64,000 nt of DNA, from the NCBI RefSeq assembly GCF_029624125.1, contig NZ_JARSBN010000002.1:434001-498000 (forward strand), read 5' to 3'. Origin of the DNA: Winogradskyella marincola (GTDB lineage Bacteria; Bacteroidota; Bacteroidia; Flavobacteriales; Flavobacteriaceae). Positions within the stretch are counted from its first letter, which is position 1, and each line of letters opens with the position of its first letter. Of the stretch, positions 1-64,000 are shown piece after piece. The notes under the pieces are model-generated. The model was not told the origin of the DNA. It saw nothing but the letters and a program-made list of their open reading frames with translations, and did no database searches. The position numbers and the translations under genes are program-made.

Positions 1-1109
1 GGATTAGTATTCTTTTTTAAATCATCTAACATTTTATGACCATGATCGGGTCTAAACGGCATTCTAATATCCTTACGACCTGCTTCTATACGTTTTTGCT
101 GTTCTTTAATTAAAGCTTTCATTACGGCATACATATCAACATCACCATTTAAGTGATCCGCTTCGTGAAAATTACCTTCGTTATCACGCTTGGTCGCTCG
201 CAAATGAATAAAATGAATACGTTCTCCAAGGCGTTCTATCATTCCCGTTAAATCATTATCTACTCTAACTCCAAAAGAACCCGTACAGAAGGTTAATCCG
301 TTGTTATGTGATGGAACTGCCTCATAGATATCAATAATATCTTGCTCTGTTGAAACCACTCTTGGTAAACCTAAAATTGGGAAAGGAGGATCGTCTGGAT
401 GAATACACATTAAAATACCAGCTTGTTCTGCAGTAGGTATAATTGCCGATAAAAATGAAAATAGATTCGTTTTTAATTCTTTTGTACCAATGGTGTTATA
501 GGTTGCTAATATGGCGTTAAATTCTTCTAAGGTGTAGCCTTCTTCGGCACCAGGCAAGCCTGCAATAATATTTCTAATTAAGGTTTTTTGTTCGTCTTCA
601 GAGGTGTTTTTTAAAAACGAAGCAGCTTGTTCTTTTTGGGTATTAGAATAGTGCTGTTCAGCACCAGGTCTTTTTAATAAATACAATTCAAAAGCAGCAA
701 AAGAAGCGGCTTCAAACCGTAGAGCAGTAGATCCATCCGAAACTTCGTAATCTAAATTGGTACGCGTCCAATCTAAAACAGGCATAAAATTGTAGCAAAC
801 GATATCTATACCACAAGACCCTAAATTTAATAAGGTTTGTTTGTAGTTGTCAATATACAATTGGTAATCTCCAGTCTTGGTTTTGATGTTTTCATGAATA
901 GGTACCGACTCTACAACAGACCACGTGAGCCCATGGTTCTCTATACTTGTTTTTCTTTTATTGATTTCTTCGACTGTCCACACCTCTCCATTTGGAATAT
1001 GGTGCAATGCAGAAACGATTCCTGTAGCTCCTGCTTGTTTTATATCTGATAAAGAAACAGGATCATTTGGTCCGTACCAACGCCATGTTTGTTCTAAATT
1101 TTGTCTCAT
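1..1109 (-). CDS. uxuA: Mannonate dehydratase, 3' end outside window
   Basis: Dehydrates D-mannonate to 2-keto-3-deoxygluconate, the last specific step of glucuronate breakdown, in the cytoplasm. I translated the reverse strand from the ATG at 1107-1109. The protein opens [19 protein letters not shown], the family N-terminus, and continues with [15 protein letters not shown]. Later motifs with the expected metal and substrate residues are [25 protein letters not shown] and RPDHGHK. About 369 codons lie in the window. Bacterial UxuA is usually near 390 residues, so only a short C-terminal piece is missing. It sits 10 bp downstream of the remnant of a short-chain dehydrogenase, the usual partner for the fructuronate-mannonate step. 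Its place at the end of a polysaccharide locus suggests that uronic acids are released there. Confidence 0.93.
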
Positions 1110-1119
1110 TTTTTTATTT

Positions 1120-1207
1120 TTAAACACCACTATAGGCAGAAAATCCGCCATCAATTGGTACTACATAAAACTCCACCTGCTCCTGTTAGAACAATTGTTT
1201 TATTCAT
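1120..1207 (-). pseudogene. Remnant of SDR (mannonate oxidoreductase-like) gene, core deleted
   Basis: On the minus strand the ATG at 1205-1207 opens MNKTIVLTGAGGVLC, the start of a short-chain dehydrogenase with its TGxxGxxG nucleotide-binding motif. About 45 bases later a different frame reads [14 protein letters not shown] and stops at 1120-1122, which looks like the C-terminus of the same kind of enzyme (V-P-x-D-G-G-F). The 88-bp distance is not a multiple of three, so the two ends are out of frame. The simplest reading is deletion of roughly 240 codons, possibly at a short TGTAG repeat. The remnant ends 10 bp before uxuA, where a fructuronate/mannonate oxidoreductase gene would be expected. 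An assembly error could give the same picture. Confidence 0.75.
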
Positions 1208-1253
1208 TTTTAAACGATATCGGTTAATGTTATTTGTGTATTTCTTCTTTTAC

Positions 1254-1298
1254 AAAAAAAAGAGATTACCTAAAAAGTAATCTTTAAATAATCTCTTT
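1254..1298 (-). terminator. Rho-independent terminator of the 1313-2137 gene
   Basis: On the minus strand AAAGAGATTA pairs with TAATCTCTTT around a loop of about 20 nt and is followed by a run of T. It lies 15 bp past the stop of the T9SS gene and before the SDR remnant, so uxuA should have its own promoter. Confidence 0.75.
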
Positions 1299-1312
1299 AT
1301 GATAATTAAGTT

Positions 1313-2137
1313 CTATTCCTTTATAAATTTTGTACTAATTGTATTACTGCCTACTGTAAGCTTAATAAGGTATAACCCACTTTTTAAGTTTGAAATATTA
1401 ATGGTTGAACTATTCTCTGTAGGTCTAACAACTAGCACTTCTTGCCCTAAAACACTGTAAAATTGTATTATATCTAAAGCGCTATTAGTACTAATATTTA
1501 ATTCTGATTTTGCAGGATTTGGATATAAATTAAATTTAGTTATCTCAAAATTTTCAGTTGATAAAACATCACTACTAGTAGAAAAATAGACATGATCTAT
1601 GTAAAAAATATAAGTTTCAGGTACAACAGAACCAGCATCGCCTGGTGTGCTTTTGACAAAGAATATATTATTAACATCTGTAAAATCAAAGCTTGAATTT
1701 TGAGATGAAATATCTGTAAATGGAATTACCATCGTATGCCAGTTACCATCATAAGAAAAACCATAAGTTGTTGGATCAAAATTAGCTTGTTGCCCAGTGG
1801 CATCTTCAAATCTTATGATTGTGGGTTGTGGACTAGATGATTTCATAGAGAAATGATAGTAACTGTAACTACTTAAATCTTGATTAGGACTCCCAGGATA
1901 GTTAAAATAACCTTGGTAGTTACTGACACCTCCAGTATTACCGACAACCTCAATAACTTGGTTGCCTCCGTCGGTTCCTGAATCTGCAAATGTAGAGTTG
2001 ATGGTAACACCATCTCCATTAAGGTTTTGTGTAGCAACTGTTTCTGTAACTGTAGCTTCTGTATAATACCCTAGCGTCGATTGAGAATATCCTAATGATA
2101 CTAGGACAAGAGAAAGCATAAATGTAATTTTTTTCAT
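1313..2137 (-). CDS. Secreted T9SS protein with carbohydrate-binding-like domain
   Basis: A 274-residue exported protein. It has a signal peptide (MKKITFMLSLVLVSLGYSQ) and a beta-rich region over about residues 20-190 (SYSYYHFSMKSSS, TIIRFEDATGQ, NWHTMVIPFTDI, YIFYIDHVYF) that resembles jelly-roll carbohydrate-binding modules. It ends with a type A T9SS sorting tail over about 200-274 (FNLYPNPAKSELNIS to SGLYLIKLTVG). I recognise no catalytic residues. It lies in the polysaccharide locus and shares the promoter motif of the susC and regulator genes (2208-2232), so a surface glycan-binding role is likely. The ligand is unknown. The binding-module assignment rests on overall pattern only and is less certain than the secretion tail. 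Confidence 0.75.
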   Translation of the reverse strand: MKKITFMLSLVLVSLGYSQSTLGYYTEATVTETVATQNLNGDGVTINSTFADSGTDGGNQVIEVVGNTGGVSNYQGYFNYPGSPNQDLSSYSYYHFSMKSSSPQPTIIRFEDATGQQANFDPTTYGFSYDGNWHTMVIPFTDISSQNSSFDFTDVNNIFFVKSTPGDAGSVVPETYIFYIDHVYFSTSSDVLSTENFEITKFNLYPNPAKSELNISTNSALDIIQFYSVLGQEVLVVRPTENSSTINISNLKSGLYLIKLTVGSNTISTKFIKE

Positions 2138-2165
2138 AATAAATTGTTTAATTAATTATTTGTTA

Positions 2166-2232
2166 TAAAATTATTACTAAAAGCATGTAAGCAGGTGTGT
2201 TATTCATACTTTAAAGGGAGGTGTAATGTGTT
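2166..2232 (-). promoter_or_regulatory. PUL operator and -7-like octamer upstream of the T9SS gene
   Basis: Read on the minus strand, 2232-2208 is AACACATTACACCTCCCT followed by TTAAAGT. It closely resembles the site upstream of susC (AACACATTAGCACCCCTTG). A TAATTTTA octamer, one base from TAnnTTTG, follows at 2173-2166 after 41 bp. The same arrangement occurs at three other promoters of the locus. Regulator binding is inferred. Confidence 0.5.
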
Positions 2233-2250
2233 ATATTACATTTTGATTTA

Positions 2251-4452
2251 TTAGTCAACAAGTTTAAAATGAACCTTTTGATCGTTTACAATGACATAGA
2301 AATCTCCATTTTCGAGATGTCTGTTACCTTCACTATCTACAAAGCTTAAGTCATGTTCAGGGTTAATTTCAAATCGATATACTACTTTGTCACCAGCTTT
2401 TATAGTTTGCTTTTCAAAATGTTTTAACTCTTTTATAGGTCGAGATATCGATGCAAAAGGATCTTTTATAAACCATAAAACGGTTTCTTTTCCATCATGA
2501 TTGCCAGTGTTTGAAACTGTGACCTCAGCAATAAGTGTGTCTTTTTTTGTGATGGTTTTAGACGATAATTTTACTTCACTATACTCATAGGTGGTGTAGC
2601 TTAACCCATGGCCAAACCAATACAATGGATCTCGAGGAATATCTTGGTAGTGTCCTAAGGTTGGTCTGGCAGCTTGTCTCATATTATAATAAATAGGAAT
2701 TTGACCAGTGGTTTGTGGAAATGTCATTGCTAATTTTCCAGAAGGATTATGTCTCCCAGAAAGTAGGCCAGCAACCGCAGGTCCTGCCATTGTTCCAGGT
2801 TGCCATATTTGCACAATAGCATCTGCCATTTTTTCTAATTTCATTAATTCTAATGGTCGTCCACTAGAAAGCATTAGAATGATAGGTTTATTGGTTTTTT
2901 TAAGTTCTTCTACTAAATCTTCTTGAATTTTAGGTAGGGCAATAGTTGAACGGGATCCGTTTTCTCCACTCCAATGTCTTTTTTCGCCTAAAAATATGAT
3001 CACAGCATCCGATTTGTTTGCGGCTTGTATGGCAGCGTTAAAACCGCTTTTATCCTCTCCATCATAATCGCAACCAAGAGCATAATTTAAGGTTGCTTTA
3101 TTTTTAAATTCTTTTTCTAAGCCCTCATAGATGGTTTTAACATCCTGTGGTCGTCCCATACCTTCCCAAAAACCCATAATGTGTACCGAGTCTTTAACCA
3201 TAGGACCTATTATGGCTAAGTTTTTATACTTACTGGTTATAGGAAGTGTTTCATTTTCATTTTTAAGAAGTACAAAAGATTCAGCAGATAATTGTTCAGC
3301 TATTTCTAAATATTCAGGGAGAAGGTAACGCTCTTTTTCGGAAACTACATCTACATAAGGATTTTCAAATAGTCCGAGTTTCATTTTTACTCTTAAAATA
3401 CGTCTAACCGCTTCATCAATTGATGTCATTGGCACTTTTCCTTCTTCAACAAGCTCTGGCAAATAGTCAATATAGGCGTTATCTACCATATCCATTTCAA
3501 TTCCTGCCATAAATGATTTTTGGGCAGCTTCTTTTAAATCTTCAGCAACACTTTGTTCTACAAGATTACGAACAGAGCCCCAATCCGATACCACAAACCC
3601 ATCGTGTTTCCATTTGTTTTTTAGCACTTCTGTAAGTGTATAGTGATTAGCTGAAGCAGGTATGCCAGAAATATCATTAAAACTACTCATTAAAGTGGCT
3701 GCACCAGCATTTACACCAGCTTCAAAAGGAGGCATAAAAGTTTCCCATAGCGTTTGGTTTGAAATATCACTATAATGGTAATCTCGTCCACCTTCAGATA
3801 AACTATAGCCTATAAAATGCTTTAAGCAAGCTGCTATAGTGTATTTATCATTTAAATTAGAACCTTGGTAGCCTTGCACAGCTGCTACTGCAAATGCAGA
3901 ATTGGCGTAAGGGTCTTCTCCATAACCTTCAGACACACGTCCCCAACGTGCATCGCGAGCCACATCTACCATGGGAGAGAAGGTCCAGTCTAACCCTGAT
4001 AACCAACTTTCTTTAGCTGTTATAGCACTCGATGTTTTTACCAACTCTGTATTCCATGAAGAGGCTTGTGCTAACGGAATAGGGAAAATTGTGCGGTAAC
4101 CATGAATTGCATCAAAACCAAAGATGATTGGAATGCCAAGTCGAGATTCTGTTATGGCCTTTTTCTGGATTTGGTTACGGTATTCTGGATTGGTGCTTCT
4201 ATATAATAATGAACCAATTTCTGGACTCACCTCACGCATTTTTTCACCAATATTATTAGGATTAGCATTTTTACCATATGTCCATTGGTTCATTTGCATA
4301 ATTTTTTCATCCAAAGTCATTAGACTTATTAGATGTTCTATACGTTCTTCAATAGGTGCATTAGGATCTTTGTAATTGGCCGTTTTATTTTCAGTTTTAT
4401 GAGAGCAAGCAACCATAACAAATATGGCTAAGGCGAAACATAGTTTTTTCAT
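2251..4452 (-). CDS. Glycoside hydrolase family 3 lipoprotein (BglX-like)
   Basis: A 733-residue GH3 enzyme, probably a beta-glucosidase or related exo-hydrolase releasing terminal sugars from oligosaccharides. MKKLCFALAIFVMVAC is a lipoprotein signal with the lipid-bearing cysteine at residue 16, placing it in the periplasm or outer membrane. Family motifs are GFDAIHGYRT, FSPMVDVARDARWGR, CLKHFIGY and the nucleophile region VVSDWGS with Asp290. A GH3 C-terminal domain (GEKRHWSGENGSR, a candidate acid/base region) and an FnIII-like end follow. Its length matches BglX. It lies downstream of the duplicated-domain lipoprotein, separated by a terminator, and its own promoter lacks the CACCCCT motif. 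A second GH3 (18697) is encoded on the opposite strand. Exact sugar specificity cannot be read from the sequence. Confidence 0.9.
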   Translation of the reverse strand: MKKLCFALAIFVMVACSHKTENKTANYKDPNAPIEERIEHLISLMTLDEKIMQMNQWTYGKNANPNNIGEKMREVSPEIGSLLYRSTNPEYRNQIQKKAITESRLGIPIIFGFDAIHGYRTIFPIPLAQASSWNTELVKTSSAITAKESWLSGLDWTFSPMVDVARDARWGRVSEGYGEDPYANSAFAVAAVQGYQGSNLNDKYTIAACLKHFIGYSLSEGGRDYHYSDISNQTLWETFMPPFEAGVNAGAATLMSSFNDISGIPASANHYTLTEVLKNKWKHDGFVVSDWGSVRNLVEQSVAEDLKEAAQKSFMAGIEMDMVDNAYIDYLPELVEEGKVPMTSIDEAVRRILRVKMKLGLFENPYVDVVSEKERYLLPEYLEIAEQLSAESFVLLKNENETLPITSKYKNLAIIGPMVKDSVHIMGFWEGMGRPQDVKTIYEGLEKEFKNKATLNYALGCDYDGEDKSGFNAAIQAANKSDAVIIFLGEKRHWSGENGSRSTIALPKIQEDLVEELKKTNKPIILMLSSGRPLELMKLEKMADAIVQIWQPGTMAGPAVAGLLSGRHNPSGKLAMTFPQTTGQIPIYYNMRQAARPTLGHYQDIPRDPLYWFGHGLSYTTYEYSEVKLSSKTITKKDTLIAEVTVSNTGNHDGKETVLWFIKDPFASISRPIKELKHFEKQTIKAGDKVVYRFEINPEHDLSFVDSEGNRHLENGDFYVIVNDQKVHFKLVD

Positions 4453-4505
4453 TGAAGTTGATTTTTTAATTTAGAGGGAACTTTAGAGGTATAAAAACGA
4501 TATAT

Positions 4506-4541
4506 AAAAACCTATGACGTATTGCATTCATAGGTTTTTTA
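4506..4541 (-). terminator. Terminator after the duplicated-domain lipoprotein gene
   Basis: AAAAACCTATGA pairs with TCATAGGTTTTT around a short loop. On the minus strand the stem ends in a T run. It lies 24 bp past the stop at 4565. Confidence 0.75.
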
Positions 4542-4564
4542 TATACTATTTTAAAATTTAGTTA

Positions 4565-6265
4565 TTAATTACCAGCACCTAGATATTCTACGGCATTAAT
4601 AAAAATGGTATTTCCTATTTCGTTTAGTCTATAACCTGTTGGTGAAGACATAAACATTCGTTTTCCTGAAGCAGGAACCGCTCCAGGATAAGCTTCGGTA
4701 TTTGCTTCCCATTCTACAATAGCAACTTTGGTACCATCAGAAGCTATAAGGGTACCACTACCTACATCAGAGACTAACACGGTATGGAATCCATCAGCAA
4801 AAAGAATAGCTCCTGTATTTCCATCTGTTAATTCAACATCTGTAAAGATAGGGTGCTCAGGTAGGTTAGCATCTAAACTATTTCCAGTGCCTTCATCAAT
4901 ATCTGTACTGTTAAAAAGTTGTAGTCTAGAACTTCTTGCTGCGTAAGCATTCATATTAAGTACTGGTGTAGATACTGACGCCCAAACATCTACTAGTGCA
5001 CTATTGTCGCCACCAATGTTAACACTATTGGTGTTTCGAGAAATAATTACTACATCAAAATTGTTTAATTGATTTGCACCTCCTGCATCAAGGTTGTTAA
5101 ACTGACCATTTATGGCTTGCACAGTATGTCCAGCCTCTTCTAATATGGTAATAAAACCTTGATCATCTGCAACACTATCAGTTACAAGTACTACATCAAA
5201 AGGTCCACCTGTATTGCAAGGTTCTGGGATAGCTCCAGCAACAAGATATTGTACAGCATTCAATAAGATGGCATCACCGACTTCATTTAACATATAGCCA
5301 GATGTAGAAGACATAAACATTCTTTTTCCAGCAGCAGGTATTGCACCATCATAAAATTCAACATTAGCATCCCATTCTACGATTGCTACTTTGGAATCAT
5401 CTGAGGCGATTAATGTACCGTTACCAACATCTGAAACGATAACGGTTTGTAATCCTGAACCTGTAAGAATGGCGCCTGTATTATTATCCGTTAAGGTGAT
5501 TCCGCTAAAAACAGGATGGTCTGGTAGGTTTGCATCTAAGCTATTTCCACCACCTTCGTCTACTTCAGTACTATTAAAGAGTTGAAGTCTAGAGCTTCTG
5601 GCAGTATAAGGATTCATATTTAAAACAGGAGTTTCAACCGTTGCCCAAATTGATGCTAAAGCACTATTTTCTCCTCCAATTTGAACACTATTAGTGTTTC
5701 TTGAAATGATAACAAGATCAAAGTTATTTAATTGATTAGCACCTGTAGAATTTAAATTGTTGTATTGGCCTTCTAAGGCTTGTACTGTATGACCAGCACC
5801 TTCAAGTAAGTTAATAAAACCTTGGTCTGCACCTACGTTATCGGTTACCAATACGATGTCAAAGTTTCCGTATTCGCCACAGGGTACATCTACAGGACCA
5901 GCATCTGGATCTTCTTCTACAAATATTGAAAAGGTAAAGGTTTCTGTTGTATTATCTACGTATTTAACAAGTAATTGTGCTTCAAACGTACCTGAAGAAT
6001 TGTACGTTACTTCAACATTTGGATTAATCGATGTTGCTGGTGTTCCGCCTTCAAAGGTCCAATCTGTAGTAATTGATTTTGTAGAGGAACTTGTAAAATT
6101 AATTGTTTCTCCAAACTCTAAATGAGTATTAGAAACATTAGCAATAGTTTCTCCATTATCGTACAAAGTGACTTCTCTTATATCATCTTCACAAGAAAAA
6201 TTAAGTATTGTGAGACATAAAATGAAATAAAATAGTTTGCAGAATTTTACTTTTTTAGGTGTCAT
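4565..6265 (-). CDS. Lipoprotein with PKD domain and two tandem copies of a ~211-residue domain
   Basis: A 566-residue surface or periplasmic lipoprotein whose signal ends LNFSC (Cys25). Residues about 45-118 form a PKD-like Ig domain (TTDWTFEGGTPATS). Residues about 135-345 and 356-566 are two closely similar copies of one domain. Each begins FD(I/V)VLVTD, contains GHTVQA and LNNFD(L/V)VIISRNTNSV, and ends GKRMFMSS followed by LNE(V/I)G. The alternation of hydrophobic strands resembles a glutamine-amidotransferase-like or ThuA-like alpha/beta fold, but I see no catalytic triad I can defend. Its promoter shares the locus motif with the adjacent divergent regulator gene, so it is probably induced with susCD. 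It may bind or process the target glycan at the cell surface. Function unknown. Confidence 0.8.
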   Translation of the reverse strand: MTPKKVKFCKLFYFILCLTILNFSCEDDIREVTLYDNGETIANVSNTHLEFGETINFTSSSTKSITTDWTFEGGTPATSINPNVEVTYNSSGTFEAQLLVKYVDNTTETFTFSIFVEEDPDAGPVDVPCGEYGNFDIVLVTDNVGADQGFINLLEGAGHTVQALEGQYNNLNSTGANQLNNFDLVIISRNTNSVQIGGENSALASIWATVETPVLNMNPYTARSSRLQLFNSTEVDEGGGNSLDANLPDHPVFSGITLTDNNTGAILTGSGLQTVIVSDVGNGTLIASDDSKVAIVEWDANVEFYDGAIPAAGKRMFMSSTSGYMLNEVGDAILLNAVQYLVAGAIPEPCNTGGPFDVVLVTDSVADDQGFITILEEAGHTVQAINGQFNNLDAGGANQLNNFDVVIISRNTNSVNIGGDNSALVDVWASVSTPVLNMNAYAARSSRLQLFNSTDIDEGTGNSLDANLPEHPIFTDVELTDGNTGAILFADGFHTVLVSDVGSGTLIASDGTKVAIVEWEANTEAYPGAVPASGKRMFMSSPTGYRLNEIGNTIFINAVEYLGAGN

Positions 6266-6289
6266 AGTAATTCAAAAATTATGGTAATG

Positions 6290-6355
6290 CAAAGTTTATA
6301 CTATAAAGGGAGATTATAGATTATAATTGTTTCTCTTTAGGGGTGCGAACGTACA
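6290..6355 (-). promoter_or_regulatory. PUL operator and -7-like octamer for the 4565-6265 gene
   Basis: Minus-strand reading of 6355-6339 is TGTACGTTCGCACCCCT. An AAACTTTG octamer (one mismatch to TAnnTTTG) lies at 6297-6290 after 41 bp, 24 bp before the start codon. It is a near-perfect inverted copy (16 of 17) of the site at 6464-6480. The 6266-6576 spacer holds nothing else that I recognise apart from these two promoters. Confidence 0.6.
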
Positions 6356-6463
6356 CTTGTACAGATAAGTTATAAGTTTTATTCAGAATTTAAGATTTGA
6401 TTTTTTTTAATAAATTAATAATCAGAATATTAGTGTTTTTTTAGGTGATTTTAAAATTGCAGA

Positions 6464-6528
6464 TGTACGTTCTCACCCCTAAAACGATATCTTTAAAGGT
6501 TCATATATGCTATTATAATTTTATTTTG
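6464..6528 (+). promoter_or_regulatory. PUL operator and -7-like octamer for the hybrid regulator
   Basis: TGTACGTTCTCACCCCT at 6464-6480 is followed after 40 bp by TTATTTTG (6521-6528, one mismatch to TAnnTTTG) and, 48 bp later, by the regulator's ATG. The site is oriented towards this gene and suggests autoregulation. Confidence 0.6.
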
Positions 6529-6576
6529 CTCTTACTTTCAATTGAGCTATTAAATCAGTAATTCAGTTTCAAAGTT

Positions 6577-9500
6577 ATGTGTAATTCAATTAAATATAAA
6601 ATAGGTTTTGTGCTGTTAATTTGTCTTCAATATTATTTGCAAGCACAAGTTACGCGATTGAATTTTGAGCAAATTAATTATGATGAGGATTTTTCTCCAA
6701 GCATGATTTCTAGTTTGGTTCAAACAAAAAAAGGTTTTATTTGGATTGGGACAGAGAATGGTTTGTTTCGGTATGATGGTTATAGTTTTGATAGGTATGT
6801 AAGAGATAAAAGAGAAGGGAGTTTAAGTAACAATCACGTTAATGTGGTTTTTGAAGACAATGAAGGAGATTTATGGATTGGCACTAACCATGGAGTAAAT
6901 AAATTTAATAAAGATTCTAATACGTTTAGTTTTATTGATATTTCGCTTACTAAAGGTGGTCGCAATTATATTAGTTCGTTTGTTGAGGATGGAAACAATA
7001 ACGTTTGGGTAGGGACATTTGGAGGCGTTAAAAAACTAAATAAGAAAGAAAACCTTTTAGAAAAGGTTTCTAATGATTCTAATTTTATTCTCAACAGATG
7101 TCGTGTGTTGTCATTGTTTTATGATAAAGATTATGGTATTTTATTGGGAACAGCACAAGGACTACAGGCTTTTAATCCCGAAACCAATTTGCTTAAAGAT
7201 TTACCTAATGCTTTTCAAAGCAACCCTGATTTTTTAAAAGCTAAAGTTTGGAAGATTGAAAAGGAATCAAACGGTGACTTGTGGTTTGGAACAGAGACTA
7301 AGGGTGTCTTTAAATATGATAAAGAAAATGATATTTTAGTACAATTTGCAAACAATTCTGAAGCTGATAATTCTATTTCTTCTAATTGGATAAATGATAT
7401 CATCACGGTAGACGAGCATACCATTTGGTTTGCTACCCAAAATGGCTTGGATGTATATGATAAAAAGACTAAAACTTTTACAAAATACAAGCATAATGCC
7501 TTAAATACGAGTAGCCTTACAGATAATAATTTACAGTGTTTTTTAAAAGATAGAGACGATTGTTTATGGATAGGCACAAGGTCTGGAGCGATAAATTTTT
7601 ATAATAAAGCCAATTCTAATTTTACAAATATTGGAGAGACGGTTTACCCAAATTTTGGACTAAACCACGCTATAGCAACAGCTATTATTGCAGAAGGCGA
7701 GAATGATTTATGGGTTGGCACATATGGAGGTGGACTTACACACCTCAATTTTAAAACAAATGTTTCTAGCCATTATAAGGTAAATGAAAAAGCAGAGCGT
7801 AAAACCAAAAATCTAATTACTGCTTTAGCTAGAATGAATGAAGACCATCTTATTTGCGGCACTTTCAATGGTTTATTTAATTTTGATAAAAACAGTAAAA
7901 CGTTTACCTCCATACCACTATCTTATGAAGATTCTAAAGCAAATGAGCGACCTATAACATCGCTAATTGTAGACAATGATATTATCTGGGTAGGTACTGA
8001 TGGTAATGGGCTTAAGAAGATATTACCAGATGGAACTATCGAAAATTATTTAGCAGATGCTTCGCCTGGTGGTTTGTCAGATAATTTTATTATAGATCTC
8101 GAAAACAGAAAAGAAGGTATCTGGATTTCTACACAAAACGGATTAAATTACTTTGATAAAGCACTTAGTAAGGTTACAAAAATTTATAAAACGACAACCC
8201 AACCTTCCATAGGAAACAATAGTTTAACTGCACTGTTTACAGACTCTAAAGGAAGGTTGTGGATTGGAGGCGATTATGACGGTCTTTTTTACTTTGACGA
8301 ATCTAAGGAGCGTTTTTTTGTATTAAATAAGGATAAAGGATTTACAAATGCTTCTATTCAAAGTATTGCAGAAGATGCAGAAGGGAATTTATGGGTGAGT
8401 TCAGAAGACTTTTTATTCAGAATAAAGCTTGATAGTTCTTCTAAAAAGTTTGATTTTAATACTGCCGAAATCAGTAAATTTTCTGGAAAAGATGGGGTTT
8501 CTGTAAAGCAATTTTCTCGTAATGCCAGTGTTTTGTTTAATGAAAAGCAGCTTGCCTTTGGTGCAGTAAAAGGAATCACCATTTTTGATCCTTCCCTTAT
8601 ATACAAAGCACCAAATGAAAATGAAATTGTATTAACAACATTAATAGTTAATAACGAAATTGTAGAATCTAGTAAAGACAATTCCATTCTTAAAAAGCCT
8701 ATTTCTGAAACTTCAAACATTACAATTAATTATGATCAAGGGTATATAGGTTTAGAATTTAGTAGTTTAAATTTTATAAACCCTAGAAAAAGTAAATATG
8801 CGTATAAATTAGATGATGATTTAAGAAAAGATAATTGGCATAATACTGGGACTCAAAATAGAATAAACCTCTCTAATTTAAATCCTGGAAACTATTTATT
8901 GTCTATAAAATCTACTATAGAAGACGGTAGTTGGAATCCTAATATAAAAACACTAGCAATTACAGTATTACCACCTTGGTGGAAGACTTGGTGGGCAAAC
9001 TTAGCATATTTGCTGTTGTTTATTCTAATAGTTTTAATCATCGTAAAGTTTATAAACAACAGGATGAAATTAAAACGAAAATTGTTTTTAGAAAATGTAG
9101 AGAGTGAGCGTAAACAAGAAATGTTGAACATGCAACTTAATTTCTTTACCAACATTTCTCATGAGATAAGAACACCATTAACTTTGATAAAAGGGCCTAT
9201 TGAAGAATTATTAGAAGACACAGACAATAACCCAAAATCAGAAAGTAAACTAAAAACTATAAAACAAAACTCTGATCGTTTATTAAAGCTAGTCAATGAA
9301 TTATTAGATTTTAGAAAAGCAGAAAAAGGGCACATGCGCATTTATTGCGAAGAACAAGATATTGTGGCCTTTTGTTTTGAAATATATGAGTCTTTTAAAG
9401 GTCTTGCAGCAAAGAAAAACATAGAGTATAATTTTGTTTTAAATTCTAACTCTATAAAAGTGTTTTTTGATAAAAATCAAATGGAGAAAGTGGTTTACAA

Positions 9501-10722
9501 CCTGCTTTCTAATGCTTTTAAGTTTACTAAAAAGAACGGAAAAATTGTATTTGCAGTAGAGCAAGTCCATAACGAGCACAAGAAAGTCTTAATAAAAATA
9601 AAAGATAATGGTATTGGAGTTCCCGAAGCAAATAAAAGCACCATTTTTAATCGGTTTTTTCAAGTAGACGATAGAGGTGTTCATAATATGGGAAGTGGCG
9701 TAGGCTTGGCGTTGTCTAAATCAATTGTAGAGTTGCACAAAGGAAAGTTAGTCTTGGAAGAAGAAAAAGAATCTTGGGCTAATACAGTGTTTCAGATAGA
9801 ATTACTAATGGGCAAATCGCACTTAGATATCAATCAAGTTGATGATGACGAATTAAATTTGAGTAAAAACGTTATTGACGCTGATTCTAACACTAAAGTA
9901 CCTATAACAACACACGAGAATTTTGAATTTGAATACACGGTATACGATCCTGATAAGAAAACAATTTTTACAGTAGAAGATAATGATGAGGTAAGAAAAT
10001 TTATTGCAGATGTTTTAATTGAAAACTATAACGTGTTAGACTTTTCTAGTGCTAAGGAGGCAATTAGTTATATGGATAAAGAAATTCCAGATTTAATAAT
10101 ATCTGACATTATGATGCCAGAAATGGACGGATTACAATTTTGTAAGTATATAAAAACTAATGAGAGCACCAATCATATTCCTGTTATACTGTTAACAGCG
10201 AAGGCTTCAGTAGATAATAAGGTGGAAGGTTTAGCCACAGGAGCAGATTCATATATTTCAAAACCTTTTAGCACTAAAGTATTATTGCTGAGTGTGCAAA
10301 ACTTATTAAAATCAAAAGAAATCTTTAGGCAAAAATACAGTGGCAATTTTATTGTGGATTCTGACCTCGATAAATTAACTACACCAGAAGAGTTATTTCT
10401 TAAGAAGTTAATGAAAATTATTGAAGAAAATTTAGAAAATCCCGATTTCGACGTAAGTATGTTGGTTGATAAAATTGGAATGAGTAGAACAATTCTCTAT
10501 AAAAAAGTAAATTCTTTAACTAATCATTCTGTTGCTAGTTTAATAAAACAGTTGAGATTAAAAAAAGCAGCAGACATTATTGTAAAGACAACCTATCCTA
10601 TATCCGAAATAGCATTTATGGTTGGTTTCAATGATCGTAAACATTTTAGTAGAGAGTTTAAAAAAATATATAATCACTCGCCATCCGCTTATAAAAAACT
10701 TCAAAATGAAGTAGAAAAATAA
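6577..10722 (+). CDS. Hybrid two-component system regulator (HTCS)
   Basis: A 1381-residue one-protein signalling system that senses glycan fragments in the periplasm and activates the neighbouring PUL. After a signal peptide (about 1-23) come repeated two-component-regulator propeller blades (IWIGTENGLFRYDGYS, LWIGTNHGVNKF and many more). A Y_Y_Y domain lies near 720-790 and one membrane span near 803-825. A histidine kinase dimerisation domain follows with His862 in NISHEIRTPL, then an ATPase domain (NLLSNAFKFTKKNG, DNGIGV). The receiver domain has Asp1177 in SDIMMPEMDG. The end is an AraC-type helix-turn-helix (SEIAFMVGFNDRKHFSREFK). All signalling residues are intact. It sits directly upstream of susC in the same direction. 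Its own promoter, susC and two minus-strand genes share one motif, which it probably binds. Confidence 0.96.
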   Translation: MCNSIKYKIGFVLLICLQYYLQAQVTRLNFEQINYDEDFSPSMISSLVQTKKGFIWIGTENGLFRYDGYSFDRYVRDKREGSLSNNHVNVVFEDNEGDLWIGTNHGVNKFNKDSNTFSFIDISLTKGGRNYISSFVEDGNNNVWVGTFGGVKKLNKKENLLEKVSNDSNFILNRCRVLSLFYDKDYGILLGTAQGLQAFNPETNLLKDLPNAFQSNPDFLKAKVWKIEKESNGDLWFGTETKGVFKYDKENDILVQFANNSEADNSISSNWINDIITVDEHTIWFATQNGLDVYDKKTKTFTKYKHNALNTSSLTDNNLQCFLKDRDDCLWIGTRSGAINFYNKANSNFTNIGETVYPNFGLNHAIATAIIAEGENDLWVGTYGGGLTHLNFKTNVSSHYKVNEKAERKTKNLITALARMNEDHLICGTFNGLFNFDKNSKTFTSIPLSYEDSKANERPITSLIVDNDIIWVGTDGNGLKKILPDGTIENYLADASPGGLSDNFIIDLENRKEGIWISTQNGLNYFDKALSKVTKIYKTTTQPSIGNNSLTALFTDSKGRLWIGGDYDGLFYFDESKERFFVLNKDKGFTNASIQSIAEDAEGNLWVSSEDFLFRIKLDSSSKKFDFNTAEISKFSGKDGVSVKQFSRNASVLFNEKQLAFGAVKGITIFDPSLIYKAPNENEIVLTTLIVNNEIVESSKDNSILKKPISETSNITINYDQGYIGLEFSSLNFINPRKSKYAYKLDDDLRKDNWHNTGTQNRINLSNLNPGNYLLSIKSTIEDGSWNPNIKTLAITVLPPWWKTWWANLAYLLLFILIVLIIVKFINNRMKLKRKLFLENVESERKQEMLNMQLNFFTNISHEIRTPLTLIKGPIEELLEDTDNNPKSESKLKTIKQNSDRLLKLVNELLDFRKAEKGHMRIYCEEQDIVAFCFEIYESFKGLAAKKNIEYNFVLNSNSIKVFFDKNQMEKVVYNLLSNAFKFTKKNGKIVFAVEQVHNEHKKVLIKIKDNGIGVPEANKSTIFNRFFQVDDRGVHNMGSGVGLALSKSIVELHKGKLVLEEEKESWANTVFQIELLMGKSHLDINQVDDDELNLSKNVIDADSNTKVPITTHENFEFEYTVYDPDKKTIFTVEDNDEVRKFIADVLIENYNVLDFSSAKEAISYMDKEIPDLIISDIMMPEMDGLQFCKYIKTNESTNHIPVILLTAKASVDNKVEGLATGADSYISKPFSTKVLLLSVQNLLKSKEIFRQKYSGNFIVDSDLDKLTTPEELFLKKLMKIIEENLENPDFDVSMLVDKIGMSRTILYKKVNSLTNHSVASLIKQLRLKKAADIIVKTTYPISEIAFMVGFNDRKHFSREFKKIYNHSPSAYKKLQNEVEK

Positions 10723-10802
10723 AAGCTTTTAGTCAAAATAATAAGTTTTTTAAGCCTCTTTAAGGCGTCTAGTTAGGTTTGTAATACTGCTAAGTAGTTC
10801 TT

Positions 10803-10889
10803 TTTTAGGGTGTAAAAAACCAAACACATTAGCACCCCTTGAAACGCATATTTTAATACCTATAAATTTATTTTATTCAATCATATTTG
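10803..10889 (+). promoter_or_regulatory. susC promoter with PUL operator
   Basis: ACACATTAGCACCCCTTGAAA at 10824-10844 matches the sites upstream of 2137, 6265 and 6577. A weaker inverted copy (TTTAGGGTGTAAAAAACC) lies just before it at 10803-10820. The octamer CATATTTG (10882-10889, one mismatch to TAnnTTTG) follows CCCCT after 42 bp, 39 bp before the susC ATG. Confidence 0.6.
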
Positions 10890-10928
10890 TGTGCTGCATA
10901 GTGTATTTCAATTAATTTACATGATAAG

Positions 10929-13925
10929 ATGAGAAATAAATTTATAATATCTAGATGTGTTAAATCACTACTATTTACATTGCTTTGTACATTGTTTACA
11001 AGTGTTTATGGGCAAAGCAAAACTATAACAGGTAAAGTTGTAGATGATACAGGTGTGCCATTGCCTGGTGTTAATGTTTTAATTGATCAAACGACCATAG
11101 GAACTCAAACTAATTTTGATGGCGAATATACATTACAGGCAGAACCAGAAGATGTTCTGGTATTTTCATATCTAGGATTTAAGACATTAAAAATCACTGT
11201 TGGGACTCAAAATGTAATTGATGCAACTTTAGAAGAAGATGCTTCAGCGCTTGAAGAAGTGGTGGTTGTAGGATACGGAACAAAAAAGAAAAGTGATATT
11301 ATTAGCTCTGTAGTTACTGTTGACAAAGATGATTTAGTAAAGGTAGCAACATCAGATATTGGAGAAATGTTGCGAGGAAAAGCGGCAGGTGTTCAGGTCA
11401 CTTTAGCTAGTGGTGCACCAGGAGGTTCATCTACAATACGAATTAGAGGTCAAAGCTCTATAAGTGGAGGAAATGATCCTATTGTCATTGCAGATGGTGT
11501 ACGCATAGGTAGTATAAACGATATAAATGCTAATGATATTGCTTCGTTAGAGGTATTAAAAGATGCTGCTGCTCAGGCTATTTATGGTGCAAGAGCTTCT
11601 AATGGAGTGATTCTTATTACTACAAAACGAGGTAAAGAAGGAAAAACCTCAGTGTCTTACAATGGCTTTTCTGGTATACAAACCATTAATAGAAATTTTG
11701 ATATCTACAGCGGAGAAGAATTTGCACAATTAAAGCGAGAAGCTTTCAGAACAAATAATGGAGGTGAATATAGATTAGATGAAGATATATTTTCTGGTTT
11801 AGAATTAGCTAGTGTGCAAAACCAAGATTATATAGATTGGGAAGATTTAGTGCTCGGAACCGGTGAAACACAAAACCACGCAATCAATATATCGTCTGGA
11901 ACCGAAAAATTCAGAATTTTTAGTAGTGTAAATTATATTAATACTAAAGGAGTTATTCCAAACTCGAGTTATAATAAAGTAGGTTTAAGATTAAATGCTG
12001 ATCAAAAAATAAATGAATGGTTAAATATAGGTCTTAATACCTCATTTCAATTTTCAGAAACTAATAACCCAAACAACGGAGGTGTAATTTTAAATGCTTT
12101 AACAACAGCACCCTTAGGAAGTGTTTACAACCCAGATGGTACCTTACGTTACTTACCTGGTGGGTTTGAAGAAAATAAAAACCCATTAATTGATTTAGAT
12201 GAAACCACAAACGTAACAGACCAAAGAAATGATATACTCAACCTCTTTATTGATATTTCACCTATTGAAGGCTTAAATTACAGAGTTAATTTAAGTAGAA
12301 GGTCATGGAATTATAAGCGTAAGTCTTACAATACCACACAATCGTTATCAGGAATTGCAAATAATGGTCAAGGTAGTGGATCTATTCAGTTTCAGGATAA
12401 TGTAGAGTGGCAATTAGAAAATATTATTACTTACGATTTTGATATAAACGAAATTAATCATTTTGGTATTACAGCAGTTCAGAGTATATCTGAAACAACT
12501 TATAATAATTTTCAGAATGTTGCCGAAAGAATACCAAATGATATTTTAGGCATAAACGGTTTAGAAGGAGCATTTCTAAATACTCCAAGTATAAGTGCTA
12601 ATAAAAGAGGTATTGTATCTGCAGTAGGAAGATTAGAATACGATTTTGATAATAAATATTATGTAACAATCTCTGGAAGAGCTGATGGTTCTACTGTCTT
12701 TGGAAGAAATAATAAATGGGCCTTTTTTCCAGCAGCTAATTTTGGGTGGAATATTCACAAAGAAGCCTTTTTAGAAGATGTAGATGCTATTAATAATTTA
12801 AAACTAAGATTTAGTTATGGTAGTGTCGGAAACGAAGGGATAAGCCCAGGTCAAAGTCAAAGTACAGCAGATCAGAGAGACTATATTATAGATGATAACC
12901 AAGTGTCTGGTTATGTGCCAGGAACTACGTTGCCAAATCCAGATTTACGCTGGGAAACTTCAACAACCTTTAATACAGCTGTAGACTTTGGTCTTTTTAA
13001 TAATAGAATAACATCTACCATAGAATATTACAATACAAGAACTAAAGATCTTTTAGTTAGAGAGCAGTTAGACCCTTCTTCGGGTTACAACTCAAAGCTT
13101 ACCAATATTGGCGAGATTGAGAATCAAGGTTTAGAAATTACTTTAAATACAGATGTAGTAAGAAATGAAAATTTCAATTTAAACGTTGGAATGTCATTTA
13201 CTAAAAATCAAAACAAAATTATTAGTCTATACGGTAGAGATGAAAATGGAGATGGTATCGAAGACGATGATATTCTTAATAGAAGATTTATTGGTGAAGA
13301 AATTAATGTATACTATCAGTACCAACCTATAGGTATTTTTCAAGAAGGTGAAGATATTGTTAGTTCAGCACAACCTACAGCACTTCCAGGAGACGTAAAA
13401 TTACGAGATGTAAATGGAGATAATATTATAGACGATGAGGATCGAGTAATAACATCTCAATCACCAGATTGGTTCGGAACATTATCGATTAGTGCAGACT
13501 ATAAAGGCATTGATTTTTCTGCCGATATATATACAGTCCAAGGAGTAACTAGAAATAACCCATTCTTATACGGTTATTTAGAAGGAGGTTCTTTAAGAGG
13601 AATTAAAAACGGAATTAAACAGAATTATTGGACTCCAGAAAATCCAGGTGGAGATTTCCCAAGACCTAGAGAAGGTAATGACCCAGACAATATATATTCA
13701 TTAGGGTTACAAGATGCTTCCTATATTAGGTTGCAAAACATTACACTAGGTTATACACTTCCAAAAGACCTTTTAACTAGCATAGGACTTACCAAATTAA
13801 GGGTTTATGCAACCGGAAGCAATTTAGTAACCATTACAGATTTTCAATCTTACAGTCCCGAGAAAAACCCGAGTGATTATCCAGAAGCGGTAACAGTGGT
13901 TATGGGATTACAAATAGGATTTTAA
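10929..13925 (+). CDS. SusC/RagA family TonB-linked outer membrane transporter
   Basis: A 998-residue outer-membrane beta-barrel that imports oligosaccharides with energy from TonB. A signal peptide ends in SVYGQ near residue 29. A carboxypeptidase-regulatory-like domain follows (about 32-105; GVPLPGVNVLIDQTTIGTQT), then the TonB box EEVVVVGYG near residue 109. A complete plug domain ends about residue 235 (TIRIRGQSSI, DPIVIADGV, VLKDAAAQAIYG, ANGVILITTKRG). The rest is barrel with a typical C-terminus (YATGSNLVTITDFQSYSPE). SusD follows after 24 bp. It is probably induced by the upstream hybrid regulator. The complete plug contrasts with the plugless relative at 53703. Confidence 0.96.
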   Translation: MRNKFIISRCVKSLLFTLLCTLFTSVYGQSKTITGKVVDDTGVPLPGVNVLIDQTTIGTQTNFDGEYTLQAEPEDVLVFSYLGFKTLKITVGTQNVIDATLEEDASALEEVVVVGYGTKKKSDIISSVVTVDKDDLVKVATSDIGEMLRGKAAGVQVTLASGAPGGSSTIRIRGQSSISGGNDPIVIADGVRIGSINDINANDIASLEVLKDAAAQAIYGARASNGVILITTKRGKEGKTSVSYNGFSGIQTINRNFDIYSGEEFAQLKREAFRTNNGGEYRLDEDIFSGLELASVQNQDYIDWEDLVLGTGETQNHAINISSGTEKFRIFSSVNYINTKGVIPNSSYNKVGLRLNADQKINEWLNIGLNTSFQFSETNNPNNGGVILNALTTAPLGSVYNPDGTLRYLPGGFEENKNPLIDLDETTNVTDQRNDILNLFIDISPIEGLNYRVNLSRRSWNYKRKSYNTTQSLSGIANNGQGSGSIQFQDNVEWQLENIITYDFDINEINHFGITAVQSISETTYNNFQNVAERIPNDILGINGLEGAFLNTPSISANKRGIVSAVGRLEYDFDNKYYVTISGRADGSTVFGRNNKWAFFPAANFGWNIHKEAFLEDVDAINNLKLRFSYGSVGNEGISPGQSQSTADQRDYIIDDNQVSGYVPGTTLPNPDLRWETSTTFNTAVDFGLFNNRITSTIEYYNTRTKDLLVREQLDPSSGYNSKLTNIGEIENQGLEITLNTDVVRNENFNLNVGMSFTKNQNKIISLYGRDENGDGIEDDDILNRRFIGEEINVYYQYQPIGIFQEGEDIVSSAQPTALPGDVKLRDVNGDNIIDDEDRVITSQSPDWFGTLSISADYKGIDFSADIYTVQGVTRNNPFLYGYLEGGSLRGIKNGIKQNYWTPENPGGDFPRPREGNDPDNIYSLGLQDASYIRLQNITLGYTLPKDLLTSIGLTKLRVYATGSNLVTITDFQSYSPEKNPSDYPEAVTVVMGLQIGF

Positions 13926-13949
13926 AAGCAAAACAATAAAACAATTATT

Positions 13950-15566
13950 ATGAAAAATATTAAGCACCTATTATCGTTTTCAGTGTTAATAGCAATAATG
14001 CTGTTTTCTTGTGAAGATTTTCTTGAAGAAGAAATATTAGATGAGGTTTCAGTAGATTATATTTATAATTCTCCTGAAGGATTAGAAGTTGGAGTTAACG
14101 CATTATATAACAGAATGCGAATTTATAATTCTCCAAGCGGTGATAATGATAATTTAAGAGCTAATGTATTCTTTTTAGCCGCTACAGATTTAGGACTGCA
14201 CAGAACATGGTTTACCCCTTATGGAGCTACGCAACATACACCAGCGAGGTTTCCGGCAGATAAGTGGAACAATGCTTACCGAGTTATAGATAGGGCTTCT
14301 GCCATAATTACGAGTGCAAGATCTATTGATATGGATGCTGATGCTAAAAATAAATTAGTAGCACAAGCAAAAGTTATTAGAGGAGAGTTATACCTCGATT
14401 TAATTAGAATGTATGGTACTATAATTTTAGATACCGTACCAACAACACCCGAAAACATAAATGACCCAGTAGTTTACGAAGCTGCTTCTGAAGAGGCTAT
14501 TTTTGGTGTTATCAATCAAGATTTAGATTTTGCTATAGAGCATTTAGAATGGCAAGATCAAATAGGACGTTACCGACAAGGTGTTGCAAGGCATTTGAGA
14601 GGTAAATCTGCCATGTGGACAGGAGATTGGCAAGAAGCAGCAGATCAGTTTGATGCAATTATTAATAATGGTACTCACGATCTAGTTAATATAGATCAAG
14701 TTTTTGGAACCGATGTAAATCATCAAGAAGCGTTATTTGTTTACCAAAGAGATCAGTTACTAGGAGAAGGTGATGCACTTGCTGGAGGTGGTGGATTTTG
14801 GCTAGGAAGTGTCTTTAATCAAAGACTTTACGAAAAACAATCGGGCTCAGATCCTGTAGCAGGTGGCGAAGTTATCAATGATGTAGAATATGGTGGACAG
14901 TCCTTAGGTTGGTTCTTCCCTAATAGTTATTTAGAATCTTTATATGACACGGCAACAGATTTACGTTTTACAACCTATTACTGGCCAAAGGATTATACAG
15001 AATATTATGTGAATAACCCAGAGCATCCAAATTTTGGACAGCCAATAACAGAGCCAGAAGACAACTACAGAAGATTTCACTGGAGCCTAAAAAAATACGC
15101 TGATTTCGAAACCAAATTACCAAATACATTAGAAAGTTATAAAGACTATATGTATTACAGATTTGCAGAGACTCTATTGTTAGGGTCAGAAGCTCATGCC
15201 AATCTTGGAAATAATGGAACAGCTCTAGAGTATCTTAATAAGGTAAGACGTAGAGGTTATGGCTTAGACCCTAATGTAGCAGCTCCTAGTGTAGACTTTC
15301 CATCATGGAACCAGGACGACTATTTAGAAGAATCAGCAAGGGAGTTGGCTTTTGAAAATAATAGATGGTTCTTATTAAAACGTTTAGGCTTATTACAAGA
15401 ACGCGTTTCTATGTATTACAGAAACGGAGATAATTCTACATCAGAAGCTAATGATGCAGCCAATAGCTCAACACCATTTCAACCGCATTTTGTGAATTGC
15501 CCAATACCTCAAAGTCAAATAGACATTATAGGTGAAAATGCATCACAGTTCAACATTGGATATTAA
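13950..15566 (+). CDS. SusD/RagB family surface glycan-binding lipoprotein
   Basis: A 538-residue lipoprotein that caps the SusC barrel and captures oligosaccharides outside the cell. The signal peptide ends in MLFSC (Cys21). The SusD N-terminus is recognisable (EDFLEEEILDEVSVDYIYNS), followed by helical repeat regions (NKLVAQAKVIRGELYLDLIR, RHLRGKSAMWTGDWQEAADQ). The family ending is YLEESARELAFENNRWFLLK and PIPQSQIDIIGENASQFN. Length is normal. It lies between susC and the GH2 gene with short gaps (24 and 14 bp), so it is co-transcribed. Confidence 0.95.
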   Translation: MKNIKHLLSFSVLIAIMLFSCEDFLEEEILDEVSVDYIYNSPEGLEVGVNALYNRMRIYNSPSGDNDNLRANVFFLAATDLGLHRTWFTPYGATQHTPARFPADKWNNAYRVIDRASAIITSARSIDMDADAKNKLVAQAKVIRGELYLDLIRMYGTIILDTVPTTPENINDPVVYEAASEEAIFGVINQDLDFAIEHLEWQDQIGRYRQGVARHLRGKSAMWTGDWQEAADQFDAIINNGTHDLVNIDQVFGTDVNHQEALFVYQRDQLLGEGDALAGGGGFWLGSVFNQRLYEKQSGSDPVAGGEVINDVEYGGQSLGWFFPNSYLESLYDTATDLRFTTYYWPKDYTEYYVNNPEHPNFGQPITEPEDNYRRFHWSLKKYADFETKLPNTLESYKDYMYYRFAETLLLGSEAHANLGNNGTALEYLNKVRRRGYGLDPNVAAPSVDFPSWNQDDYLEESARELAFENNRWFLLKRLGLLQERVSMYYRNGDNSTSEANDAANSSTPFQPHFVNCPIPQSQIDIIGENASQFNIGY

Positions 15567-15580
15567 GATTTATAAAAGGT

Positions 15581-17404
15581 ATGAATTATAGAAAAATTAT
15601 TTTCGCACTAATAGCGATTACAACAATCAGTTTTAATACTTATAGCCAAAAGATCATTCAAAATGTCTTTGATAGAGAAGCTATAAGTCTAAATGGCTCA
15701 TGGAATTATATCATTGATCCATATCAAATGGGTTATTTAGATTATAGACAAAAGCCATTTGATGAAAGCAAATCGGGTAAAGGAGGCTTCTATGACAATC
15801 TTCATAATGTCTCTAAGGAAACCAAAGTAGAATACGATTTTAGCAATGAGCCAACATTAGATGTTCCTGGAGATTGGAACTCACAAGATCAACGCTTACT
15901 TTTTTACGAAGGTACCTTATGGTATAAAAAGGATTTTGTGATAAAGCCAACAACAGACCAAAACTACATCCTTTATTTTGCTGCAGTAAACTACGAATGC
16001 CACGTCTATCTTAACGGTAAAAAATTAGGAACTCATAAAGGTGGTTTTACTCCATTTCAGTTTGATGTCACTTCAAAACTTAACGACGGTGAAAACTTTG
16101 TTGTTGTTATGGTAGATAATACAAGAAAGAAAGATGAAGTACCAACCATTAATACAGATTGGTGGAACTACGGAGGGATTACACGAGATGTTTTATTGGT
16201 AAGCACACCAAAAGAATATATCAACGATTATAAAGTGCAATTAGCAAAGGATAATAAAAAATTAATTGAGGGGTTTGTAAAAGTTGAGGGTATTAACAGT
16301 ACTCAAGATGTTGTAGTAGAAATCCCTGAATTAAAGATTAAATCTACCTTCCAAACCGATAATCAAGGTTTAGTGAAGTTTAATATCCCAGTGAAAAAAC
16401 TGACTTATTGGTCACCTGATTCACCAAAACTCTACGATGTAAAAATAACTTCAAAGTTAGATGAAGTTCACGATAAAATAGGTTTTAGAACCATTAAAAC
16501 TGTCGATAAAAACATTCTGCTTAATGGCAAATCTATATTCTTAAAAGGTATTTCTGTCCATGATGAAAACCCATTGCTAGGCGGACGATTAAGATCTGAT
16601 GCTGATATGAGAATGTTGCTCACTTGGGCAAAAGAATTAGGGTGTAACTATGTGCGCCTAGCACATTACACGCACAATGAAAGAATGTTGCAATTAGCAG
16701 ATGAAATGGGCTTGTTGGTTTGGGCAGAAGTTCCTGTGTATTGGACAATCTCTTGGACCAACCCAGAAACTTATGCTAATGCAGAAAATCAATTGGCCGT
16801 TGGTATAGAACGTGATAAAAACAGAGCAAGTGTAATTATTTGGTCTATAGGAAATGAAACACCTGTAAATGAAGACCGAAATGCTTTTATGGGAAAACTT
16901 GTAGATAAAGTAAGAGCATTAGACGACACAAGGTTAGTGGCAGCAGCTTTAGAAATAGAACGTGAAGGTTATAAAATTACAGTAGAAGATCATTTAGGAG
17001 ACAAATTAGACTTAGCAAGCTTTAATGAATATGGAGGTTGGTATTGGTCTAACGCAAAAGAATTACCAAAATATTCTTACGATATTAAATTTAACAAACC
17101 CGTAATTATATCAGAATTTGGAGCAGGAGCTTTAGCAGGCTTTCATGGAGATGACGATACCATGTGGAGCGAAGAACATCAAGAGTTAATCTACATTAAT
17201 CAACTTGAAATGTTAGACAAAATGGATGGGTTAAGAGGAATGACGCCTTGGATTTTAGTCGATTTTAAATCTCCAAGAAGACAGAACCCAGTATTTCAAA
17301 ACTTCTGGAATAGAAAAGGTTTAATTTCCAATACAGGAGAAAAGAAAAAAGCATTTTTCACCTTACAAGAATATTACAAGAAAAAAACCAAGGAATATAA
17401 ATAG
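15581..17404 (+). CDS. Glycoside hydrolase family 2, beta-glucuronidase-like
   Basis: A 607-residue exported exo-glycosidase with a signal peptide ending in TYSQ. It has an N-terminal sugar-binding domain (LYFAAVNYECHVYLNGKKLG), an Ig-like domain and a TIM barrel. Acid/base Glu426 lies in WSIGNETP and nucleophile Glu512 in ISEFGAGA. Near the C-terminus, Asn577 and Lys579 form N-R-K-G, the motif that beta-glucuronidases use to hold the sugar carboxylate. Spacing from the catalytic residues is close to that in the E. coli enzyme, as is the length. A glucuronidase role fits the nearby uxuA. Other GH2 activities (galactosidase, galactofuranosidase) remain possible because related Bacteroidota GH2s may share this ending. 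It is in the susCD operon and the next gene begins 1 bp after its stop. Confidence 0.88.
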   Translation: MNYRKIIFALIAITTISFNTYSQKIIQNVFDREAISLNGSWNYIIDPYQMGYLDYRQKPFDESKSGKGGFYDNLHNVSKETKVEYDFSNEPTLDVPGDWNSQDQRLLFYEGTLWYKKDFVIKPTTDQNYILYFAAVNYECHVYLNGKKLGTHKGGFTPFQFDVTSKLNDGENFVVVMVDNTRKKDEVPTINTDWWNYGGITRDVLLVSTPKEYINDYKVQLAKDNKKLIEGFVKVEGINSTQDVVVEIPELKIKSTFQTDNQGLVKFNIPVKKLTYWSPDSPKLYDVKITSKLDEVHDKIGFRTIKTVDKNILLNGKSIFLKGISVHDENPLLGGRLRSDADMRMLLTWAKELGCNYVRLAHYTHNERMLQLADEMGLLVWAEVPVYWTISWTNPETYANAENQLAVGIERDKNRASVIIWSIGNETPVNEDRNAFMGKLVDKVRALDDTRLVAAALEIEREGYKITVEDHLGDKLDLASFNEYGGWYWSNAKELPKYSYDIKFNKPVIISEFGAGALAGFHGDDDTMWSEEHQELIYINQLEMLDKMDGLRGMTPWILVDFKSPRRQNPVFQNFWNRKGLISNTGEKKKAFFTLQEYYKKKTKEYK

Positions 17405-17432
17405 TATGAATTATTTAAGAAAAATCTATGTT

Positions 17433-18572
17433 ATGAAAAATAAATTAAAATTTTTGACATTTTTAATTCTGCTCACATCTTGTGCATGTACAGAGGATGA
17501 AAAAATAGTATTCGTAGATGGTGATACTTTAGATGAATCTCCTGTAGATTCAGAATTCCCTAGTGCAAAAGAGGTAGTTTTAGAAATGGGAGCTGGGTTT
17601 AATTTGGGCAATACTTTTGATAATGGTCAGAACGAAACTACATTTCAAGCATCAAAACCCGTATTAGATTTGTATATCGGTGCAGGTATGACTCATGTTA
17701 GAATACCTACTACTTGGATGGATCGTTTTGATGGCGATCATATAGCCGATGAAAATGGAAATATCAATACAAGTCATCCAAGATTTTTAGAATTGGTTCA
17801 ACTTATCGATTATGCATTAAGTCAAGATATTTATGTGGTTCTAAATACGCATCACGAATCTTGGTTAAAAGACAATTATGATGGTAGTGAGTCTTACGAT
17901 TTAAAGTTTCATAACCTATGGACAGGTATTGCTACATATTTCAAAGACCGTTCTAATCATTTAATCTTTGAGGTGCTTAACGAGCCAGAAGGAAATTTAG
18001 GAGAGTTTGATGGTGATGGCCCTTTTCCTGATCCAACAGATGCCACAGCTATAGAATACACAAGACATATAAATAATGTTGGATATGAGGCCATAAGAGC
18101 AACAGGAGGTAATAACTCTACACGTATTGTTATGGTTGGTGTTAATAGTCAAGGTAACGCTTTATACATAGATGAAGTTTATCCTAATCAAATAAGTCTT
18201 CCTGGGCAAGGTTCAGATGATTATTTAGCAATTCAGGTGCATAGTTATTCACCATGGGATTTTTGTGGAGAAATAGGCAGCAATGCGGCTTTTCCTGGTA
18301 ATTCTTTTTTTGAACAAGGCATTCAGGATGTAAGTGTACATGCCTTAGTGTTAGATGTTGCTATTAATTATGGTGAATTTGGTGTTGGTAGAGAATCTAA
18401 TCAGAGTGAAAGAAATACACCACTTGTAAGAGGTTATTATAAAACCGTTGCAGATGCTACTCTAGGTCAATCGATGTCTTACACTGTTTGGGATGACCGT
18501 GGATGGTTTAGGTTAGTTAATGATGAAGCTACTGATTTTTCATTTAATATTGTGCCTACTATGCTTGATTAA
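17433..18572 (+). CDS. Glycoside hydrolase family 5 lipoprotein (endoglucanase-like)
   Basis: A 379-residue endo-acting GH5, expected to cut beta-linked glucan or mannan chains at the surface. I chose the ATG at 17433 over an in-frame ATG at 17406 because it gives a clean lipoprotein signal, MKNKLKFLTFLILLTSC (Cys17). Motifs are GFNLGNTFD, THVRIPTTWMDRF and LNTHHESW, with acid/base Glu184 in FEVLNEPEG. QVHSYSPWDF follows, then nucleophile Glu315 in NYGEFGVG. Domain length fits a lone catalytic domain with no binding module. The subfamily cannot be assigned by eye, so cellulase, lichenase or mannanase activity is open. It is the last gene before a strong terminator. Confidence 0.88.
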   Translation: MKNKLKFLTFLILLTSCACTEDEKIVFVDGDTLDESPVDSEFPSAKEVVLEMGAGFNLGNTFDNGQNETTFQASKPVLDLYIGAGMTHVRIPTTWMDRFDGDHIADENGNINTSHPRFLELVQLIDYALSQDIYVVLNTHHESWLKDNYDGSESYDLKFHNLWTGIATYFKDRSNHLIFEVLNEPEGNLGEFDGDGPFPDPTDATAIEYTRHINNVGYEAIRATGGNNSTRIVMVGVNSQGNALYIDEVYPNQISLPGQGSDDYLAIQVHSYSPWDFCGEIGSNAAFPGNSFFEQGIQDVSVHALVLDVAINYGEFGVGRESNQSERNTPLVRGYYKTVADATLGQSMSYTVWDDRGWFRLVNDEATDFSFNIVPTMLD

Positions 18573-18592
18573 GCTTGTTTCGTAAAACTTAT

Positions 18593-18629
18593 AAAAGTCT
18601 GTGAATTTATTATGTTCACAGACTTTTTA
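18593..18629 (+). terminator. Terminator of the susCD-GH2-GH5 operon
   Basis: AAAAGTCTGTGAA pairs with TTCACAGACTTTTT around a 9-nt loop, followed by T. It lies 21 bp after the GH5 stop and separates that operon from the GH3 gene. Confidence 0.85.
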
Positions 18630-18696
18630 ATATACTATAAAGAGAAAGTTCAGTTGAATTTCATAACAGCTGATTAATCCTTCAAAAATCTTATTT

Positions 18697-20979
18697 ATGT
18701 TTCTTAAAATTAAATTATTCGCATTCTTAGTCATAGCTATGTTAGGTCTTCTAAGTCAGAGTGTCTATGCGCAAGCAAAGACCTCAGAATTGAGAGTAGA
18801 ACAAAAAGTAGATTCATTATTAGCCCTAATGACAGTTGAAGAAAAAGTAGGACAAATGAATCTTTATAATGGTTTTTGGAATGTTACAGGTCCTGCACCA
18901 GAGCATGGAGGTGCAGCCATTAAATACAAACATTTAAAAAATGGTTGGGTTGGTGCGATGCTTAATGTAAGAGGTACAGAAGAGGTAAATAAAGTACAAC
19001 GTATTGCGGTTGAAGAATCGCGCTTAGGTATTCCGCTTTTAATAGGTTTTGATGTAATTCATGGTTATAAAACCTTAAGTCCAATTCCTTTGGCGGAGTC
19101 TGCAAGTTGGGACCTCGAGGCTATAAAAGCATCGGCACGTATTGCGGCTATAGAGGCCTCTTCAGCTGGTATAAACTGGACCTTTGCGCCAATGGTTGAT
19201 GTGTCTAGAGATGCACGTTGGGGACGGGTTATGGAAGGTGCAGGTGAAGATCCTTTTTTAGGAAGTCTTATTGCAACAGCTCGTGTTAATGGGTTTCAAG
19301 GGACCAACTTATCCGACGCCAATACCATTGCGGCCTGTGCTAAACATTTTGCAGGTTATGGTTTTGCTGAAGCTGGGAAGGAATACAATACCGTTGATGT
19401 TGGTCTTTCTACGCTTTACAATACCATTTTACCGCCTTTTAAAGCAGCAGAAGAAGCAGGAGTAAAAACCTTTATGAATTCGTTTAATGATTTAAATGGA
19501 GTTCCGGTAACAGCAAGTGAATTTTTACAAAGAGACATTTTAAAAAATGGATGGGACTTCAATGGCTTTGTGGTTTCAGATTGGGCTTCTATGAACGAAT
19601 TAATTTCTTGGGGAGTTGCTAAAGATAAAAAGGAGGCAGCAAAATTAGCTATTACTGCTGGCTCAGATATGGATATGGAAGGACATGTGTATATCAAAGC
19701 ATTAGTTGATTTAATAAACGAAGGAACTGTTGATATAGAATTACTTAATGATGCAGTAAGAAGAATTCTTCGCGTTAAGTATGAATTAGGGCTGTTTGAT
19801 AATCCGTATAAATACGGCAATAAAATTGATGAAGAAAAGCGAACTAGTAGCCAAGCACATCACGAATCTGTGCTAGATATGGCTAAGAAATCCATAGTAT
19901 TATTAAAGAATGAAGGACAACTTCTTCCTCTAAAGAAAAAAGGGCAACGTATTGCATTAATAGGCGATTTAGCGAATGATAAATCGAGCCCTTTAGGAAG
20001 CTGGAGATTGGCTTCTGATGAAGAAACGGCAGTGTCTGTATTAGAAGGAATGCAGAAGTATAAAAGCAATACACTTAGCTTTAGTAAGGGTCCAGTAGTG
20101 TTTAAAGGCACATCAACCTTTTTAAAAGAATTAGATATTAATACTACAGATTATACAGGCTTTAAAGAGGCAGTAGAGACGGCAAAAAACGCAGATGTTG
20201 TGGTTATGGTACTTGGAGAACATGGTTTTCAGAGTGGTGAAGGACGCAGTAGAACAAATTTACAATTACCAGGGCTACAACAAGAATTACTAGAAAAAGT
20301 ATATGAAGTCAATCAAAATATAGTACTGGTTTTAAATAATGGAAGACCACTTGCAATAACTTGGGCGGCTGAACATATTCCTACAATTGTCGAAGCTTGG
20401 CAATTAGGTACAGAAACAGGTAATGCAGTAGCACAAGTGTTGTATGGTGATTATAATCCTAGTGGAAAGCTTCCAATGACCTTTCCGAGAAACGTTGGAC
20501 AGGTGCCAATCTATTATAATTATAAAAATACAGGAAGACCAATCGATAAGGATAACAATGTTTTTTACTCACACTATTCTGACGTCGAAAAAACACCTCT
20601 ATTTGTTTTTGGGCATGGATTGAGTTATACCGAATTTGAATACTCAAATTTAAAAGTTACAAACACCTATAAAACGAATAAAGAAGTTACAGTAACTTTT
20701 GATTTAAAGAATGTTGGTAATAGAACAGGGAAAGAAGTTGCGCAATTATATATCAGAGATTTGGTAGGAAGTATAACAAGACCAATTAAAGAGCTTAAAG
20801 GTTTTAAACTTGTAGAATTGAAACCTGGCGAAACAGAAAAAATAACTTTTGTGCTGTCTAGCAAAGAATTGGGCTTTTATAATAACAAACAACAGTTTAA
20901 TGTTGAGTTAGGTGACTTTAAAATATTTATTGGAGGAAGTTCAGAGACAGTATTAGAAGGTGATTTTATTTTGAAATAA
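18697..20979 (+). CDS. bglX: Glycoside hydrolase family 3 beta-glucosidase
   Basis: A 760-residue periplasmic GH3 close in length and motifs to E. coli BglX, hydrolysing terminal beta-glucosidic links of imported oligosaccharides. The signal peptide ends in SVYAQ. Motifs are GFDVIHGYKTLSPIPL, FAPMVDVSRDARWGRVMEGA, CAKHFAGYG and VVSDWASM with nucleophile Asp295. A C-terminal domain (GEHGFQSGEGRSRTNLQLP, likely acid/base region) and an FnIII-like end (VGNRTGKEVAQLYIRDLVGS) follow. It has a signal-peptidase-I type leader, unlike the lipoprotein GH3 at 2251, so the two may sit in different places. It lies behind a terminator and lacks the CACCCCT site of the other PUL promoters, so it may be separately transcribed. 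Confidence 0.92.
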   Translation: MFLKIKLFAFLVIAMLGLLSQSVYAQAKTSELRVEQKVDSLLALMTVEEKVGQMNLYNGFWNVTGPAPEHGGAAIKYKHLKNGWVGAMLNVRGTEEVNKVQRIAVEESRLGIPLLIGFDVIHGYKTLSPIPLAESASWDLEAIKASARIAAIEASSAGINWTFAPMVDVSRDARWGRVMEGAGEDPFLGSLIATARVNGFQGTNLSDANTIAACAKHFAGYGFAEAGKEYNTVDVGLSTLYNTILPPFKAAEEAGVKTFMNSFNDLNGVPVTASEFLQRDILKNGWDFNGFVVSDWASMNELISWGVAKDKKEAAKLAITAGSDMDMEGHVYIKALVDLINEGTVDIELLNDAVRRILRVKYELGLFDNPYKYGNKIDEEKRTSSQAHHESVLDMAKKSIVLLKNEGQLLPLKKKGQRIALIGDLANDKSSPLGSWRLASDEETAVSVLEGMQKYKSNTLSFSKGPVVFKGTSTFLKELDINTTDYTGFKEAVETAKNADVVVMVLGEHGFQSGEGRSRTNLQLPGLQQELLEKVYEVNQNIVLVLNNGRPLAITWAAEHIPTIVEAWQLGTETGNAVAQVLYGDYNPSGKLPMTFPRNVGQVPIYYNYKNTGRPIDKDNNVFYSHYSDVEKTPLFVFGHGLSYTEFEYSNLKVTNTYKTNKEVTVTFDLKNVGNRTGKEVAQLYIRDLVGSITRPIKELKGFKLVELKPGETEKITFVLSSKELGFYNNKQQFNVELGDFKIFIGGSSETVLEGDFILK

Positions 20980-21404
20980 GTTATTCTTCGGGTTTTTGTT
21001 AACGAAAACAAAAATGATATCATCTATTAATATTTCAGTAAAAATTCTCATGGATAGGTAAACATACAACTGAATTTTTGGTATATGATATTGCGGGATA
21101 TTACACATTATCTAGTCTATAATATTTTGGTTAGGACCATATATTAAGTCTCAGAGGTTTTAAATTTATTTTATTGCGACTCAATAACAGCAGTTCTTCA
21201 ATTTAGATTGATTTAGTTTTTTTGAGAATAGGAATTAATATTATATTTGCGTTAAATGTTAGTGAAAATTGTGCATATCTTCCCTAGTTTTAGCACATTT
21301 TAAGCATTTCATCGATAATATTTGCCGTTAAAAGACGTTTTTTGTTTAAAATTGTTTTGTTAGAATTGTTTTTTTGTTACATTTACGAACCCTTATTAGA
21401 TAAT
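20980..21404. other. 425-bp spacer with a promoter and no gene
   Basis: I find no convincing coding sequence. An A/T-only stem (TTTTTGTT with AACAAAAA, 20993-21014) follows bglX and may be a weak terminator. A promoter-like pair lies at 21222-21249. The 155 bases between that promoter and the next ATG could be a leader or a small RNA, but nothing shows this directly. Confidence 0.4.
21222..21249 (+). promoter_or_regulatory. Bacteroidota-type promoter upstream of the PID-CTERM gene
   Basis: TTG at 21222-21224, a 17-bp spacer and TATATTTG at 21242-21249 fit the TTG / TAnnTTTG consensus of the phylum. A second octamer-like TACATTTA lies nearer the gene, around 21377-21384, so the true start of transcription is uncertain. 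Confidence 0.5.
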
Positions 21405-21605
21405 ATGAAGAATAGAAATCTACTTATACTAATCTTGTTTTTATTCATGGGTTATGCTGCCGTGGCCCAAGGGTCTACACCTCCGCCACCAATGCCACCA
21501 CCTCCACCAGGTTTTCCAATTGATGGAGGAATAGTTCTATTGTTTATAATTGCTTTTAGTTTTGGAATTTATAAAGCTGTGAAAATTTCTAAGAAAGCAG
21601 CTTAA
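21405..21605 (+). CDS. PID-CTERM mini-protein with poly-proline stretch
   Basis: A 66-residue membrane-associated protein. The ATG at 21405 gives a signal peptide (MKNRNLLILILFLFMGYAAVAQ), whereas the longer frame from 21342 has a non-signal extension. A proline run (PPPPMPPPPPGFP) leads into P-I-D-G-G, then a hydrophobic segment (IVLLFIIAFSFGIYKAV) and a basic end (KISKKAA). This is the layout of the PID-CTERM sorting tails found in many short Bacteroidota proteins, in which almost the whole mature protein is tail. No sorting enzyme is encoded nearby. Its stop codon overlaps the stop of the opposing ribE gene by 4 bp. Biological role unknown. Confidence 0.75.
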   Translation: MKNRNLLILILFLFMGYAAVAQGSTPPPPMPPPPPGFPIDGGIVLLFIIAFSFGIYKAVKISKKAA

Positions 21606-22192
21606 TTTCGTAAGTCATTTAGGCGTTTTACATATTTACCTATAACATCAAACTCTAAGTTTACAGTATCACTTGTTTTAAGTTTATTAAAGGTAGTGTG
21701 CTCGTATGTATAAGGAATTATAGCTACCGAGAACTCATTTATTTTAGAATTAACAACAGTAAGACTTACTCCATTTACAGTAACAGAACCTTTTTCTATG
21801 GTAATATTATTTAGTGATTTATCATATCTAAATGTAAAAATCCAACTACCATTTTCTTCAATAATAGAGATGCATTCTGCTGTTTGGTCAACATGGCCTT
21901 GTACAATATGTCCATCTAAACGATCTCCTAATTTCATAGCGCGTTCTATGTTTACAAGATCACCTGTTTTTAGCTTTCCTAAGTTAGTTTTGTCTAAAGT
22001 TTCTTTAATTGCTGTCACTGTATAATTATCTGCATCAATAGAAACTACAGTTAAGCAAACACCATTATGCGCAACACTTTGGTCTATTTTTAGTTCAGAA
22101 GTTATTGAGGTTTGTACTGTGATATGAAGATTTTCGCCTTCAGTTTTAAGATTTTTTATGGTTCCTAAATCTTCAATTATACCTGTAAACAT
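21602..22192 (-). CDS. ribE: Riboflavin synthase (alpha subunit)
   Basis: Converts two molecules of 6,7-dimethyl-8-ribityllumazine to riboflavin in the cytoplasm. The 196-residue protein starts with the invariant MFTGIIEDLG. It has two lumazine-binding repeats, the first with NGVCLTV and the second with GSVTVNGVSLTVV, joined by RLDGHIVQGHVDQT. Length is normal. It is divergent from pdxA and convergent with the PID-CTERM gene, whose stop codon it overlaps. No FMN riboswitch is visible upstream. A TAACTTTG element at 22233-22226 probably drives it. Confidence 0.96.
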   Translation of the reverse strand: MFTGIIEDLGTIKNLKTEGENLHITVQTSITSELKIDQSVAHNGVCLTVVSIDADNYTVTAIKETLDKTNLGKLKTGDLVNIERAMKLGDRLDGHIVQGHVDQTAECISIIEENGSWIFTFRYDKSLNNITIEKGSVTVNGVSLTVVNSKINEFSVAIIPYTYEHTTFNKLKTSDTVNLEFDVIGKYVKRLNDLRN

Positions 22193-22211
22193 TGTATCCG
22201 CTTTATTTAGT

Positions 22212-22233
22212 TAAATTTGCATTTGCAAAGTTA
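22212..22233. promoter_or_regulatory. Divergent -7 elements between ribE and pdxA
   Basis: TAAATTTG on the plus strand (22212-22219) faces pdxA. TAACTTTG on the minus strand (22233-22226) faces ribE. Both fit TAnnTTTG exactly and are only 6 bp apart. No clear -33 TTG is seen for either. Confidence 0.45.
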
Positions 22234-22288
22234 AGTACACAATTTAATACCATTGTACGTTTTAATAAAAAAATAGGATAATTGCAAT

Positions 22289-23329
22289 ATGAAGAAAGAC
22301 GAAAAAGTTATTGTAGGAATTTCGGTTGGAGATCTAAATGGTATTGGGCCAGAAATTATTATAAAAGCTTATGAAGACAATAGGTCTTTAGAACTTAGTA
22401 CTCCGGTAATATTTGCATCAGGAAAGACCATGCAGTTCTTTAAGAATTATTTTAAAAGCAAAATAAATTTTTTCAGTATAGATTCCCCAGAAAAAGTAGT
22501 TCATGGTAAGGTAAATGTTGTTAATGTATGGAAAGAGTCTGTAAAAATAGATTTTGGTAAAGAGAGCAAAAAAATAGGAGAGTATGCAATAAGGTCTCTT
22601 GAAGCTGCTACCAATGCACTAAAAAAAGGATCAATTGATGTTTTGGTTACAGCTCCAATTAACAAGCACAACATTCAATCCGAAAAATTTAATTTTCCAG
22701 GGCACACAGACTATTTAGCAAAAGCATTAAACGGAAAAAGTTTAATGTTTATGGTGGCTGGAGATTTGCGTGTAGGGTTGCTTACAGACCATGTACCTCT
22801 TAAAGATGCCGCAAAACATATAACAGAAAAGTTAGTAAGAGAAAAAATTACGACAGTCACAAATTCGCTTAAGCAAGATTTTGGCATAGGTAAACCTAGA
22901 GTAGCAGTATTAGCTATTAATCCACATGCAGGAGATAATGGTGTTATAGGCAAAGAAGATGACCTTGTATTAAGGCCAGCATTAGAAAAAATAAGAAACG
23001 AAGGGAGTTTGGTTTATGGTCCGTATTCAGCAGACAGTTTTTTTGGTTCTAATAATTACAAAAGTTTTGATGCCGTCATAGCATCTTATCACGATCAAGG
23101 ATTAATCCCTTTTAAAACTATAGCGTTTGGTGGAGGTGTAAACTACACGGCAGGACTTAATAAAGTAAGAACTTCTCCAGATCATGGAACAGCCTACGAA
23201 ATAGCTGGAAAAGGTATAGCCGACGAAAACTCCTTTGTACAAGCTATTTATACTGCTATTAAAATTTTTAAGAAGAGAGAAGAATATAATTATTACTCAA
23301 AAAACCCTTTAAAAAAAGCGTCAAAATAG
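22289..23329 (+). CDS. pdxA: 4-hydroxythreonine-4-phosphate dehydrogenase
   Basis: Oxidises 4-phosphohydroxy-L-threonine with NAD in pyridoxal 5'-phosphate synthesis, in the cytoplasm. The 346-residue protein opens with GISVGDLNGIGPEIIIKA. It contains TAPINKHNIQ, the metal-ligand region FPGHTDYLAKAL, AINPHAGDNGVIGKE, SYHDQGLIPFK and the C-terminal RTSPDHGTAYEIAGKG. All are family signatures in the usual order, and length is normal. It precedes yceD-rpmF with a 79-bp gap holding a promoter. Confidence 0.96.
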   Translation: MKKDEKVIVGISVGDLNGIGPEIIIKAYEDNRSLELSTPVIFASGKTMQFFKNYFKSKINFFSIDSPEKVVHGKVNVVNVWKESVKIDFGKESKKIGEYAIRSLEAATNALKKGSIDVLVTAPINKHNIQSEKFNFPGHTDYLAKALNGKSLMFMVAGDLRVGLLTDHVPLKDAAKHITEKLVREKITTVTNSLKQDFGIGKPRVAVLAINPHAGDNGVIGKEDDLVLRPALEKIRNEGSLVYGPYSADSFFGSNNYKSFDAVIASYHDQGLIPFKTIAFGGGVNYTAGLNKVRTSPDHGTAYEIAGKGIADENSFVQAIYTAIKIFKKREEYNYYSKNPLKKASK

Positions 23330-23378
23330 ATATTAACAAAATTTGTTGATATCTAGGCTTTAAATAAGGAAAAATTTA

Positions 23379-23386
23379 TATATTTG
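23379..23386 (+). promoter_or_regulatory. -7 element of the yceD-rpmF unit
   Basis: TATATTTG fits TAnnTTTG exactly. Transcription would begin near 23393, only about 16 bases before the ATG at 23409. That favours 23409 over the upstream ATG at 23397 as the yceD start. Confidence 0.5.
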
Positions 23387-23408
23387 CAGGCTCAAAATGG
23401 GTGTGGTA

Positions 23409-23948
23409 ATGAAGGCATTAAAAGAATTTACAATTCAATTTGTTGGGTTAAAAGAAGGTGAACACCATTTTGATTATAGCATAGATAGTACGTTCTTTAA
23501 GAATTTTGAATACGAAGAATTTAATGAGGTTGATATAAATATTGACTTAAAATTCATTAAAAAATCAACGTTATTAGAATTATATTTTGACGCATCTGGA
23601 TTTGTAAATGTTAATTGTGATCTTACAAATGAACCTTACAACCAGAACATCCAAGACCAATTTAAACTAGTAGTAAAATTTGGTGCAGAATATAATGATG
23701 AGAATGAAGATATTTTAATTATACCACACGGAGAGTATGAAATTAATGTAGCTCAATATATTTATGAGCTTATTGTTTTAGCAGTACCAGCCAAGCGAGT
23801 ACATCCAGGTATAGAAGATGGTACATTAAAATCTGAAATACTTTCAAAATTAGAAGAATTGAGCCCTAAAGAGGTGAATGAAGATAAAGCATCGGAGGAG
23901 ATAGACCCTCGTTGGAATAATTTAAAAAAACTATTAACGGATAAATAA
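23409..23948 (+). CDS. YceD/DUF177 family protein
   Basis: A 179-residue cytoplasmic protein of the DUF177 (YceD) family, which is linked to 23S rRNA metabolism in other organisms and is nearly always encoded next to rpmF. The start [19 protein letters not shown] is the usual one for Flavobacteriaceae; an ATG four codons upstream (23397) would sit almost on the predicted transcription start. Family features are the central [10 protein letters not shown], where the second cysteine of the usual pair is absent, and the acidic C-terminal part ending [14 protein letters not shown]. It is followed after 8 bp by rpmF. Confidence 0.88.
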
Positions 23949-23956
23949 CATTTAAA

Positions 23957-24160
23957 ATGGCACATCCAAAACGTAAAATATCTAAAACAAGAAGAGATAA
24001 AAGAAGAACACATTACAAAGCTTCTGTACCTCAAATAGCTACTTGCCCAACTACTGGTGAGCCACACTTATACCATAGAGCACACTGGCACGAAGGAAAA
24101 TTATACTACAGAGGACAAGTATTAATTGACAACTCTACAGAAGAAGAAAATTTAGCATAA
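23957..24160 (+). CDS. rpmF: 50S ribosomal protein L32
   Basis: A 67-residue large-subunit ribosomal protein. The start [20 protein letters not shown] and the segment [15 protein letters not shown] are diagnostic. Only one cysteine remains of the zinc-binding set seen in other bacteria, as in the C-minus paralogue type. It is co-transcribed with yceD and followed by a strong terminator. Confidence 0.97.
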
Positions 24161-24180
24161 GTATTATGCATGCATACAAT

Positions 24181-24208
24181 AAAACGCTCACTTGTGGGCG
24201 TTTTTTTT
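24181..24208 (+). terminator. Terminator after rpmF
   Basis: AAAACGCTCAC and GTGGGCGTTTT form an 11-bp stem (one G-T pair) with a 2-base loop, followed by eight T in all. It separates yceD-rpmF from fabH. Confidence 0.9.
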
Positions 24209-24338
24209 GTTTAAATTTTCTGAATAAGTGAAAAACCACTTAATTTGCATAATTATTTGCCAAAAAATGATAAAAACAGAATAAAAACAGTTCTTTTTTA
24301 TCATTTTTCAATACTTTTAATTAATCTAAAAGCTAATA

Positions 24339-25337
24339 ATGAGTAAAATCACAGCGGCAATAACAGCTGTAGGAGGTTATCTACCAGACTACGTGCTTTC
24401 TAACAAGATATTAGAAACCATGGTAGAAACCAACGACGAATGGATAACTACGCGTACTGGTATTAAAGAACGCAGAATCCTAAAAGAAGAAGGTAAAGGA
24501 ACATCATTTTTAGCCATAAAGGCAGCTGAAGATTTAATTCAAAAAACAGGGTTAAATCCAGAGGAGATAGATTTGGTTATTGTTTCTACAGCAACACCAG
24601 ATATGAAAGCAGCTTCAACAGCAGCTTATACAGCTACTCAGATAGGTGCAGTTAATGCATTTTCTTACGATTTAGAAGCGGCATGTTCTAGTTTCCTTTT
24701 TGGTATGTCTACAGCAGCAGCATATATAGAATCTGGTAGATACAAAAAAATTCTTCTCATAGGCGCAGACAAAAATTCATCTTTTATAAATTACAAAGAT
24801 AGAGCAACATGTATCATTTTTGGAGATGGAGCAGGTGCTGTATTATTTGAACCTAACGAAGAAGGATTAGGATTACAAGATGAGTTGCTTAGAAGCAATG
24901 GAGAAGGCCGTGATTTTTTACAAGCTACTTATGGAGGTTCTTCATATCCAATGACACAAGAAGCTTTCGATGAAGGCAAGCACTACGTTTTTCAAGATGG
25001 AAGAACAGTGTTTAAAAATGCTGTATTTAACATGGCAGACGTAGCAGAGCGTATCTTAAAAAGAAACAACTTAACAAATAATGATATTTCTTGGTTAGTT
25101 GCGCATCAGGCAAACAAAAGAATAATTGATGCCACAGCACAGCGTATTAATCTAGAAGATGAAAAAGTAATGATGAATATAGAAAAGTACGGAAATACAA
25201 CTTCCGCAACACTACCGTTATTACTTAATGATTACGAATCTCAACTTAAAAAAGGGGACAACTTAATCTTTGCCGCCTTTGGTGGTGGGTTTACTTGGGG
25301 TTCTATCTATTTTAAATGGGCATATAACCCTAAATAA
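24339..25337 (+). CDS. fabH: 3-oxoacyl-[ACP] synthase III
   Basis: Starts fatty-acid synthesis by condensing acetyl-CoA with malonyl-ACP. The 332-residue protein has the catalytic triad Cys116 (DLEAACSSF), His in VAHQANKRI and Asn in EKYGNTTSAT, with the C-terminal GGGFTWGSIYF. Length is normal. It heads a fabH-accB-accC unit in which the first two acyl-chain steps are grouped. No plsX lies between rpmF and fabH, unlike the enterobacterial order. Confidence 0.96.
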   Translation: MSKITAAITAVGGYLPDYVLSNKILETMVETNDEWITTRTGIKERRILKEEGKGTSFLAIKAAEDLIQKTGLNPEEIDLVIVSTATPDMKAASTAAYTATQIGAVNAFSYDLEAACSSFLFGMSTAAAYIESGRYKKILLIGADKNSSFINYKDRATCIIFGDGAGAVLFEPNEEGLGLQDELLRSNGEGRDFLQATYGGSSYPMTQEAFDEGKHYVFQDGRTVFKNAVFNMADVAERILKRNNLTNNDISWLVAHQANKRIIDATAQRINLEDEKVMMNIEKYGNTTSATLPLLLNDYESQLKKGDNLIFAAFGGGFTWGSIYFKWAYNPK

Positions 25338-25366
25338 AACTAACTAACAAAAACTATTTAAATATT

Positions 25367-25846
25367 ATGGATTTAAAAGAAATTCAGAACTTAATCAAAT
25401 TTGTAGCCAAGTCTGGTGCAAGCGAAGTTAAGTTAGAAATGGATGATGTTAAAATAACAATCAGAACAGGATCAGATAATGAAACAACTATAGTACAACA
25501 AGTACCTGTTCAGGCAGCACCAGTTGTTCAACAACAAGCGCCAGCTCCTGTAGCAGTAGCACCAGAAGTTCCTGTAGCATCCGCACCAGTAAACGACGAC
25601 TCTAAATATATTACGGTTAAATCTCCAATAATAGGTACTTTCTATCGTAAGCCAGCTCCAGACAAACCAGTTTTTGTTGAAGTTGGAACAGAGATAAAAG
25701 AAGGTGATGTACTTTGTGTTATTGAAGCAATGAAGTTATTCAATGAGATAGAATCTGAAGTTTCTGGTAAGATTGTAAAAGTCTTAGTAGACGATTCTTC
25801 TCCTGTAGAGTTTGACCAACCGTTATTTTTGGTTGATCCATCATAA
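25367..25846 (+). CDS. accB: Biotin carboxyl carrier protein of acetyl-CoA carboxylase
   Basis: A 159-residue carrier that shuttles carboxyl groups between biotin carboxylase and carboxyltransferase. It has an N-terminal helix (MDLKEIQNLIKFVAKSGASE), a flexible Ala/Pro/Val/Gln linker over about residues 44-75, and a biotinyl domain starting ITVKSPIIGTFYRKPAP. Lys123 in EAMKL is the biotin attachment site. It follows fabH by 29 bp and is separated from accC by an 83-bp spacer that contains an imperfect inverted repeat. Confidence 0.96.
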   Translation: MDLKEIQNLIKFVAKSGASEVKLEMDDVKITIRTGSDNETTIVQQVPVQAAPVVQQQAPAPVAVAPEVPVASAPVNDDSKYITVKSPIIGTFYRKPAPDKPVFVEVGTEIKEGDVLCVIEAMKLFNEIESEVSGKIVKVLVDDSSPVEFDQPLFLVDPS

Positions 25847-25847
25847 C

Positions 25848-25918
25848 AATTGAAAATTCCAATCCACTAATCCCAAACCCAATTATTTGGAATTTGGTGC
25901 TTGGAAGTTGAATTTTTA
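25848..25918. repeat. Imperfect inverted repeat in the accB-accC spacer
   Basis: The spacer is built from variants of TTGGAATTT. AATTGAAAATTCCAATCCAC on the left is roughly complementary to GTGCTTGGAAGTTGAATTTT on the right, and CCAAA/TTTGG pairs lie inside. It lacks a T run and sits inside an operon. It may be a dispersed intergenic element or an RNA-processing hairpin. Confidence 0.4.
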
Positions 25919-25929
25919 AACCAAAAGTT

Positions 25930-27279
25930 ATGTTCAAAAAGATACTTATTGCAAATAGAGGTGAAATAGCACTTCGTGTTATTAGAACCTGTAAAGAAAT
26001 GGGTGTTAAAACAGTTGCTGTATACTCAACAGCAGATGCAGACAGTCTTCATGTTAAGTTTGCAGATGAAGCTGTTTGTATAGGACCAGCACCCAGTAGT
26101 GAATCTTATTTAAAGATTTCAAATATAATAGCAGCAGCAGAAATTACAAATGCAGATGCTATACACCCAGGATACGGTTTCTTATCAGAAAATGCTAAGT
26201 TTTCTAAAATTTGCGAAGAGCACGGTATTAAATTTATCGGAGCTTCTGAAGATATGATCGCTAAAATGGGAGACAAAGCAACTGCAAAAGCAACTATGAA
26301 AGCTGCAGGTGTTCCTTGTGTTCCGGGTAGTGATGGTATTATTGCAGATTACGAAGAGTGTGTTGTACTTGCCGAAGAAGTAGGTTATCCTGTAATGCTA
26401 AAAGCCACAGCAGGTGGTGGAGGTAAAGGTATGCGTGCTGTTTGGAAAAAAGAAGATTTAAAAGCAGCTTGGGATTCTGCAAGACAAGAATCTAAAGCAG
26501 CCTTCGGAAATGACGATATGTACATGGAAAAACTCATTGAAGAGCCAAGACATATCGAAATTCAAATAGTAGGAGACTCAAGAGGTAAAGCTTGTCATTT
26601 ATCAGAAAGAGATTGTTCTGTTCAAAGAAGACACCAAAAGTTAACAGAGGAAGTGCCTTCTCCTTTCATGACAGATAAGCTAAGAGCAAAAATGGGTAAA
26701 GCCGCAGTTAAAGCTGCTGAGTTTATTAAATATGAAGGTGCTGGTACTGTAGAGTTCTTAGTAGATAAGCATAGAAATTTCTACTTTATGGAAATGAATA
26801 CTCGTATTCAAGTTGAGCACCCAATTACAGAACAAGTAATAGACTTTGACTTAATAAGAGAGCAGATTTTAGTTGCTGCAGGAGTTCCAATTTCAGGAAA
26901 GAACTACACGCCAAATTTACATTCTATAGAGTGTAGAATTAATGCTGAAGATCCTTTTAATGATTTTAGACCTTCTCCAGGAAAAATAACAACGCTTCAT
27001 GCACCAGGTGGTCATGGAGTAAGGCTAGATACCCACGTTTATGCAGGTTACAGCATTCCGCCTAACTATGATTCTATGATTGCTAAGTTAATTACAACAG
27101 CGCAAACAAGAGAAGAGGCTATAAATAAAATGAAGCGTGCCTTAGATGAATTTGTAATAGAAGGTATAAAAACTACGATACCATTCCACAGACAGTTAAT
27201 GGAACATCCAGATTATTTAGCAGGTAATTATACTACTAAATTTATGGAAGACTTTAAGATAAAGCACCAAGAAGAATAA
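25930..27279 (+). CDS. accC: Biotin carboxylase subunit of acetyl-CoA carboxylase
   Basis: Carboxylates the biotin of AccB using ATP and bicarbonate. The 449-residue protein has the N-terminal [20 protein letters not shown], the ATP-grasp glycine loop [11 protein letters not shown], the [16 protein letters not shown] and [14 protein letters not shown] motifs with active-site residues, and the C-terminal [16 protein letters not shown]. Length is normal. It is the last gene of the fabH-accB-accC unit and has a strong terminator 4 bp after the stop. Confidence 0.97.
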
Positions 27280-27282
27280 AGC

Positions 27283-27310
27283 AAAAAAGCGACCATTAGG
27301 TCGCTTTTTT
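27283..27310 (+). terminator. Terminator after accC
   Basis: AAAAAAGCGACC and GGTCGCTTTTTT form a perfect 12-bp stem with a 4-base loop ending in a T run. Confidence 0.92.
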
Positions 27311-27394
27311 TATTTTTTCACATTTCTTGTGATTTACTAATTGTTTGAACTATCTCGTTTTAAATGAGAATATCTCAACGAATTAAGCTTTTTT

Positions 27395-27425
27395 TTGTAA
27401 AGTTTTAAGAGAACTAATACCTTTG
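27395..27425 (+). promoter_or_regulatory. Promoter of the T9SS metalloprotease gene
   Basis: TTG at 27395-27397, a 20-bp spacer and TACCTTTG at 27418-27425 match the Bacteroidota consensus exactly. The likely start of transcription is near 27432, giving a leader of about 15 bases. Confidence 0.7.
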
Positions 27426-27446
27426 CGTTCACAATAAAAATTGTTT

Positions 27447-30434
27447 ATGATGAAAAATAATTACCCAAAGTTCTTTTTAATTCTTATAACGGCATTGTTT
27501 TTTGTGTCTTTAGGGAACGCTCAAAAGAATAGAAACATTTGGTCAATAAATAATGATCAAATAAAAAAAGAAGATGTAATCTTTTACAAATCGAAACCTA
27601 AATATTCAACCTTAATAAACATAAGTGTTGAAGCGTTAAAACAGCAATTAGCCAACGTTCCGCAACGTCAATTCTCTAGTAGCAAGGAAGGTGTAGTATT
27701 GCAATTTCCTAATCACGAAGGCAAGCCAGAGTCTTACTTAGTGCAAGAAGCATCTGTAATGGAGTATGAATTACAAATGCGTTTTCCAGAAATAAGATCT
27801 TTTGTAGGAAAAGGAATAGATAATCCTGCAGCTATAATGAGATTTAGCTTATCGCCTGAAAAAGGATTTAGCGGTATGGTTTTATCAGATGGAAAAACAG
27901 TTTTTATTGAGCCTTATACACAAGACTTAAAAACATATGTAGCTTTTATAAATTCTGATGAAGATGGTCCAAGAGGAAGTTTTGTTTGTGAAACAGAATA
28001 TGACCCAGCAGATTTTAAAATATCAGATGAGGATTTCATAACACCAAAAAATGCAGATGATGGCACTCTAAGAACTTATCGCTTAGCTTTAGCATGTACA
28101 GGAGAGTATGCCCAATTTCATGGAGGTACAGTTAGTGGTGCTTTAGCAGCTATGAATACCACTATGACAAGAGTAAATGGTGTTTATGAAAGGGACTTAG
28201 GGTTAACAATGGTTATAATAGCCAACAATACTGAAATTATTTTTTTAAACGCAGGAACAGACCCTTACACAAATAATAGTGGTGGAACAATGCTAGGTGA
28301 AAATCAGGCAGAATGCGATAGTACAATAGGGTCTGCAAACTATGATATAGGCCATGTTTTTAGTACTGGTGGTGGAGGAATTGCGCAATTACGCTCACCA
28401 TGTACAGTAAACAAGGCTAGAGGAGTTACAGGTTCTCCGGTTCCTCAAGGTGATGCTTTTGATATAGATTACGTTGCTCATGAAATGGGACATCAATATG
28501 GAGGTAATCATACTCAAAACAATGAGTGCCAAAGATCAAGTGTCTCAGTAGAGCCAGGAAGTGCTTCAACAATTATGGGTTATGCAGGTATTTGTGCACC
28601 TAATGTTCAAAATAATAGTGATGATTATTTTCATGGAGAAAATATTAAAGAGATGTGGGCTAACATTTCTTCTGGTCCAAGTAGCACTTGTTTTGCAGGT
28701 AGTGTAACAAACAATGTGGCACCTGTAGCCAATGCAGGAGCCGATTATACAATTCCTTTATCTACTGCTTTTGTTTTAAGAGGATCTGCTACAGATGCTA
28801 ATACAGCCTCTGGTTTAACGTATTGTTGGGAGCAAACAGATGCAACACCTGCAACAATGCCACCTCAATCCACTAGTTCTTCTGGGCCTTTATTCAGATC
28901 TTTAGATCCATCTTCATCTCCTGATAGATATATGCCAACCTTAAGTACCGTTTTTTCTGGTAGTTTGGCTACAACATGGGAAGTTGTACCTTCGGTAGGA
29001 AGAACAATGAATTTTTCATTAACAGTAAGAGATAATGAAGCAGGAGGAGGAGCAAGTGATTCTGATGATGTGACAGTAACTGTTCAGAATTTTTCTACAC
29101 CATTTACAGTTAATACGCCTCCTACTTGGGGAGCAAATTCTAGTCAACAAGTATCTTGGGTTGTAGGTCAAACAAATTCAGCTCCAATAAATTGTCAAAC
29201 AGTAAACATTTTGTTTACTACTAATGGCGGTTTTTCTTTTACAACCTTAGCTTCTGGTGTTCCTAATACCGGAACAGCAACAATAACAGTTCCTGGTGTT
29301 GGTAACACAAGTAATGCTAGAGTTCTAGTTGAAGCTGCGGATAACATTTTTTATGCGGTATCAGATGCATTTTCAATCTCAAATGCTCAGGATTTTAGTA
29401 TAAACTCAACTAATGGAGATGTTTCTGTTTGTGGTCAAGATTCTGCGTCAATAGATTTTAGTTATGTAACTTCTAATGGGTTTTCTGAAACAACTTCATT
29501 TAACGTTTCTGGTTTACCTGGTGGTGTAGGCTCTACTTTATCTCCAACGTCTTTAAATGCGGATGGTACAGTGACACTAAACTTAACAGGATTAAACTCT
29601 TTGGCAAGCAATACATATACAATAACGCTTACTGCTACTTCTCCATCAATTACTAAACAAACCACAGTAGATTTAATAATTGCAGATGGAGTTTGTCCTT
29701 CAGAAGGAGATTTAAGTTTTCAAACAAGAACGACAGGTGTTATATTTAATACTATAAATAACTTAGATGCTGGTCCAAAAACGGCGCCATATTCAGATTT
29801 TACATCCATCTCTACTGATGTTGAAGCTGGTATGGATTACGATTTATCAGTTAGAGCTAACTCGGATGGTCCTTACAGAATTAGTACTAGAGTATGGATT
29901 GATTGGAATCAAAATTGCTCATTTAATGATCCAGGTGAAGAGTATGACTTGGATTTAGGTACAACAGCCAATGTTGCAGATGAATTAACGGATGCATCAC
30001 CACTAACCATAACTGTTCCTGTAGATGCTATTGCAGGTACGACATTAATGAGGGTAAGTACCAAGTATTCTCCTCCATCTCCAGATCCTCTAGATTTCCC
30101 AACATCTTGTGAAACAGGTTTTGATGGTGAGGTAGAAGACTATTCTATAAATGTTATTAACGATTTAAGTATAGATGATAATGAATTAGATAACTTAAGT
30201 ATTTATCCAAATCCAAATAATGGAACTTTCTCAATAGGTTTTAATCCAAGATCTGGTGAGGATATAAATGTAGAAGTCTATGATATTAGAGGAAGAGCGA
30301 TTTTTACTAAAGCTTTTAATAGCACCAATAGATTTGACGAAGTTATTAGATTAAGTAATGCACAATCTGGTGTATATTTATTAAATATTTTTGACGGATC
30401 TTATAAGGTAACTAAGAAAATAGTTGTTGAGTAA
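27447..30434 (+). CDS. T9SS-secreted zinc metalloprotease (reprolysin-like)
   Basis: A 995-residue secreted protease. Two adjacent ATGs (27447, 27450) are possible starts. The signal peptide ends in LGNAQ. A propeptide-like region precedes the catalytic domain, which has HEMGHQYGGNH (His345, His349 and His355), the HExxHxxGxxH zinc site of metzincins, followed by IMGYAGICAP with the Met-turn. Then come Ig/PKD-like domains (NVAPVANAGADYTIP), a GEVEDY-type domain (RISTRVWIDWNQNCSFNDPGE, GEVEDYSINV) and a type A T9SS tail (LSIYPNPNNGTFSI to SGVYLLNIF). It is probably released or surface-bound, degrading proteins for nutrition. It is a single gene between a strong promoter and a strong terminator. 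Confidence 0.93.
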   Translation: MMKNNYPKFFLILITALFFVSLGNAQKNRNIWSINNDQIKKEDVIFYKSKPKYSTLINISVEALKQQLANVPQRQFSSSKEGVVLQFPNHEGKPESYLVQEASVMEYELQMRFPEIRSFVGKGIDNPAAIMRFSLSPEKGFSGMVLSDGKTVFIEPYTQDLKTYVAFINSDEDGPRGSFVCETEYDPADFKISDEDFITPKNADDGTLRTYRLALACTGEYAQFHGGTVSGALAAMNTTMTRVNGVYERDLGLTMVIIANNTEIIFLNAGTDPYTNNSGGTMLGENQAECDSTIGSANYDIGHVFSTGGGGIAQLRSPCTVNKARGVTGSPVPQGDAFDIDYVAHEMGHQYGGNHTQNNECQRSSVSVEPGSASTIMGYAGICAPNVQNNSDDYFHGENIKEMWANISSGPSSTCFAGSVTNNVAPVANAGADYTIPLSTAFVLRGSATDANTASGLTYCWEQTDATPATMPPQSTSSSGPLFRSLDPSSSPDRYMPTLSTVFSGSLATTWEVVPSVGRTMNFSLTVRDNEAGGGASDSDDVTVTVQNFSTPFTVNTPPTWGANSSQQVSWVVGQTNSAPINCQTVNILFTTNGGFSFTTLASGVPNTGTATITVPGVGNTSNARVLVEAADNIFYAVSDAFSISNAQDFSINSTNGDVSVCGQDSASIDFSYVTSNGFSETTSFNVSGLPGGVGSTLSPTSLNADGTVTLNLTGLNSLASNTYTITLTATSPSITKQTTVDLIIADGVCPSEGDLSFQTRTTGVIFNTINNLDAGPKTAPYSDFTSISTDVEAGMDYDLSVRANSDGPYRISTRVWIDWNQNCSFNDPGEEYDLDLGTTANVADELTDASPLTITVPVDAIAGTTLMRVSTKYSPPSPDPLDFPTSCETGFDGEVEDYSINVINDLSIDDNELDNLSIYPNPNNGTFSIGFNPRSGEDINVEVYDIRGRAIFTKAFNSTNRFDEVIRLSNAQSGVYLLNIFDGSYKVTKKIVVE

Positions 30435-30452
30435 TCATCAATATAAAAAACC

Positions 30453-30482
30453 AAAAGCTCCTATCTTAAGGAGCTTTTTTTT
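30453..30482 (+). terminator. Terminator after the metalloprotease gene
   Basis: AAAAGCTCCT pairs with AGGAGCTTTT around a 6-base loop with eight T at the end. The next gene's ATG (30486) is only 4 bp further, so that gene either lacks a leader or depends on reads that pass this terminator. Confidence 0.85.
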
Positions 30483-30485
30483 GCT

Positions 30486-31601
30486 ATGAATTTATCATAT
30501 TGGGAAATAAAAACGTGGTTTACAAAAGTAGATTTTACAATAGTAGGAAGCGGAATCGTTGGGCTTACTTCGGCCTTATGGTTAAAAAATAGATTTCCAA
30601 AATCTAATATTTTAATATTAGAAAAGGGTGTTTTACCTCAAGGAGCAAGCACAAAGAATGCTGGTTTTGCCTGCTTTGGGAGTCTGAGTGAAATTATAGA
30701 CGATTTACAAAGTCATTCAGAGCAAGATGTCTTAAGCCTTGTTAAGAAAAGAGTTGATGGTTTATCATTGCTGCGAGAAACGTTAGGAGATACTTCAATT
30801 AACTATAAAGAATTAGGCGGATACGAATTGTTTCCAAAAGAAAACGAAGAACTCTTTAATACTTGTACAGAGCAGCAAAATAATATCAATAAGCTTCTAA
30901 ATCCTGTTTTTAAAGACGATGTTTTTAGTTTTAAAGAGAACAGCTTTAATTTTAAAAACATTAAGTCAGAGTATAGTTTTAATAAGTTTGAAGGGCAAAT
31001 AAACACCGGAAAAATGATGTCTGAACTTCTTAAAAAGGTTTTGAGCCTGGGAGTAAAGATTATTAACAGCTGTGTTGTAGAGTCGTTTTCTGAAGATCTC
31101 AACACTGTGAAAATTAAGACTAACCATATAGAGTTTCAAACATCAAAACTTTTAATTGCTACAAATGGCTTTGCCTCAAGATTAATAGATGAAGCAGTAA
31201 AGCCAGCCAGAGCACAGGTTTTAATTACCAAGCCGATTAAAGATTTACACATCAAAGGAACATTTCACTTAGATAGAGGCTATTATTATTTTAGAAATAT
31301 TGACAATAGAATTTTATTTGGTGGAGGAAGGCATCTCGATTTTAAAACAGAAGAAACAGAGGAGTTTAATGAAACCGAGCGCATTCAAAATAGCCTTGAG
31401 ACTATATTAAAAGAAACTATATTGCCTGATACAGATTTTGAAATAGATCATAGATGGTCTGGTATAATGGGTGTTGGTAAACAAAAAAATGCAATAGTAA
31501 AGCAGCTTGGTAATAATGTATACTGTGGTGTAAGGCTAGGAGGAATGGGTATAGCAATTGGTAGTATTGTTGGTAAGGAATTAGCAGATTTAATAGAGTG
31601 A
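30486..31601 (+). CDS. FAD-dependent oxidoreductase (DAO family)
   Basis: A 371-residue flavoenzyme of the D-amino-acid oxidase / glycine oxidase superfamily. The dinucleotide-binding motif is IVGSGIVGLTSALWL near residue 20, with ILEKGVLPQGASTKNAGFAC following, and the C-terminal FAD-contact region is WSGIMGVG and YCGVRLGGMGIAIGS. The substrate cannot be inferred. No signal peptide is present, so it is cytoplasmic. The start MNLSYWEIKTWF is only 4 bp behind the previous terminator but fits the usual family N-terminus. Its TGA overlaps the GTG start of the GreA/GreB-like gene, so the two are translationally coupled. Confidence 0.88.
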   Translation: MNLSYWEIKTWFTKVDFTIVGSGIVGLTSALWLKNRFPKSNILILEKGVLPQGASTKNAGFACFGSLSEIIDDLQSHSEQDVLSLVKKRVDGLSLLRETLGDTSINYKELGGYELFPKENEELFNTCTEQQNNINKLLNPVFKDDVFSFKENSFNFKNIKSEYSFNKFEGQINTGKMMSELLKKVLSLGVKIINSCVVESFSEDLNTVKIKTNHIEFQTSKLLIATNGFASRLIDEAVKPARAQVLITKPIKDLHIKGTFHLDRGYYYFRNIDNRILFGGGRHLDFKTEETEEFNETERIQNSLETILKETILPDTDFEIDHRWSGIMGVGKQKNAIVKQLGNNVYCGVRLGGMGIAIGSIVGKELADLIE

Positions 31602-32047
31602 TTATAAAAGAACAATTATACCGTAAATGTAATGAGGCATTACAAGAGCGTTTAAAGCATATAAAAAAGAGTATTTTAGACCTAGAGGAAGCCTTGCAAT
31701 CCGAAACCAAAAGTAGTGCAGGAGATAAGCATGAAACAGGTAGAGCTATGATACAAATAGAACGCGAAAAAGCAGGTCAGCAACTTATAGGAATTCAAAA
31801 CAATCAAGAATTACTTCAAAAAATAGACTGTAATGCTAAGCATACAAACATAGCCTTAGGAAGCGTGGTATATACATCGCAACATAACTATTTTATAAGT
31901 ATTAGTGAAGGTAAAATAAAACTAGAAGACGTTTCGTTTTATGCTATTTCGCCACAATCTCCTATTGCTCAATTATTGTTAGGGAAGGCAGAGGGAGACA
32001 TTATTAGTTTTAGAAATAACCCATTTACCGTTTTGAAAGTGATATAA
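31598..32047 (+). CDS. GreA/GreB-family protein
   Basis: A 149-residue cytoplasmic protein with the layout of transcript cleavage factors. An N-terminal helical pair (about 1-75; QERLKHIKKSILDLEEALQS, then SAGDKHETGRAMIQIEREKA) is followed by a C-terminal FKBP-like domain ending LLLGKAEGDIISFRNNPFTVL. In true GreA the helical tip carries two acidic residues that hold Mg; here the tip region is SETKSSAGDKHE. I cannot say whether the cleavage activity is kept. It starts at GTG overlapping the upstream TGA by 4 bp. Related Flavobacteriaceae proteins are sometimes misnamed 3-oxoacyl-ACP synthase. Confidence 0.75.
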   Translation: MIIKEQLYRKCNEALQERLKHIKKSILDLEEALQSETKSSAGDKHETGRAMIQIEREKAGQQLIGIQNNQELLQKIDCNAKHTNIALGSVVYTSQHNYFISISEGKIKLEDVSFYAISPQSPIAQLLLGKAEGDIISFRNNPFTVLKVI

Positions 32048-32072
32048 TTTTCTTCAGTTTTATTAACCGTGT

Positions 32073-32984
32073 TTAGTCTAAAACCTTAAAGTAAATTTCT
32101 TCTTCTTTATTAACCGGTTTTGAGTTAATGATATAAATAATAGCTTTGTTATATTCTGCTTCTATTAACCAAGAATTGCCATTAAAGTAAGATTGTTTTA
32201 CTGTAGCTTTAAGATTGGAGTGCTCTATAATTTTAAGCTGACGAGCGTAGTATATTTTGTTGTTAATAACGTTAAACTCTTCAAAGAAAGAGGCTATTAA
32301 GGGTAATTTAGGGTTTTTATAAAGCGATTGAGGGTTATCCTTAGCAATTATTTTTTGGTTATTTAGCACCAGCATTTCATCTGCAAATCCAAGAACATCG
32401 TTTTTGTCGTGTGTAGCTACAATGCAAGAAATATTTTTTGTTTTAAGATAGTTGAAAACATTTCTGCGAAGCGATTGTTTCTTAAAGTTATCAATATGAC
32501 TAAAAGGTTCGTCTAGAAGTAGAATTTCGGGTTCTTTAGCCAATGCTCTTGCTATAGCAACACGTTGTTTTTGGCCTCCACTAAGATTTTTTACTTTAGT
32601 TGTTGCAAAATCTTCTAATTCAACAATTTTTATAAGCTCTTTTGTTCTCTGTTCCTTTTCTTCAGGATAAAATCGAGACAAATGTTTCCCAATGTTATTT
32701 TCAACCGAAGTGTATGGCATTAGGTCAAATTCTTGAGATACATACTTCATAAAATCATACCCAACAACCAAATTGTGTTTAGGTCCAAGTATTTCGGTGT
32801 TTTTCCAAAATATTTGACCTTGCTCTAAGTCATATTCTCCAAAAATAAGTTTTAGAAGTGTGCTTTTTCCAGAGCCACTCTCACCAATAATAGCAAGGTT
32901 TTCTCCAGAATTAACGGAGAAGTTTATGTCTTTTAGGATAATGTCTTTGGCGTAACTAAAACTTAGTTTTTTAATTTGAAGCAT
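32073..32984 (-). CDS. ABC transporter ATP-binding protein, lone
   Basis: A 303-residue ABC ATPase with Walker A GESGSGKS (34-41), signature LSGGQKQRVAIARAL, Walker B ILLLDEPFSHID and the switch histidine in ATHD. The last ~80 residues (FFEEFNVINNKIYYARQ to the end) resemble the TOBE-like C-terminal regulatory domains of ion and polyamine importers (PotA/FbpC type). No permease or binding-protein gene lies beside it, so its partner must be encoded elsewhere. It faces the GreA-like gene with 25 bp between stops. The transported substrate is unknown. Confidence 0.88.
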   Translation of the reverse strand: MLQIKKLSFSYAKDIILKDINFSVNSGENLAIIGESGSGKSTLLKLIFGEYDLEQGQIFWKNTEILGPKHNLVVGYDFMKYVSQEFDLMPYTSVENNIGKHLSRFYPEEKEQRTKELIKIVELEDFATTKVKNLSGGQKQRVAIARALAKEPEILLLDEPFSHIDNFKKQSLRRNVFNYLKTKNISCIVATHDKNDVLGFADEMLVLNNQKIIAKDNPQSLYKNPKLPLIASFFEEFNVINNKIYYARQLKIIEHSNLKATVKQSYFNGNSWLIEAEYNKAIIYIINSKPVNKEEEIYFKVLD

Positions 32985-33003
32985 GTTGCAAAAATACCAT
33001 AAA

Positions 33004-33028
33004 AAAGCCGCTTGATATTTAAGCGGCT
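33004..33028 (-). terminator. Terminator of the ASPIC/FG-GAP gene
   Basis: AAGCCGCTT pairs with AAGCGGCTT around a 7-base loop. On the minus strand it is followed by TTTTTT. It lies 20 bp past the stop at 33049. Confidence 0.88.
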
Positions 33029-33048
33029 TGGTGTATTTAAAGTATTAT

Positions 33049-36000
33049 TTATTTTTTAATAAACTTTCGTTTTAAGCTTCTACCATTAGATTCTATTCTA
33101 AGGAAATAGACACCACCTTGAAGCTTTGAAACATCAAGTTCGTTATTGGTAATCATTTGGTTTAAAACACGTTTTCCGGTAACATCAAAAATAGTTGCAA
33201 TTTTTTCGGTTAAAATTTCTGAAGTTTTAATTTTTAAAACATCGTCAACAGGATTTGGATAAATAGAAATATCAGCAAAAGTTTCATCACTTATACTCAA
33301 AGGTGCTGTACCTTCAACAAGAACATGTGTGCTGTTTATGCTTGGGTTTTCAAAAACATCCACTACACCAGATGGCCAGTACACTCTAATTTCTGTAATA
33401 GAAGTTTCAGTACCTAGTCCAAAGTGCGTATTAAGAGAGCTCATAAACTCAAAACCTTCACCACTTCTTACGTCTCTAATTTGTGTTCCAGAAGGCGTCA
33501 CTAATTCAACACGTGCTCCAATACCATTTCTATTACTGTAGTTTGGTGTAACATGTGCCATACCTACTGTGTTTATTTTAACCCAGTTATTGCTATTACC
33601 TTGATTGTAATATCTAACACCACTGTAGTAAAGATCAATAAATCCATCATTATTTAAATCTCCAAAACTACCATTTTTGTAGTTTATTTGTTGATCATCC
33701 GCATCTTCAAAAGTCATATCTCCTTTTCCATACATAATGGTACCATTACTAACAATATCTAGATAACCATCATTGTCAATGTCGTATACAGAGCTTTCCC
33801 ATCCTGTTGGTGCAACAATTCCTGCTCCGGCTGTAACGTCTGTAAAAATATAGTCGTTGTTTGGGTTTCCGTCGTCTGAGAATCCGCTATTTTCCATTAG
33901 CTTGTGGGTTCCAGAACTTGCGCCAACATACACATCCATGTCACCATCGTTGTCAAAATCTCCCCAAGCAGAAGACCAGGTTTGCATAGGATCTGCCAAG
34001 CCGATAGCAGCAGCATTTTCTGTAAATGTATCGTCGCCATTGTTTGTAACCATCATATTAGTTCTACGTTCTGTAGAACCACCACATTTAGCAATAAACA
34101 AGTCGATATTTCTATCGTTGTTATAGTCTATCCAAATAGAGCCGTAATCTCCACCTGTAGGATAGTTTCCAAGAGAATATGGCGCACCAGAAGTTACATC
34201 AGACTGGTAAAAGGTAAAATTGCCTGTACCATCGTTAATAAAGTATACGTTTGGTTCAACGTCGTGACACACAAAAGCATCAAGGTTGCCATCATTGTTT
34301 ATATCCACAAAGTTTGATCTTTGAGAGAAAACATATTGAGTTGTAGACTGTTCAGTAAAACTTAAACCATCATTACTTGCTTGCATAAATGTAACACCGT
34401 TACCAGCACCATAAAGCAAATCTGTTTTTCCGTTGGCATCAAAGTCTGCAGCAGCCATGCTCCAACCAGGTAAATAGTTAGCTTCTGGAGTTGTAATGTT
34501 TTTATTTGTAAATGAGCCATCAGGATTTTGCTCTTGAACATTGATGTTTGTTGAAGATACACCAACAATATCATCTAAAAAGTCGCCATTCATATCAACA
34601 ACTGCCATGTCATATCCACTTACAGATATTGCTTGTTGAGAAAAGTTAATTCTGGAAGGGACTTGTGTAGTAAAGGTGAAAGGACCTGAAAAGTCTGAAG
34701 TTTCACCTGTACAATTAGATTGTACGTAAAAATCATAGCTTGTACCAGGAGATAAGCCCATTAAGTTATAATTTGTAGCAGTTACATTGCTAACAACATT
34801 TCCAGAACCTGGAGTAAAGCCTGTAGTTTCCCATTCAATATTCCAAGAGCCAGCAATACCATTTTCTTCCCAATTTAAAATTGCCGAATCTAATGATACT
34901 GAAGTTACGTCTAGACTGCTTGGGTCAGGACAACTAGCGCCTTCTTCTATACAGATGTCGGCTGTTCCACTTTGAGAATCTCTCCAAATTACAGCATAAT
35001 ATGTTGCACCTGGTGTTAATCCTCCTATAAGTCCAGAAGTGTCACCATTATCAAAAACGTTATTAAAACAAGATGAAGCAGTAGCACCACCACAAGATTC
35101 ATAAACCTCTAAGCCAATACCGTTAGCACCACCACCAAAGTTAAAGATTACAGAGCCAATTGTAGGTGCTGTAAAACTTACAAAATAGCCATAGTTAACA
35201 GATGCATCACAAGTCGGATTTTCATTATTAGCATCAATATCGGTAGCAATAGAAAAATCAAAAGTTGTAGGTGTGGCGCTAGAGCAATCTGTTTCTACTT
35301 GCATTGCAATTGATGAAATGCAGGTTCCGCCAGGTGTTGAAGTTGAAAAGTTAAAAGGACCAATATAACTAGATGCACCACCACCATTACAATTGGCTTG
35401 TACATAAAAATCATAAGATGTTCCTTGTGAAAGACCATTTAAACTGTAAGTAGTAGAATTTACATTAGGAATTACAGTGCCAGAACCAAGACTAAAACCC
35501 GAAGTTCCCCATTGAATGTTCCAAGAAGATGAAGATCCTGCTTCTGTCCATTGTAGGTATGCGTTAGTTTCTGAAACATTAGATACATTTAAGTTTGTAG
35601 GATTAGGGCATGCTGGTGGAGTTTGTGATAAAATTGTTGGAGACTCAAAACAAAATCCATAACCCCAAACTTCATTATCGTCATAAGATATGCGATATTT
35701 AAAACCTGATAATTGATTACTTGAAAAACCTGAAATGTCTAAAAAAGGATGATCTAGACTATAAAATGTACCGTTGCAGTAATTTGATGTAGGAGCTCCA
35801 GGAGTATCCGTATCATAAATGTTTCCCCAACTAACCCATTGTGTGTTTTCAGAATCCCAATATTCAATACTAAAGGTTTCAGTTTGATACACATTAAAAA
35901 CATGGTTAGTGTTAAAGTATATATGCGTTTCACCAGCGCTATGAGCACTTGATAAGTTTATTACTGGAGATTCTAATGCAAAACTATTGTCCGAACCATT

Positions 36001-36189
36001 TCCTGCATCATCATCATCAAAAGAGAAATTAGATGATGTTGTAGTTGGGTCTTCAAACAGGTATGTTGCATCGTAAGTTCCTGTTAAGGACCAATTACTA
36101 TTTGGCCAATTAGCGTTTTCATTTAAAACTTGAGCATAGCCAAGACTAAATGTAAAAACAGCAATGAGTAAGAGGGTAGTTTTTTTCAT
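33049..36189 (-). CDS. Large T9SS protein with FnIII, FG-GAP/VCBS and ASPIC/UnbV domains
   Basis: A 1046-residue secreted protein with a signal peptide ending in LGYAQ. The N-terminal part is a beta-sandwich region. Two FnIII-type domains follow (CPNPTNLNVSNVSETNAYLQ and CPDPSSLDVTSVSLDSAIL), with a CHU_2426-like region between them. Then come FG-GAP/VCBS propeller repeats with calcium-binding D-x-D-x-D-G loops (DFDANGKTDLLYG, DINNDGNLDAFV, DFDNDGDMDVYVG, DIDNDGYLDIVSN). An ASPIC/UnbV domain follows (NRNGIGARVELVTPSGTQI, IRVYWPSGVVDVFENP), then a type A T9SS tail. It probably acts in adhesion or binding at the surface; no catalytic site is seen. It is 11 bp downstream of a di-CxxCH lipoprotein gene in the same operon. 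Confidence 0.9.
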   Translation of the reverse strand: MKKTTLLLIAVFTFSLGYAQVLNENANWPNSNWSLTGTYDATYLFEDPTTTSSNFSFDDDDAGNGSDNSFALESPVINLSSAHSAGETHIYFNTNHVFNVYQTETFSIEYWDSENTQWVSWGNIYDTDTPGAPTSNYCNGTFYSLDHPFLDISGFSSNQLSGFKYRISYDDNEVWGYGFCFESPTILSQTPPACPNPTNLNVSNVSETNAYLQWTEAGSSSSWNIQWGTSGFSLGSGTVIPNVNSTTYSLNGLSQGTSYDFYVQANCNGGGASSYIGPFNFSTSTPGGTCISSIAMQVETDCSSATPTTFDFSIATDIDANNENPTCDASVNYGYFVSFTAPTIGSVIFNFGGGANGIGLEVYESCGGATASSCFNNVFDNGDTSGLIGGLTPGATYYAVIWRDSQSGTADICIEEGASCPDPSSLDVTSVSLDSAILNWEENGIAGSWNIEWETTGFTPGSGNVVSNVTATNYNLMGLSPGTSYDFYVQSNCTGETSDFSGPFTFTTQVPSRINFSQQAISVSGYDMAVVDMNGDFLDDIVGVSSTNINVQEQNPDGSFTNKNITTPEANYLPGWSMAAADFDANGKTDLLYGAGNGVTFMQASNDGLSFTEQSTTQYVFSQRSNFVDINNDGNLDAFVCHDVEPNVYFINDGTGNFTFYQSDVTSGAPYSLGNYPTGGDYGSIWIDYNNDRNIDLFIAKCGGSTERRTNMMVTNNGDDTFTENAAAIGLADPMQTWSSAWGDFDNDGDMDVYVGASSGTHKLMENSGFSDDGNPNNDYIFTDVTAGAGIVAPTGWESSVYDIDNDGYLDIVSNGTIMYGKGDMTFEDADDQQINYKNGSFGDLNNDGFIDLYYSGVRYYNQGNSNNWVKINTVGMAHVTPNYSNRNGIGARVELVTPSGTQIRDVRSGEGFEFMSSLNTHFGLGTETSITEIRVYWPSGVVDVFENPSINSTHVLVEGTAPLSISDETFADISIYPNPVDDVLKIKTSEILTEKIATIFDVTGKRVLNQMITNNELDVSKLQGGVYFLRIESNGRSLKRKFIKK

Positions 36190-36200
36190 GTTTTATGGTG

Positions 36201-37565
36201 TTATTCGCAATTATTTAATGAGTTTATCCATTCTTCTATAAGGTCTATGCCTTCTTCGTGATTGGTTGTTCTGCCTAATAATGGCATTCTAAATGATTCG
36301 TCGGTGGTACTTATCCTATAATAAAGTATGGATAGGTCTGTATCATTGGGTTTTACAATATAAGAATTTGGAATGAATTGAGTTTCAGGTTCTATGCAAA
36401 CTCCCAGATTTTCAGGGTTTTCTGTTAAGTGAAAAGCAAATCTCATAGGCCTGTAGTTGCAATGGCCTTCATCTGAGTGGCAGTGTGCGCAGTTTATATC
36501 TAGATACGATCGCACCCTTAATTCAAGTGGTTGGGCTTCGTCATCCCAAGCAACAGAAGAATTAATATTATCTGGCAGGTCATCAGGGTTTAGATAGCCA
36601 AATTCTATAAGTTTGCGTATCTGATTTGCTGAACCATCTTCATAATTATAATCTTTATTTATGTTTTGTGGCTTTAGTCCTATAGGTGTTGGGTCATCTA
36701 ATTGATTATGGCATGTAAAACACTCGGCTCTAGATGGTATTCTGTAGTTTGTTGTTTTTATACTCTCGCCTTCTATCCAGCTAAGGTTTACAGTGCTTCC
36801 TGCATTTGTAAAATAAGCTTCTGTTTGCTCTTCATTCCAAACATAATTTGCAAAATCCCATTCGGTTTCTTTTTTGTACATAAGTCTGGTCTCAATAATC
36901 TTTGTAGAATTATCGGGTTGTACATTGTAATAAAAGAAATTTTTGATGATAACGCTTCCTGTAGGAAAATCTAAAGGTGTATAGTCATTAATATAACTGG
37001 CTTTAACACCGTTTGGCATCCATATAAAACGTTTTTTCTTAGCATAATCCGTAAACAGAGGCGTGCTAAGATCATATGGTAAAACACCAAATGAAGGGTT
37101 GAGATCTTTTAAAATTCCTTGAAAAAAATTATAGGATGATAAAGTTTCGTGTGGTGTATCTCCTTCAAACATATTTACAATAGATAAAGATGTAATTGTG
37201 ATAGAGATGTTTTCGGTATGGCAGTTGTTAGATGTATCGCAAATGGTATACTGAATTGTGTCTTCTCCAATAGTATTTGTATTTACGGTATAGACTAAGT
37301 AATCATCATTTACATTTTCGGGAGTATTATTGTTATTAATTATTACAGAACCCAGTGATGGATTGCTTATGGTTAGCGTACCCGATTGAGGAATGTTAGA
37401 GTCGTTGTTAAAGATAAATATATCTGTTTGAGAATTTTGATCTAAAAAGACAGCATCAGGATTAGTTTCAATAGACACAGGAATTGTGTTATCATCTGAT
37501 TCGCTACAAGATGAAAGTGATAATAAGGTTAAAAAAAATAGCTTTAGAATGTATTTCTTTTTCAT
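36201..37565 (-). CDS. Lipoprotein with two CxxCH haem motifs (TIGR03806-like)
   Basis: A 454-residue lipoprotein. I chose the ATG at 37565 because MKKKYILKLFFLTLLSLSSC gives a lipobox; an in-frame ATG six codons upstream spoils it. An N-terminal Ig-like region (about 35-130; SNPSLGSVIINNNNTPENVN) is followed by a conserved domain (GVLPYDLSTPLFTDYAKKKR, WMPNGVKASY). It contains ECFTCHNQ (C282, C285, H286) and NCAHCHSD (C359, C362, H363), the attachment sites for two c-type haems. It ends with RISTTDESFRMPLLGR, which may supply a methionine ligand. It belongs to a family of unknown function known as TIGR03806 and may be a surface redox protein. It is co-transcribed with the downstream ASPIC/UnbV protein. 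Confidence 0.82.
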   Translation of the reverse strand: MKKKYILKLFFLTLLSLSSCSESDDNTIPVSIETNPDAVFLDQNSQTDIFIFNNDSNIPQSGTLTISNPSLGSVIINNNNTPENVNDDYLVYTVNTNTIGEDTIQYTICDTSNNCHTENISITITSLSIVNMFEGDTPHETLSSYNFFQGILKDLNPSFGVLPYDLSTPLFTDYAKKKRFIWMPNGVKASYINDYTPLDFPTGSVIIKNFFYYNVQPDNSTKIIETRLMYKKETEWDFANYVWNEEQTEAYFTNAGSTVNLSWIEGESIKTTNYRIPSRAECFTCHNQLDDPTPIGLKPQNINKDYNYEDGSANQIRKLIEFGYLNPDDLPDNINSSVAWDDEAQPLELRVRSYLDINCAHCHSDEGHCNYRPMRFAFHLTENPENLGVCIEPETQFIPNSYIVKPNDTDLSILYYRISTTDESFRMPLLGRTTNHEEGIDLIEEWINSLNNCE

Positions 37566-37601
37566 GTATTTATAGAGATGCATTGATAGAACAGTTTCAA
37601 C

Positions 37602-37636
37602 AAAAAAACTCCTACTTTTTTAACAAAAATAGGAGT
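37602..37636 (-). terminator. Terminator after the prolyl oligopeptidase gene
   Basis: ACTCCTA (37608-37614) pairs with TAGGAGT (37630-37636). On the minus strand the hairpin is followed by TTTTTTT. It lies about 90 bp past the stop at 37727 and before the lipoprotein gene. Confidence 0.75.
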
Positions 37637-37726
37637 AAATCTAATATTTTTTAATCAAATAGTTTGCAATCAGTTAAAAAAAAGCAAGCAACTATAAGAA
37701 GTGTTTATTTTAGTAAAACCAGAGAG

Positions 37727-39892
37727 TTAACCTTTCACTTTTTCTTTTGTTTTACTTGGTAATACATCAAAGCCCATATTATAGAGTGTAAAGCCAAATA
37801 TATCGGCAGATTGCTCAATAGTCTTACTTACAGGTGTGCCTGCGCCATGACCAGCATCGGTTTCTATTCTTATAAGTGTAGGGTTGTCGCCAGTTTGCTT
37901 ACTTTGTAATTCTGCTGCAAATTTAAAACTGTGAGCAGGAACAACTCTATCATCATGGTCTCCGGTAGTTACTAAAGTAGCAGGATATTCTACACCTTCT
38001 TTTACATTGTGTACAGGAGAGTAGCCTTTTAGATACTCAAACATTTCTTTATTGTCTTCTGAAGTACCGTAATCGTACGCCCAGCCAGCACCAGCAGTAA
38101 AGGTGTGATATCTTAACATATCTAAAACTCCAACAGCAGGTAATGCAACTTTCATTAAATCTGGTCGCTGTGTCATTGTTGCACCAACTAACAAGCCTCC
38201 ATTAGAACCACCTCTTATGGCTAAGTAATCTGAAGAGGTATATTTTTCTGAAATTAAATATTCAGCAGCAGCTATAAAATCATCAAAAACATTCTGTTTT
38301 TTCATTTGAGTACCTGCATTATGCCATTTTTTTCCATACTCACCACCACCTCGTAAATTGGCAACAGCATAAATTCCACCTTGCTCCATCCAAACGGCAT
38401 TAGTAATACTAAAGCTAGGCGTTAGAGATACATTAAATCCACCATAGCCGTATAGTATTGTTGGGTTTTTACCATCTAATTCTAAGCCTTTTTTATGTGT
38501 GATGATCATTGGGATTTCTGTACCATCTTTAGAGGTATAAAACACTTGCTTGCTCTCGTAGTTTTCTGGGTTGAAATCTATGTTTGGTTTTCTATAAAGC
38601 TCAGATGTTCCTTTTTCTATGTCATACTTATAGATACTTCCAGGTGTTACATAATTGGTAAAAGAATAGTAAAGTTCTTTTTCTTCCTTTTTAGCACCAA
38701 ACCCACCAGCACTACCTACGCCAGGCAATTCTACTTCTCTAACAAGTTTGCCATTATAGTCGTATTGTAAAACTTTAGATACAGCATCTACCATATACTC
38801 AGCAAAGAAGTATCCTCCGCCTGTTGAAGGACTTAAAACATTCTCAGTTTCTGGAATAAAATCTTTCCAGTTATCTGGTGTTGGGTTAGAGGCATCAACT
38901 GTGACAATTTTTTGATTAGGAGCATTGAGATTAGTCATAATGTAAAGCTTAGTGCCTACATTTTCTATAATGTTAGAGTCAGAGTCTGTATGCCCTAAAA
39001 CTTCAACTAAAGGAGCGTTAGGTACAGTAAGATCTTTAATGTAAAGCTTATTTCCAGACGTAGACACTCTAGGTGTAATTACTAAATATCTGTCATCTTC
39101 TGTAACTCCACCGTAGATGTAACGGTGTTTTTCTTCTGGAGTTCCACCATAGATTAATTGATCTTCAGATTGTTTGGTACCTAACTTGTGATAATATACT
39201 TTATGTTGGTCTGTTTTGGCAGAAAGCTCACTACCTATTGGTTTATCATAGCTAGAGTAGTAGAAACCATCATTTTTATACCAAGACATACCGCTAAACT
39301 TAATATCTACTAAGGTATCTTCAACAATTTCTTTGGTTTCAGCATTCATTATTAGAATTTTTCTCCAATCACTACCTCCTTCTGAAATTGAATATGCTAA
39401 TGTTTTTCCATTTTTTGAAAAGCTTAATCCTCCCAACGAGATTGTTCCATCTTCTTTGAAGGTGTTAGGGTCTAAAAACACTTCTGCAGTTGAAGGGGCT
39501 GCATCATTTTTGTACCTGTAAATAACGTACTGGTTTTGTAAGCCATCATTTTTATAGAAATATGTATAGTCTCCTTCTTTAAAAGGTGATCCTATTTTTT
39601 CATAGTTCCATAGTTTTGTTAGACGCTCTTTTAAATCTTTTCGGTAAGGGATATTATCTAGATAACCAAAAGTAACTTTGTTCTGAGTTTTTACCCAAGC
39701 TTCTGTTTCTGCACTTCGGTCATCTTCTAACCAACGGTAAGGATCTAATACATCTACACCAAAATAAGTATCAGTGTGATTTATTTTTTTTGTTTCTGGA
39801 TATTGTAGTTTTGGTTGAATCAATTGTTGAGCTTTTAATTTTAGACAAACAAAAATACTGAGTAATGCTGTTGTTAGAAGTAATTTTTTCAT
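37727..39892 (-). CDS. Prolyl oligopeptidase family serine peptidase (S9)
   Basis: A 721-residue exported peptidase that cleaves short proline-containing peptides. [22 protein letters not shown] is a signal peptide, so it works in the periplasm. The N-terminal part opens with [17 protein letters not shown], the S9A signature, followed by a beta-propeller (about 90-440). The catalytic alpha/beta-hydrolase domain has Ser563 in RGGSNGG, an Asp in [13 protein letters not shown] and His682 in DAGHGAG. Length and order match the family. It is a single gene with its own terminator. Confidence 0.95.
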
Positions 39893-40040
39893 AATAAGTT
39901 TTTAGTATTAAACCTCAATAAAAGTCGAAATTAAGACTGTATTGAGTTAATTTTTAAACATAAATAATGCTCTAACATCTCGTTAAATCACTAGATGAAA
40001 GATACAAAATTTAAGATTAGTCTAAAAAATTATGAAATGC

Positions 40041-41030
40041 CTAAACCAGATTTTTCTTTACAAGGTATTCTGCAATTTGAATTGTGTTAGTCGCAGCTCC
40101 TTTTCTAAGATTATCACTAACAACCCAAAGGTTTAGAGTGTTGGGTTGAGAACCATCTCTTCTTATTCTACCCACAAAAACATCGTCTTTTCCGTTAGCA
40201 TACATTGGCATTGGGTATACATTAACATCTAAATTGTCTTGTACTGTAACACCATCTGTATTATCGAGAAGTTGTCTTACTTCGGCCAAATCAAAATCGT
40301 TTTCAAATTCTACATTAACCGCTTCGCTGTGTCCTCCTGCTGTTGGTATTCTTACAGCTGTTGCAGTTACAGCAATGGTTTTGTCATCAAGAATTTTTTG
40401 AGTTTCTCTAACCAGTTTCATTTCCTCCTTTGTATAACCGTTTTCTTCAAACACATCACAATGCGGAATAGCATTTTTATGAATAGGGTAGTGGTAAGCC
40501 ATATCGCCTTTTTTGCCTGCAATTTCATTTTCTAATTGCTCAACAGCCTTAACACCTGTCCCAGAAACCGATTGGTAAGTGGATACGACAATGCGTTTTA
40601 TTTTGTATTTATGATGAAGTGGAGCTAATGCCATTACCATTTGTATGGTAGAACAGTTAGGATTGGCAATAATTTTGTCGTCTTTTGTTAGTTGATTGGC
40701 ATTAATCTCAGGAACAACAAGTTTTTTAGTTAAGTCCATTCTCCATGCAGAAGAGTTGTCAATAACTGTAGTGCCAGCTTCTGCAAATTTTGGTGCCCAT
40801 TCTAAAGACGTACTTCCACCTGCTGAAAATAATGCAATATCTGGACGCATATCTATTGCTGTAGGAATGCTAATAACCTCGTATGTTTTACCTTTAAATT
40901 CCATTGTTTTACCAACAGAGCGTTCAGATGCTACCAATAGCAATTCATCAATTGGAAAATTACGTTCTTCTAGAACTTTTAACATTACGCTACCAACTAA
41001 GCCAGTTGCGCCTACTACAGCTACTTTCAT
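40041..41030 (-). CDS. asd: Aspartate-semialdehyde dehydrogenase
   Basis: Reduces aspartyl phosphate to aspartate semialdehyde for lysine, threonine, methionine and cell-wall diaminopimelate. I chose the ATG at 41030, which gives MKVAVVGATGLVGSVML with the NADP-binding motif at the very start; the longer frame from 41090 adds 20 residues that do not fit the family. Motifs are SAGGSTSLEWAP, DNSSAWRMD, catalytic Cys126 in IANPNCSTIQM, and VSGTGVKAVEQL. Length (329 residues) is normal. It lies downstream of mscL, from which a terminator separates it. Confidence 0.96.
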   Translation of the reverse strand: MKVAVVGATGLVGSVMLKVLEERNFPIDELLLVASERSVGKTMEFKGKTYEVISIPTAIDMRPDIALFSAGGSTSLEWAPKFAEAGTTVIDNSSAWRMDLTKKLVVPEINANQLTKDDKIIANPNCSTIQMVMALAPLHHKYKIKRIVVSTYQSVSGTGVKAVEQLENEIAGKKGDMAYHYPIHKNAIPHCDVFEENGYTKEEMKLVRETQKILDDKTIAVTATAVRIPTAGGHSEAVNVEFENDFDLAEVRQLLDNTDGVTVQDNLDVNVYPMPMYANGKDDVFVGRIRRDGSQPNTLNLWVVSDNLRKGAATNTIQIAEYLVKKNLV

Positions 41031-41161
41031 TTTAAAATGATTTAAATAAATATCGTGCAAAATTACATAAAAAAAAGACCTTACTTTCAATTAAACAAGG
41101 GCTTTTAACATTAAAAAAACAGAATGTTAATTATTTAACTTTTGGGTTTTTTAAATAAAGA

Positions 41162-41187
41162 AAAACCCAGACCTTGAGTCTGGGTTT
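41162..41187 (-). terminator. Terminator of mscL
   Basis: AAACCCAGAC pairs with GTCTGGGTTT around a 5-base loop and is followed on the minus strand by T residues. It lies 37 bp past the mscL stop. Confidence 0.88.
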
Positions 41188-41224
41188 GGTTAATAAAATT
41201 TAGTGTAGCGGTAAAGCTAACGCA

Positions 41225-41626
41225 TTATTTCTTTAAAGAGTCTCTAATCTCCATTAATAGATCTATTTCAGATGGTCCTTTTGGAGCTTCAGGTGCAGGC
41301 TCTTCTTTCTTTTTCATTTTGTTAACACCTTTTACAACCATAAACATAACAAATGCAACAATTATAAAATCAATAACGTTTGTTAAAAATGTGCCATACT
41401 CTAACCATACTTCTCCTACCATTTCTCCTGTTTCGTTTTGAGTTCCTTCTTGCAATTTAAGCCTTAAATCTTTAAAGTCTGAGTTGAAAATTAAACCAAC
41501 AAGTGGTGATACGATACCGCCTGTAAATGCTGTTACAACTTCTTTAAAAGCAGCACCCATTACAAAACCAACAGCAATGTCTACAAGGTTGCCCTTCATT
41601 GCAAATTCCTTAAATTCTTTTAGCAT
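41225..41626 (-). CDS. mscL: Large-conductance mechanosensitive channel
   Basis: A 133-residue inner-membrane channel that opens under membrane tension to release solutes on hypo-osmotic shock. The N-terminal helix is FKEFAMKGNLVDIAVGFVMGAAF and the first span continues VVTAFTGGIVSPLVG. The second span is FLTNVIDFIIVAFVMFMVVKGV, and a charged C-terminal bundle follows (EIDLLMEIRDSLKK). A periplasmic loop of about 30 residues lies between the spans. Length is typical. It sits between alr and asd on the minus strand and has its own terminator. Confidence 0.96.
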   Translation of the reverse strand: MLKEFKEFAMKGNLVDIAVGFVMGAAFKEVVTAFTGGIVSPLVGLIFNSDFKDLRLKLQEGTQNETGEMVGEVWLEYGTFLTNVIDFIIVAFVMFMVVKGVNKMKKKEEPAPEAPKGPSEIDLLMEIRDSLKK

Positions 41627-41706
41627 AATTTAGTGTTTTAAATAGTTAGTATATATGTTAGTGAGATACTAAAATAAGTAAAAAGTCACAATTTGTTAAA
41701 AAAATC

Positions 41707-42816
41707 TTAAGCAGAGTGTATCTTTCTCTTAACGCGCTGTGAGATTGCTGTGATTATTTCGTAGGATATAGTTCCAGAAGCTTCTGCAAGGTTTGAAGCT
41801 TTATGAGAACCATCAAAAATAATAACCTCATCTCCTTCTTTGCAGTCTATTCCGGTAATATTTACCATAATCATATCCATACATACATTACCAACTATAG
41901 GTGCTTTTTTTCCGTTAATAAAAACAAACCCTTTGCCTTTTCCATAAACCCTGGTAATGCCATCTGCATGGCCAATAGGTATGGTCGCTGTTGTCTCGTA
42001 TCCTTGGGCTTTATGAACTCTATTATAACCTACAGTTTCTCCTTTTTCTATAAAATGAATTTGCGAAATTACAGACTTTAAACTTGCTATAGGTTTAAGA
42101 TTTTGGTCTTCTTTAGGAGAATTACCAAATCCGTATAACCCTATTCCGCTTCTTACCATGTCTAAATGTCCTTCTGGATAGTTAATTATTCCAGATGTAT
42201 TGCATAGATGTAACCATGGGTTATGGTCTAGTTTAGATCTAAAATCTTCTGCTATAGACTTAAAAGTGTTGATTTGATTTTTGGTAAAATCAACTTCATT
42301 TTTATCTTCACTGGCAGCTAAATGAGAAAAGAGAGAGTTTACCTTTATAGATGTAGTGTCACTTAGTTTAGACACAATATTGTCTATGTCTTTTTTTAAA
42401 AAACCTAAACGGTTTAAACCAGTATTGAATTTAACATGGACAGGATAGTTTTTTTGAGATAGAGACTCGGCAACTTTTATAAATTCGTCTAAAATCCTTG
42501 CACTATAAATACTAGGCTCTAGGCAACGCTCTATTATTGTTTTAAAATTTATAGGCTGAGGATGAAGCACCAAAATAGGTGTTTTAACACCAGCGTCTCT
42601 AAGTAAAACACCTTCTTTTGTGTAAGCCACAGCAATATAATCTACATTAAGAGATTCTAAATGCTTAGCAATAGCAACAGAATCGCTACCATATGCAAAG
42701 GCTTTTACAACGGCTAAAAACTTAGTATTAGGTTGAAGTTTAGATTTTAAGTAGTTGAAATTATGAGTTAGGGCTCCTAAATCAATTTCCAAAACGGTTT
42801 CATTCGTTTTTAGCAT
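41707..42816 (-). CDS. alr: Alanine racemase
   Basis: A PLP enzyme interconverting L- and D-alanine for peptidoglycan. The 369-residue protein has the PLP lysine Lys38 in AVVKAFAYG (usually VVKANAYG), [27 protein letters not shown], the catalytic tyrosine region GYNRVHKAQ and [12 protein letters not shown]. Length is normal. Its start overlaps the end of tdk by 17 bp, so the two are translationally coupled. Confidence 0.96.
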
Positions 42817-43456
42817 CCGATTTACTTTCTTTAGAATTTAGTTCTTCAGCATCTTTCACTTTCATTTGCCTTACTTTATCTCTAAGCATAGATTTGTAAA
42901 AAGCTGCACGACTCAAAGGCTCGTATTCTTCGACTTCGCCAAGAAGTACCAAGTCGTCACTTTGTGCTTTTCTATAGCTATATTGTGCTAAATTTCCGGT
43001 TCTTGTGCAAATGGCATGTACTTTTGTAACGTACTCTGCAGTTGCCATAAGATAAGGCATAGGGCCAAAAGGATTGCCTTTAAAGTCCATGTCTAAGCCA
43101 GCAACAATTACACGGATACCTTTGTTTGCCAGGTCATTACAAACTCTAACAATTTCATCATCAAAAAACTGTGCTTCGTCAATGCCAACAACATCACAAC
43201 CATCAGCTAAAATAGGTATGTTAGCAGCAGCAGGTACAGGTGTAGATCGTATTTCGTTAGCGTCATGAGAAACAACCATTTCATCATCATACCTTACATC
43301 TACAGCAGGTTTAAAAATTTCAACTCTTTGTCTGGCAAATTGGGCGCGTTTCAATCTGCGAATAAGTTCTTCGGTTTTGCCAGAGAACATTGATCCACAA
43401 ATCACTTCAATCCACCCAAATTGTTCTTTATGATTTACCGTATTTTCAAGAAACAT
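42800..43456 (-). CDS. tdk: Thymidine kinase (type II)
   Basis: Phosphorylates thymidine for nucleotide salvage. The 218-residue protein has Walker A GSMFSGKT (21-28), [25 protein letters not shown] with the catalytic glutamate, and [15 protein letters not shown]. The usual zinc-binding pair near [17 protein letters not shown] is reduced to one cysteine, as I recall for other Bacteroidota enzymes. A C-terminal extension rich in Lys, Glu and Ser overlaps alr. It is the first gene of a tdk-alr unit and is divergent from the gene at 43652. Confidence 0.95.
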
Positions 43457-43651
43457 TTCGTAATTTTAGCACTAAAACGTAGTCAATTTTCGTTTGTATA
43501 AAGGTCAATCAAAAATATTAAAAATCAAAAGTAATTAAGGCGAAACATCCACTATTTATTTACTAACAATTAAAGAATAAATTTTAGAGGTTCCATTCTC
43601 GTACTAAGCTTTGCTAATGTGCGACTTTACTTAAAAATAAACTTAGAAGAC

Positions 43652-44398
43652 ATGAAAAAGAAATTAGAATCAGAATTAGTAAGTATTGCACATAGGATTC
43701 TAAAATTAAAAGGCAGAGAAGATGTGGATAGAATGCATGCCGAAGTTGCCAACCTGTACGAGAAACTTACAGTTTTAAAATTTGCGCATGAGAATTTTGA
43801 AGACGATATGCCTACAATTGGCAATGATTCTTCATTTTTTGGAATGCTAGATACTGCGTTTAACAATAAAGTTAGCGATAATATAGAAGTAGGAAATAAG
43901 ACTTACGTTAATGTCGATGAGATTGAAGATGATGGTATAATGGAGCCTGTGATGGAAAAAATTAAGGACATGGTAGCTCAAATGCCAGACGAAAGTCAGC
44001 AGGTAGATGCTATCGTTGAAGAAGTTGTTGCTAATGAAAAACCAAGTGCTATAGAGTTTGAAACCATAACTTCTGATTTTGCTGATATTCCAGAGTTTGA
44101 ACCTATTGAAGAGGCTAAAAAACGTGAAGCCGAGCAAGCCAAAAAATCGTTGAACGATAAGTTAAAAGGCAACGGACTGCAAATAGGTCTAAATGATAAA
44201 TTAGCTTTTATAAAACATCTTTTTGAAGGAAAAAACGAAGATTATGATCGTGTTATCTCTCAAATAAACACTGCAGATTCTATTGCAGAAGCCAGAACAC
44301 TTATTTACGAAATGGTAAAACCAGACTACAATAATTGGCTAGGTAAGGAAGATTACGAAGAGCGTTTTATTGAAATCGTTGAAGGCAAGTTTAATTAA
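43652..44398 (+). CDS. Conserved Flavobacteriaceae protein of unknown function
   Basis: A 248-residue acidic, soluble protein with no signal peptide. I chose the ATG at 43652 (MKKKLESELVSIAHRILKLK); an upstream GTG at 43619 is less likely. The N-terminal third is helical and predicts a short coiled coil (about 1-50). The centre is rich in Asp and Glu (VDEIEDDGIMEPVMEKI, FADIPEFEPIEEAKKREAEQ). The C-terminal part is compact (LNDKLAFIKHLFEGKNEDYD, NWLGKEDYEERFIEIVEGKF). I recognise the type from flavobacterial genomes, where it stays uncharacterised. It is divergent from tdk. Its stop codon overlaps that of the opposing 44395 gene by 4 bp. Confidence 0.75.
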   Translation: MKKKLESELVSIAHRILKLKGREDVDRMHAEVANLYEKLTVLKFAHENFEDDMPTIGNDSSFFGMLDTAFNNKVSDNIEVGNKTYVNVDEIEDDGIMEPVMEKIKDMVAQMPDESQQVDAIVEEVVANEKPSAIEFETITSDFADIPEFEPIEEAKKREAEQAKKSLNDKLKGNGLQIGLNDKLAFIKHLFEGKNEDYDRVISQINTADSIAEARTLIYEMVKPDYNNWLGKEDYEERFIEIVEGKFN

Positions 44399-47300
44399 TA
44401 ATTTAAGTACACATAGCCTTGTAGTGGTTTTGCAATTCCTTTAATTTCTAAAATGTAGAAATAAGTTCCTACAGGTAATAGTCCAGAAAATTCTGGTATG
44501 CCTCTGTTTGCTCTACCATCCCAAGTATTATTATAATTATTAGTTTGGTAGATTAGTGTGCCATAACGGTTATAGATTTTAATAGTATTTTCAGGAAAAT
44601 TTTCGATACATGGAATAACCAAAAAGTCGTTTTCTAAATCTCCGTTAGGAGAGATCCCTTCTGGTATAGACAAGCAATTAGATATTTCTATAAGAGCATC
44701 ATCTTCATTGTTGGTGCTATTTCTATCCACTTCATTTAATGTATTTAGATAAGCAATATTCAACAAATCGGTAGAAGCAACGATTAACACTTCAACTTGA
44801 AGAGTTTCAGACTGGTTAGGTTCTAATACTGGAATTGACCATGATAGAGAACCGGAATCGAAAACACCAGAGCTTGTTGTTGCAGAAATAAAACTATATC
44901 CAGCAGGTAATGCATCTAAAACTTCAATAGCTGTTGCTTGAGTTGTACCTACATTTGTTGCGCTAATAGTAAAGGTTACTTCCTGGCCAACAATAGCTTC
45001 GGTTGGTTCAACAGATTTAAGAATTTCGATATCTACATTAGAAGTGTCTACAATAACATTTAATGTAGCGCTTACTTGCGAGGCATCTAAATTATTGGTG
45101 TCACTTATGTTTTGAGAGTCATTAAGATAGGTGCCAGCAACATCTGAGGTTACCATTACAGAAAATGTGCAGCTTTCTACACCAATAGGGAAAGTTAGAT
45201 CTGTAATTCCAACAAAAGTGTCTCCTGCAATACCATTAAAGGTAGCAGTACAGCCATTGGCATCTATCCAAACAGGAGATGAGGTTAAAGTGACTCCTGC
45301 AGGTAAATTATCAGTAAACGCAATACCATTTTGAGTAGGGCTAGACGCTATGTTGTAAACTGTAAAAATCAACTCACTTTCATCGCCTTCATAAATTGTA
45401 TCTGGAAAAAAGATCTTATCTAGTATTGGCGAAACCACCTGAACACTATTAACCGAAATGTTAGTTTCTGGAGTTAGCTCTTCGTTATCCGAAGCACTAG
45501 GAAAAGCTTCTGCAATATTATTAAAACCGCCACCAAAACTAGGTGCAGTCACAGGAATGGTAACTCTAATAGTTGAGCCTGCCTCCATAGTTGGTATGGT
45601 ACCAGTTATTGTGTTTCCGGAAATATTAAAAGTAGAAATACAAGCCGCATTACCAGAGGTTATATTACAAGTAGGAGTACCCATAATGGTAAAGGCATTG
45701 TCTAAAACATTTTCAAACTGTATATCTATAGCATCAGAACTGGTTGTGCTATTACTTATGTCTACAATCCAGTTAAAAGATTGGTCTGTTTCTACTTGAG
45801 AGTATTCTGGATAAGTTTGTACAATGAGATCTATACAAGGTGCAAAATAAGTATTTACAAAAGCAACATTGTTAACTCCGTTAGTTTCAGAATTGTTATT
45901 TACATAATCTGCTCTTACGTAATTTGTTCCTATCATAGGTTGGGTAGAACATTCGGGTTGCCAACTTACGGTAACGGTAAAAGAAACAGAACTATGTGCA
46001 GGAAGAATCCAGTTGTCTTCGGGTAAAATTTCCCAGAAGGTATCAAAACTTCCATCTTCAGTTACTCCATCAAAAGTAACTCCAATATTAGCATTGTTTA
46101 TAGGGAAACAAGATGCTGTTCCTGTGGTTCCTGAGCACTCTACACTAACTAAAGTTCCTGTAATTGGTGCATCGGCAGCAGATGGAACAGGCATATGATC
46201 TTGTACTTGTATAGCTTCGTCTGTATTACCATCATTTGTTACTGTTATTTCATAAGTAATTTCTCCCCATTCTGTTGTGTTTGTTTGAGAACTTCCGGTT
46301 GGCAATTCAGGAAATATTTGAGTCTTAGTAACCTTTAAGTCCGAAGTATTGTCAATATCACAAGGTTCTTCATACGGAAGATCAAACTCATTGTAATGAT
46401 AATTATTATCAATATTTATATCTATAGTTTGACTTGGTAATAGAGAAACCTGACTTTTTATAAGAGCCTCTCCTACGGTTGGAAATACGCTACAAGGTGG
46501 CTCAAGAAACACAACAACGGTTTCAATAGTTATGGTTGTGTTGGGTTGAAGCGTAAATTCGCTACTCAACCATAGCTGACCATTGTCCGAAATGGAAAAA
46601 TCATCACAAGTTACAGGTCCTGTTGTTGCTAAACAATTTATAGAAACAATGCTCCAGTTAACATTTGGTGATAGGTCTTGCATAAAGAAAAATAATTCTG
46701 TTTCAGAAGGTCCGTTGTTGCAAACGGTTGTTTCAAAAGTAACCTCTTCATTATATTCAATATTCGTAGTATCTGTTGGGTCTACTATTTCGGTCGAAAT
46801 ACATACATCTGTTACAGGGCACTGTTCTGCATCAAGTAAAATGGTTTCTTCAAGATTTGAAAGGTTTGAAGACACATTATCATGGCTTAATCCTATTTCA
46901 ATAAAACTATCAACTGAAATTGGCATAGGGTTTGGCGAGCAAGAAAAATTGGTATAGCGATATACCATTTCAAAAGAGATGCTTCCGCCAGAGGTGATTT
47001 CATGCGTCTCATTAAAAACAAAAATTGATGTTGCCGAATTAATATTTTCAGAAGATACTGTATTTGGATATGTATTAATAGTACTTAGGTCTGGACAGAG
47101 GGTTCCGTTGGTTGCGCCTAAACATTCTATAGAAACAAATTCAGCAAAAGGTTGTCCGTTATCGTAGAGTGAGGACAAAATGAGATTGCCTTCAATAAAC
47201 TCTACAGGAAAATCTATGTCACTATTGTTTGTTATGGTAAACTGATAGGTAACCTCATCTCCCCAAGCATTTATAGGTGTACCTAATGCAGGTGAAATTT

Positions 47301-47808
47301 GAGAATGTGTAACCACAAAATCAATAATAATATCCAGAACATCTATAGAAATTATTGACTGATTATTATTGGTATTGGTATCTGTAGTGCCTGTAGGTGC
47401 ACTTATAGTAGCATTAACAGCAATACCACCAATATTTGTTGGCGCTGTAACTAAAACCAGTAGCTCTACACTTGAGTTATTAGGCATATTATCTACAACA
47501 GCAGTTAAAACATTAGAAGTGATACCAACATTAGAAACATTAGATGCACCATTGATGTTGTTCTGAGAATTTGTAGAAATTATTGTAATATCATTATCAA
47601 AATTTACAGAAATAGTTGCATTATTTACAGTGTTTCCAGAGTTGGATAACGTAATTAAATACTGAAAATCTTCATTAATATCTATCTGAGAAATTGCAGT
47701 TCCGCTAAGATTTTGTGCCTCGACGTTTATGGATAAGTCTGTAGTTTGACTGTGTGCGTATGAACATAATAGAAATAAAACAAATAAGCGACATAGCTTT
47801 ACAATCAT
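44395..47808 (-). CDS. Giant DUF11-repeat protein with T9SS type B (gliding-type) C-terminal domain
   Basis: A 1137-residue secreted surface protein with a signal peptide ending in SYAHS. The bulk is a series of beta-sandwich DUF11-type repeats recognised by lines such as VTNDGNTDEAIQVQDHMP, NLPAGVTLTSSPVWIDANG and SATNVGTTQATAIEVLDALP. The C-terminus (SIPEGISPNGDLENDFLV, IYNRYGTLIYQTNNYNNTWDG, LPVGTYFYILEI) is the gliding motility-associated or type B sorting domain. This domain directs export through the T9SS and is often linked to SprB-like adhesins. It has no catalytic motif and may be an adhesin or surface-layer-like filament. Its stop overlaps that of the gene at 43652. Confidence 0.9.
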   Translation of the reverse strand: MIVKLCRLFVLFLLCSYAHSQTTDLSINVEAQNLSGTAISQIDINEDFQYLITLSNSGNTVNNATISVNFDNDITIISTNSQNNINGASNVSNVGITSNVLTAVVDNMPNNSSVELLVLVTAPTNIGGIAVNATISAPTGTTDTNTNNNQSIISIDVLDIIIDFVVTHSQISPALGTPINAWGDEVTYQFTITNNSDIDFPVEFIEGNLILSSLYDNGQPFAEFVSIECLGATNGTLCPDLSTINTYPNTVSSENINSATSIFVFNETHEITSGGSISFEMVYRYTNFSCSPNPMPISVDSFIEIGLSHDNVSSNLSNLEETILLDAEQCPVTDVCISTEIVDPTDTTNIEYNEEVTFETTVCNNGPSETELFFFMQDLSPNVNWSIVSINCLATTGPVTCDDFSISDNGQLWLSSEFTLQPNTTITIETVVVFLEPPCSVFPTVGEALIKSQVSLLPSQTIDINIDNNYHYNEFDLPYEEPCDIDNTSDLKVTKTQIFPELPTGSSQTNTTEWGEITYEITVTNDGNTDEAIQVQDHMPVPSAADAPITGTLVSVECSGTTGTASCFPINNANIGVTFDGVTEDGSFDTFWEILPEDNWILPAHSSVSFTVTVSWQPECSTQPMIGTNYVRADYVNNNSETNGVNNVAFVNTYFAPCIDLIVQTYPEYSQVETDQSFNWIVDISNSTTSSDAIDIQFENVLDNAFTIMGTPTCNITSGNAACISTFNISGNTITGTIPTMEAGSTIRVTIPVTAPSFGGGFNNIAEAFPSASDNEELTPETNISVNSVQVVSPILDKIFFPDTIYEGDESELIFTVYNIASSPTQNGIAFTDNLPAGVTLTSSPVWIDANGCTATFNGIAGDTFVGITDLTFPIGVESCTFSVMVTSDVAGTYLNDSQNISDTNNLDASQVSATLNVIVDTSNVDIEILKSVEPTEAIVGQEVTFTISATNVGTTQATAIEVLDALPAGYSFISATTSSGVFDSGSLSWSIPVLEPNQSETLQVEVLIVASTDLLNIAYLNTLNEVDRNSTNNEDDALIEISNCLSIPEGISPNGDLENDFLVIPCIENFPENTIKIYNRYGTLIYQTNNYNNTWDGRANRGIPEFSGLLPVGTYFYILEIKGIAKPLQGYVYLNY

Positions 47809-47927
47809 AAAATTTAGTTTTTAGATATACCAAGATGAAACAAACTCAATACTATAACAGTTAAGTGTTGTATTTTCCTAGTTATGGATAATGGATTTAT
47901 TTATTAGATACAAAATACTCCAAATGG

Positions 47928-47960
47928 TTGCTTTATAAAATGTAAAAGATTGTAATTTTG
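47928..47960 (+). promoter_or_regulatory. Promoter of rsmI
   Basis: TTG at 47928-47930, a 22-bp spacer and TAATTTTG at 47953-47960 match the phylum consensus. The ATG is 19 bp downstream. Confidence 0.6.
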
Positions 47961-47979
47961 ATATATTAGATACACAATT

Positions 47980-48648
47980 ATGAAATTATTTCTGGTACCA
48001 ACACCAATAGGAAATCTTAAGGACATTACGTTTAGAGCCATTGAAGTTTTAAAAGAAGCAGATTTAATACTTGCTGAAGATACCAGAACTTCTGGAAAGC
48101 TATTAAAGCATTTTGAAATTTCCACACACATGCAAAGTCATCACATGCATAATGAGCATAAAACGGTGAATAATCTTATTGAAAAGCTAAAGTCCGGACT
48201 TACAATTGCTGTGATTAGTGATGCAGGTACACCAGCCATTTCAGATCCTGGTTTTTTATTGGTTAGAGCCTGTGTAGAAAACAATATTGAGGTTGAATGT
48301 TTACCTGGTGCAACAGCCTTTGTACCTGCTTTGGTAAATAGTGGTTTGCCTAACGATAAATTTGTATTCGAAGGCTTTTTGCCAGTAAAGAAAGGTCGCC
48401 AAACTCGATTGTTACTTTTAGCAGAAGAAACCCGAACCATGATTTTTTACGAAAGTCCACATAAGTTGGTAAAAACCTTAGGACATTTTTGTGAGTATTT
48501 TGGAGAAGACAGACTAGTATCTGTATCGAGAGAGCTTACTAAACTTTATGAAGAAACTGTAAGAGGAACAGCAAAAGAAGTTTTAGAACATTATACCAAC
48601 AAACCACCAAAAGGTGAAATTGTTGTTGTGGTTGGAGGGAAGAAATAG
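47980..48648 (+). CDS. rsmI: 16S rRNA (cytidine1402-2'-O)-methyltransferase
   Basis: Methylates the ribose of C1402 in 16S rRNA. The 222-residue protein starts KLFLVPTPIGNLKDIT and contains ILAEDTRTSGKLLKHFEI, AVISDAGTPAISDPGFLLV and LPGATAFVPALVNSGLP, the SAM-binding tetrapyrrole-methylase-fold signatures. Next come FVFEGFLPVKKGRQTRL and FYESPHKL. It is shorter than the E. coli form (about 286 residues) because it lacks the C-terminal extra domain, which I believe is usual in Bacteroidota. It has its own promoter and faces a small membrane protein gene. Confidence 0.95.
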   Translation: MKLFLVPTPIGNLKDITFRAIEVLKEADLILAEDTRTSGKLLKHFEISTHMQSHHMHNEHKTVNNLIEKLKSGLTIAVISDAGTPAISDPGFLLVRACVENNIEVECLPGATAFVPALVNSGLPNDKFVFEGFLPVKKGRQTRLLLLAEETRTMIFYESPHKLVKTLGHFCEYFGEDRLVSVSRELTKLYEETVRGTAKEVLEHYTNKPPKGEIVVVVGGKK

Positions 48649-48698
48649 TGATTTCTCAAATAAACCATCTGATCCACAAAAAGGGTCAAAGATTCTAT

Positions 48699-48911
48699 TT
48701 ATTTGTCATTTTTGTTTAAGTTATTATTAGAAAATAAGCTAAAGAATTTCTTTATAGGAAGCTTATTAAAAAAATCACCCAAGGCTTCAATTTTATGATT
48801 TGGTATTCCTTTTAACTGATGAACCATGACTATTATCCACACCAGAAAAATAATAAAATAACCTCCTAAAATTAGTGCAATAACTACTGATACAGATTTA
48901 AATGTTTCCAT
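48699..48911 (-). CDS. Small single-span membrane protein of unknown function
   Basis: A 70-residue protein with one hydrophobic span near the N-terminus (VVIALILGGYFIIFLVWIIV) and a basic, Asn- and Lys-rich C-terminal tail. It is opposed to rsmI and lies upstream of the A2M operon's terminator. The reading frame looks genuine because it has a clear ATG and a sensible span and does not overlap another gene, but I see no known family. Confidence 0.5.
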   Translation of the reverse strand: METFKSVSVVIALILGGYFIIFLVWIIVMVHQLKGIPNHKIEALGDFFNKLPIKKFFSLFSNNNLNKNDK

Positions 48912-49067
48912 TACTCTTTAAATTTTTAGCCAAATTAAATTAGGCAACTATAGTTTGCTTTGACATTGTTTTTGCAATTTAAAGTGAGTACTGATAGTAA
49001 AAAAGGACAGTGATTTGTAAATTATAATTTTATCATATTTGACAAGGGTTTCAACAGATTTTAAAAC

Positions 49068-49095
49068 AAAAACCTCACCATTTCTGATGAGGTTT
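49068..49095 (-). terminator. Terminator after the A2M-plug gene, one of two identical copies
   Basis: AAACCTCA and TGAGGTTT form the stem around CCATTTCTGA-type bases. On the minus strand it ends in a T run. It lies about 28 bp past the stop at 49123. The 28-nt core is identical to 56634-56661, 7.57 kb away in the same orientation. Confidence 0.85.
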
Positions 49096-49122
49096 TTCAA
49101 CATTAAAATATATGAGAAATTA

Positions 49123-52100
49123 CTAATCTTTAATCTCAACTGTATTTCCTGAGATCCAAGTTTTGTTTTCATCTCCATAATACAGGTAAGCAGTACTTGC
49201 TGGTGCTTGGTAATGGCCAGCAATATCAGCTTTTAAGTCTAGCCTAATATTTTTGGTTTCTGAGGCTTTAAATTCTCGCCAGTAAAACACCAGATAGTTA
49301 TCAAAAATCTCATAAAAAGCCACCTTATTTTCTTCTAAAATCTTTTTTAATTGCCAAGGTTGAGCCGTTGTTCCAGATGGTATGCCAACAATTGTGGTGA
49401 CCATGCCTAAGGGTTTTGCATTGGTGTTTGCAACAGAGATATTAAAACTTACATTATCACCAACCGCATGGTTTTGTCCAGTAATTGTTGTTTCGAGTTG
49501 TAATGGACAAGCATTTGAACTATCTGGTAACGTGCTATCCCAATTCACATTTAAGGTATAAGGAAATGTTGTCTTTGGGTTATTAAACTTAACTGCAATG
49601 GTCTGTTTTCCTTGTTTTAGATAGTTCTCAAAACCGTTAATGGTAATTTTTCCATCGTCTGAAAGCTCTAATTTTTTAGTTATCGATTTACCATTAATTA
49701 TTAAGGTGATATCATCGTTTTCCTTAAGTATTTTTTGCTTTTGACCTTTTGTGTAATTAATCAGTGCTTTAAGAGCCATTGCAGTTGCTTGAGTAGAGCC
49801 AAAACGGTTGTATTTACGTTGCTTAATCAGATAATCTATACCTTCTGTTATAAGTATTGTGTTTTGGTTTTTCTCGTCCATTAAAGCCAATGTTGTAAGC
49901 GCTACGGTTTCTATCTGTTTAGAGTTGCCGTAAGATCTGGTAATTGTATTTTCAACAGGTATTTTATCAAAACCATACTCCTCAATATTTGCTTTTATTT
50001 TGGTTAAAAGTGTTTTAAAGTTTTCTTCTTTATTGAGGTTATGACTAGCCATGGCTAGTAATGCCATTTTATAAGTGTCATTACTTTTTATGGCATCTGC
50101 ATAGCCTGTATTATATTCTAGCATATAATCTGCATTGACACCAGATTCGCTTAATGCATAGACAATGTAAGCATTGGCAACATCTGTTGGTGAACTGGCA
50201 AAGCTATCATAGCCTTTTTTACTTTTTTTGAAACCACCTTTACCGTCTTTTCGGCTTAAAAGCCAATCTACAGTTCTGAAAATCATTTTGTCACTTACAC
50301 CATCGTATACTTCTTTCATTTCGGTAAATTCCAAAATGCCATAAGCGGTTAAGGTTTCGTGTGGAGGCGTATGACCAAACCATTCAAAACCACCTTCAGA
50401 AGTTTCAAAACCAATAAGCCTTTTATAGCCTTGTTTTATAAAATCTAGAGCTTTAGCTTCAATTTCAGGATTGCTTTTGCCTGCTTCCTTCAGGTATTTT
50501 AAAACCATAATATTAGGATATGTTGAAGATGATGTTTGCTCAAAACATCCATAAGGCTGACGGATTAAAGACTCAATACCATCCATAACATCACCTACAA
50601 TGTCTGTATAAATATTAAACTCTGTTGTAATACTATTTTTAACAGCATGGTTAATTTCAAAGTCAAATGTTTGAGTTTCTGAACCAGACAATGATATTGA
50701 TGTTGGGAAATAAGGGCTTAAAATGGTTACCTTTTTCTTTATGATATCCTTATAGTCTTCAGATTCTGCCAAAATAGAAATGTCTAAGTCTTTACCCTTT
50801 TCAATAGGTATAACTTTTATGGTTTTGGTCACAGCGTTTTTAGCTTCCACGTTTAGTTTTTCATCAATAGACGATACCAGCTTTAAATGTTCAGGCAAAA
50901 GAAACTTTAAATTGGTTTCCATGGCTTTCTCAGTTTCATTTGTAATGGTAATTGGTAATGAAATGGTGTCATTTAGCACCATGTAATTAGGTGTTTTAAT
51001 GTCAATGTTCAATAACTTTTTGGTAGCATATAATTTATCTGCTTTACCTACAAGACCATTATAACCAATGCCTTCAGCAGAAATTTTAAACGACGTTACA
51101 GCATCAGAATTATAAAATTCAATTTCGGCAATGCCATCAGCATTGGTTTGTACTACTGGATTCCAGTATATGGTTTGTCTAAAATCGGTACGCTCTTCTA
51201 GTAGATTTTTTCCTTCATAGATTGGCATGTAGAAACTTCTTGGAGTGTCTATGTGGTTTCCAATATAGTGGTAAAATTGCTTTACAGCATAGTTTTTATA
51301 ATCTCGGTTATTTAATCGTTTTGTGGCTCCTTTATAATAAGGATAGCTATCGTTTTTGGTGGTAATGATAATAACTCCGTTAGAGCCTCTGCTACCATAA
51401 ATGCTGGTTGCAGCAGCATCTTTTAGGACTGTTACGCTGTTTACTTGTTGAGGGTTGATGTCGCTCAAAGCAGACCTATCGTAAGGTACACCATCTACTA
51501 CAACAAGAGGTTCGTTATTACCAGACACACTGCCAAAGCCTCTGATTCTAACGTTTGGAGCACTACCGGGTTGTCCGTTAGCATTTGTTACGTTAACACT
51601 AGCCACTTCGCCAGCCAAAGCATTGATAACAGAATTGCCGTTTGATGCTATTTCTTCTTGTGAAATCACTTTTACAGAACCCGTAAGGCTCGCTTTACGT
51701 GTTGTACTATAACCCACAACGATAACTTCATCCAAACCATTTCCACTTTCTTGTAAGCCAACAGATATTTTTGCCTTTTGTTTAATAGTGTTTTGTAGTG
51801 GTTTTTCATTTTTGTCAAAAGACTTAATATTCTCTTTGTTTTCTACATTTTTAGTTGGTGTTTGGCTGTAGTATCTTCCTTCTTCTAAGGATGTTTCTTC
51901 AATAGTAACACGTTCTCCATTGTCTTTGTAAGCCAATAAAGTAAGATTGTAATTATTGTTGAATTTAAAAGCGAAAGAGCCATCTTCTTCGGTGTCAAAA
52001 ACCAAAACTTTATTACCATCTCTATCAAAAAGCAGCAAATGTGCTTGTGTTGGTTTTCCTTTTTTGTTGAGCACAACACCTGTTTGTATAGCACTCTGTT

Positions 52101-53697
52101 CTGGTAGATATTGTGCATTTTCCTTAGTAACGGTAGTTGCATTGATATAGTCTCTCCAACCATGAGTTAGCATCACATAATCTATTGCTGTTTTTGATTT
52201 TGGCTCTTTTGGATTCAAGTAAAAATCTGGCTTATGAATTTTACCTTTCAATTCAGAAGATACCAATAAGTAGGATAAAATATGGTCTTGCTTGTCGTCA
52301 GCAAAGGACAGTAATTTATTATCCGCAACGGCCAATGATAAGTTTGCAGGAATAGGATTCTGCTTTTCATCGTATGTTTTTATAGTGAGTTTTACTTTTT
52401 CTCTGGTATTGTACACTTCCTTATCTAGGCTGAGGTCTACATGAAGTTTTTTGTGAGGATTTAGAAACACCAAACGCTCTGCGAATGTACTACCATATTC
52501 ATTTTTTAGACTGAATTTGGTAATACCCATAGGATATTCTGAAGTGCTTAAGCTTAGATTTTTTTTGAGACCAATTTCCTTTTTTAGGAGTAATGTACTT
52601 GCATTAGAAACCTCAAGAAATAAAGGTGTGCTATAAGTTGAAAAAATATCTAAATTGGTTGATAGACTATCTGTTGTAACAGAAAACCGAACACCATTTT
52701 CGTACACTTTTGGTAGCTGAATTAATTCCTCAGAACGAAAAGGTTCTGTAATCTTAGCATGGTAAACCTCGTCTTTAATTGGGTTAAAATTGAAGCTTCC
52801 CATGCCATCATGAAAACTTTCAAAGTTTGAAACGGTTTCTCCTTTCGCATTTACAACATCTCCTTTGAGATCTACAGGTTTTCCAAATTCATTAAGAGCT
52901 TTAAAAGCAACTTTGTTTAAAGTGCCAACTACAATTTTGCCACTTTCTGGTAAAAACTGAAGATCAATAGTGTTTAAAACCACAGGAACAGCTCTTGAGA
53001 TAGATTCTGTGGTGCCTTTATGATATACCAAAGCGTTTAAAACAATATCAACGGACTCCAAGTCTTCTGGTAATGTAAAGCTGGGTTTGGCTTTACCGTC
53101 TTTGTCTGTAACCACAACATCATTTATAATGTCGGTGCCTTTTATGCTCACTTTATACGTAACTTCTGTGTGTGATAAAGGTTGATTTTTTAAATCCTTA
53201 ACCTCAAGATTTGCGATAACCTCAGAGGATTTTCCGTAGCCTTCTTTTTCAAATTTTAGATTAAGTAACAGCTTAGGTTTTACCACTTTTTGAATAGTGA
53301 TTTTTTTGGTAAAAAATGAATCTTCACCATAATTACGCATCCAATTGGTGTAGCATTTTAAAGTGTAAATGCCACCAACCCAATCAGAGCTAATATCAAA
53401 ATTTCCGTAAGCATATCCTTGTTTTACATTAAGATTTAAGGATGTTACAACAGCACCTTTAGGCGAAATTAATTCCGCATGCATCACGTCACTGATGGTC
53501 GTAATAGTATTGTCTGTACCTACGATGTAAGATTTAAACCAAATGGTTTCTCCAGGAAAATAGAACGGTCTGTCCGTTTGAGTGTATATCTTCTCTAATG
53601 GATTATTAAATGCTTCAAAAGCTTTATAAGACAGCAACGTGAAGAAGCAAAGTCCGGCAATTACCAAAAGTTTAGTGTTTTGTATAAGTTTTTTCAT
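49123..53697 (-). CDS. Alpha-2-macroglobulin-like protein with inserted TonB plug domain
   Basis: A 1524-residue exported protein. An N-terminal hydrophobic segment (about 9-28) is a signal or anchor without a clear lipobox. MG-type Ig-like domains (LEKIYTQTDRPFYFPGETIW, MG2-type) fill about residues 30-540. A regulatory-like domain follows near 540-610. Residues 656-783 are a SusC-type TonB box and plug: DEVIVVGYSTTRKASLTGSV, NVRIRGFGSVSG, EPLVVVDGVPYD, VLKDAAATSIYGSRGSNG and GVIIITTK. Then comes the A2M core (TIYWNPVVQTNADG) and an intact thioester motif Y-G-C-F-E-Q with Cys1051 and Gln1054. A thioester helical domain and a C-terminal receptor-like domain end it. There is no barrel of its own. 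It starts 5 bp after a SusC-like gene that lacks a plug. Probably a surface or periplasmic trap that docks in that barrel. Confidence 0.88.
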   Translation of the reverse strand: MKKLIQNTKLLVIAGLCFFTLLSYKAFEAFNNPLEKIYTQTDRPFYFPGETIWFKSYIVGTDNTITTISDVMHAELISPKGAVVTSLNLNVKQGYAYGNFDISSDWVGGIYTLKCYTNWMRNYGEDSFFTKKITIQKVVKPKLLLNLKFEKEGYGKSSEVIANLEVKDLKNQPLSHTEVTYKVSIKGTDIINDVVVTDKDGKAKPSFTLPEDLESVDIVLNALVYHKGTTESISRAVPVVLNTIDLQFLPESGKIVVGTLNKVAFKALNEFGKPVDLKGDVVNAKGETVSNFESFHDGMGSFNFNPIKDEVYHAKITEPFRSEELIQLPKVYENGVRFSVTTDSLSTNLDIFSTYSTPLFLEVSNASTLLLKKEIGLKKNLSLSTSEYPMGITKFSLKNEYGSTFAERLVFLNPHKKLHVDLSLDKEVYNTREKVKLTIKTYDEKQNPIPANLSLAVADNKLLSFADDKQDHILSYLLVSSELKGKIHKPDFYLNPKEPKSKTAIDYVMLTHGWRDYINATTVTKENAQYLPEQSAIQTGVVLNKKGKPTQAHLLLFDRDGNKVLVFDTEEDGSFAFKFNNNYNLTLLAYKDNGERVTIEETSLEEGRYYSQTPTKNVENKENIKSFDKNEKPLQNTIKQKAKISVGLQESGNGLDEVIVVGYSTTRKASLTGSVKVISQEEIASNGNSVINALAGEVASVNVTNANGQPGSAPNVRIRGFGSVSGNNEPLVVVDGVPYDRSALSDINPQQVNSVTVLKDAAATSIYGSRGSNGVIIITTKNDSYPYYKGATKRLNNRDYKNYAVKQFYHYIGNHIDTPRSFYMPIYEGKNLLEERTDFRQTIYWNPVVQTNADGIAEIEFYNSDAVTSFKISAEGIGYNGLVGKADKLYATKKLLNIDIKTPNYMVLNDTISLPITITNETEKAMETNLKFLLPEHLKLVSSIDEKLNVEAKNAVTKTIKVIPIEKGKDLDISILAESEDYKDIIKKKVTILSPYFPTSISLSGSETQTFDFEINHAVKNSITTEFNIYTDIVGDVMDGIESLIRQPYGCFEQTSSSTYPNIMVLKYLKEAGKSNPEIEAKALDFIKQGYKRLIGFETSEGGFEWFGHTPPHETLTAYGILEFTEMKEVYDGVSDKMIFRTVDWLLSRKDGKGGFKKSKKGYDSFASSPTDVANAYIVYALSESGVNADYMLEYNTGYADAIKSNDTYKMALLAMASHNLNKEENFKTLLTKIKANIEEYGFDKIPVENTITRSYGNSKQIETVALTTLALMDEKNQNTILITEGIDYLIKQRKYNRFGSTQATAMALKALINYTKGQKQKILKENDDITLIINGKSITKKLELSDDGKITINGFENYLKQGKQTIAVKFNNPKTTFPYTLNVNWDSTLPDSSNACPLQLETTITGQNHAVGDNVSFNISVANTNAKPLGMVTTIVGIPSGTTAQPWQLKKILEENKVAFYEIFDNYLVFYWREFKASETKNIRLDLKADIAGHYQAPASTAYLYYGDENKTWISGNTVEIKD

Positions 53698-53702
53698 AGT
53701 AT

Positions 53703-56531
53703 TTATATTTTTAAGTTGACTTTTAGCCCAACTTCACTAATTAAAGGAGTATTGAAAAAGTTAAGATTATGCCCAGAATTGGTATCAAAAAGTGATGAAT
53801 AAGGAGATGCTCCTCTGTATTTTGTAAATGTGATGAGGTTATGAGCGTAAAGCCCTATTTCAACTTGCCTGAAAAAATCATAATTACTTTTAGCAAAATC
53901 ATAAGAAAGCTCAATGGTTCTTAAGTTAAGATAACCAGCATCTTCAATGGCTTCTTCTGCAACACCACTGAAGCCGTAGCGTACAAAGCGGTTATTTTCA
54001 ATACCATCTTCAGGATTATAAAAATCTACAGGAATTGTGTTTGTATTGCCTTGAGCGTTTACACCATTAAAAACATAATTTGTAATGTTTCTTTGATCTG
54101 CTGACTGTTGTGATGAGCCAAAATAGTTGAGCACATTTTGAGTGCCATTCCAAGTGTCTCCTCCTTTTTGGTAATCTAACGCGAAATGAAATTTTAATTT
54201 CTTCCAGGTAAAACGATTAGAAAAACCAAGTGTAAAATCTGGTACAGGATTACCAATAATTTGTTGTTCTGTATCTATAATTGGATAGCCATTGCTGTCT
54301 ATAATAATGTTGTTTTGAGTGTCTCTTGCAAAGGCCGTTCCTACAATAACACCAGCAGGTTGGCCAACGATTAAATTTTTAGACACATTTTGAAAACCTG
54401 CAATTGGTACACGCTCTTCATTATTGTATAGTTTGGTAACCTTGTTTTTGTTGGTCATAAAACTTAGACTACTATTCCAACGCACAGAGCTGAACATTTC
54501 AGAAACATCCAATTGTAGCTCTAAACCTTTATTGGTAATATCTGCAATATTTTGAAGTTGAAATTGATTGCCTTCTAAAACTGGGAATACGCTTCCTTTT
54601 GTTTTTGAACCAAAATAACTTGCAGTAAAATCCCAATAAGCATCCCATAAATAGAAATCTAAATCGAGATTAAAAGAATAATCGTGACGTTCTTCTAAAT
54701 CTAAGTCTTCGTTTATAAATAAGTCAATGTTACTGGTGTAACCAAGACTTTCTGAAGGTAATAATTGCAGACTGTTGTGACTTTGATTGTTGTAAAAAAG
54801 AGGCATTTCATTAACATCAAAAGCGCTTGTTGCACTCAAGGTAAAATAGCTAATATCGTCTAGTTTTAAAATATCTGCTAAGTCAACTTTTAGTACAGAA
54901 GAAGGTAAAAGCAATTTGTTCTTTTGAATGGAAGAGATATACGCAGTATTACTAAATACAATTTTAGAGTATCTTTTATATTTTAGAGTAACAGATTGGT
55001 GTGGTCTTAGCACATTTCTATTAATGCGATTAGAGATTTCAGTGGTGCTATTTGGATTTGAAAATGTAAAGGCATCAAAACCTTCAGATTCTTTGAATGT
55101 ATAATCTAATTGCTCATTTTTAAACCTAGTAATGGAACGTACATCTATGGAAAAATCTCCCAAGTATTTGTCATAGTGTAAGTCTAGCATAGCATTGAAG
55201 CTATTGTTTTTTATGGTTTTGTTGCTTAGATAGCCGTTTTCAAAACCTACAGTATTGGTAAACAAACCAAAGTTTTGCTCGTTTTCTGCTGTTTTATAGC
55301 TTAGTTGGCTTCCTATTGAAAAGTCGTCACCAATATTTATGTCATTTTTTAGGTTGGCTACAAATAAGGTGTTGGCATCATAGTTTTTATTGTTAAACAA
55401 CCATTCAGGATTGTTATAATTGGTTGGGCTAAAACTACGTTGTGTATTGTCTGGTAAAACACTGCCTTGACCATTGTTAAAAGACACAGGTGTTACCCAT
55501 GAATTTAGAAGTAGATTGTTTCTAAATCCATTAATGTTAGGTTGGTTGTTTTTCCAGTGACTGTATTTAATAAAGGATTTCCAACTTAGTTCTTCACTGT
55601 TACGATTAAGGGTTTTAAAGTTTAGTGCGAGATCGTTATTTATTTTTTGTGCTCTACCAAAAATGTCTTCAGTATTTTTCTGACTAAAGTCAAGTCCTGT
55701 GGTCCATTCATCTGTATCAATATCAAAATACACATTGGTAAACCTACTAATGGCAGTATTTAACACGCTATTGTTGTATTGCTTAGAGCTAACACCATTT
55801 CCATTGCCTAGCGTAACCAGTCTGCCGTTGTTGTCGTATATATAATTACTTCCATCAAACTCCAAAGTATTTAGGTTTGGTCCATAAGAAAAGACGTTTC
55901 CTGTTTCTGGTCCTAAAAAAGCAATAGATCCATTTTCGGTGGCTCCTTGGCTGTAGGAAGATTGTAACTTTGGTAAGTTACTTTCCTTAACAAACTGAAA
56001 ACTTAAGTTAGATTTTACTCCAATTTGAAAATATATATCTGGATTAAAATAGGTTAGGATTACATGTTCTGGGTCAAGGTGAATGTCTTTAATTCTATGC
56101 AAAGCGTTATAGTAGCCTTTTTTATTGTAGAGATGTTTTGAATCTGCTATGGAAGGTATTTTAAAACGTTCCTTTTTTTTATTTTTTAAAGCTTCACTAT
56201 AAGCATCAGTTTCAATAGGTTTTACTTTTACTCGCTTAACCGCTGTTTTTTGGACGGTTCCAAACATATCAGCTGTCACTGTAATTTCCTTTGGATCCAT
56301 ACCAACATAGCTAATAACTATAACATCACCTACATTGCATTTTATACTGTAATTACCATCAAAATCGGTTTGATCTCCGTGGGTCGTTCCTTTAACGATT
56401 ATAGTGGCTCCAGGCAAAGGCAAGCCGTCTGATGAAGTGGTGAGTGTTCCTGTTACCGTTCCTTCTTGAGAGAAACAGAGTACTGGGAATACTATGAGCA
56501 ATACGAATATTTTGAATGTAATTTTATTCAT
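53703..56531 (-). CDS. SusC-like outer membrane barrel lacking a plug domain
   Basis: A 942-residue protein with a signal peptide (MNKITFKIFVLLIVFPVLCFSQ) and a carboxypeptidase-regulatory-like domain at about 23-100 (DGLPLPGATIIVKGTTHGDQ). SusC proteins then have a TonB box and a plug of about 120 residues. Here a lysine-rich linker (KNKKKERFKIPSIADSK) leads straight to barrel-like strands (SFQFVKESNLPKLQSSYSQG). I find none of the plug motifs (RIRG, VxDG, VLKDA, NGVIxITTK). The barrel and its C-terminus are SusC-like (DITNKGLELQLDVS, IELSYDF, YAHNLITFTKYRGASPYSS). The A2M-like gene 5 bp downstream carries exactly such a plug. No SusD gene is nearby. Transported substrate unknown. Confidence 0.85.
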   Translation of the reverse strand: MNKITFKIFVLLIVFPVLCFSQEGTVTGTLTTSSDGLPLPGATIIVKGTTHGDQTDFDGNYSIKCNVGDVIVISYVGMDPKEITVTADMFGTVQKTAVKRVKVKPIETDAYSEALKNKKKERFKIPSIADSKHLYNKKGYYNALHRIKDIHLDPEHVILTYFNPDIYFQIGVKSNLSFQFVKESNLPKLQSSYSQGATENGSIAFLGPETGNVFSYGPNLNTLEFDGSNYIYDNNGRLVTLGNGNGVSSKQYNNSVLNTAISRFTNVYFDIDTDEWTTGLDFSQKNTEDIFGRAQKINNDLALNFKTLNRNSEELSWKSFIKYSHWKNNQPNINGFRNNLLLNSWVTPVSFNNGQGSVLPDNTQRSFSPTNYNNPEWLFNNKNYDANTLFVANLKNDINIGDDFSIGSQLSYKTAENEQNFGLFTNTVGFENGYLSNKTIKNNSFNAMLDLHYDKYLGDFSIDVRSITRFKNEQLDYTFKESEGFDAFTFSNPNSTTEISNRINRNVLRPHQSVTLKYKRYSKIVFSNTAYISSIQKNKLLLPSSVLKVDLADILKLDDISYFTLSATSAFDVNEMPLFYNNQSHNSLQLLPSESLGYTSNIDLFINEDLDLEERHDYSFNLDLDFYLWDAYWDFTASYFGSKTKGSVFPVLEGNQFQLQNIADITNKGLELQLDVSEMFSSVRWNSSLSFMTNKNKVTKLYNNEERVPIAGFQNVSKNLIVGQPAGVIVGTAFARDTQNNIIIDSNGYPIIDTEQQIIGNPVPDFTLGFSNRFTWKKLKFHFALDYQKGGDTWNGTQNVLNYFGSSQQSADQRNITNYVFNGVNAQGNTNTIPVDFYNPEDGIENNRFVRYGFSGVAEEAIEDAGYLNLRTIELSYDFAKSNYDFFRQVEIGLYAHNLITFTKYRGASPYSSLFDTNSGHNLNFFNTPLISEVGLKVNLKI

Positions 56532-56553
56532 AGTTGTGTGTGTTGGTTGATTT

Positions 56554-56561
56554 CAAATGTA
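56554..56561 (-). promoter_or_regulatory. -7 element of the barrel-A2M operon
   Basis: TACATTTG on the minus strand matches TAnnTTTG exactly. The ATG is 22 bp downstream. The expected -33 TTG is missing, which suggests an activator-dependent promoter. Confidence 0.6.
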
Positions 56562-56589
56562 TAATCAACTTCATTGGCTAGAAATAAGG

Positions 56590-56623
56590 AATGAGTAAAG
56601 TGCCCAAATGAATGAGTAAAGTG
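56590..56623. promoter_or_regulatory. Tandem 13-bp direct repeat, candidate activator site
   Basis: AATGAGTAAAGTG occurs at 56590-56602 and 56611-56623, an exact repeat with a 21-bp period (two helical turns). Its near edge is 28 bp upstream of the -7 element. This is the spacing used by regulators that bind tandem sites on one face of the helix, such as LytTR proteins. Which protein binds is unknown. Confidence 0.55.
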
Positions 56624-56633
56624 TATAAAACAA

Positions 56634-56661
56634 AAAAACCTCACCATTTCTGATGAGGTTT
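56634..56661 (-). terminator. Terminator after the AhpD-like gene, identical to 49068-49095
   Basis: The same 28-nt hairpin as at 49068-49095. It lies about 38 bp past the stop of the gene at 56699, just before the tandem-repeat promoter. On the minus strand the stem ends in a T run of seven. Confidence 0.85.
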
Positions 56662-56698
56662 GAATCTAATTTATCTAAAAATCTAATTGTCTAACAAT

Positions 56699-57301
56699 CT
56701 AGTATTTGCTTCCATCGTGCTTCCCCTTTTCCCATCCATGTTTGCCTAAGTATTGGTCCGCACTTTCTACCGCTCCAGTTTCAATATCGGTTCCCATGGA
56801 GTCATTCCAGCGGTTGAGGTATCCAAAAAGCGAAATTACACCTAGCATTTCTACAATTTCGCCTTCGTCCCAATGTTGGTAGAGACGTTCTTTTATGTCT
56901 GTATTAACAGCATTTGGCACTTGGCTAGCAGCCAAGCTAAAATCTAAAGCAGCACGCTCAGCCTCATTAAATGCAGGATGCGTTTTGTATTCCCAAATGT
57001 TATCGAGTTGTTCTTGTTCTGCACCATAACGTTCAGCAGCTCTAATAGCATGCGCTTGGCAATATCTACAACCTGTGGCATTGCTACTAACCCAAGCAAT
57101 CATGCGTTTTAAGGCAGAAGTTACACGACCTTCATTGGCCATTACAGCTTTGTTTAAATTTATAAACGCCTTGCTAATGGCTGGTCTGCGTTGCATGGTT
57201 AATACCGAATTAGGACAAAATCCTAAAGTTTCATTAAAGAATTCTGCTAATTCCTTGGTTTCTAAATCGTGCTCTGGAGATAACGGAGTTACTAATGCCA
57301 T
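56699..57301 (-). CDS. Carboxymuconolactone decarboxylase / AhpD-like peroxidase-related protein
   Basis: A 200-residue cytoplasmic protein of the AhpD-like fold. The redox motif is Cys78-x-x-Cys81 with His84 in GCRYCQAHAIRAAERYG, the catalytic arrangement for thiol-based peroxide reduction in this superfamily. The N-terminal region (FFNETLGFCPNSVLTMQRRP) and the C-terminal YLNRWNDSMGTDIE are typical of the peroxidase-related group. Its start lies 65 bp from the divergent osmC-like gene, another thiol peroxide-reducing family, so the pair may share oxidative-stress control. It is followed by a strong terminator. Confidence 0.88.
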   Translation of the reverse strand: MALVTPLSPEHDLETKELAEFFNETLGFCPNSVLTMQRRPAISKAFINLNKAVMANEGRVTSALKRMIAWVSSNATGCRYCQAHAIRAAERYGAEQEQLDNIWEYKTHPAFNEAERAALDFSLAASQVPNAVNTDIKERLYQHWDEGEIVEMLGVISLFGYLNRWNDSMGTDIETGAVESADQYLGKHGWEKGKHDGSKY

Positions 57302-57366
57302 AGTTGTTTTTTTAGTGGTATTTTTGAATGTACAAGATAGCAGTTCTAAAAATTAAAGTAAAAGAA

Positions 57367-57783
57367 ATGGCACATAAAATCACAACCCAATGGAAAGGTG
57401 GAATGACCTTTGAATCTGATAATCCAAGTGGAAAAACCGTAATTATGGACACTGATGTAGAAGGGCAAAACGAACGTTTTGGGCTGTCTCCTAAGGCTAT
57501 GATGTTGTCTTCGTTGGCAGGTTGTTCTGGGCTAGACGTTATTTCTATTTTAGATAAAATGAAAGTAGAATTAGACGATTTTAAAATGGACGTGTCTGGA
57601 GAACTTACCGATGAGCATCCTAAATATTACCATTCAGTAAAAGTAGATTATTATTTTTATGGTAAAGATTTGAATAAAAGCAAATGCGAAAAAGCTGTAA
57701 ACCTTTCCGTTGAAAAATACTGTGGAGTTATGGAAATGTTTAGACAGTTTGCAAAAGTTGAAACCGAAATCCATTTTCATTAA
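57367..57783 (+). CDS. OsmC family peroxiredoxin-like protein
   Basis: A 138-residue cytoplasmic protein. I chose the ATG at 57367 (MAHKITTQWKGGM); an upstream ATG at 57328 adds 13 residues lying over the short divergent promoter region. Two redox cysteines fit OsmC: Cys53 in SSLAGCSGLDVISIL and the later one in SVEKYCGVMEMF. It reduces organic hydroperoxides or similar in relatives. It is divergent from the AhpD-like gene. A small hairpin (TTCCC TTTTT GGGAA, 57791-57805) lies between it and recJ. Confidence 0.9.
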   Translation: MAHKITTQWKGGMTFESDNPSGKTVIMDTDVEGQNERFGLSPKAMMLSSLAGCSGLDVISILDKMKVELDDFKMDVSGELTDEHPKYYHSVKVDYYFYGKDLNKSKCEKAVNLSVEKYCGVMEMFRQFAKVETEIHFH

Positions 57784-57808
57784 TTAAAAGTTCCCTTTTT
57801 GGGAATTT

Positions 57809-57814
57809 AAGGAG
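57809..57814 (+). promoter_or_regulatory. Shine-Dalgarno-like site of recJ
   Basis: AAGGAG lies 8 bp before the recJ ATG. Such a strong site is unusual here, since most genes in the window have none. Confidence 0.5.
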
Positions 57815-57822
57815 CTATTTTT

Positions 57823-59514
57823 ATGCGCTGGACACTAAAACCAAAACCAGACACATCAAAAGTTGAAGCTTTAAAAAACACACTTCAGGTTGATGATATT
57901 GTAGCAACATTATTGTTGCAACGTGGCATCGAAACCTTTGAAGATGCCAAGACGTTTTTTAGACCAAGTTTTAACGATTTACACGACCCATACCTTATGA
58001 AGGATATGGACAAGGCTGTTTCACGCATAGAGCAAGCCATTGCAGCAGGTGAAAATATTTTGGTTTATGGAGATTATGATGTGGATGGTACTACGTCTGT
58101 AGCATTAATGTCTTCATATTTAAAAACCAGAACAGCTAATGTAGCTACATATATTCCAGATCGTTATGAAGAAGGTTACGGTGTGTCTTACCAAGGTATA
58201 GATTTTGCGCACGATAACGACTTTGCACTCATTGTGGCTCTGGATTGTGGAATAAAAGCTATAGAAAAAGTAGCATACGCTAAAGAAAAAGGCATCGATT
58301 TTATTATTTGCGATCACCACAGACCAGGAGATACAATACCAGATGCAGTTGCGGTTTTAGATCCTAAACGAGACGATTGCGAGTATCCTTTTAAAGAACT
58401 TTGCGGCTGTGGAGTTGGTTTTAAGTTAATCACTGCTTTAGCTTCTAAACAAGGGCAAACCGTAGAAGATTTAACCGAATATCTCGATTTGGTAGCCACA
58501 GCAATTGGTGCAGATATTGTGCCTATTGTTGGCGAAAATAGAGCATTAGCGTATTTCGGTTTACAGGTTATAAATACCAATCCAAGACCAGGAATAAAAG
58601 CAATTATTGCAGAAGTAAAGAAGGATGAGTTATCCATCATCGATGTGGTTTTTATTGTCGCTCCACGTATTAATGCAGCAGGCAGAATGAAACATGGTAA
58701 CCATGCTGTAACCTTATTAACCGAAACCGATTTTAATCTAGCAGCTAGTTATGCTGTAGATATCGATCAGTTTAATACAGACCGAAAGGAAACAGATCGA
58801 CTTATTACTGAAGAAGCCTTACTTCAAATTGAAAAAAATGAAGAACAAGACCGATTTACAACTGTAGTTTATGACGAAAATTGGCATAAAGGTGTTATAG
58901 GTATTGTAGCATCTAGACTAACCGAAACGTACTATAGACCAACATTGGTATTTACAAAAAGTGGAGAAAAACTAGCTGCTTCAGCACGTTCTGTAAAAGG
59001 TTTTGATGTATATAATGCATTAGAGGCTTGTAGCGAGTTTATAGAACAATTTGGTGGCCATAAATATGCCGCAGGTTTAACGTTGTTGCCAGAAAATTAC
59101 GAGGCATTTAAAGCCAAATTTGAAGCTGTTGTAAAAGACACGATTGATCCAAAGCTATTAACACCAGAGTTGAAGGTGGATTTGCAAATAGAGCTTAATC
59201 AGATAGATCATAAACTTTATAGAATTGTGAGCCAGTTTGCACCATTTGGGCCAGGAAATATGACTCCCGTTTTTATGACGCAAACTGTACAAGATACAGG
59301 TTGGGGAAAATGCGTGGGCGAAGATGATAAGCATCTGCGTTTTACTGCAAAGCAAGCTGATAGTAATCCCATTGTTTGTATAGGTTTTGGACTAGGTGAT
59401 AAACTAGAGATTATTAAAAATAGAAATACCTTTGATACAGCTTACACCATTGATGAGAATCATTGGAATGGTAATGTAAGTTTACAGTTAAAGTTGAAAG
59501 ATATAAAAGCATAA
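57823..59514 (+). CDS. recJ: Single-stranded-DNA-specific exonuclease RecJ
   Basis: A 5'-3' exonuclease acting in recombination and mismatch repair. The 563-residue protein has the DHH-family metal motifs VYGDYDVDGTTSVALM, LIVALDCGIKA and ICDHHRPGDTIPDA, with GCGVGFKLI. The DHHA1 domain follows (ARINAAGRMKHG, HKGVIGIVASRL, FGGHKYAAGLTL) and then an OB-fold C-terminus (FAPFGPGNMTPVFM). Length is normal. A strong Shine-Dalgarno sequence precedes it, and the OmpA-family gene follows after 26 bp. Confidence 0.96.
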   Translation: MRWTLKPKPDTSKVEALKNTLQVDDIVATLLLQRGIETFEDAKTFFRPSFNDLHDPYLMKDMDKAVSRIEQAIAAGENILVYGDYDVDGTTSVALMSSYLKTRTANVATYIPDRYEEGYGVSYQGIDFAHDNDFALIVALDCGIKAIEKVAYAKEKGIDFIICDHHRPGDTIPDAVAVLDPKRDDCEYPFKELCGCGVGFKLITALASKQGQTVEDLTEYLDLVATAIGADIVPIVGENRALAYFGLQVINTNPRPGIKAIIAEVKKDELSIIDVVFIVAPRINAAGRMKHGNHAVTLLTETDFNLAASYAVDIDQFNTDRKETDRLITEEALLQIEKNEEQDRFTTVVYDENWHKGVIGIVASRLTETYYRPTLVFTKSGEKLAASARSVKGFDVYNALEACSEFIEQFGGHKYAAGLTLLPENYEAFKAKFEAVVKDTIDPKLLTPELKVDLQIELNQIDHKLYRIVSQFAPFGPGNMTPVFMTQTVQDTGWGKCVGEDDKHLRFTAKQADSNPIVCIGFGLGDKLEIIKNRNTFDTAYTIDENHWNGNVSLQLKLKDIKA

Positions 59515-59540
59515 AATTGAAAAGGTTTCGTTATTAATGT

Positions 59541-60653
59541 ATGAAACCAATCATTTTTTTTCAATTTATCTTGTTTAGCTTATTCTTAAGCAGTCAAAAT
59601 TTGGTTTTGAATCCTAGTTTTGAAACACATTCTACTCAAAGATGTTTTATCTATTTAGGATCTTTTAATAGCAGTATTAGTGATTGGTCAATCCCAAATT
59701 TTGGATCAACAGATTATTTTGATACGTGTAGCGAAGAACATGGGTCTAAAAACTATAATGGTTTTCAAAACCCTAGGACAGGATCTTCTTATGCAGGATT
59801 ATATCTTTATGCCAATAAGAATTACCGTGAATATGTACAGGGAAAACTATCTAAGACTTTAAAGAAGGGTAAAGAATATAAAATGACCTTTTATCTAAGC
59901 TTAGCAGATAAGTCTTCTTACGCTTTAAAAGATATCGAAGTTTTAATTACCGAAGAAAGATTAGAGCCATGTTATCATTCTAACAATTGTGATAAGGTCA
60001 TTAAACCTTCAAAAGAAATAAAAAGTAATTTTGAAATTTATTCAGATTCAAAAGGAGAGTATTTTTCTAGCAAAGAACATTGGATGGAGTACACCTTTGA
60101 GTTTACAGCTAAAGGCAATGAGAATTATTTTTCAATAGGAAATTTTTATAAAAACTCTAAAGCTAAAAAGCAAAGGACTGTTTCGAATAGTCCTTTTTAT
60201 TTTTCATACTACTACATTGATGACGTGTCTGTAGAGGCTGTTGAAGAAGAAAAACCTAAAGAAGTTAATTTTTCTAAAACAGATAGCCAAAAGCAAAAAG
60301 AATTTCAGGTTAATAAGGTTTATACTTTTAAAAATGTATTGTTCGATATTGATAAATCAGAACTTATAGAAGCGTCTATTTTAGAACTAAACGAACTTTA
60401 TAAGTTTCTTAAAGAGAATTCAAATACAGTAATTGAAATTTATGGTCATACCGACAATAGTGGTATAGAAAAAAGGAATAGAGAATTGTCATATCAGCGT
60501 GCTAAAGCCGTTGCAGATTATTTAATTTTGCAAGGTCTGGATAAATCTAAAATTAAAATGTTTGGGTTTGGAAGTTCTAAGCCTTTTTCAGAAAATAATA
60601 CTGAAAAGGGAAGGGCATTAAACAGACGTGTTGAGTTTAAATTAATACAATAG
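59541..60653 (+). CDS. OmpA-family outer membrane protein
   Basis: A 370-residue envelope protein. A short hydrophobic N-terminus (MKPIIFFQFILFSLFLSSQ) is a signal peptide. An N-terminal beta-sandwich over about 20-235 (LNPSFETHSTQRC, YREYVQGKLSKTLKKGKEY) resembles carbohydrate-binding-type domains. A short linker leads to an OmpA peptidoglycan-binding domain (about 255-370; VLFDIDKSELIEASILELNE, IYGHTDNSGIEKRNRELSYQ, GKGRALNRRVEF-like end). It anchors the outer membrane to the wall. It lies 26 bp after recJ and 2 bp before the MFS gene, so it is likely co-transcribed with both. Confidence 0.88.
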   Translation: MKPIIFFQFILFSLFLSSQNLVLNPSFETHSTQRCFIYLGSFNSSISDWSIPNFGSTDYFDTCSEEHGSKNYNGFQNPRTGSSYAGLYLYANKNYREYVQGKLSKTLKKGKEYKMTFYLSLADKSSYALKDIEVLITEERLEPCYHSNNCDKVIKPSKEIKSNFEIYSDSKGEYFSSKEHWMEYTFEFTAKGNENYFSIGNFYKNSKAKKQRTVSNSPFYFSYYYIDDVSVEAVEEEKPKEVNFSKTDSQKQKEFQVNKVYTFKNVLFDIDKSELIEASILELNELYKFLKENSNTVIEIYGHTDNSGIEKRNRELSYQRAKAVADYLILQGLDKSKIKMFGFGSSKPFSENNTEKGRALNRRVEFKLIQ

Positions 60654-60655
60654 TT

Positions 60656-61930
60656 TTGGCAAAAACAGACCCATACGCAGCGCTCCGCTTTAAGGAATTT
60701 AATATATTTTTATTAGTAAGATTTGCCTTAGTTTTTGGCTGGTCCATGCAGTTTTTAGTTATAGAATGGCAGGTTTATGATCTTACAAATTCAAAATTGA
60801 GTTTAGCACTTATTGGTGCATGCGAGTTTCTCCCTGCATTTTTTTTAGCACCTTTTGCAGGACATATCGTAGATAAAAAAGAAAAGCGAAGCCTCTTTAC
60901 ACTATGTATTGCGTTGTTTTCGTTGATTAGTTTTGGGCTGTTTTGGTTAACATCAGATCAGATTGAAAACAACTGGAGTACCAATAGCATTTTAATAGGT
61001 ATTTATGGTTTGGTGTTTTTTGGCGGTGTTTTAAGAGCCTTTTTCGGGCCAACGATTTTTTCATTAATCGCTTTAATTGTGCCAAAATCAGCATACCCAA
61101 ATGCCGCAACATGGAGCAGTAGCACATGGAAAGGCGCAAGTGTATTTGGTGCACTTTGTAGTGGTTTCCTTATTGCTTGGATTGGTGTACATTATACTCT
61201 AGGAATTATATTTGGATTGGTAATGCTGGCTTTGGTTTTAGTATTTCAGATAAGTAAAAAACCAGTTTTAAATAAAGCAACTAACGAATCTATAAAAGAA
61301 AGCCTTAAATCAGGAATTGATTTTGTGTTTAACGACAAAGTCATTTTAGGAGCTTTAACCTTAGATATGGTGGCTGTATTATTTGGAGGTGCAGTTGCTA
61401 TTTTTGCGGTGTTTGCTAAAGATGTTTTAGATGCTGGTCCTCGAGGTTTTGGGATTTTAAATGCAGCATTATCTTCTGGAAGTATCCTTGCTATGGTGGC
61501 AACAACGTATATTCCTATTACCAAAAATACTGGTAAAAAACTATTGATTGCTGTGTTTGGTTTTGGGTTGTTTATGATTCTTTTTGGAGCGTCTAAATTA
61601 TTATGGCTAAGTGTTATTGCGTTGTTTTTATCTGGTATGTTTGATGGCGTTTCTATGGTAGTGCGTCAAACTATTCTACAGCTTAAAACACCAGATCATA
61701 TGCGTGGACGCGTAGGAGCTGTAAACTCTATGTTTGTTGGGTCGTCTAACGAGCTTGGTGCAGTAGAAAGTGGTGTTGCAGCCAGAATTTTTGGTGCACC
61801 ATTAGCTGTAATGCTAGGTGGTTCTGTAACACTTTTAACCGTGTTGGTTATAAACTATAAAAATAAACCACTAAGAGAACTCGATTTACAAGAAGATGTG
61901 GAAGAGAAATTTGACGAACTAAAATCTTAG
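60656..61930 (+). CDS. MFS transporter
   Basis: A 424-residue inner-membrane transporter with about 12 spans, of the MFS_3 (EntS-like) type. The start codon is TTG at 60656, 2 bp after the OmpA-family stop; the next in-frame ATG would remove the first span (FLLVRFALVFGWSMQFLVIE). Motifs are the cytoplasmic loop AGHIVDKKEKRSLF (motif A-like) and the C-terminal half VVRQTILQLKTPDHMRGRVGAVN, characteristic of this group. The substrate cannot be predicted; drug or siderophore export is typical of relatives. Its stop overlaps the lpxH stop by 4 bp on the opposite strand. Confidence 0.88.
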   Translation: MAKTDPYAALRFKEFNIFLLVRFALVFGWSMQFLVIEWQVYDLTNSKLSLALIGACEFLPAFFLAPFAGHIVDKKEKRSLFTLCIALFSLISFGLFWLTSDQIENNWSTNSILIGIYGLVFFGGVLRAFFGPTIFSLIALIVPKSAYPNAATWSSSTWKGASVFGALCSGFLIAWIGVHYTLGIIFGLVMLALVLVFQISKKPVLNKATNESIKESLKSGIDFVFNDKVILGALTLDMVAVLFGGAVAIFAVFAKDVLDAGPRGFGILNAALSSGSILAMVATTYIPITKNTGKKLLIAVFGFGLFMILFGASKLLWLSVIALFLSGMFDGVSMVVRQTILQLKTPDHMRGRVGAVNSMFVGSSNELGAVESGVAARIFGAPLAVMLGGSVTLLTVLVINYKNKPLRELDLQEDVEEKFDELKS

Positions 61931-62715
61931 TATTCCTTTAATTCAAAAGACTCGCCATCAAAAACACCATAGGTGTAATATTGAATCCAATCACCAAGGT
62001 TAATATATTTTGAACTTTCGTTGAGCTGAATGTCTAATGGTAAATGTCTGTGGCCAAATACAAAGTAATCACGATGTTTTTCTTCGAGTTTACGTTTGCA
62101 GTAGGCAACTAGCCACTCGTTGTCTTCACCTAAAAACTTTGCATCATCATCACCAGAAATCAGCTTATTTTTTACCGAAAAGTATTGCGCGATTCTAACA
62201 CCAATATCTGGATGCAGCCATCTAAATAACCATTGAAAAAATGGATTGGTAAAGACTTTTTTCATGCGTTTATAACCTTTGTCATCAGGACCCAAACCAT
62301 CTCCATGACCAATAAAAAATGTACTTTGACTATGCTCAGCATCCATTTTGAATGTAAATTCTTGAGGTTTGTGAAACACAGGAATATTAAGTTCGTCTTC
62401 AAAATAACCATTCATCCATAAGTCATGATTACCAACAAAGAAATACACTGGAATTCCTGAATCTGTAATCTCAGCCAATTTGCCTAAAGTCCTGGTAAAA
62501 CCTTTTGGGATAACCGTCTTATATTCAAACCAAAAATCGAATAAATCTCCCATTAAGAAAATTGCAGCGGCATCTTGTTTTACTTCATCTAACCAAGCGA
62601 CAAACTTCTTTTCTCTAGGACGAGAAGCTTCATATGTTGGAGCACCAAGATGATTGTCTGAGGCAAAATATATTTTTTTGCCTTTTGGGATTTCTATGTG
62701 ATGATTGTTACGCAT
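61927..62715 (-). CDS. lpxH: UDP-2,3-diacylglucosamine diphosphatase
   Basis: Hydrolyses UDP-2,3-diacylglucosamine to lipid X in lipid A synthesis, at the inner face of the inner membrane. I chose the ATG at 62715, giving MRNNHHIEIPKGKKIYFASD; an upstream ATG at 62739 adds eight residues inside queD. The calcineurin-like metal site is Asp20-x-His22 in FASDNHLGAP, GDLFDFWFEY, VGNHDLWM, IGHGDGLG and FGHRHLP. Length is 262 residues, slightly above the E. coli enzyme. It overlaps queD by 8 bp, so the two are translationally coupled. Confidence 0.93.
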   Translation of the reverse strand: MRNNHHIEIPKGKKIYFASDNHLGAPTYEASRPREKKFVAWLDEVKQDAAAIFLMGDLFDFWFEYKTVIPKGFTRTLGKLAEITDSGIPVYFFVGNHDLWMNGYFEDELNIPVFHKPQEFTFKMDAEHSQSTFFIGHGDGLGPDDKGYKRMKKVFTNPFFQWLFRWLHPDIGVRIAQYFSVKNKLISGDDDAKFLGEDNEWLVAYCKRKLEEKHRDYFVFGHRHLPLDIQLNESSKYINLGDWIQYYTYGVFDGESFELKEY

Positions 62716-63160
62716 TATCAGAAGCATACCATTCTGCAAAGCTGGTTGCTGTCTCTTGAAGTTTTAGTGAGTGTAACTTTATGTTATCTGGTAATCTTTT
62801 TTTAATTTTTTTAGCAAAATCAATGACCATCATTTCACTTGTTGGCTGATAATCAACTAACAAAACATTGTGTCCTCTAACTTGTAATTCTTTTGCCAAC
62901 TCTACATGAGGAGTATTTTTGTTAAACACTGTTGCGTGGTCAAAAACATCCACAATTTCATCTTTTACAATCTTTTTAAGGTCGCCAAAATCTATGACCA
63001 TTCCAAACTTTACATTAGCATTGTCTGCTATTGGTTGGCCAATAACGGTAACGTATAAATTGTAACTGTGGCCATGTACATTTTTGCATTTGCCATCATA
63101 GCCGTAAAGGGCATGACCTGTTTCAAAAGAGAATTGTTTTGTAATTCGGATTTTACTCAT
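62708..63160 (-). CDS. queD: 6-carboxytetrahydropterin synthase family protein
   Basis: Acts in the queuosine or pterin pathway, converting dihydroneopterin triphosphate-type substrates. I chose the ATG at 63160 (MSKIRITKQFSFETGHALYG), which leaves out a poorly conserved extension. Zinc ligands are His16, His29 and His31 and the catalytic cysteine is Cys25 in YDGKCKNVHGHSYNL. Other motifs are GMVIDFGDLKKIVKDEIVDV and PTSEMMVIDFAKKIK. Length (150 residues) is normal. It cannot be separated from eukaryote-type pyruvoyl-tetrahydropterin synthase by motifs alone. Its product gene lpxH follows with an 8-bp overlap. Confidence 0.88.
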   Translation of the reverse strand: MSKIRITKQFSFETGHALYGYDGKCKNVHGHSYNLYVTVIGQPIADNANVKFGMVIDFGDLKKIVKDEIVDVFDHATVFNKNTPHVELAKELQVRGHNVLLVDYQPTSEMMVIDFAKKIKKRLPDNIKLHSLKLQETATSFAEWYASDNA

Positions 63161-63178
63161 TCTAAAAAAATAATACTG

Positions 63179-63225
63179 CAAAGATATTATAAATGTAAAA
63201 CGAATGGCTTTTTAGATTACATTTG
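63179..63225. promoter_or_regulatory. Divergent -7 elements between queD and the oxygenase gene
   Basis: TATCTTTG on the minus strand (63186-63179) faces queD, and TACATTTG on the plus strand (63218-63225) faces the oxygenase gene. Both fit TAnnTTTG exactly. No clear -33 TTG accompanies them. Confidence 0.5.
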
Positions 63226-63275
63226 CGCACTTTTTTAGAAATTCAAAATGAAAACACTTCTTTTTTTAGACTAAA

Positions 63276-63905
63276 TTGGAAAGTCTATTTGAATCTATTC
63301 CGTTTGCAGAAAACGTTCTGTACGAGAATATTATAGCAGATCTAGGATCTAAACAATACAGTATTATTGACGATTTTTTTACAGCAGATGAAGTAAAGGC
63401 TTTAAGGGCTTCATTGTTGCAAAAATATGATGAGGACAGCTTTAAAAAATCGGCAATTGGTAATCGTACCAACGAGATTATAAAAACCAAAGTAAGAGGT
63501 GATATTATTCTTTGGATTGATGAGCAAAACATTAACTCGTCAGAGCAGTTATTTTTCAATAAAATAAATGACTTAAAGGATTATCTTAACAGAACTTGTT
63601 TTTTGGGTATAAACCAAAAGGAATTTCATTATGCCATTTATCCAAATGGTACTTTTTACAAAAGGCATCTAGATACATTTCAGAATGATGACAGACGAAA
63701 ACTTTCTTTTGTGTGCTATCTAAATGAAGAAAACTGGAAGCCTGAAAATGGTGGCGAATTGGTGTTATATTTAGAAAACGGAGAAGAAACCATTTATCCT
63801 TTTCCAGGTAAAGTTGTCATTTTTGAAAGCCAAATTTTAGAGCATGAAGTAAAACCTGTTAATACTCCAAGATTGAGTATAACAGGATGGTTAAAAACGC
63901 GCTAA
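63276..63905 (+). CDS. 2OG-Fe(II) oxygenase
   Basis: A 209-residue non-haem iron oxygenase of the prolyl-4-hydroxylase-like type. The iron ligands are His131 and Asp133 in KRHLDTF and His190 in QILEHEV; Arg199 in TPRLSITGW binds 2-oxoglutarate. The start is TTG at 63276, because an in-frame stop lies three codons upstream and no ATG precedes the conserved part. A 9-codon open frame (63248-63274, MKTLLFLD) ends 1 bp before the TTG and may couple translation. The substrate is unknown, although relatives modify protein or amino acid side chains. Its stop codon abuts that of the next, convergent gene. Confidence 0.85.
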   Translation: MESLFESIPFAENVLYENIIADLGSKQYSIIDDFFTADEVKALRASLLQKYDEDSFKKSAIGNRTNEIIKTKVRGDIILWIDEQNINSSEQLFFNKINDLKDYLNRTCFLGINQKEFHYAIYPNGTFYKRHLDTFQNDDRRKLSFVCYLNEENWKPENGGELVLYLENGEETIYPFPGKVVIFESQILEHEVKPVNTPRLSITGWLKTR

Positions 63906-64000
63906 TTAACGACGCTTGCGATTATAGAAATAAGCAATTATAAGAACAATAGCTAAAATTAAAAACAAGCCGTTTCCACCTAAAAATTGAAGTATATCCA
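63906..64000 (-). CDS. C-terminal end of a small membrane protein, cut by the window edge
   Basis: The last 31 or so codons of a minus-strand gene are visible. They encode DILQFLGGNGLFL, a hydrophobic span (LILAIVLIIAYFY) and a basic end (NRKRR) before the stop at 63906-63908. The first two bases in view (TG) would complete an ATG if the next base outside is A, so this could be a whole 31-residue protein. Function unknown. Confidence 0.5.
   Translation of the reverse strand, partial: DILQFLGGNGLFLILAIVLIIAYFYNRKRR

Follow-up and report, generated by a model that had tools for sequence, protein, structure and literature searches.

In TonB-dependent receptors, the plug has its two ends on the periplasmic side. 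In the SusC-type transporter Bt1763, deletion of the TonB box VDEVVV or its replacement by alanine leads to growth defects on levan, and a SusC plug is able to exit its barrel in vitro (both from the accessible part of PMC7782687). A plug can also be supplied as a separate chain, since an FpvAI barrel deprived of its plug is complemented by the FpvAI plug made as a separate protein (accessible part of PMC10994204). Among thioester proteins, cleavage of the bait region triggers the conformational change of alpha-2-macroglobulin (A2M), and inner-membrane anchoring is reported for bacterial A2Ms (accessible part of PMC4498604). In the literature covered, which takes in few subscription papers and preprints and extends to A2M or MG2 with plug, SusC or TonB, to plugless receptors and to plug-bearing anti-sigma proteins, we found no account of the pair reported here.

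This pair lies on the minus strand of the window, by which we mean the whole 64,000-nucleotide stretch of DNA analysed. It consists of a SusC barrel gene without a plug (53703-56531) and, 5 bp downstream, a gene whose product, a thioester A2M, includes a TonB box and an entire SusC plug (49123-53697). In our view the pair probably makes up a single split TonB-dependent receptor, in which a periplasmic thioester A2M plugs the barrel in trans. The features of the pair are as follows.

53703..56531, minus strand: plugless SusC-type barrel gene, 942 aa (open reading frame, Pfam, NCBIfam, plug HMM, PDB profile match, structure model).
56268..56456, minus strand: NTE (CarbopepD_reg_2), barrel-protein residues 26-88 (Pfam).
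53706..56042, minus strand: barrel proper, residues 164-942 (model and structural alignment; matches 5FQ8_D 170-984, which is all that follows the plug).
49123..53697, minus strand: thioester A2M bearing the plug, 1524 aa, starting 5 bp past the barrel stop (open reading frame, Pfam).
53344..53592, minus strand: MG2 domain, A2M residues 36-118 (Pfam).
51874..52083, minus strand: CarboxypepD_reg-like domain, A2M residues 539-608 (weak match, Pfam E 0.024, under cut-off).
51349..51741, minus strand: SusC-type plug, A2M residues 653-783, aligned to the bait-region position (Pfam, NCBIfam, plug HMM, PDB profile).
51718..51735, minus strand: TonB box LDEVIV, A2M residues 655-660 (pattern, alignment).
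50905..51174, minus strand: PF00207 A2M domain, residues 842-931 (Pfam).
49753..50613, minus strand: thioester domain (TED), A2M residues 1029-1315 (Pfam).
50536..50547, minus strand: thioester motif C-F-E-Q, A2M residues 1051-1054 (motif).

Searches of the PADLOC models against the barrel and A2M proteins returned 0 families at E <= 0.01. Elsewhere in the window, positions 44395-47808 encode a protein of 1137 aa that has DUF11 repeats and, at its C-terminus, a CHU_C type IX secretion signal.

The N-terminus of the 942-aa protein is hydrophobic and is followed by the NTE and then by the barrel. Pfam recognizes only carboxypeptidase-regulatory (NTE) matches in this protein, and TIGR04056 matches three SusC stretches (E 3.6e-54) without reaching its whole-protein cut-off, which a partial SusC would be expected to miss. 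An earlier note on this DNA had described a barrel without a SusC plug beside an A2M-like protein, 5 bp downstream, that carries TonB box and plug, and had named the discovery of a hidden plug by profile search as what would speak against this description. A plug HMM built from seven same-genome SusCs matching the A2M plug, and run unfiltered in maximum-sensitivity mode, gave 78-177 bits on 39/39 A2Ms and at best 4.4 bits on any of 39 barrels (0/39 score), and Pfam Plug was absent from the five barrels scanned. The barrel protein thus hides no plug, and the description holds for both partners, the A2M plug being recognized by Pfam, NCBIfam and the plug HMM and its TonB box being LDEVIV at residues 655-660.

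The two proteins are complementary in their alignment to known SusC structures. A profile of 12 barrels matches 5FQ6_B over residues 175-984, and residues 3-172 of that chain are matched by a profile built from 16 A2Ms; as aligned, barrel and A2M plug together tile one complete SusC chain. An AF2 model of the barrel, which is of moderate confidence (12-row alignment input, mean pLDDT 63.8, pTM 0.59, 335 residues under pLDDT 50), shows 22 long strands in a by-eye count of its DSSP assignment. Its region from residue 163-169 up to the C-terminal residue 942 aligns with SusC 170-984, with BtuB 134-594 and with FhuA barrels, at Z 16.5-22.8 among the best 50 matches. A link of the barrel to the Bacteroidota BAM complex was considered, but none was found in the BAM paper covered; BamG is FadL-like.

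The A2M is a complete thioester protein by motif, with GCFEQ present in 22/22 representatives, and Pfam finds MG2, PF00207 and TED domains in the 1524-aa protein. Foldseek searches with a model of an A2M fragment retrieve A2ML1, CD109, C5 and ECAM, the E. coli A2M, at E 1e-28 to 1e-36 and TM ~0.2; the domain arrangement of this model is uncertain, and its plug region (pLDDT ~20-35) is unusable as a plug structure. Pfam Plug covers residues 668-775 (1.2e-19), the NCBIfam SusC signature falls on residues 752-781 over its cut-off, and a loose pattern locates a TonB box in 38/39 A2Ms. Linkers of ~46 residues (608 to 655) and ~58 residues (783 to 842) flank the plug.

In C3 and C5, the anaphylatoxin is located before the PF00207 region. 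PDB profile matches show that the A2M part restarts at profile position 839-854, which corresponds to residue 763 of the C3 chain and residues 937-954 of the ECAM chain. The disordered bait segment of ECAM is Arg923-Leu942 (accessible part of PMC4498604), a comparison in which PDB chain and paper numbering may be slightly offset. Because the restart lies near this segment, the plug, as judged by alignment, occupies the bait/anaphylatoxin position of the A2M/C3 fold. A lipobox pattern within the first 40 residues was found in 0/39 A2Ms, the starts being uncertain in two of them (L113 and L122). With no lipobox in any of the 39 by this pattern, the A2M may rely on its plug in place of the lipid anchor used by E. 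coli A2M, and tethering of the A2M at the outer membrane is plausible.

Conservation of the arrangement was followed through 39 loci. The genus supplied 12 of them, the remaining genera of its family another 13, a second family of the same order (f5, probably Weeksellaceae) 13 more, and a MAG the last one. A plugless barrel lies directly upstream of the A2M on the same strand in 39/39 loci, at a spacing of 2-5 bp in 37/39; the genes overlap in the other two, where the mechanically chosen start codon is perhaps too far upstream. Across the two families, identity to the window proteins drops to ~33% for the A2M and ~27% for the barrel. The earlier note had called the partners complementary and had asked for a survey of co-occurrence. 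The A2M occurs in 12/68 genomes of the genus and a ~950-aa barrel occurs in the same 12; within the family sample, taking the best 2 candidates per genome, the A2M occurs in 15/397 genomes and the barrel in the same 15. A sixteenth family genome (G146) has a fragmented barrel, with one of its contigs carrying the barrel end followed immediately by the A2M start through the plug. No orphan plugless barrels were found in the genus (best up to 12 candidates per genome) or in the family sample (best 2 per genome), and the other 25 barrel-search matches at E<=1e-50 lie in frames of 1045-1172 aa, of which 13/25 were opened and all 13 contain a plug. With no hidden plug and with co-occurrence in other genomes, the partnership of barrel gene and A2M gene is well supported; both checks set by the earlier note came out in its favour, and the interpretation given there is supported in part.

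One genome of the same phylum (G851) encodes an A2M of this subfamily (E 9e-168) that lacks a plug and has two carboxypeptidase-regulatory stretches. No barrel adjoins this plugless A2M, and the best match of the barrel profile in the genome is a 1019-aa frame at 8e-19. An A2M that lacks both plug and barrel partner fits a split receptor, although it is a weak control, being the only such genome found (1/98 in its order). Eight MG-plug proteins from other Bacteroidota (L077-L083) carry plugs that are all partial, and no barrel match was found near them, the flanking DNA being short for L081-L083. Near two of the MG-plug genes, in a Mucilaginibacter MAG (L078:14119-15988), lie a 189-aa putative sigma-factor-like open reading frame and a protein of 435 aa that matches the plug weakly (24 bits), with no barrel match in the flanking DNA. 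In one genome (L047:4623-5093), the barrel is closely preceded by a 156-aa protein that has a signal-peptide-like start and two repeats of the C-terminal half of the plug.

In an unrooted barrel tree, 22 plugless barrels and 20 SusCs that bear a plug lie on opposite sides of a branch with support 1.0; the plugless barrels form one clade under midpoint rooting, and their monophyly depends on the root. In the plug tree, 21/22 A2M plugs fall outside the SusC group (support 0.956), and the plug of L096 falls weakly inside. The simplest reading of these trees is that the pair had a single origin. The best own-genome SusC for both NTE and plug is L150, and the nearest complete relatives of the barrel are another SusC group; hence plug and barrel, to judge from these matches, need not descend from one ancestral receptor.

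Of five comparisons of the plug, one is saturated and the other four give dN/dS of 0.13-0.25, indicating at the codon level that the plug is under purifying selection. Both genes are full-length open reading frames under purifying selection in the pairs compared. The plug evolves faster than its host A2M: between L039 and L042, its dS (A2M residues 653-783) is 1.06, versus 0.22-0.46 in other A2M regions, and dS of the barrel linker 106-165 is also raised (1.02). Together with the grouping of L096, this faster evolution makes plug exchange with SusC genes possible and suggests that the fit of the plug to this one barrel may be loose. A mirror tree of 33 pairs, leaving out one truncated pair and five near relatives of others (6 of 39), gave a plug-barrel partial correlation of 0.245, below those of MG2-3 (0.397) and MG4 (0.264).

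In the split receptor that we propose, the 942-aa protein would form the outer-membrane barrel, and the adjoining periplasmic A2M would supply the plug, which would stand in for its bait region. From the complementary sequences, docking of the A2M plug in the lumen of the neighbouring barrel is likely, as is TonB dependence of the pair, whose TonB box LDEVIV corresponds to VDEVVV of Bt1763. Since plug ends are periplasmic, a plug placed as a loop within the A2M fits an A2M body suspended below the pore; the A2M would cork the pore and would thereby be held at the outer membrane with its body hanging beneath. Either a TonB pull on the TonB box or a protease cut in the plug would then cause the plug to leave the barrel. 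Given its place at the bait site, plug departure should also trip the A2M, and because bait cleavage triggers the A2M change, loss of the plug could expose the thioester beside the opened pore, where it would capture incoming material. Such coupling of plug movement to thioester exposure is speculative, and we hold it to be rather doubtful; the trap function of the A2M is likewise putative.

The sister family f5 adds a second candidate plug. In 13/13 of its loci (L111-L123, L204-L208), BLAST shows the barrel preceded by genes for an ECF sigma factor and an anti-sigma-like protein, and the latter protein bears its own plug (34-101 bits, 13/13). This protein has a VWA region in 7/13 loci (BLAST), a TonB box in 7/13 (pattern) and a transmembrane segment as read by eye; Pfam confirms the sigma domains in 3 loci and VWA/YfbK in 2. 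One barrel with two candidate plugs suggests plug exchange and signalling. The earlier note mentioned neither this second plug-bearing protein nor the bait position of the A2M plug. We tentatively envisage a pore-coupled thioester trap, in which pore opening by TonB, ligand or protease would arm a covalent trap beneath, and in which the inner-membrane anti-sigma-like protein of f5 would be a competing plug whose exchange reports the state of the pore to the ECF sigma factor. One genome outside f5 has, divergently upstream of the pair (L096:10429-11565), an ECF sigma gene together with a 210-aa protein that matches nothing in Pfam.

An ordinary A2M paralog offers a contrast to the barrel-linked family. 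Among the matches listed, it occurs in 37/68 genomes of the genus with a frame of 2034-2197 aa, and we read its bait site in 21/37, namely the window genome's own copy (L158, G000:C23) and 20 chosen by hand (L209-L228), 17 of which come from genomes without a ~950-aa plugless barrel among the best up to 12 candidates per genome. Immediately ahead of PF00207, between well-conserved flanks, lies a hypervariable stretch of 83-254 aa whose pieces derive from SusC NTE, TonB box and plug. It holds a full plug in 1 of the 21, a partial plug in 4, a short fragment in 7 (the TonB-box end in six of these) and none in 9. As read from these sites, SusC N-terminal pieces have repeatedly entered A2M bait sites, or have decayed there. 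Plug (39/39) and TonB box (38/39) are complete in the barrel-linked family, whereas they are mostly decayed in the paralog. This difference is good support for selection on the plug being maintained by the barrel.

The paralog also bears on the strongest alternative, that the plug is a bait or an integrated decoy, such that proteases or toxins attacking SusC plugs would spring the trap while the plug never enters a barrel and the barrel works alone. The location of the plug at the bait position, the whole, partial and vestigial plug pieces at a site that varies as under arms-race evolution, and the raised plug dS in some comparisons would all be consistent with a decoy. We nevertheless consider this unlikely, as it leaves unexplained both why a plugless barrel stands directly upstream in every locus read and why the TonB box is retained in all A2Ms except one. 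More improbable is a barrel that would serve as an open or secretion pore exporting the A2M to the surface, with the plug as export signal or gate; there is a parallel in the TonB-dependent transporter Oar, which is needed for secretion of the PopC protease (accessible part of PMC6434023), but the topology of the plug fits a periplasmic A2M. Least credible is a decaying receptor, in which a SusC gene lost its plug and the A2M acquired a dead copy with no working complex resulting, as the patchy distribution (12/68 and, at the best 2 candidates per genome, 15/397) might suggest, for the intact reading frames, the purifying selection on both genes of the pairs compared and an arrangement that holds across two families at ~27-33% identity all stand against it.

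If the plug of the split receptor docks as predicted, the pair would be a natural TonB-dependent receptor divided over two proteins, with the plug joining pore and complement-like thioester protein. The pair would then provide a test of whether a TonB-dependent plug exits and re-enters its barrel whole and of what bacterial A2Ms trap. The occurrence of plugs in A2M, anti-sigma/VWA and MG proteins suggests that plugs serve as mobile docking modules in Bacteroidota.

Compared with SusC/RagA transporters (BT2264, 5FQ6-8; BT1763, 5T3R; RagA, 6SLI), the locus has NTE, TonB box, plug and barrel all present across two genes, the barrel model aligns over the whole length of the barrel, and the plug part of the A2M profile matches its two top SusC chains with 144 and 142 bits. 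Unlike these transporters, plug and TonB box are here on a separate polypeptide, and Pfam finds no SusD-like match among the four flanking window products; in 3/3 related canonical loci tested, a SusD-like gene directly follows susC, a place held here by the A2M gene. The A2M resembles bacterial type I A2Ms (E. coli ECAM/YfhM and Salmonella SaA2M) in its MG domains, PF00207 and TED with CxEQ, by both sequence and fold matches, and differs in the SusC plug aligned to its bait position and, from ECAM, which is named a lipoprotein in the PDB, in the missing lipobox. It shares a fold family with complement C3 and C5, including a folded domain inserted before the PF00207 region, but the inserted domain is a receptor plug rather than an anaphylatoxin and the host is bacterial. 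The ECF sigma and anti-sigma-like genes preceding the barrel in f5 recall FecIRA-type signalling, from which f5 departs in that the anti-sigma-like protein itself bears a plug and in about half of the loci a VWA region, and from which the window pair departs in having no adjoining ECF sigma or anti-sigma genes. A further parallel is the reconstitution of FpvAI, where a barrel without a plug regains function once the plug is given in trans (accessible part of PMC10994204); that system is a laboratory construct, whereas the arrangement proposed here would be natural, with the plug forming part of a 1524-aa protein.
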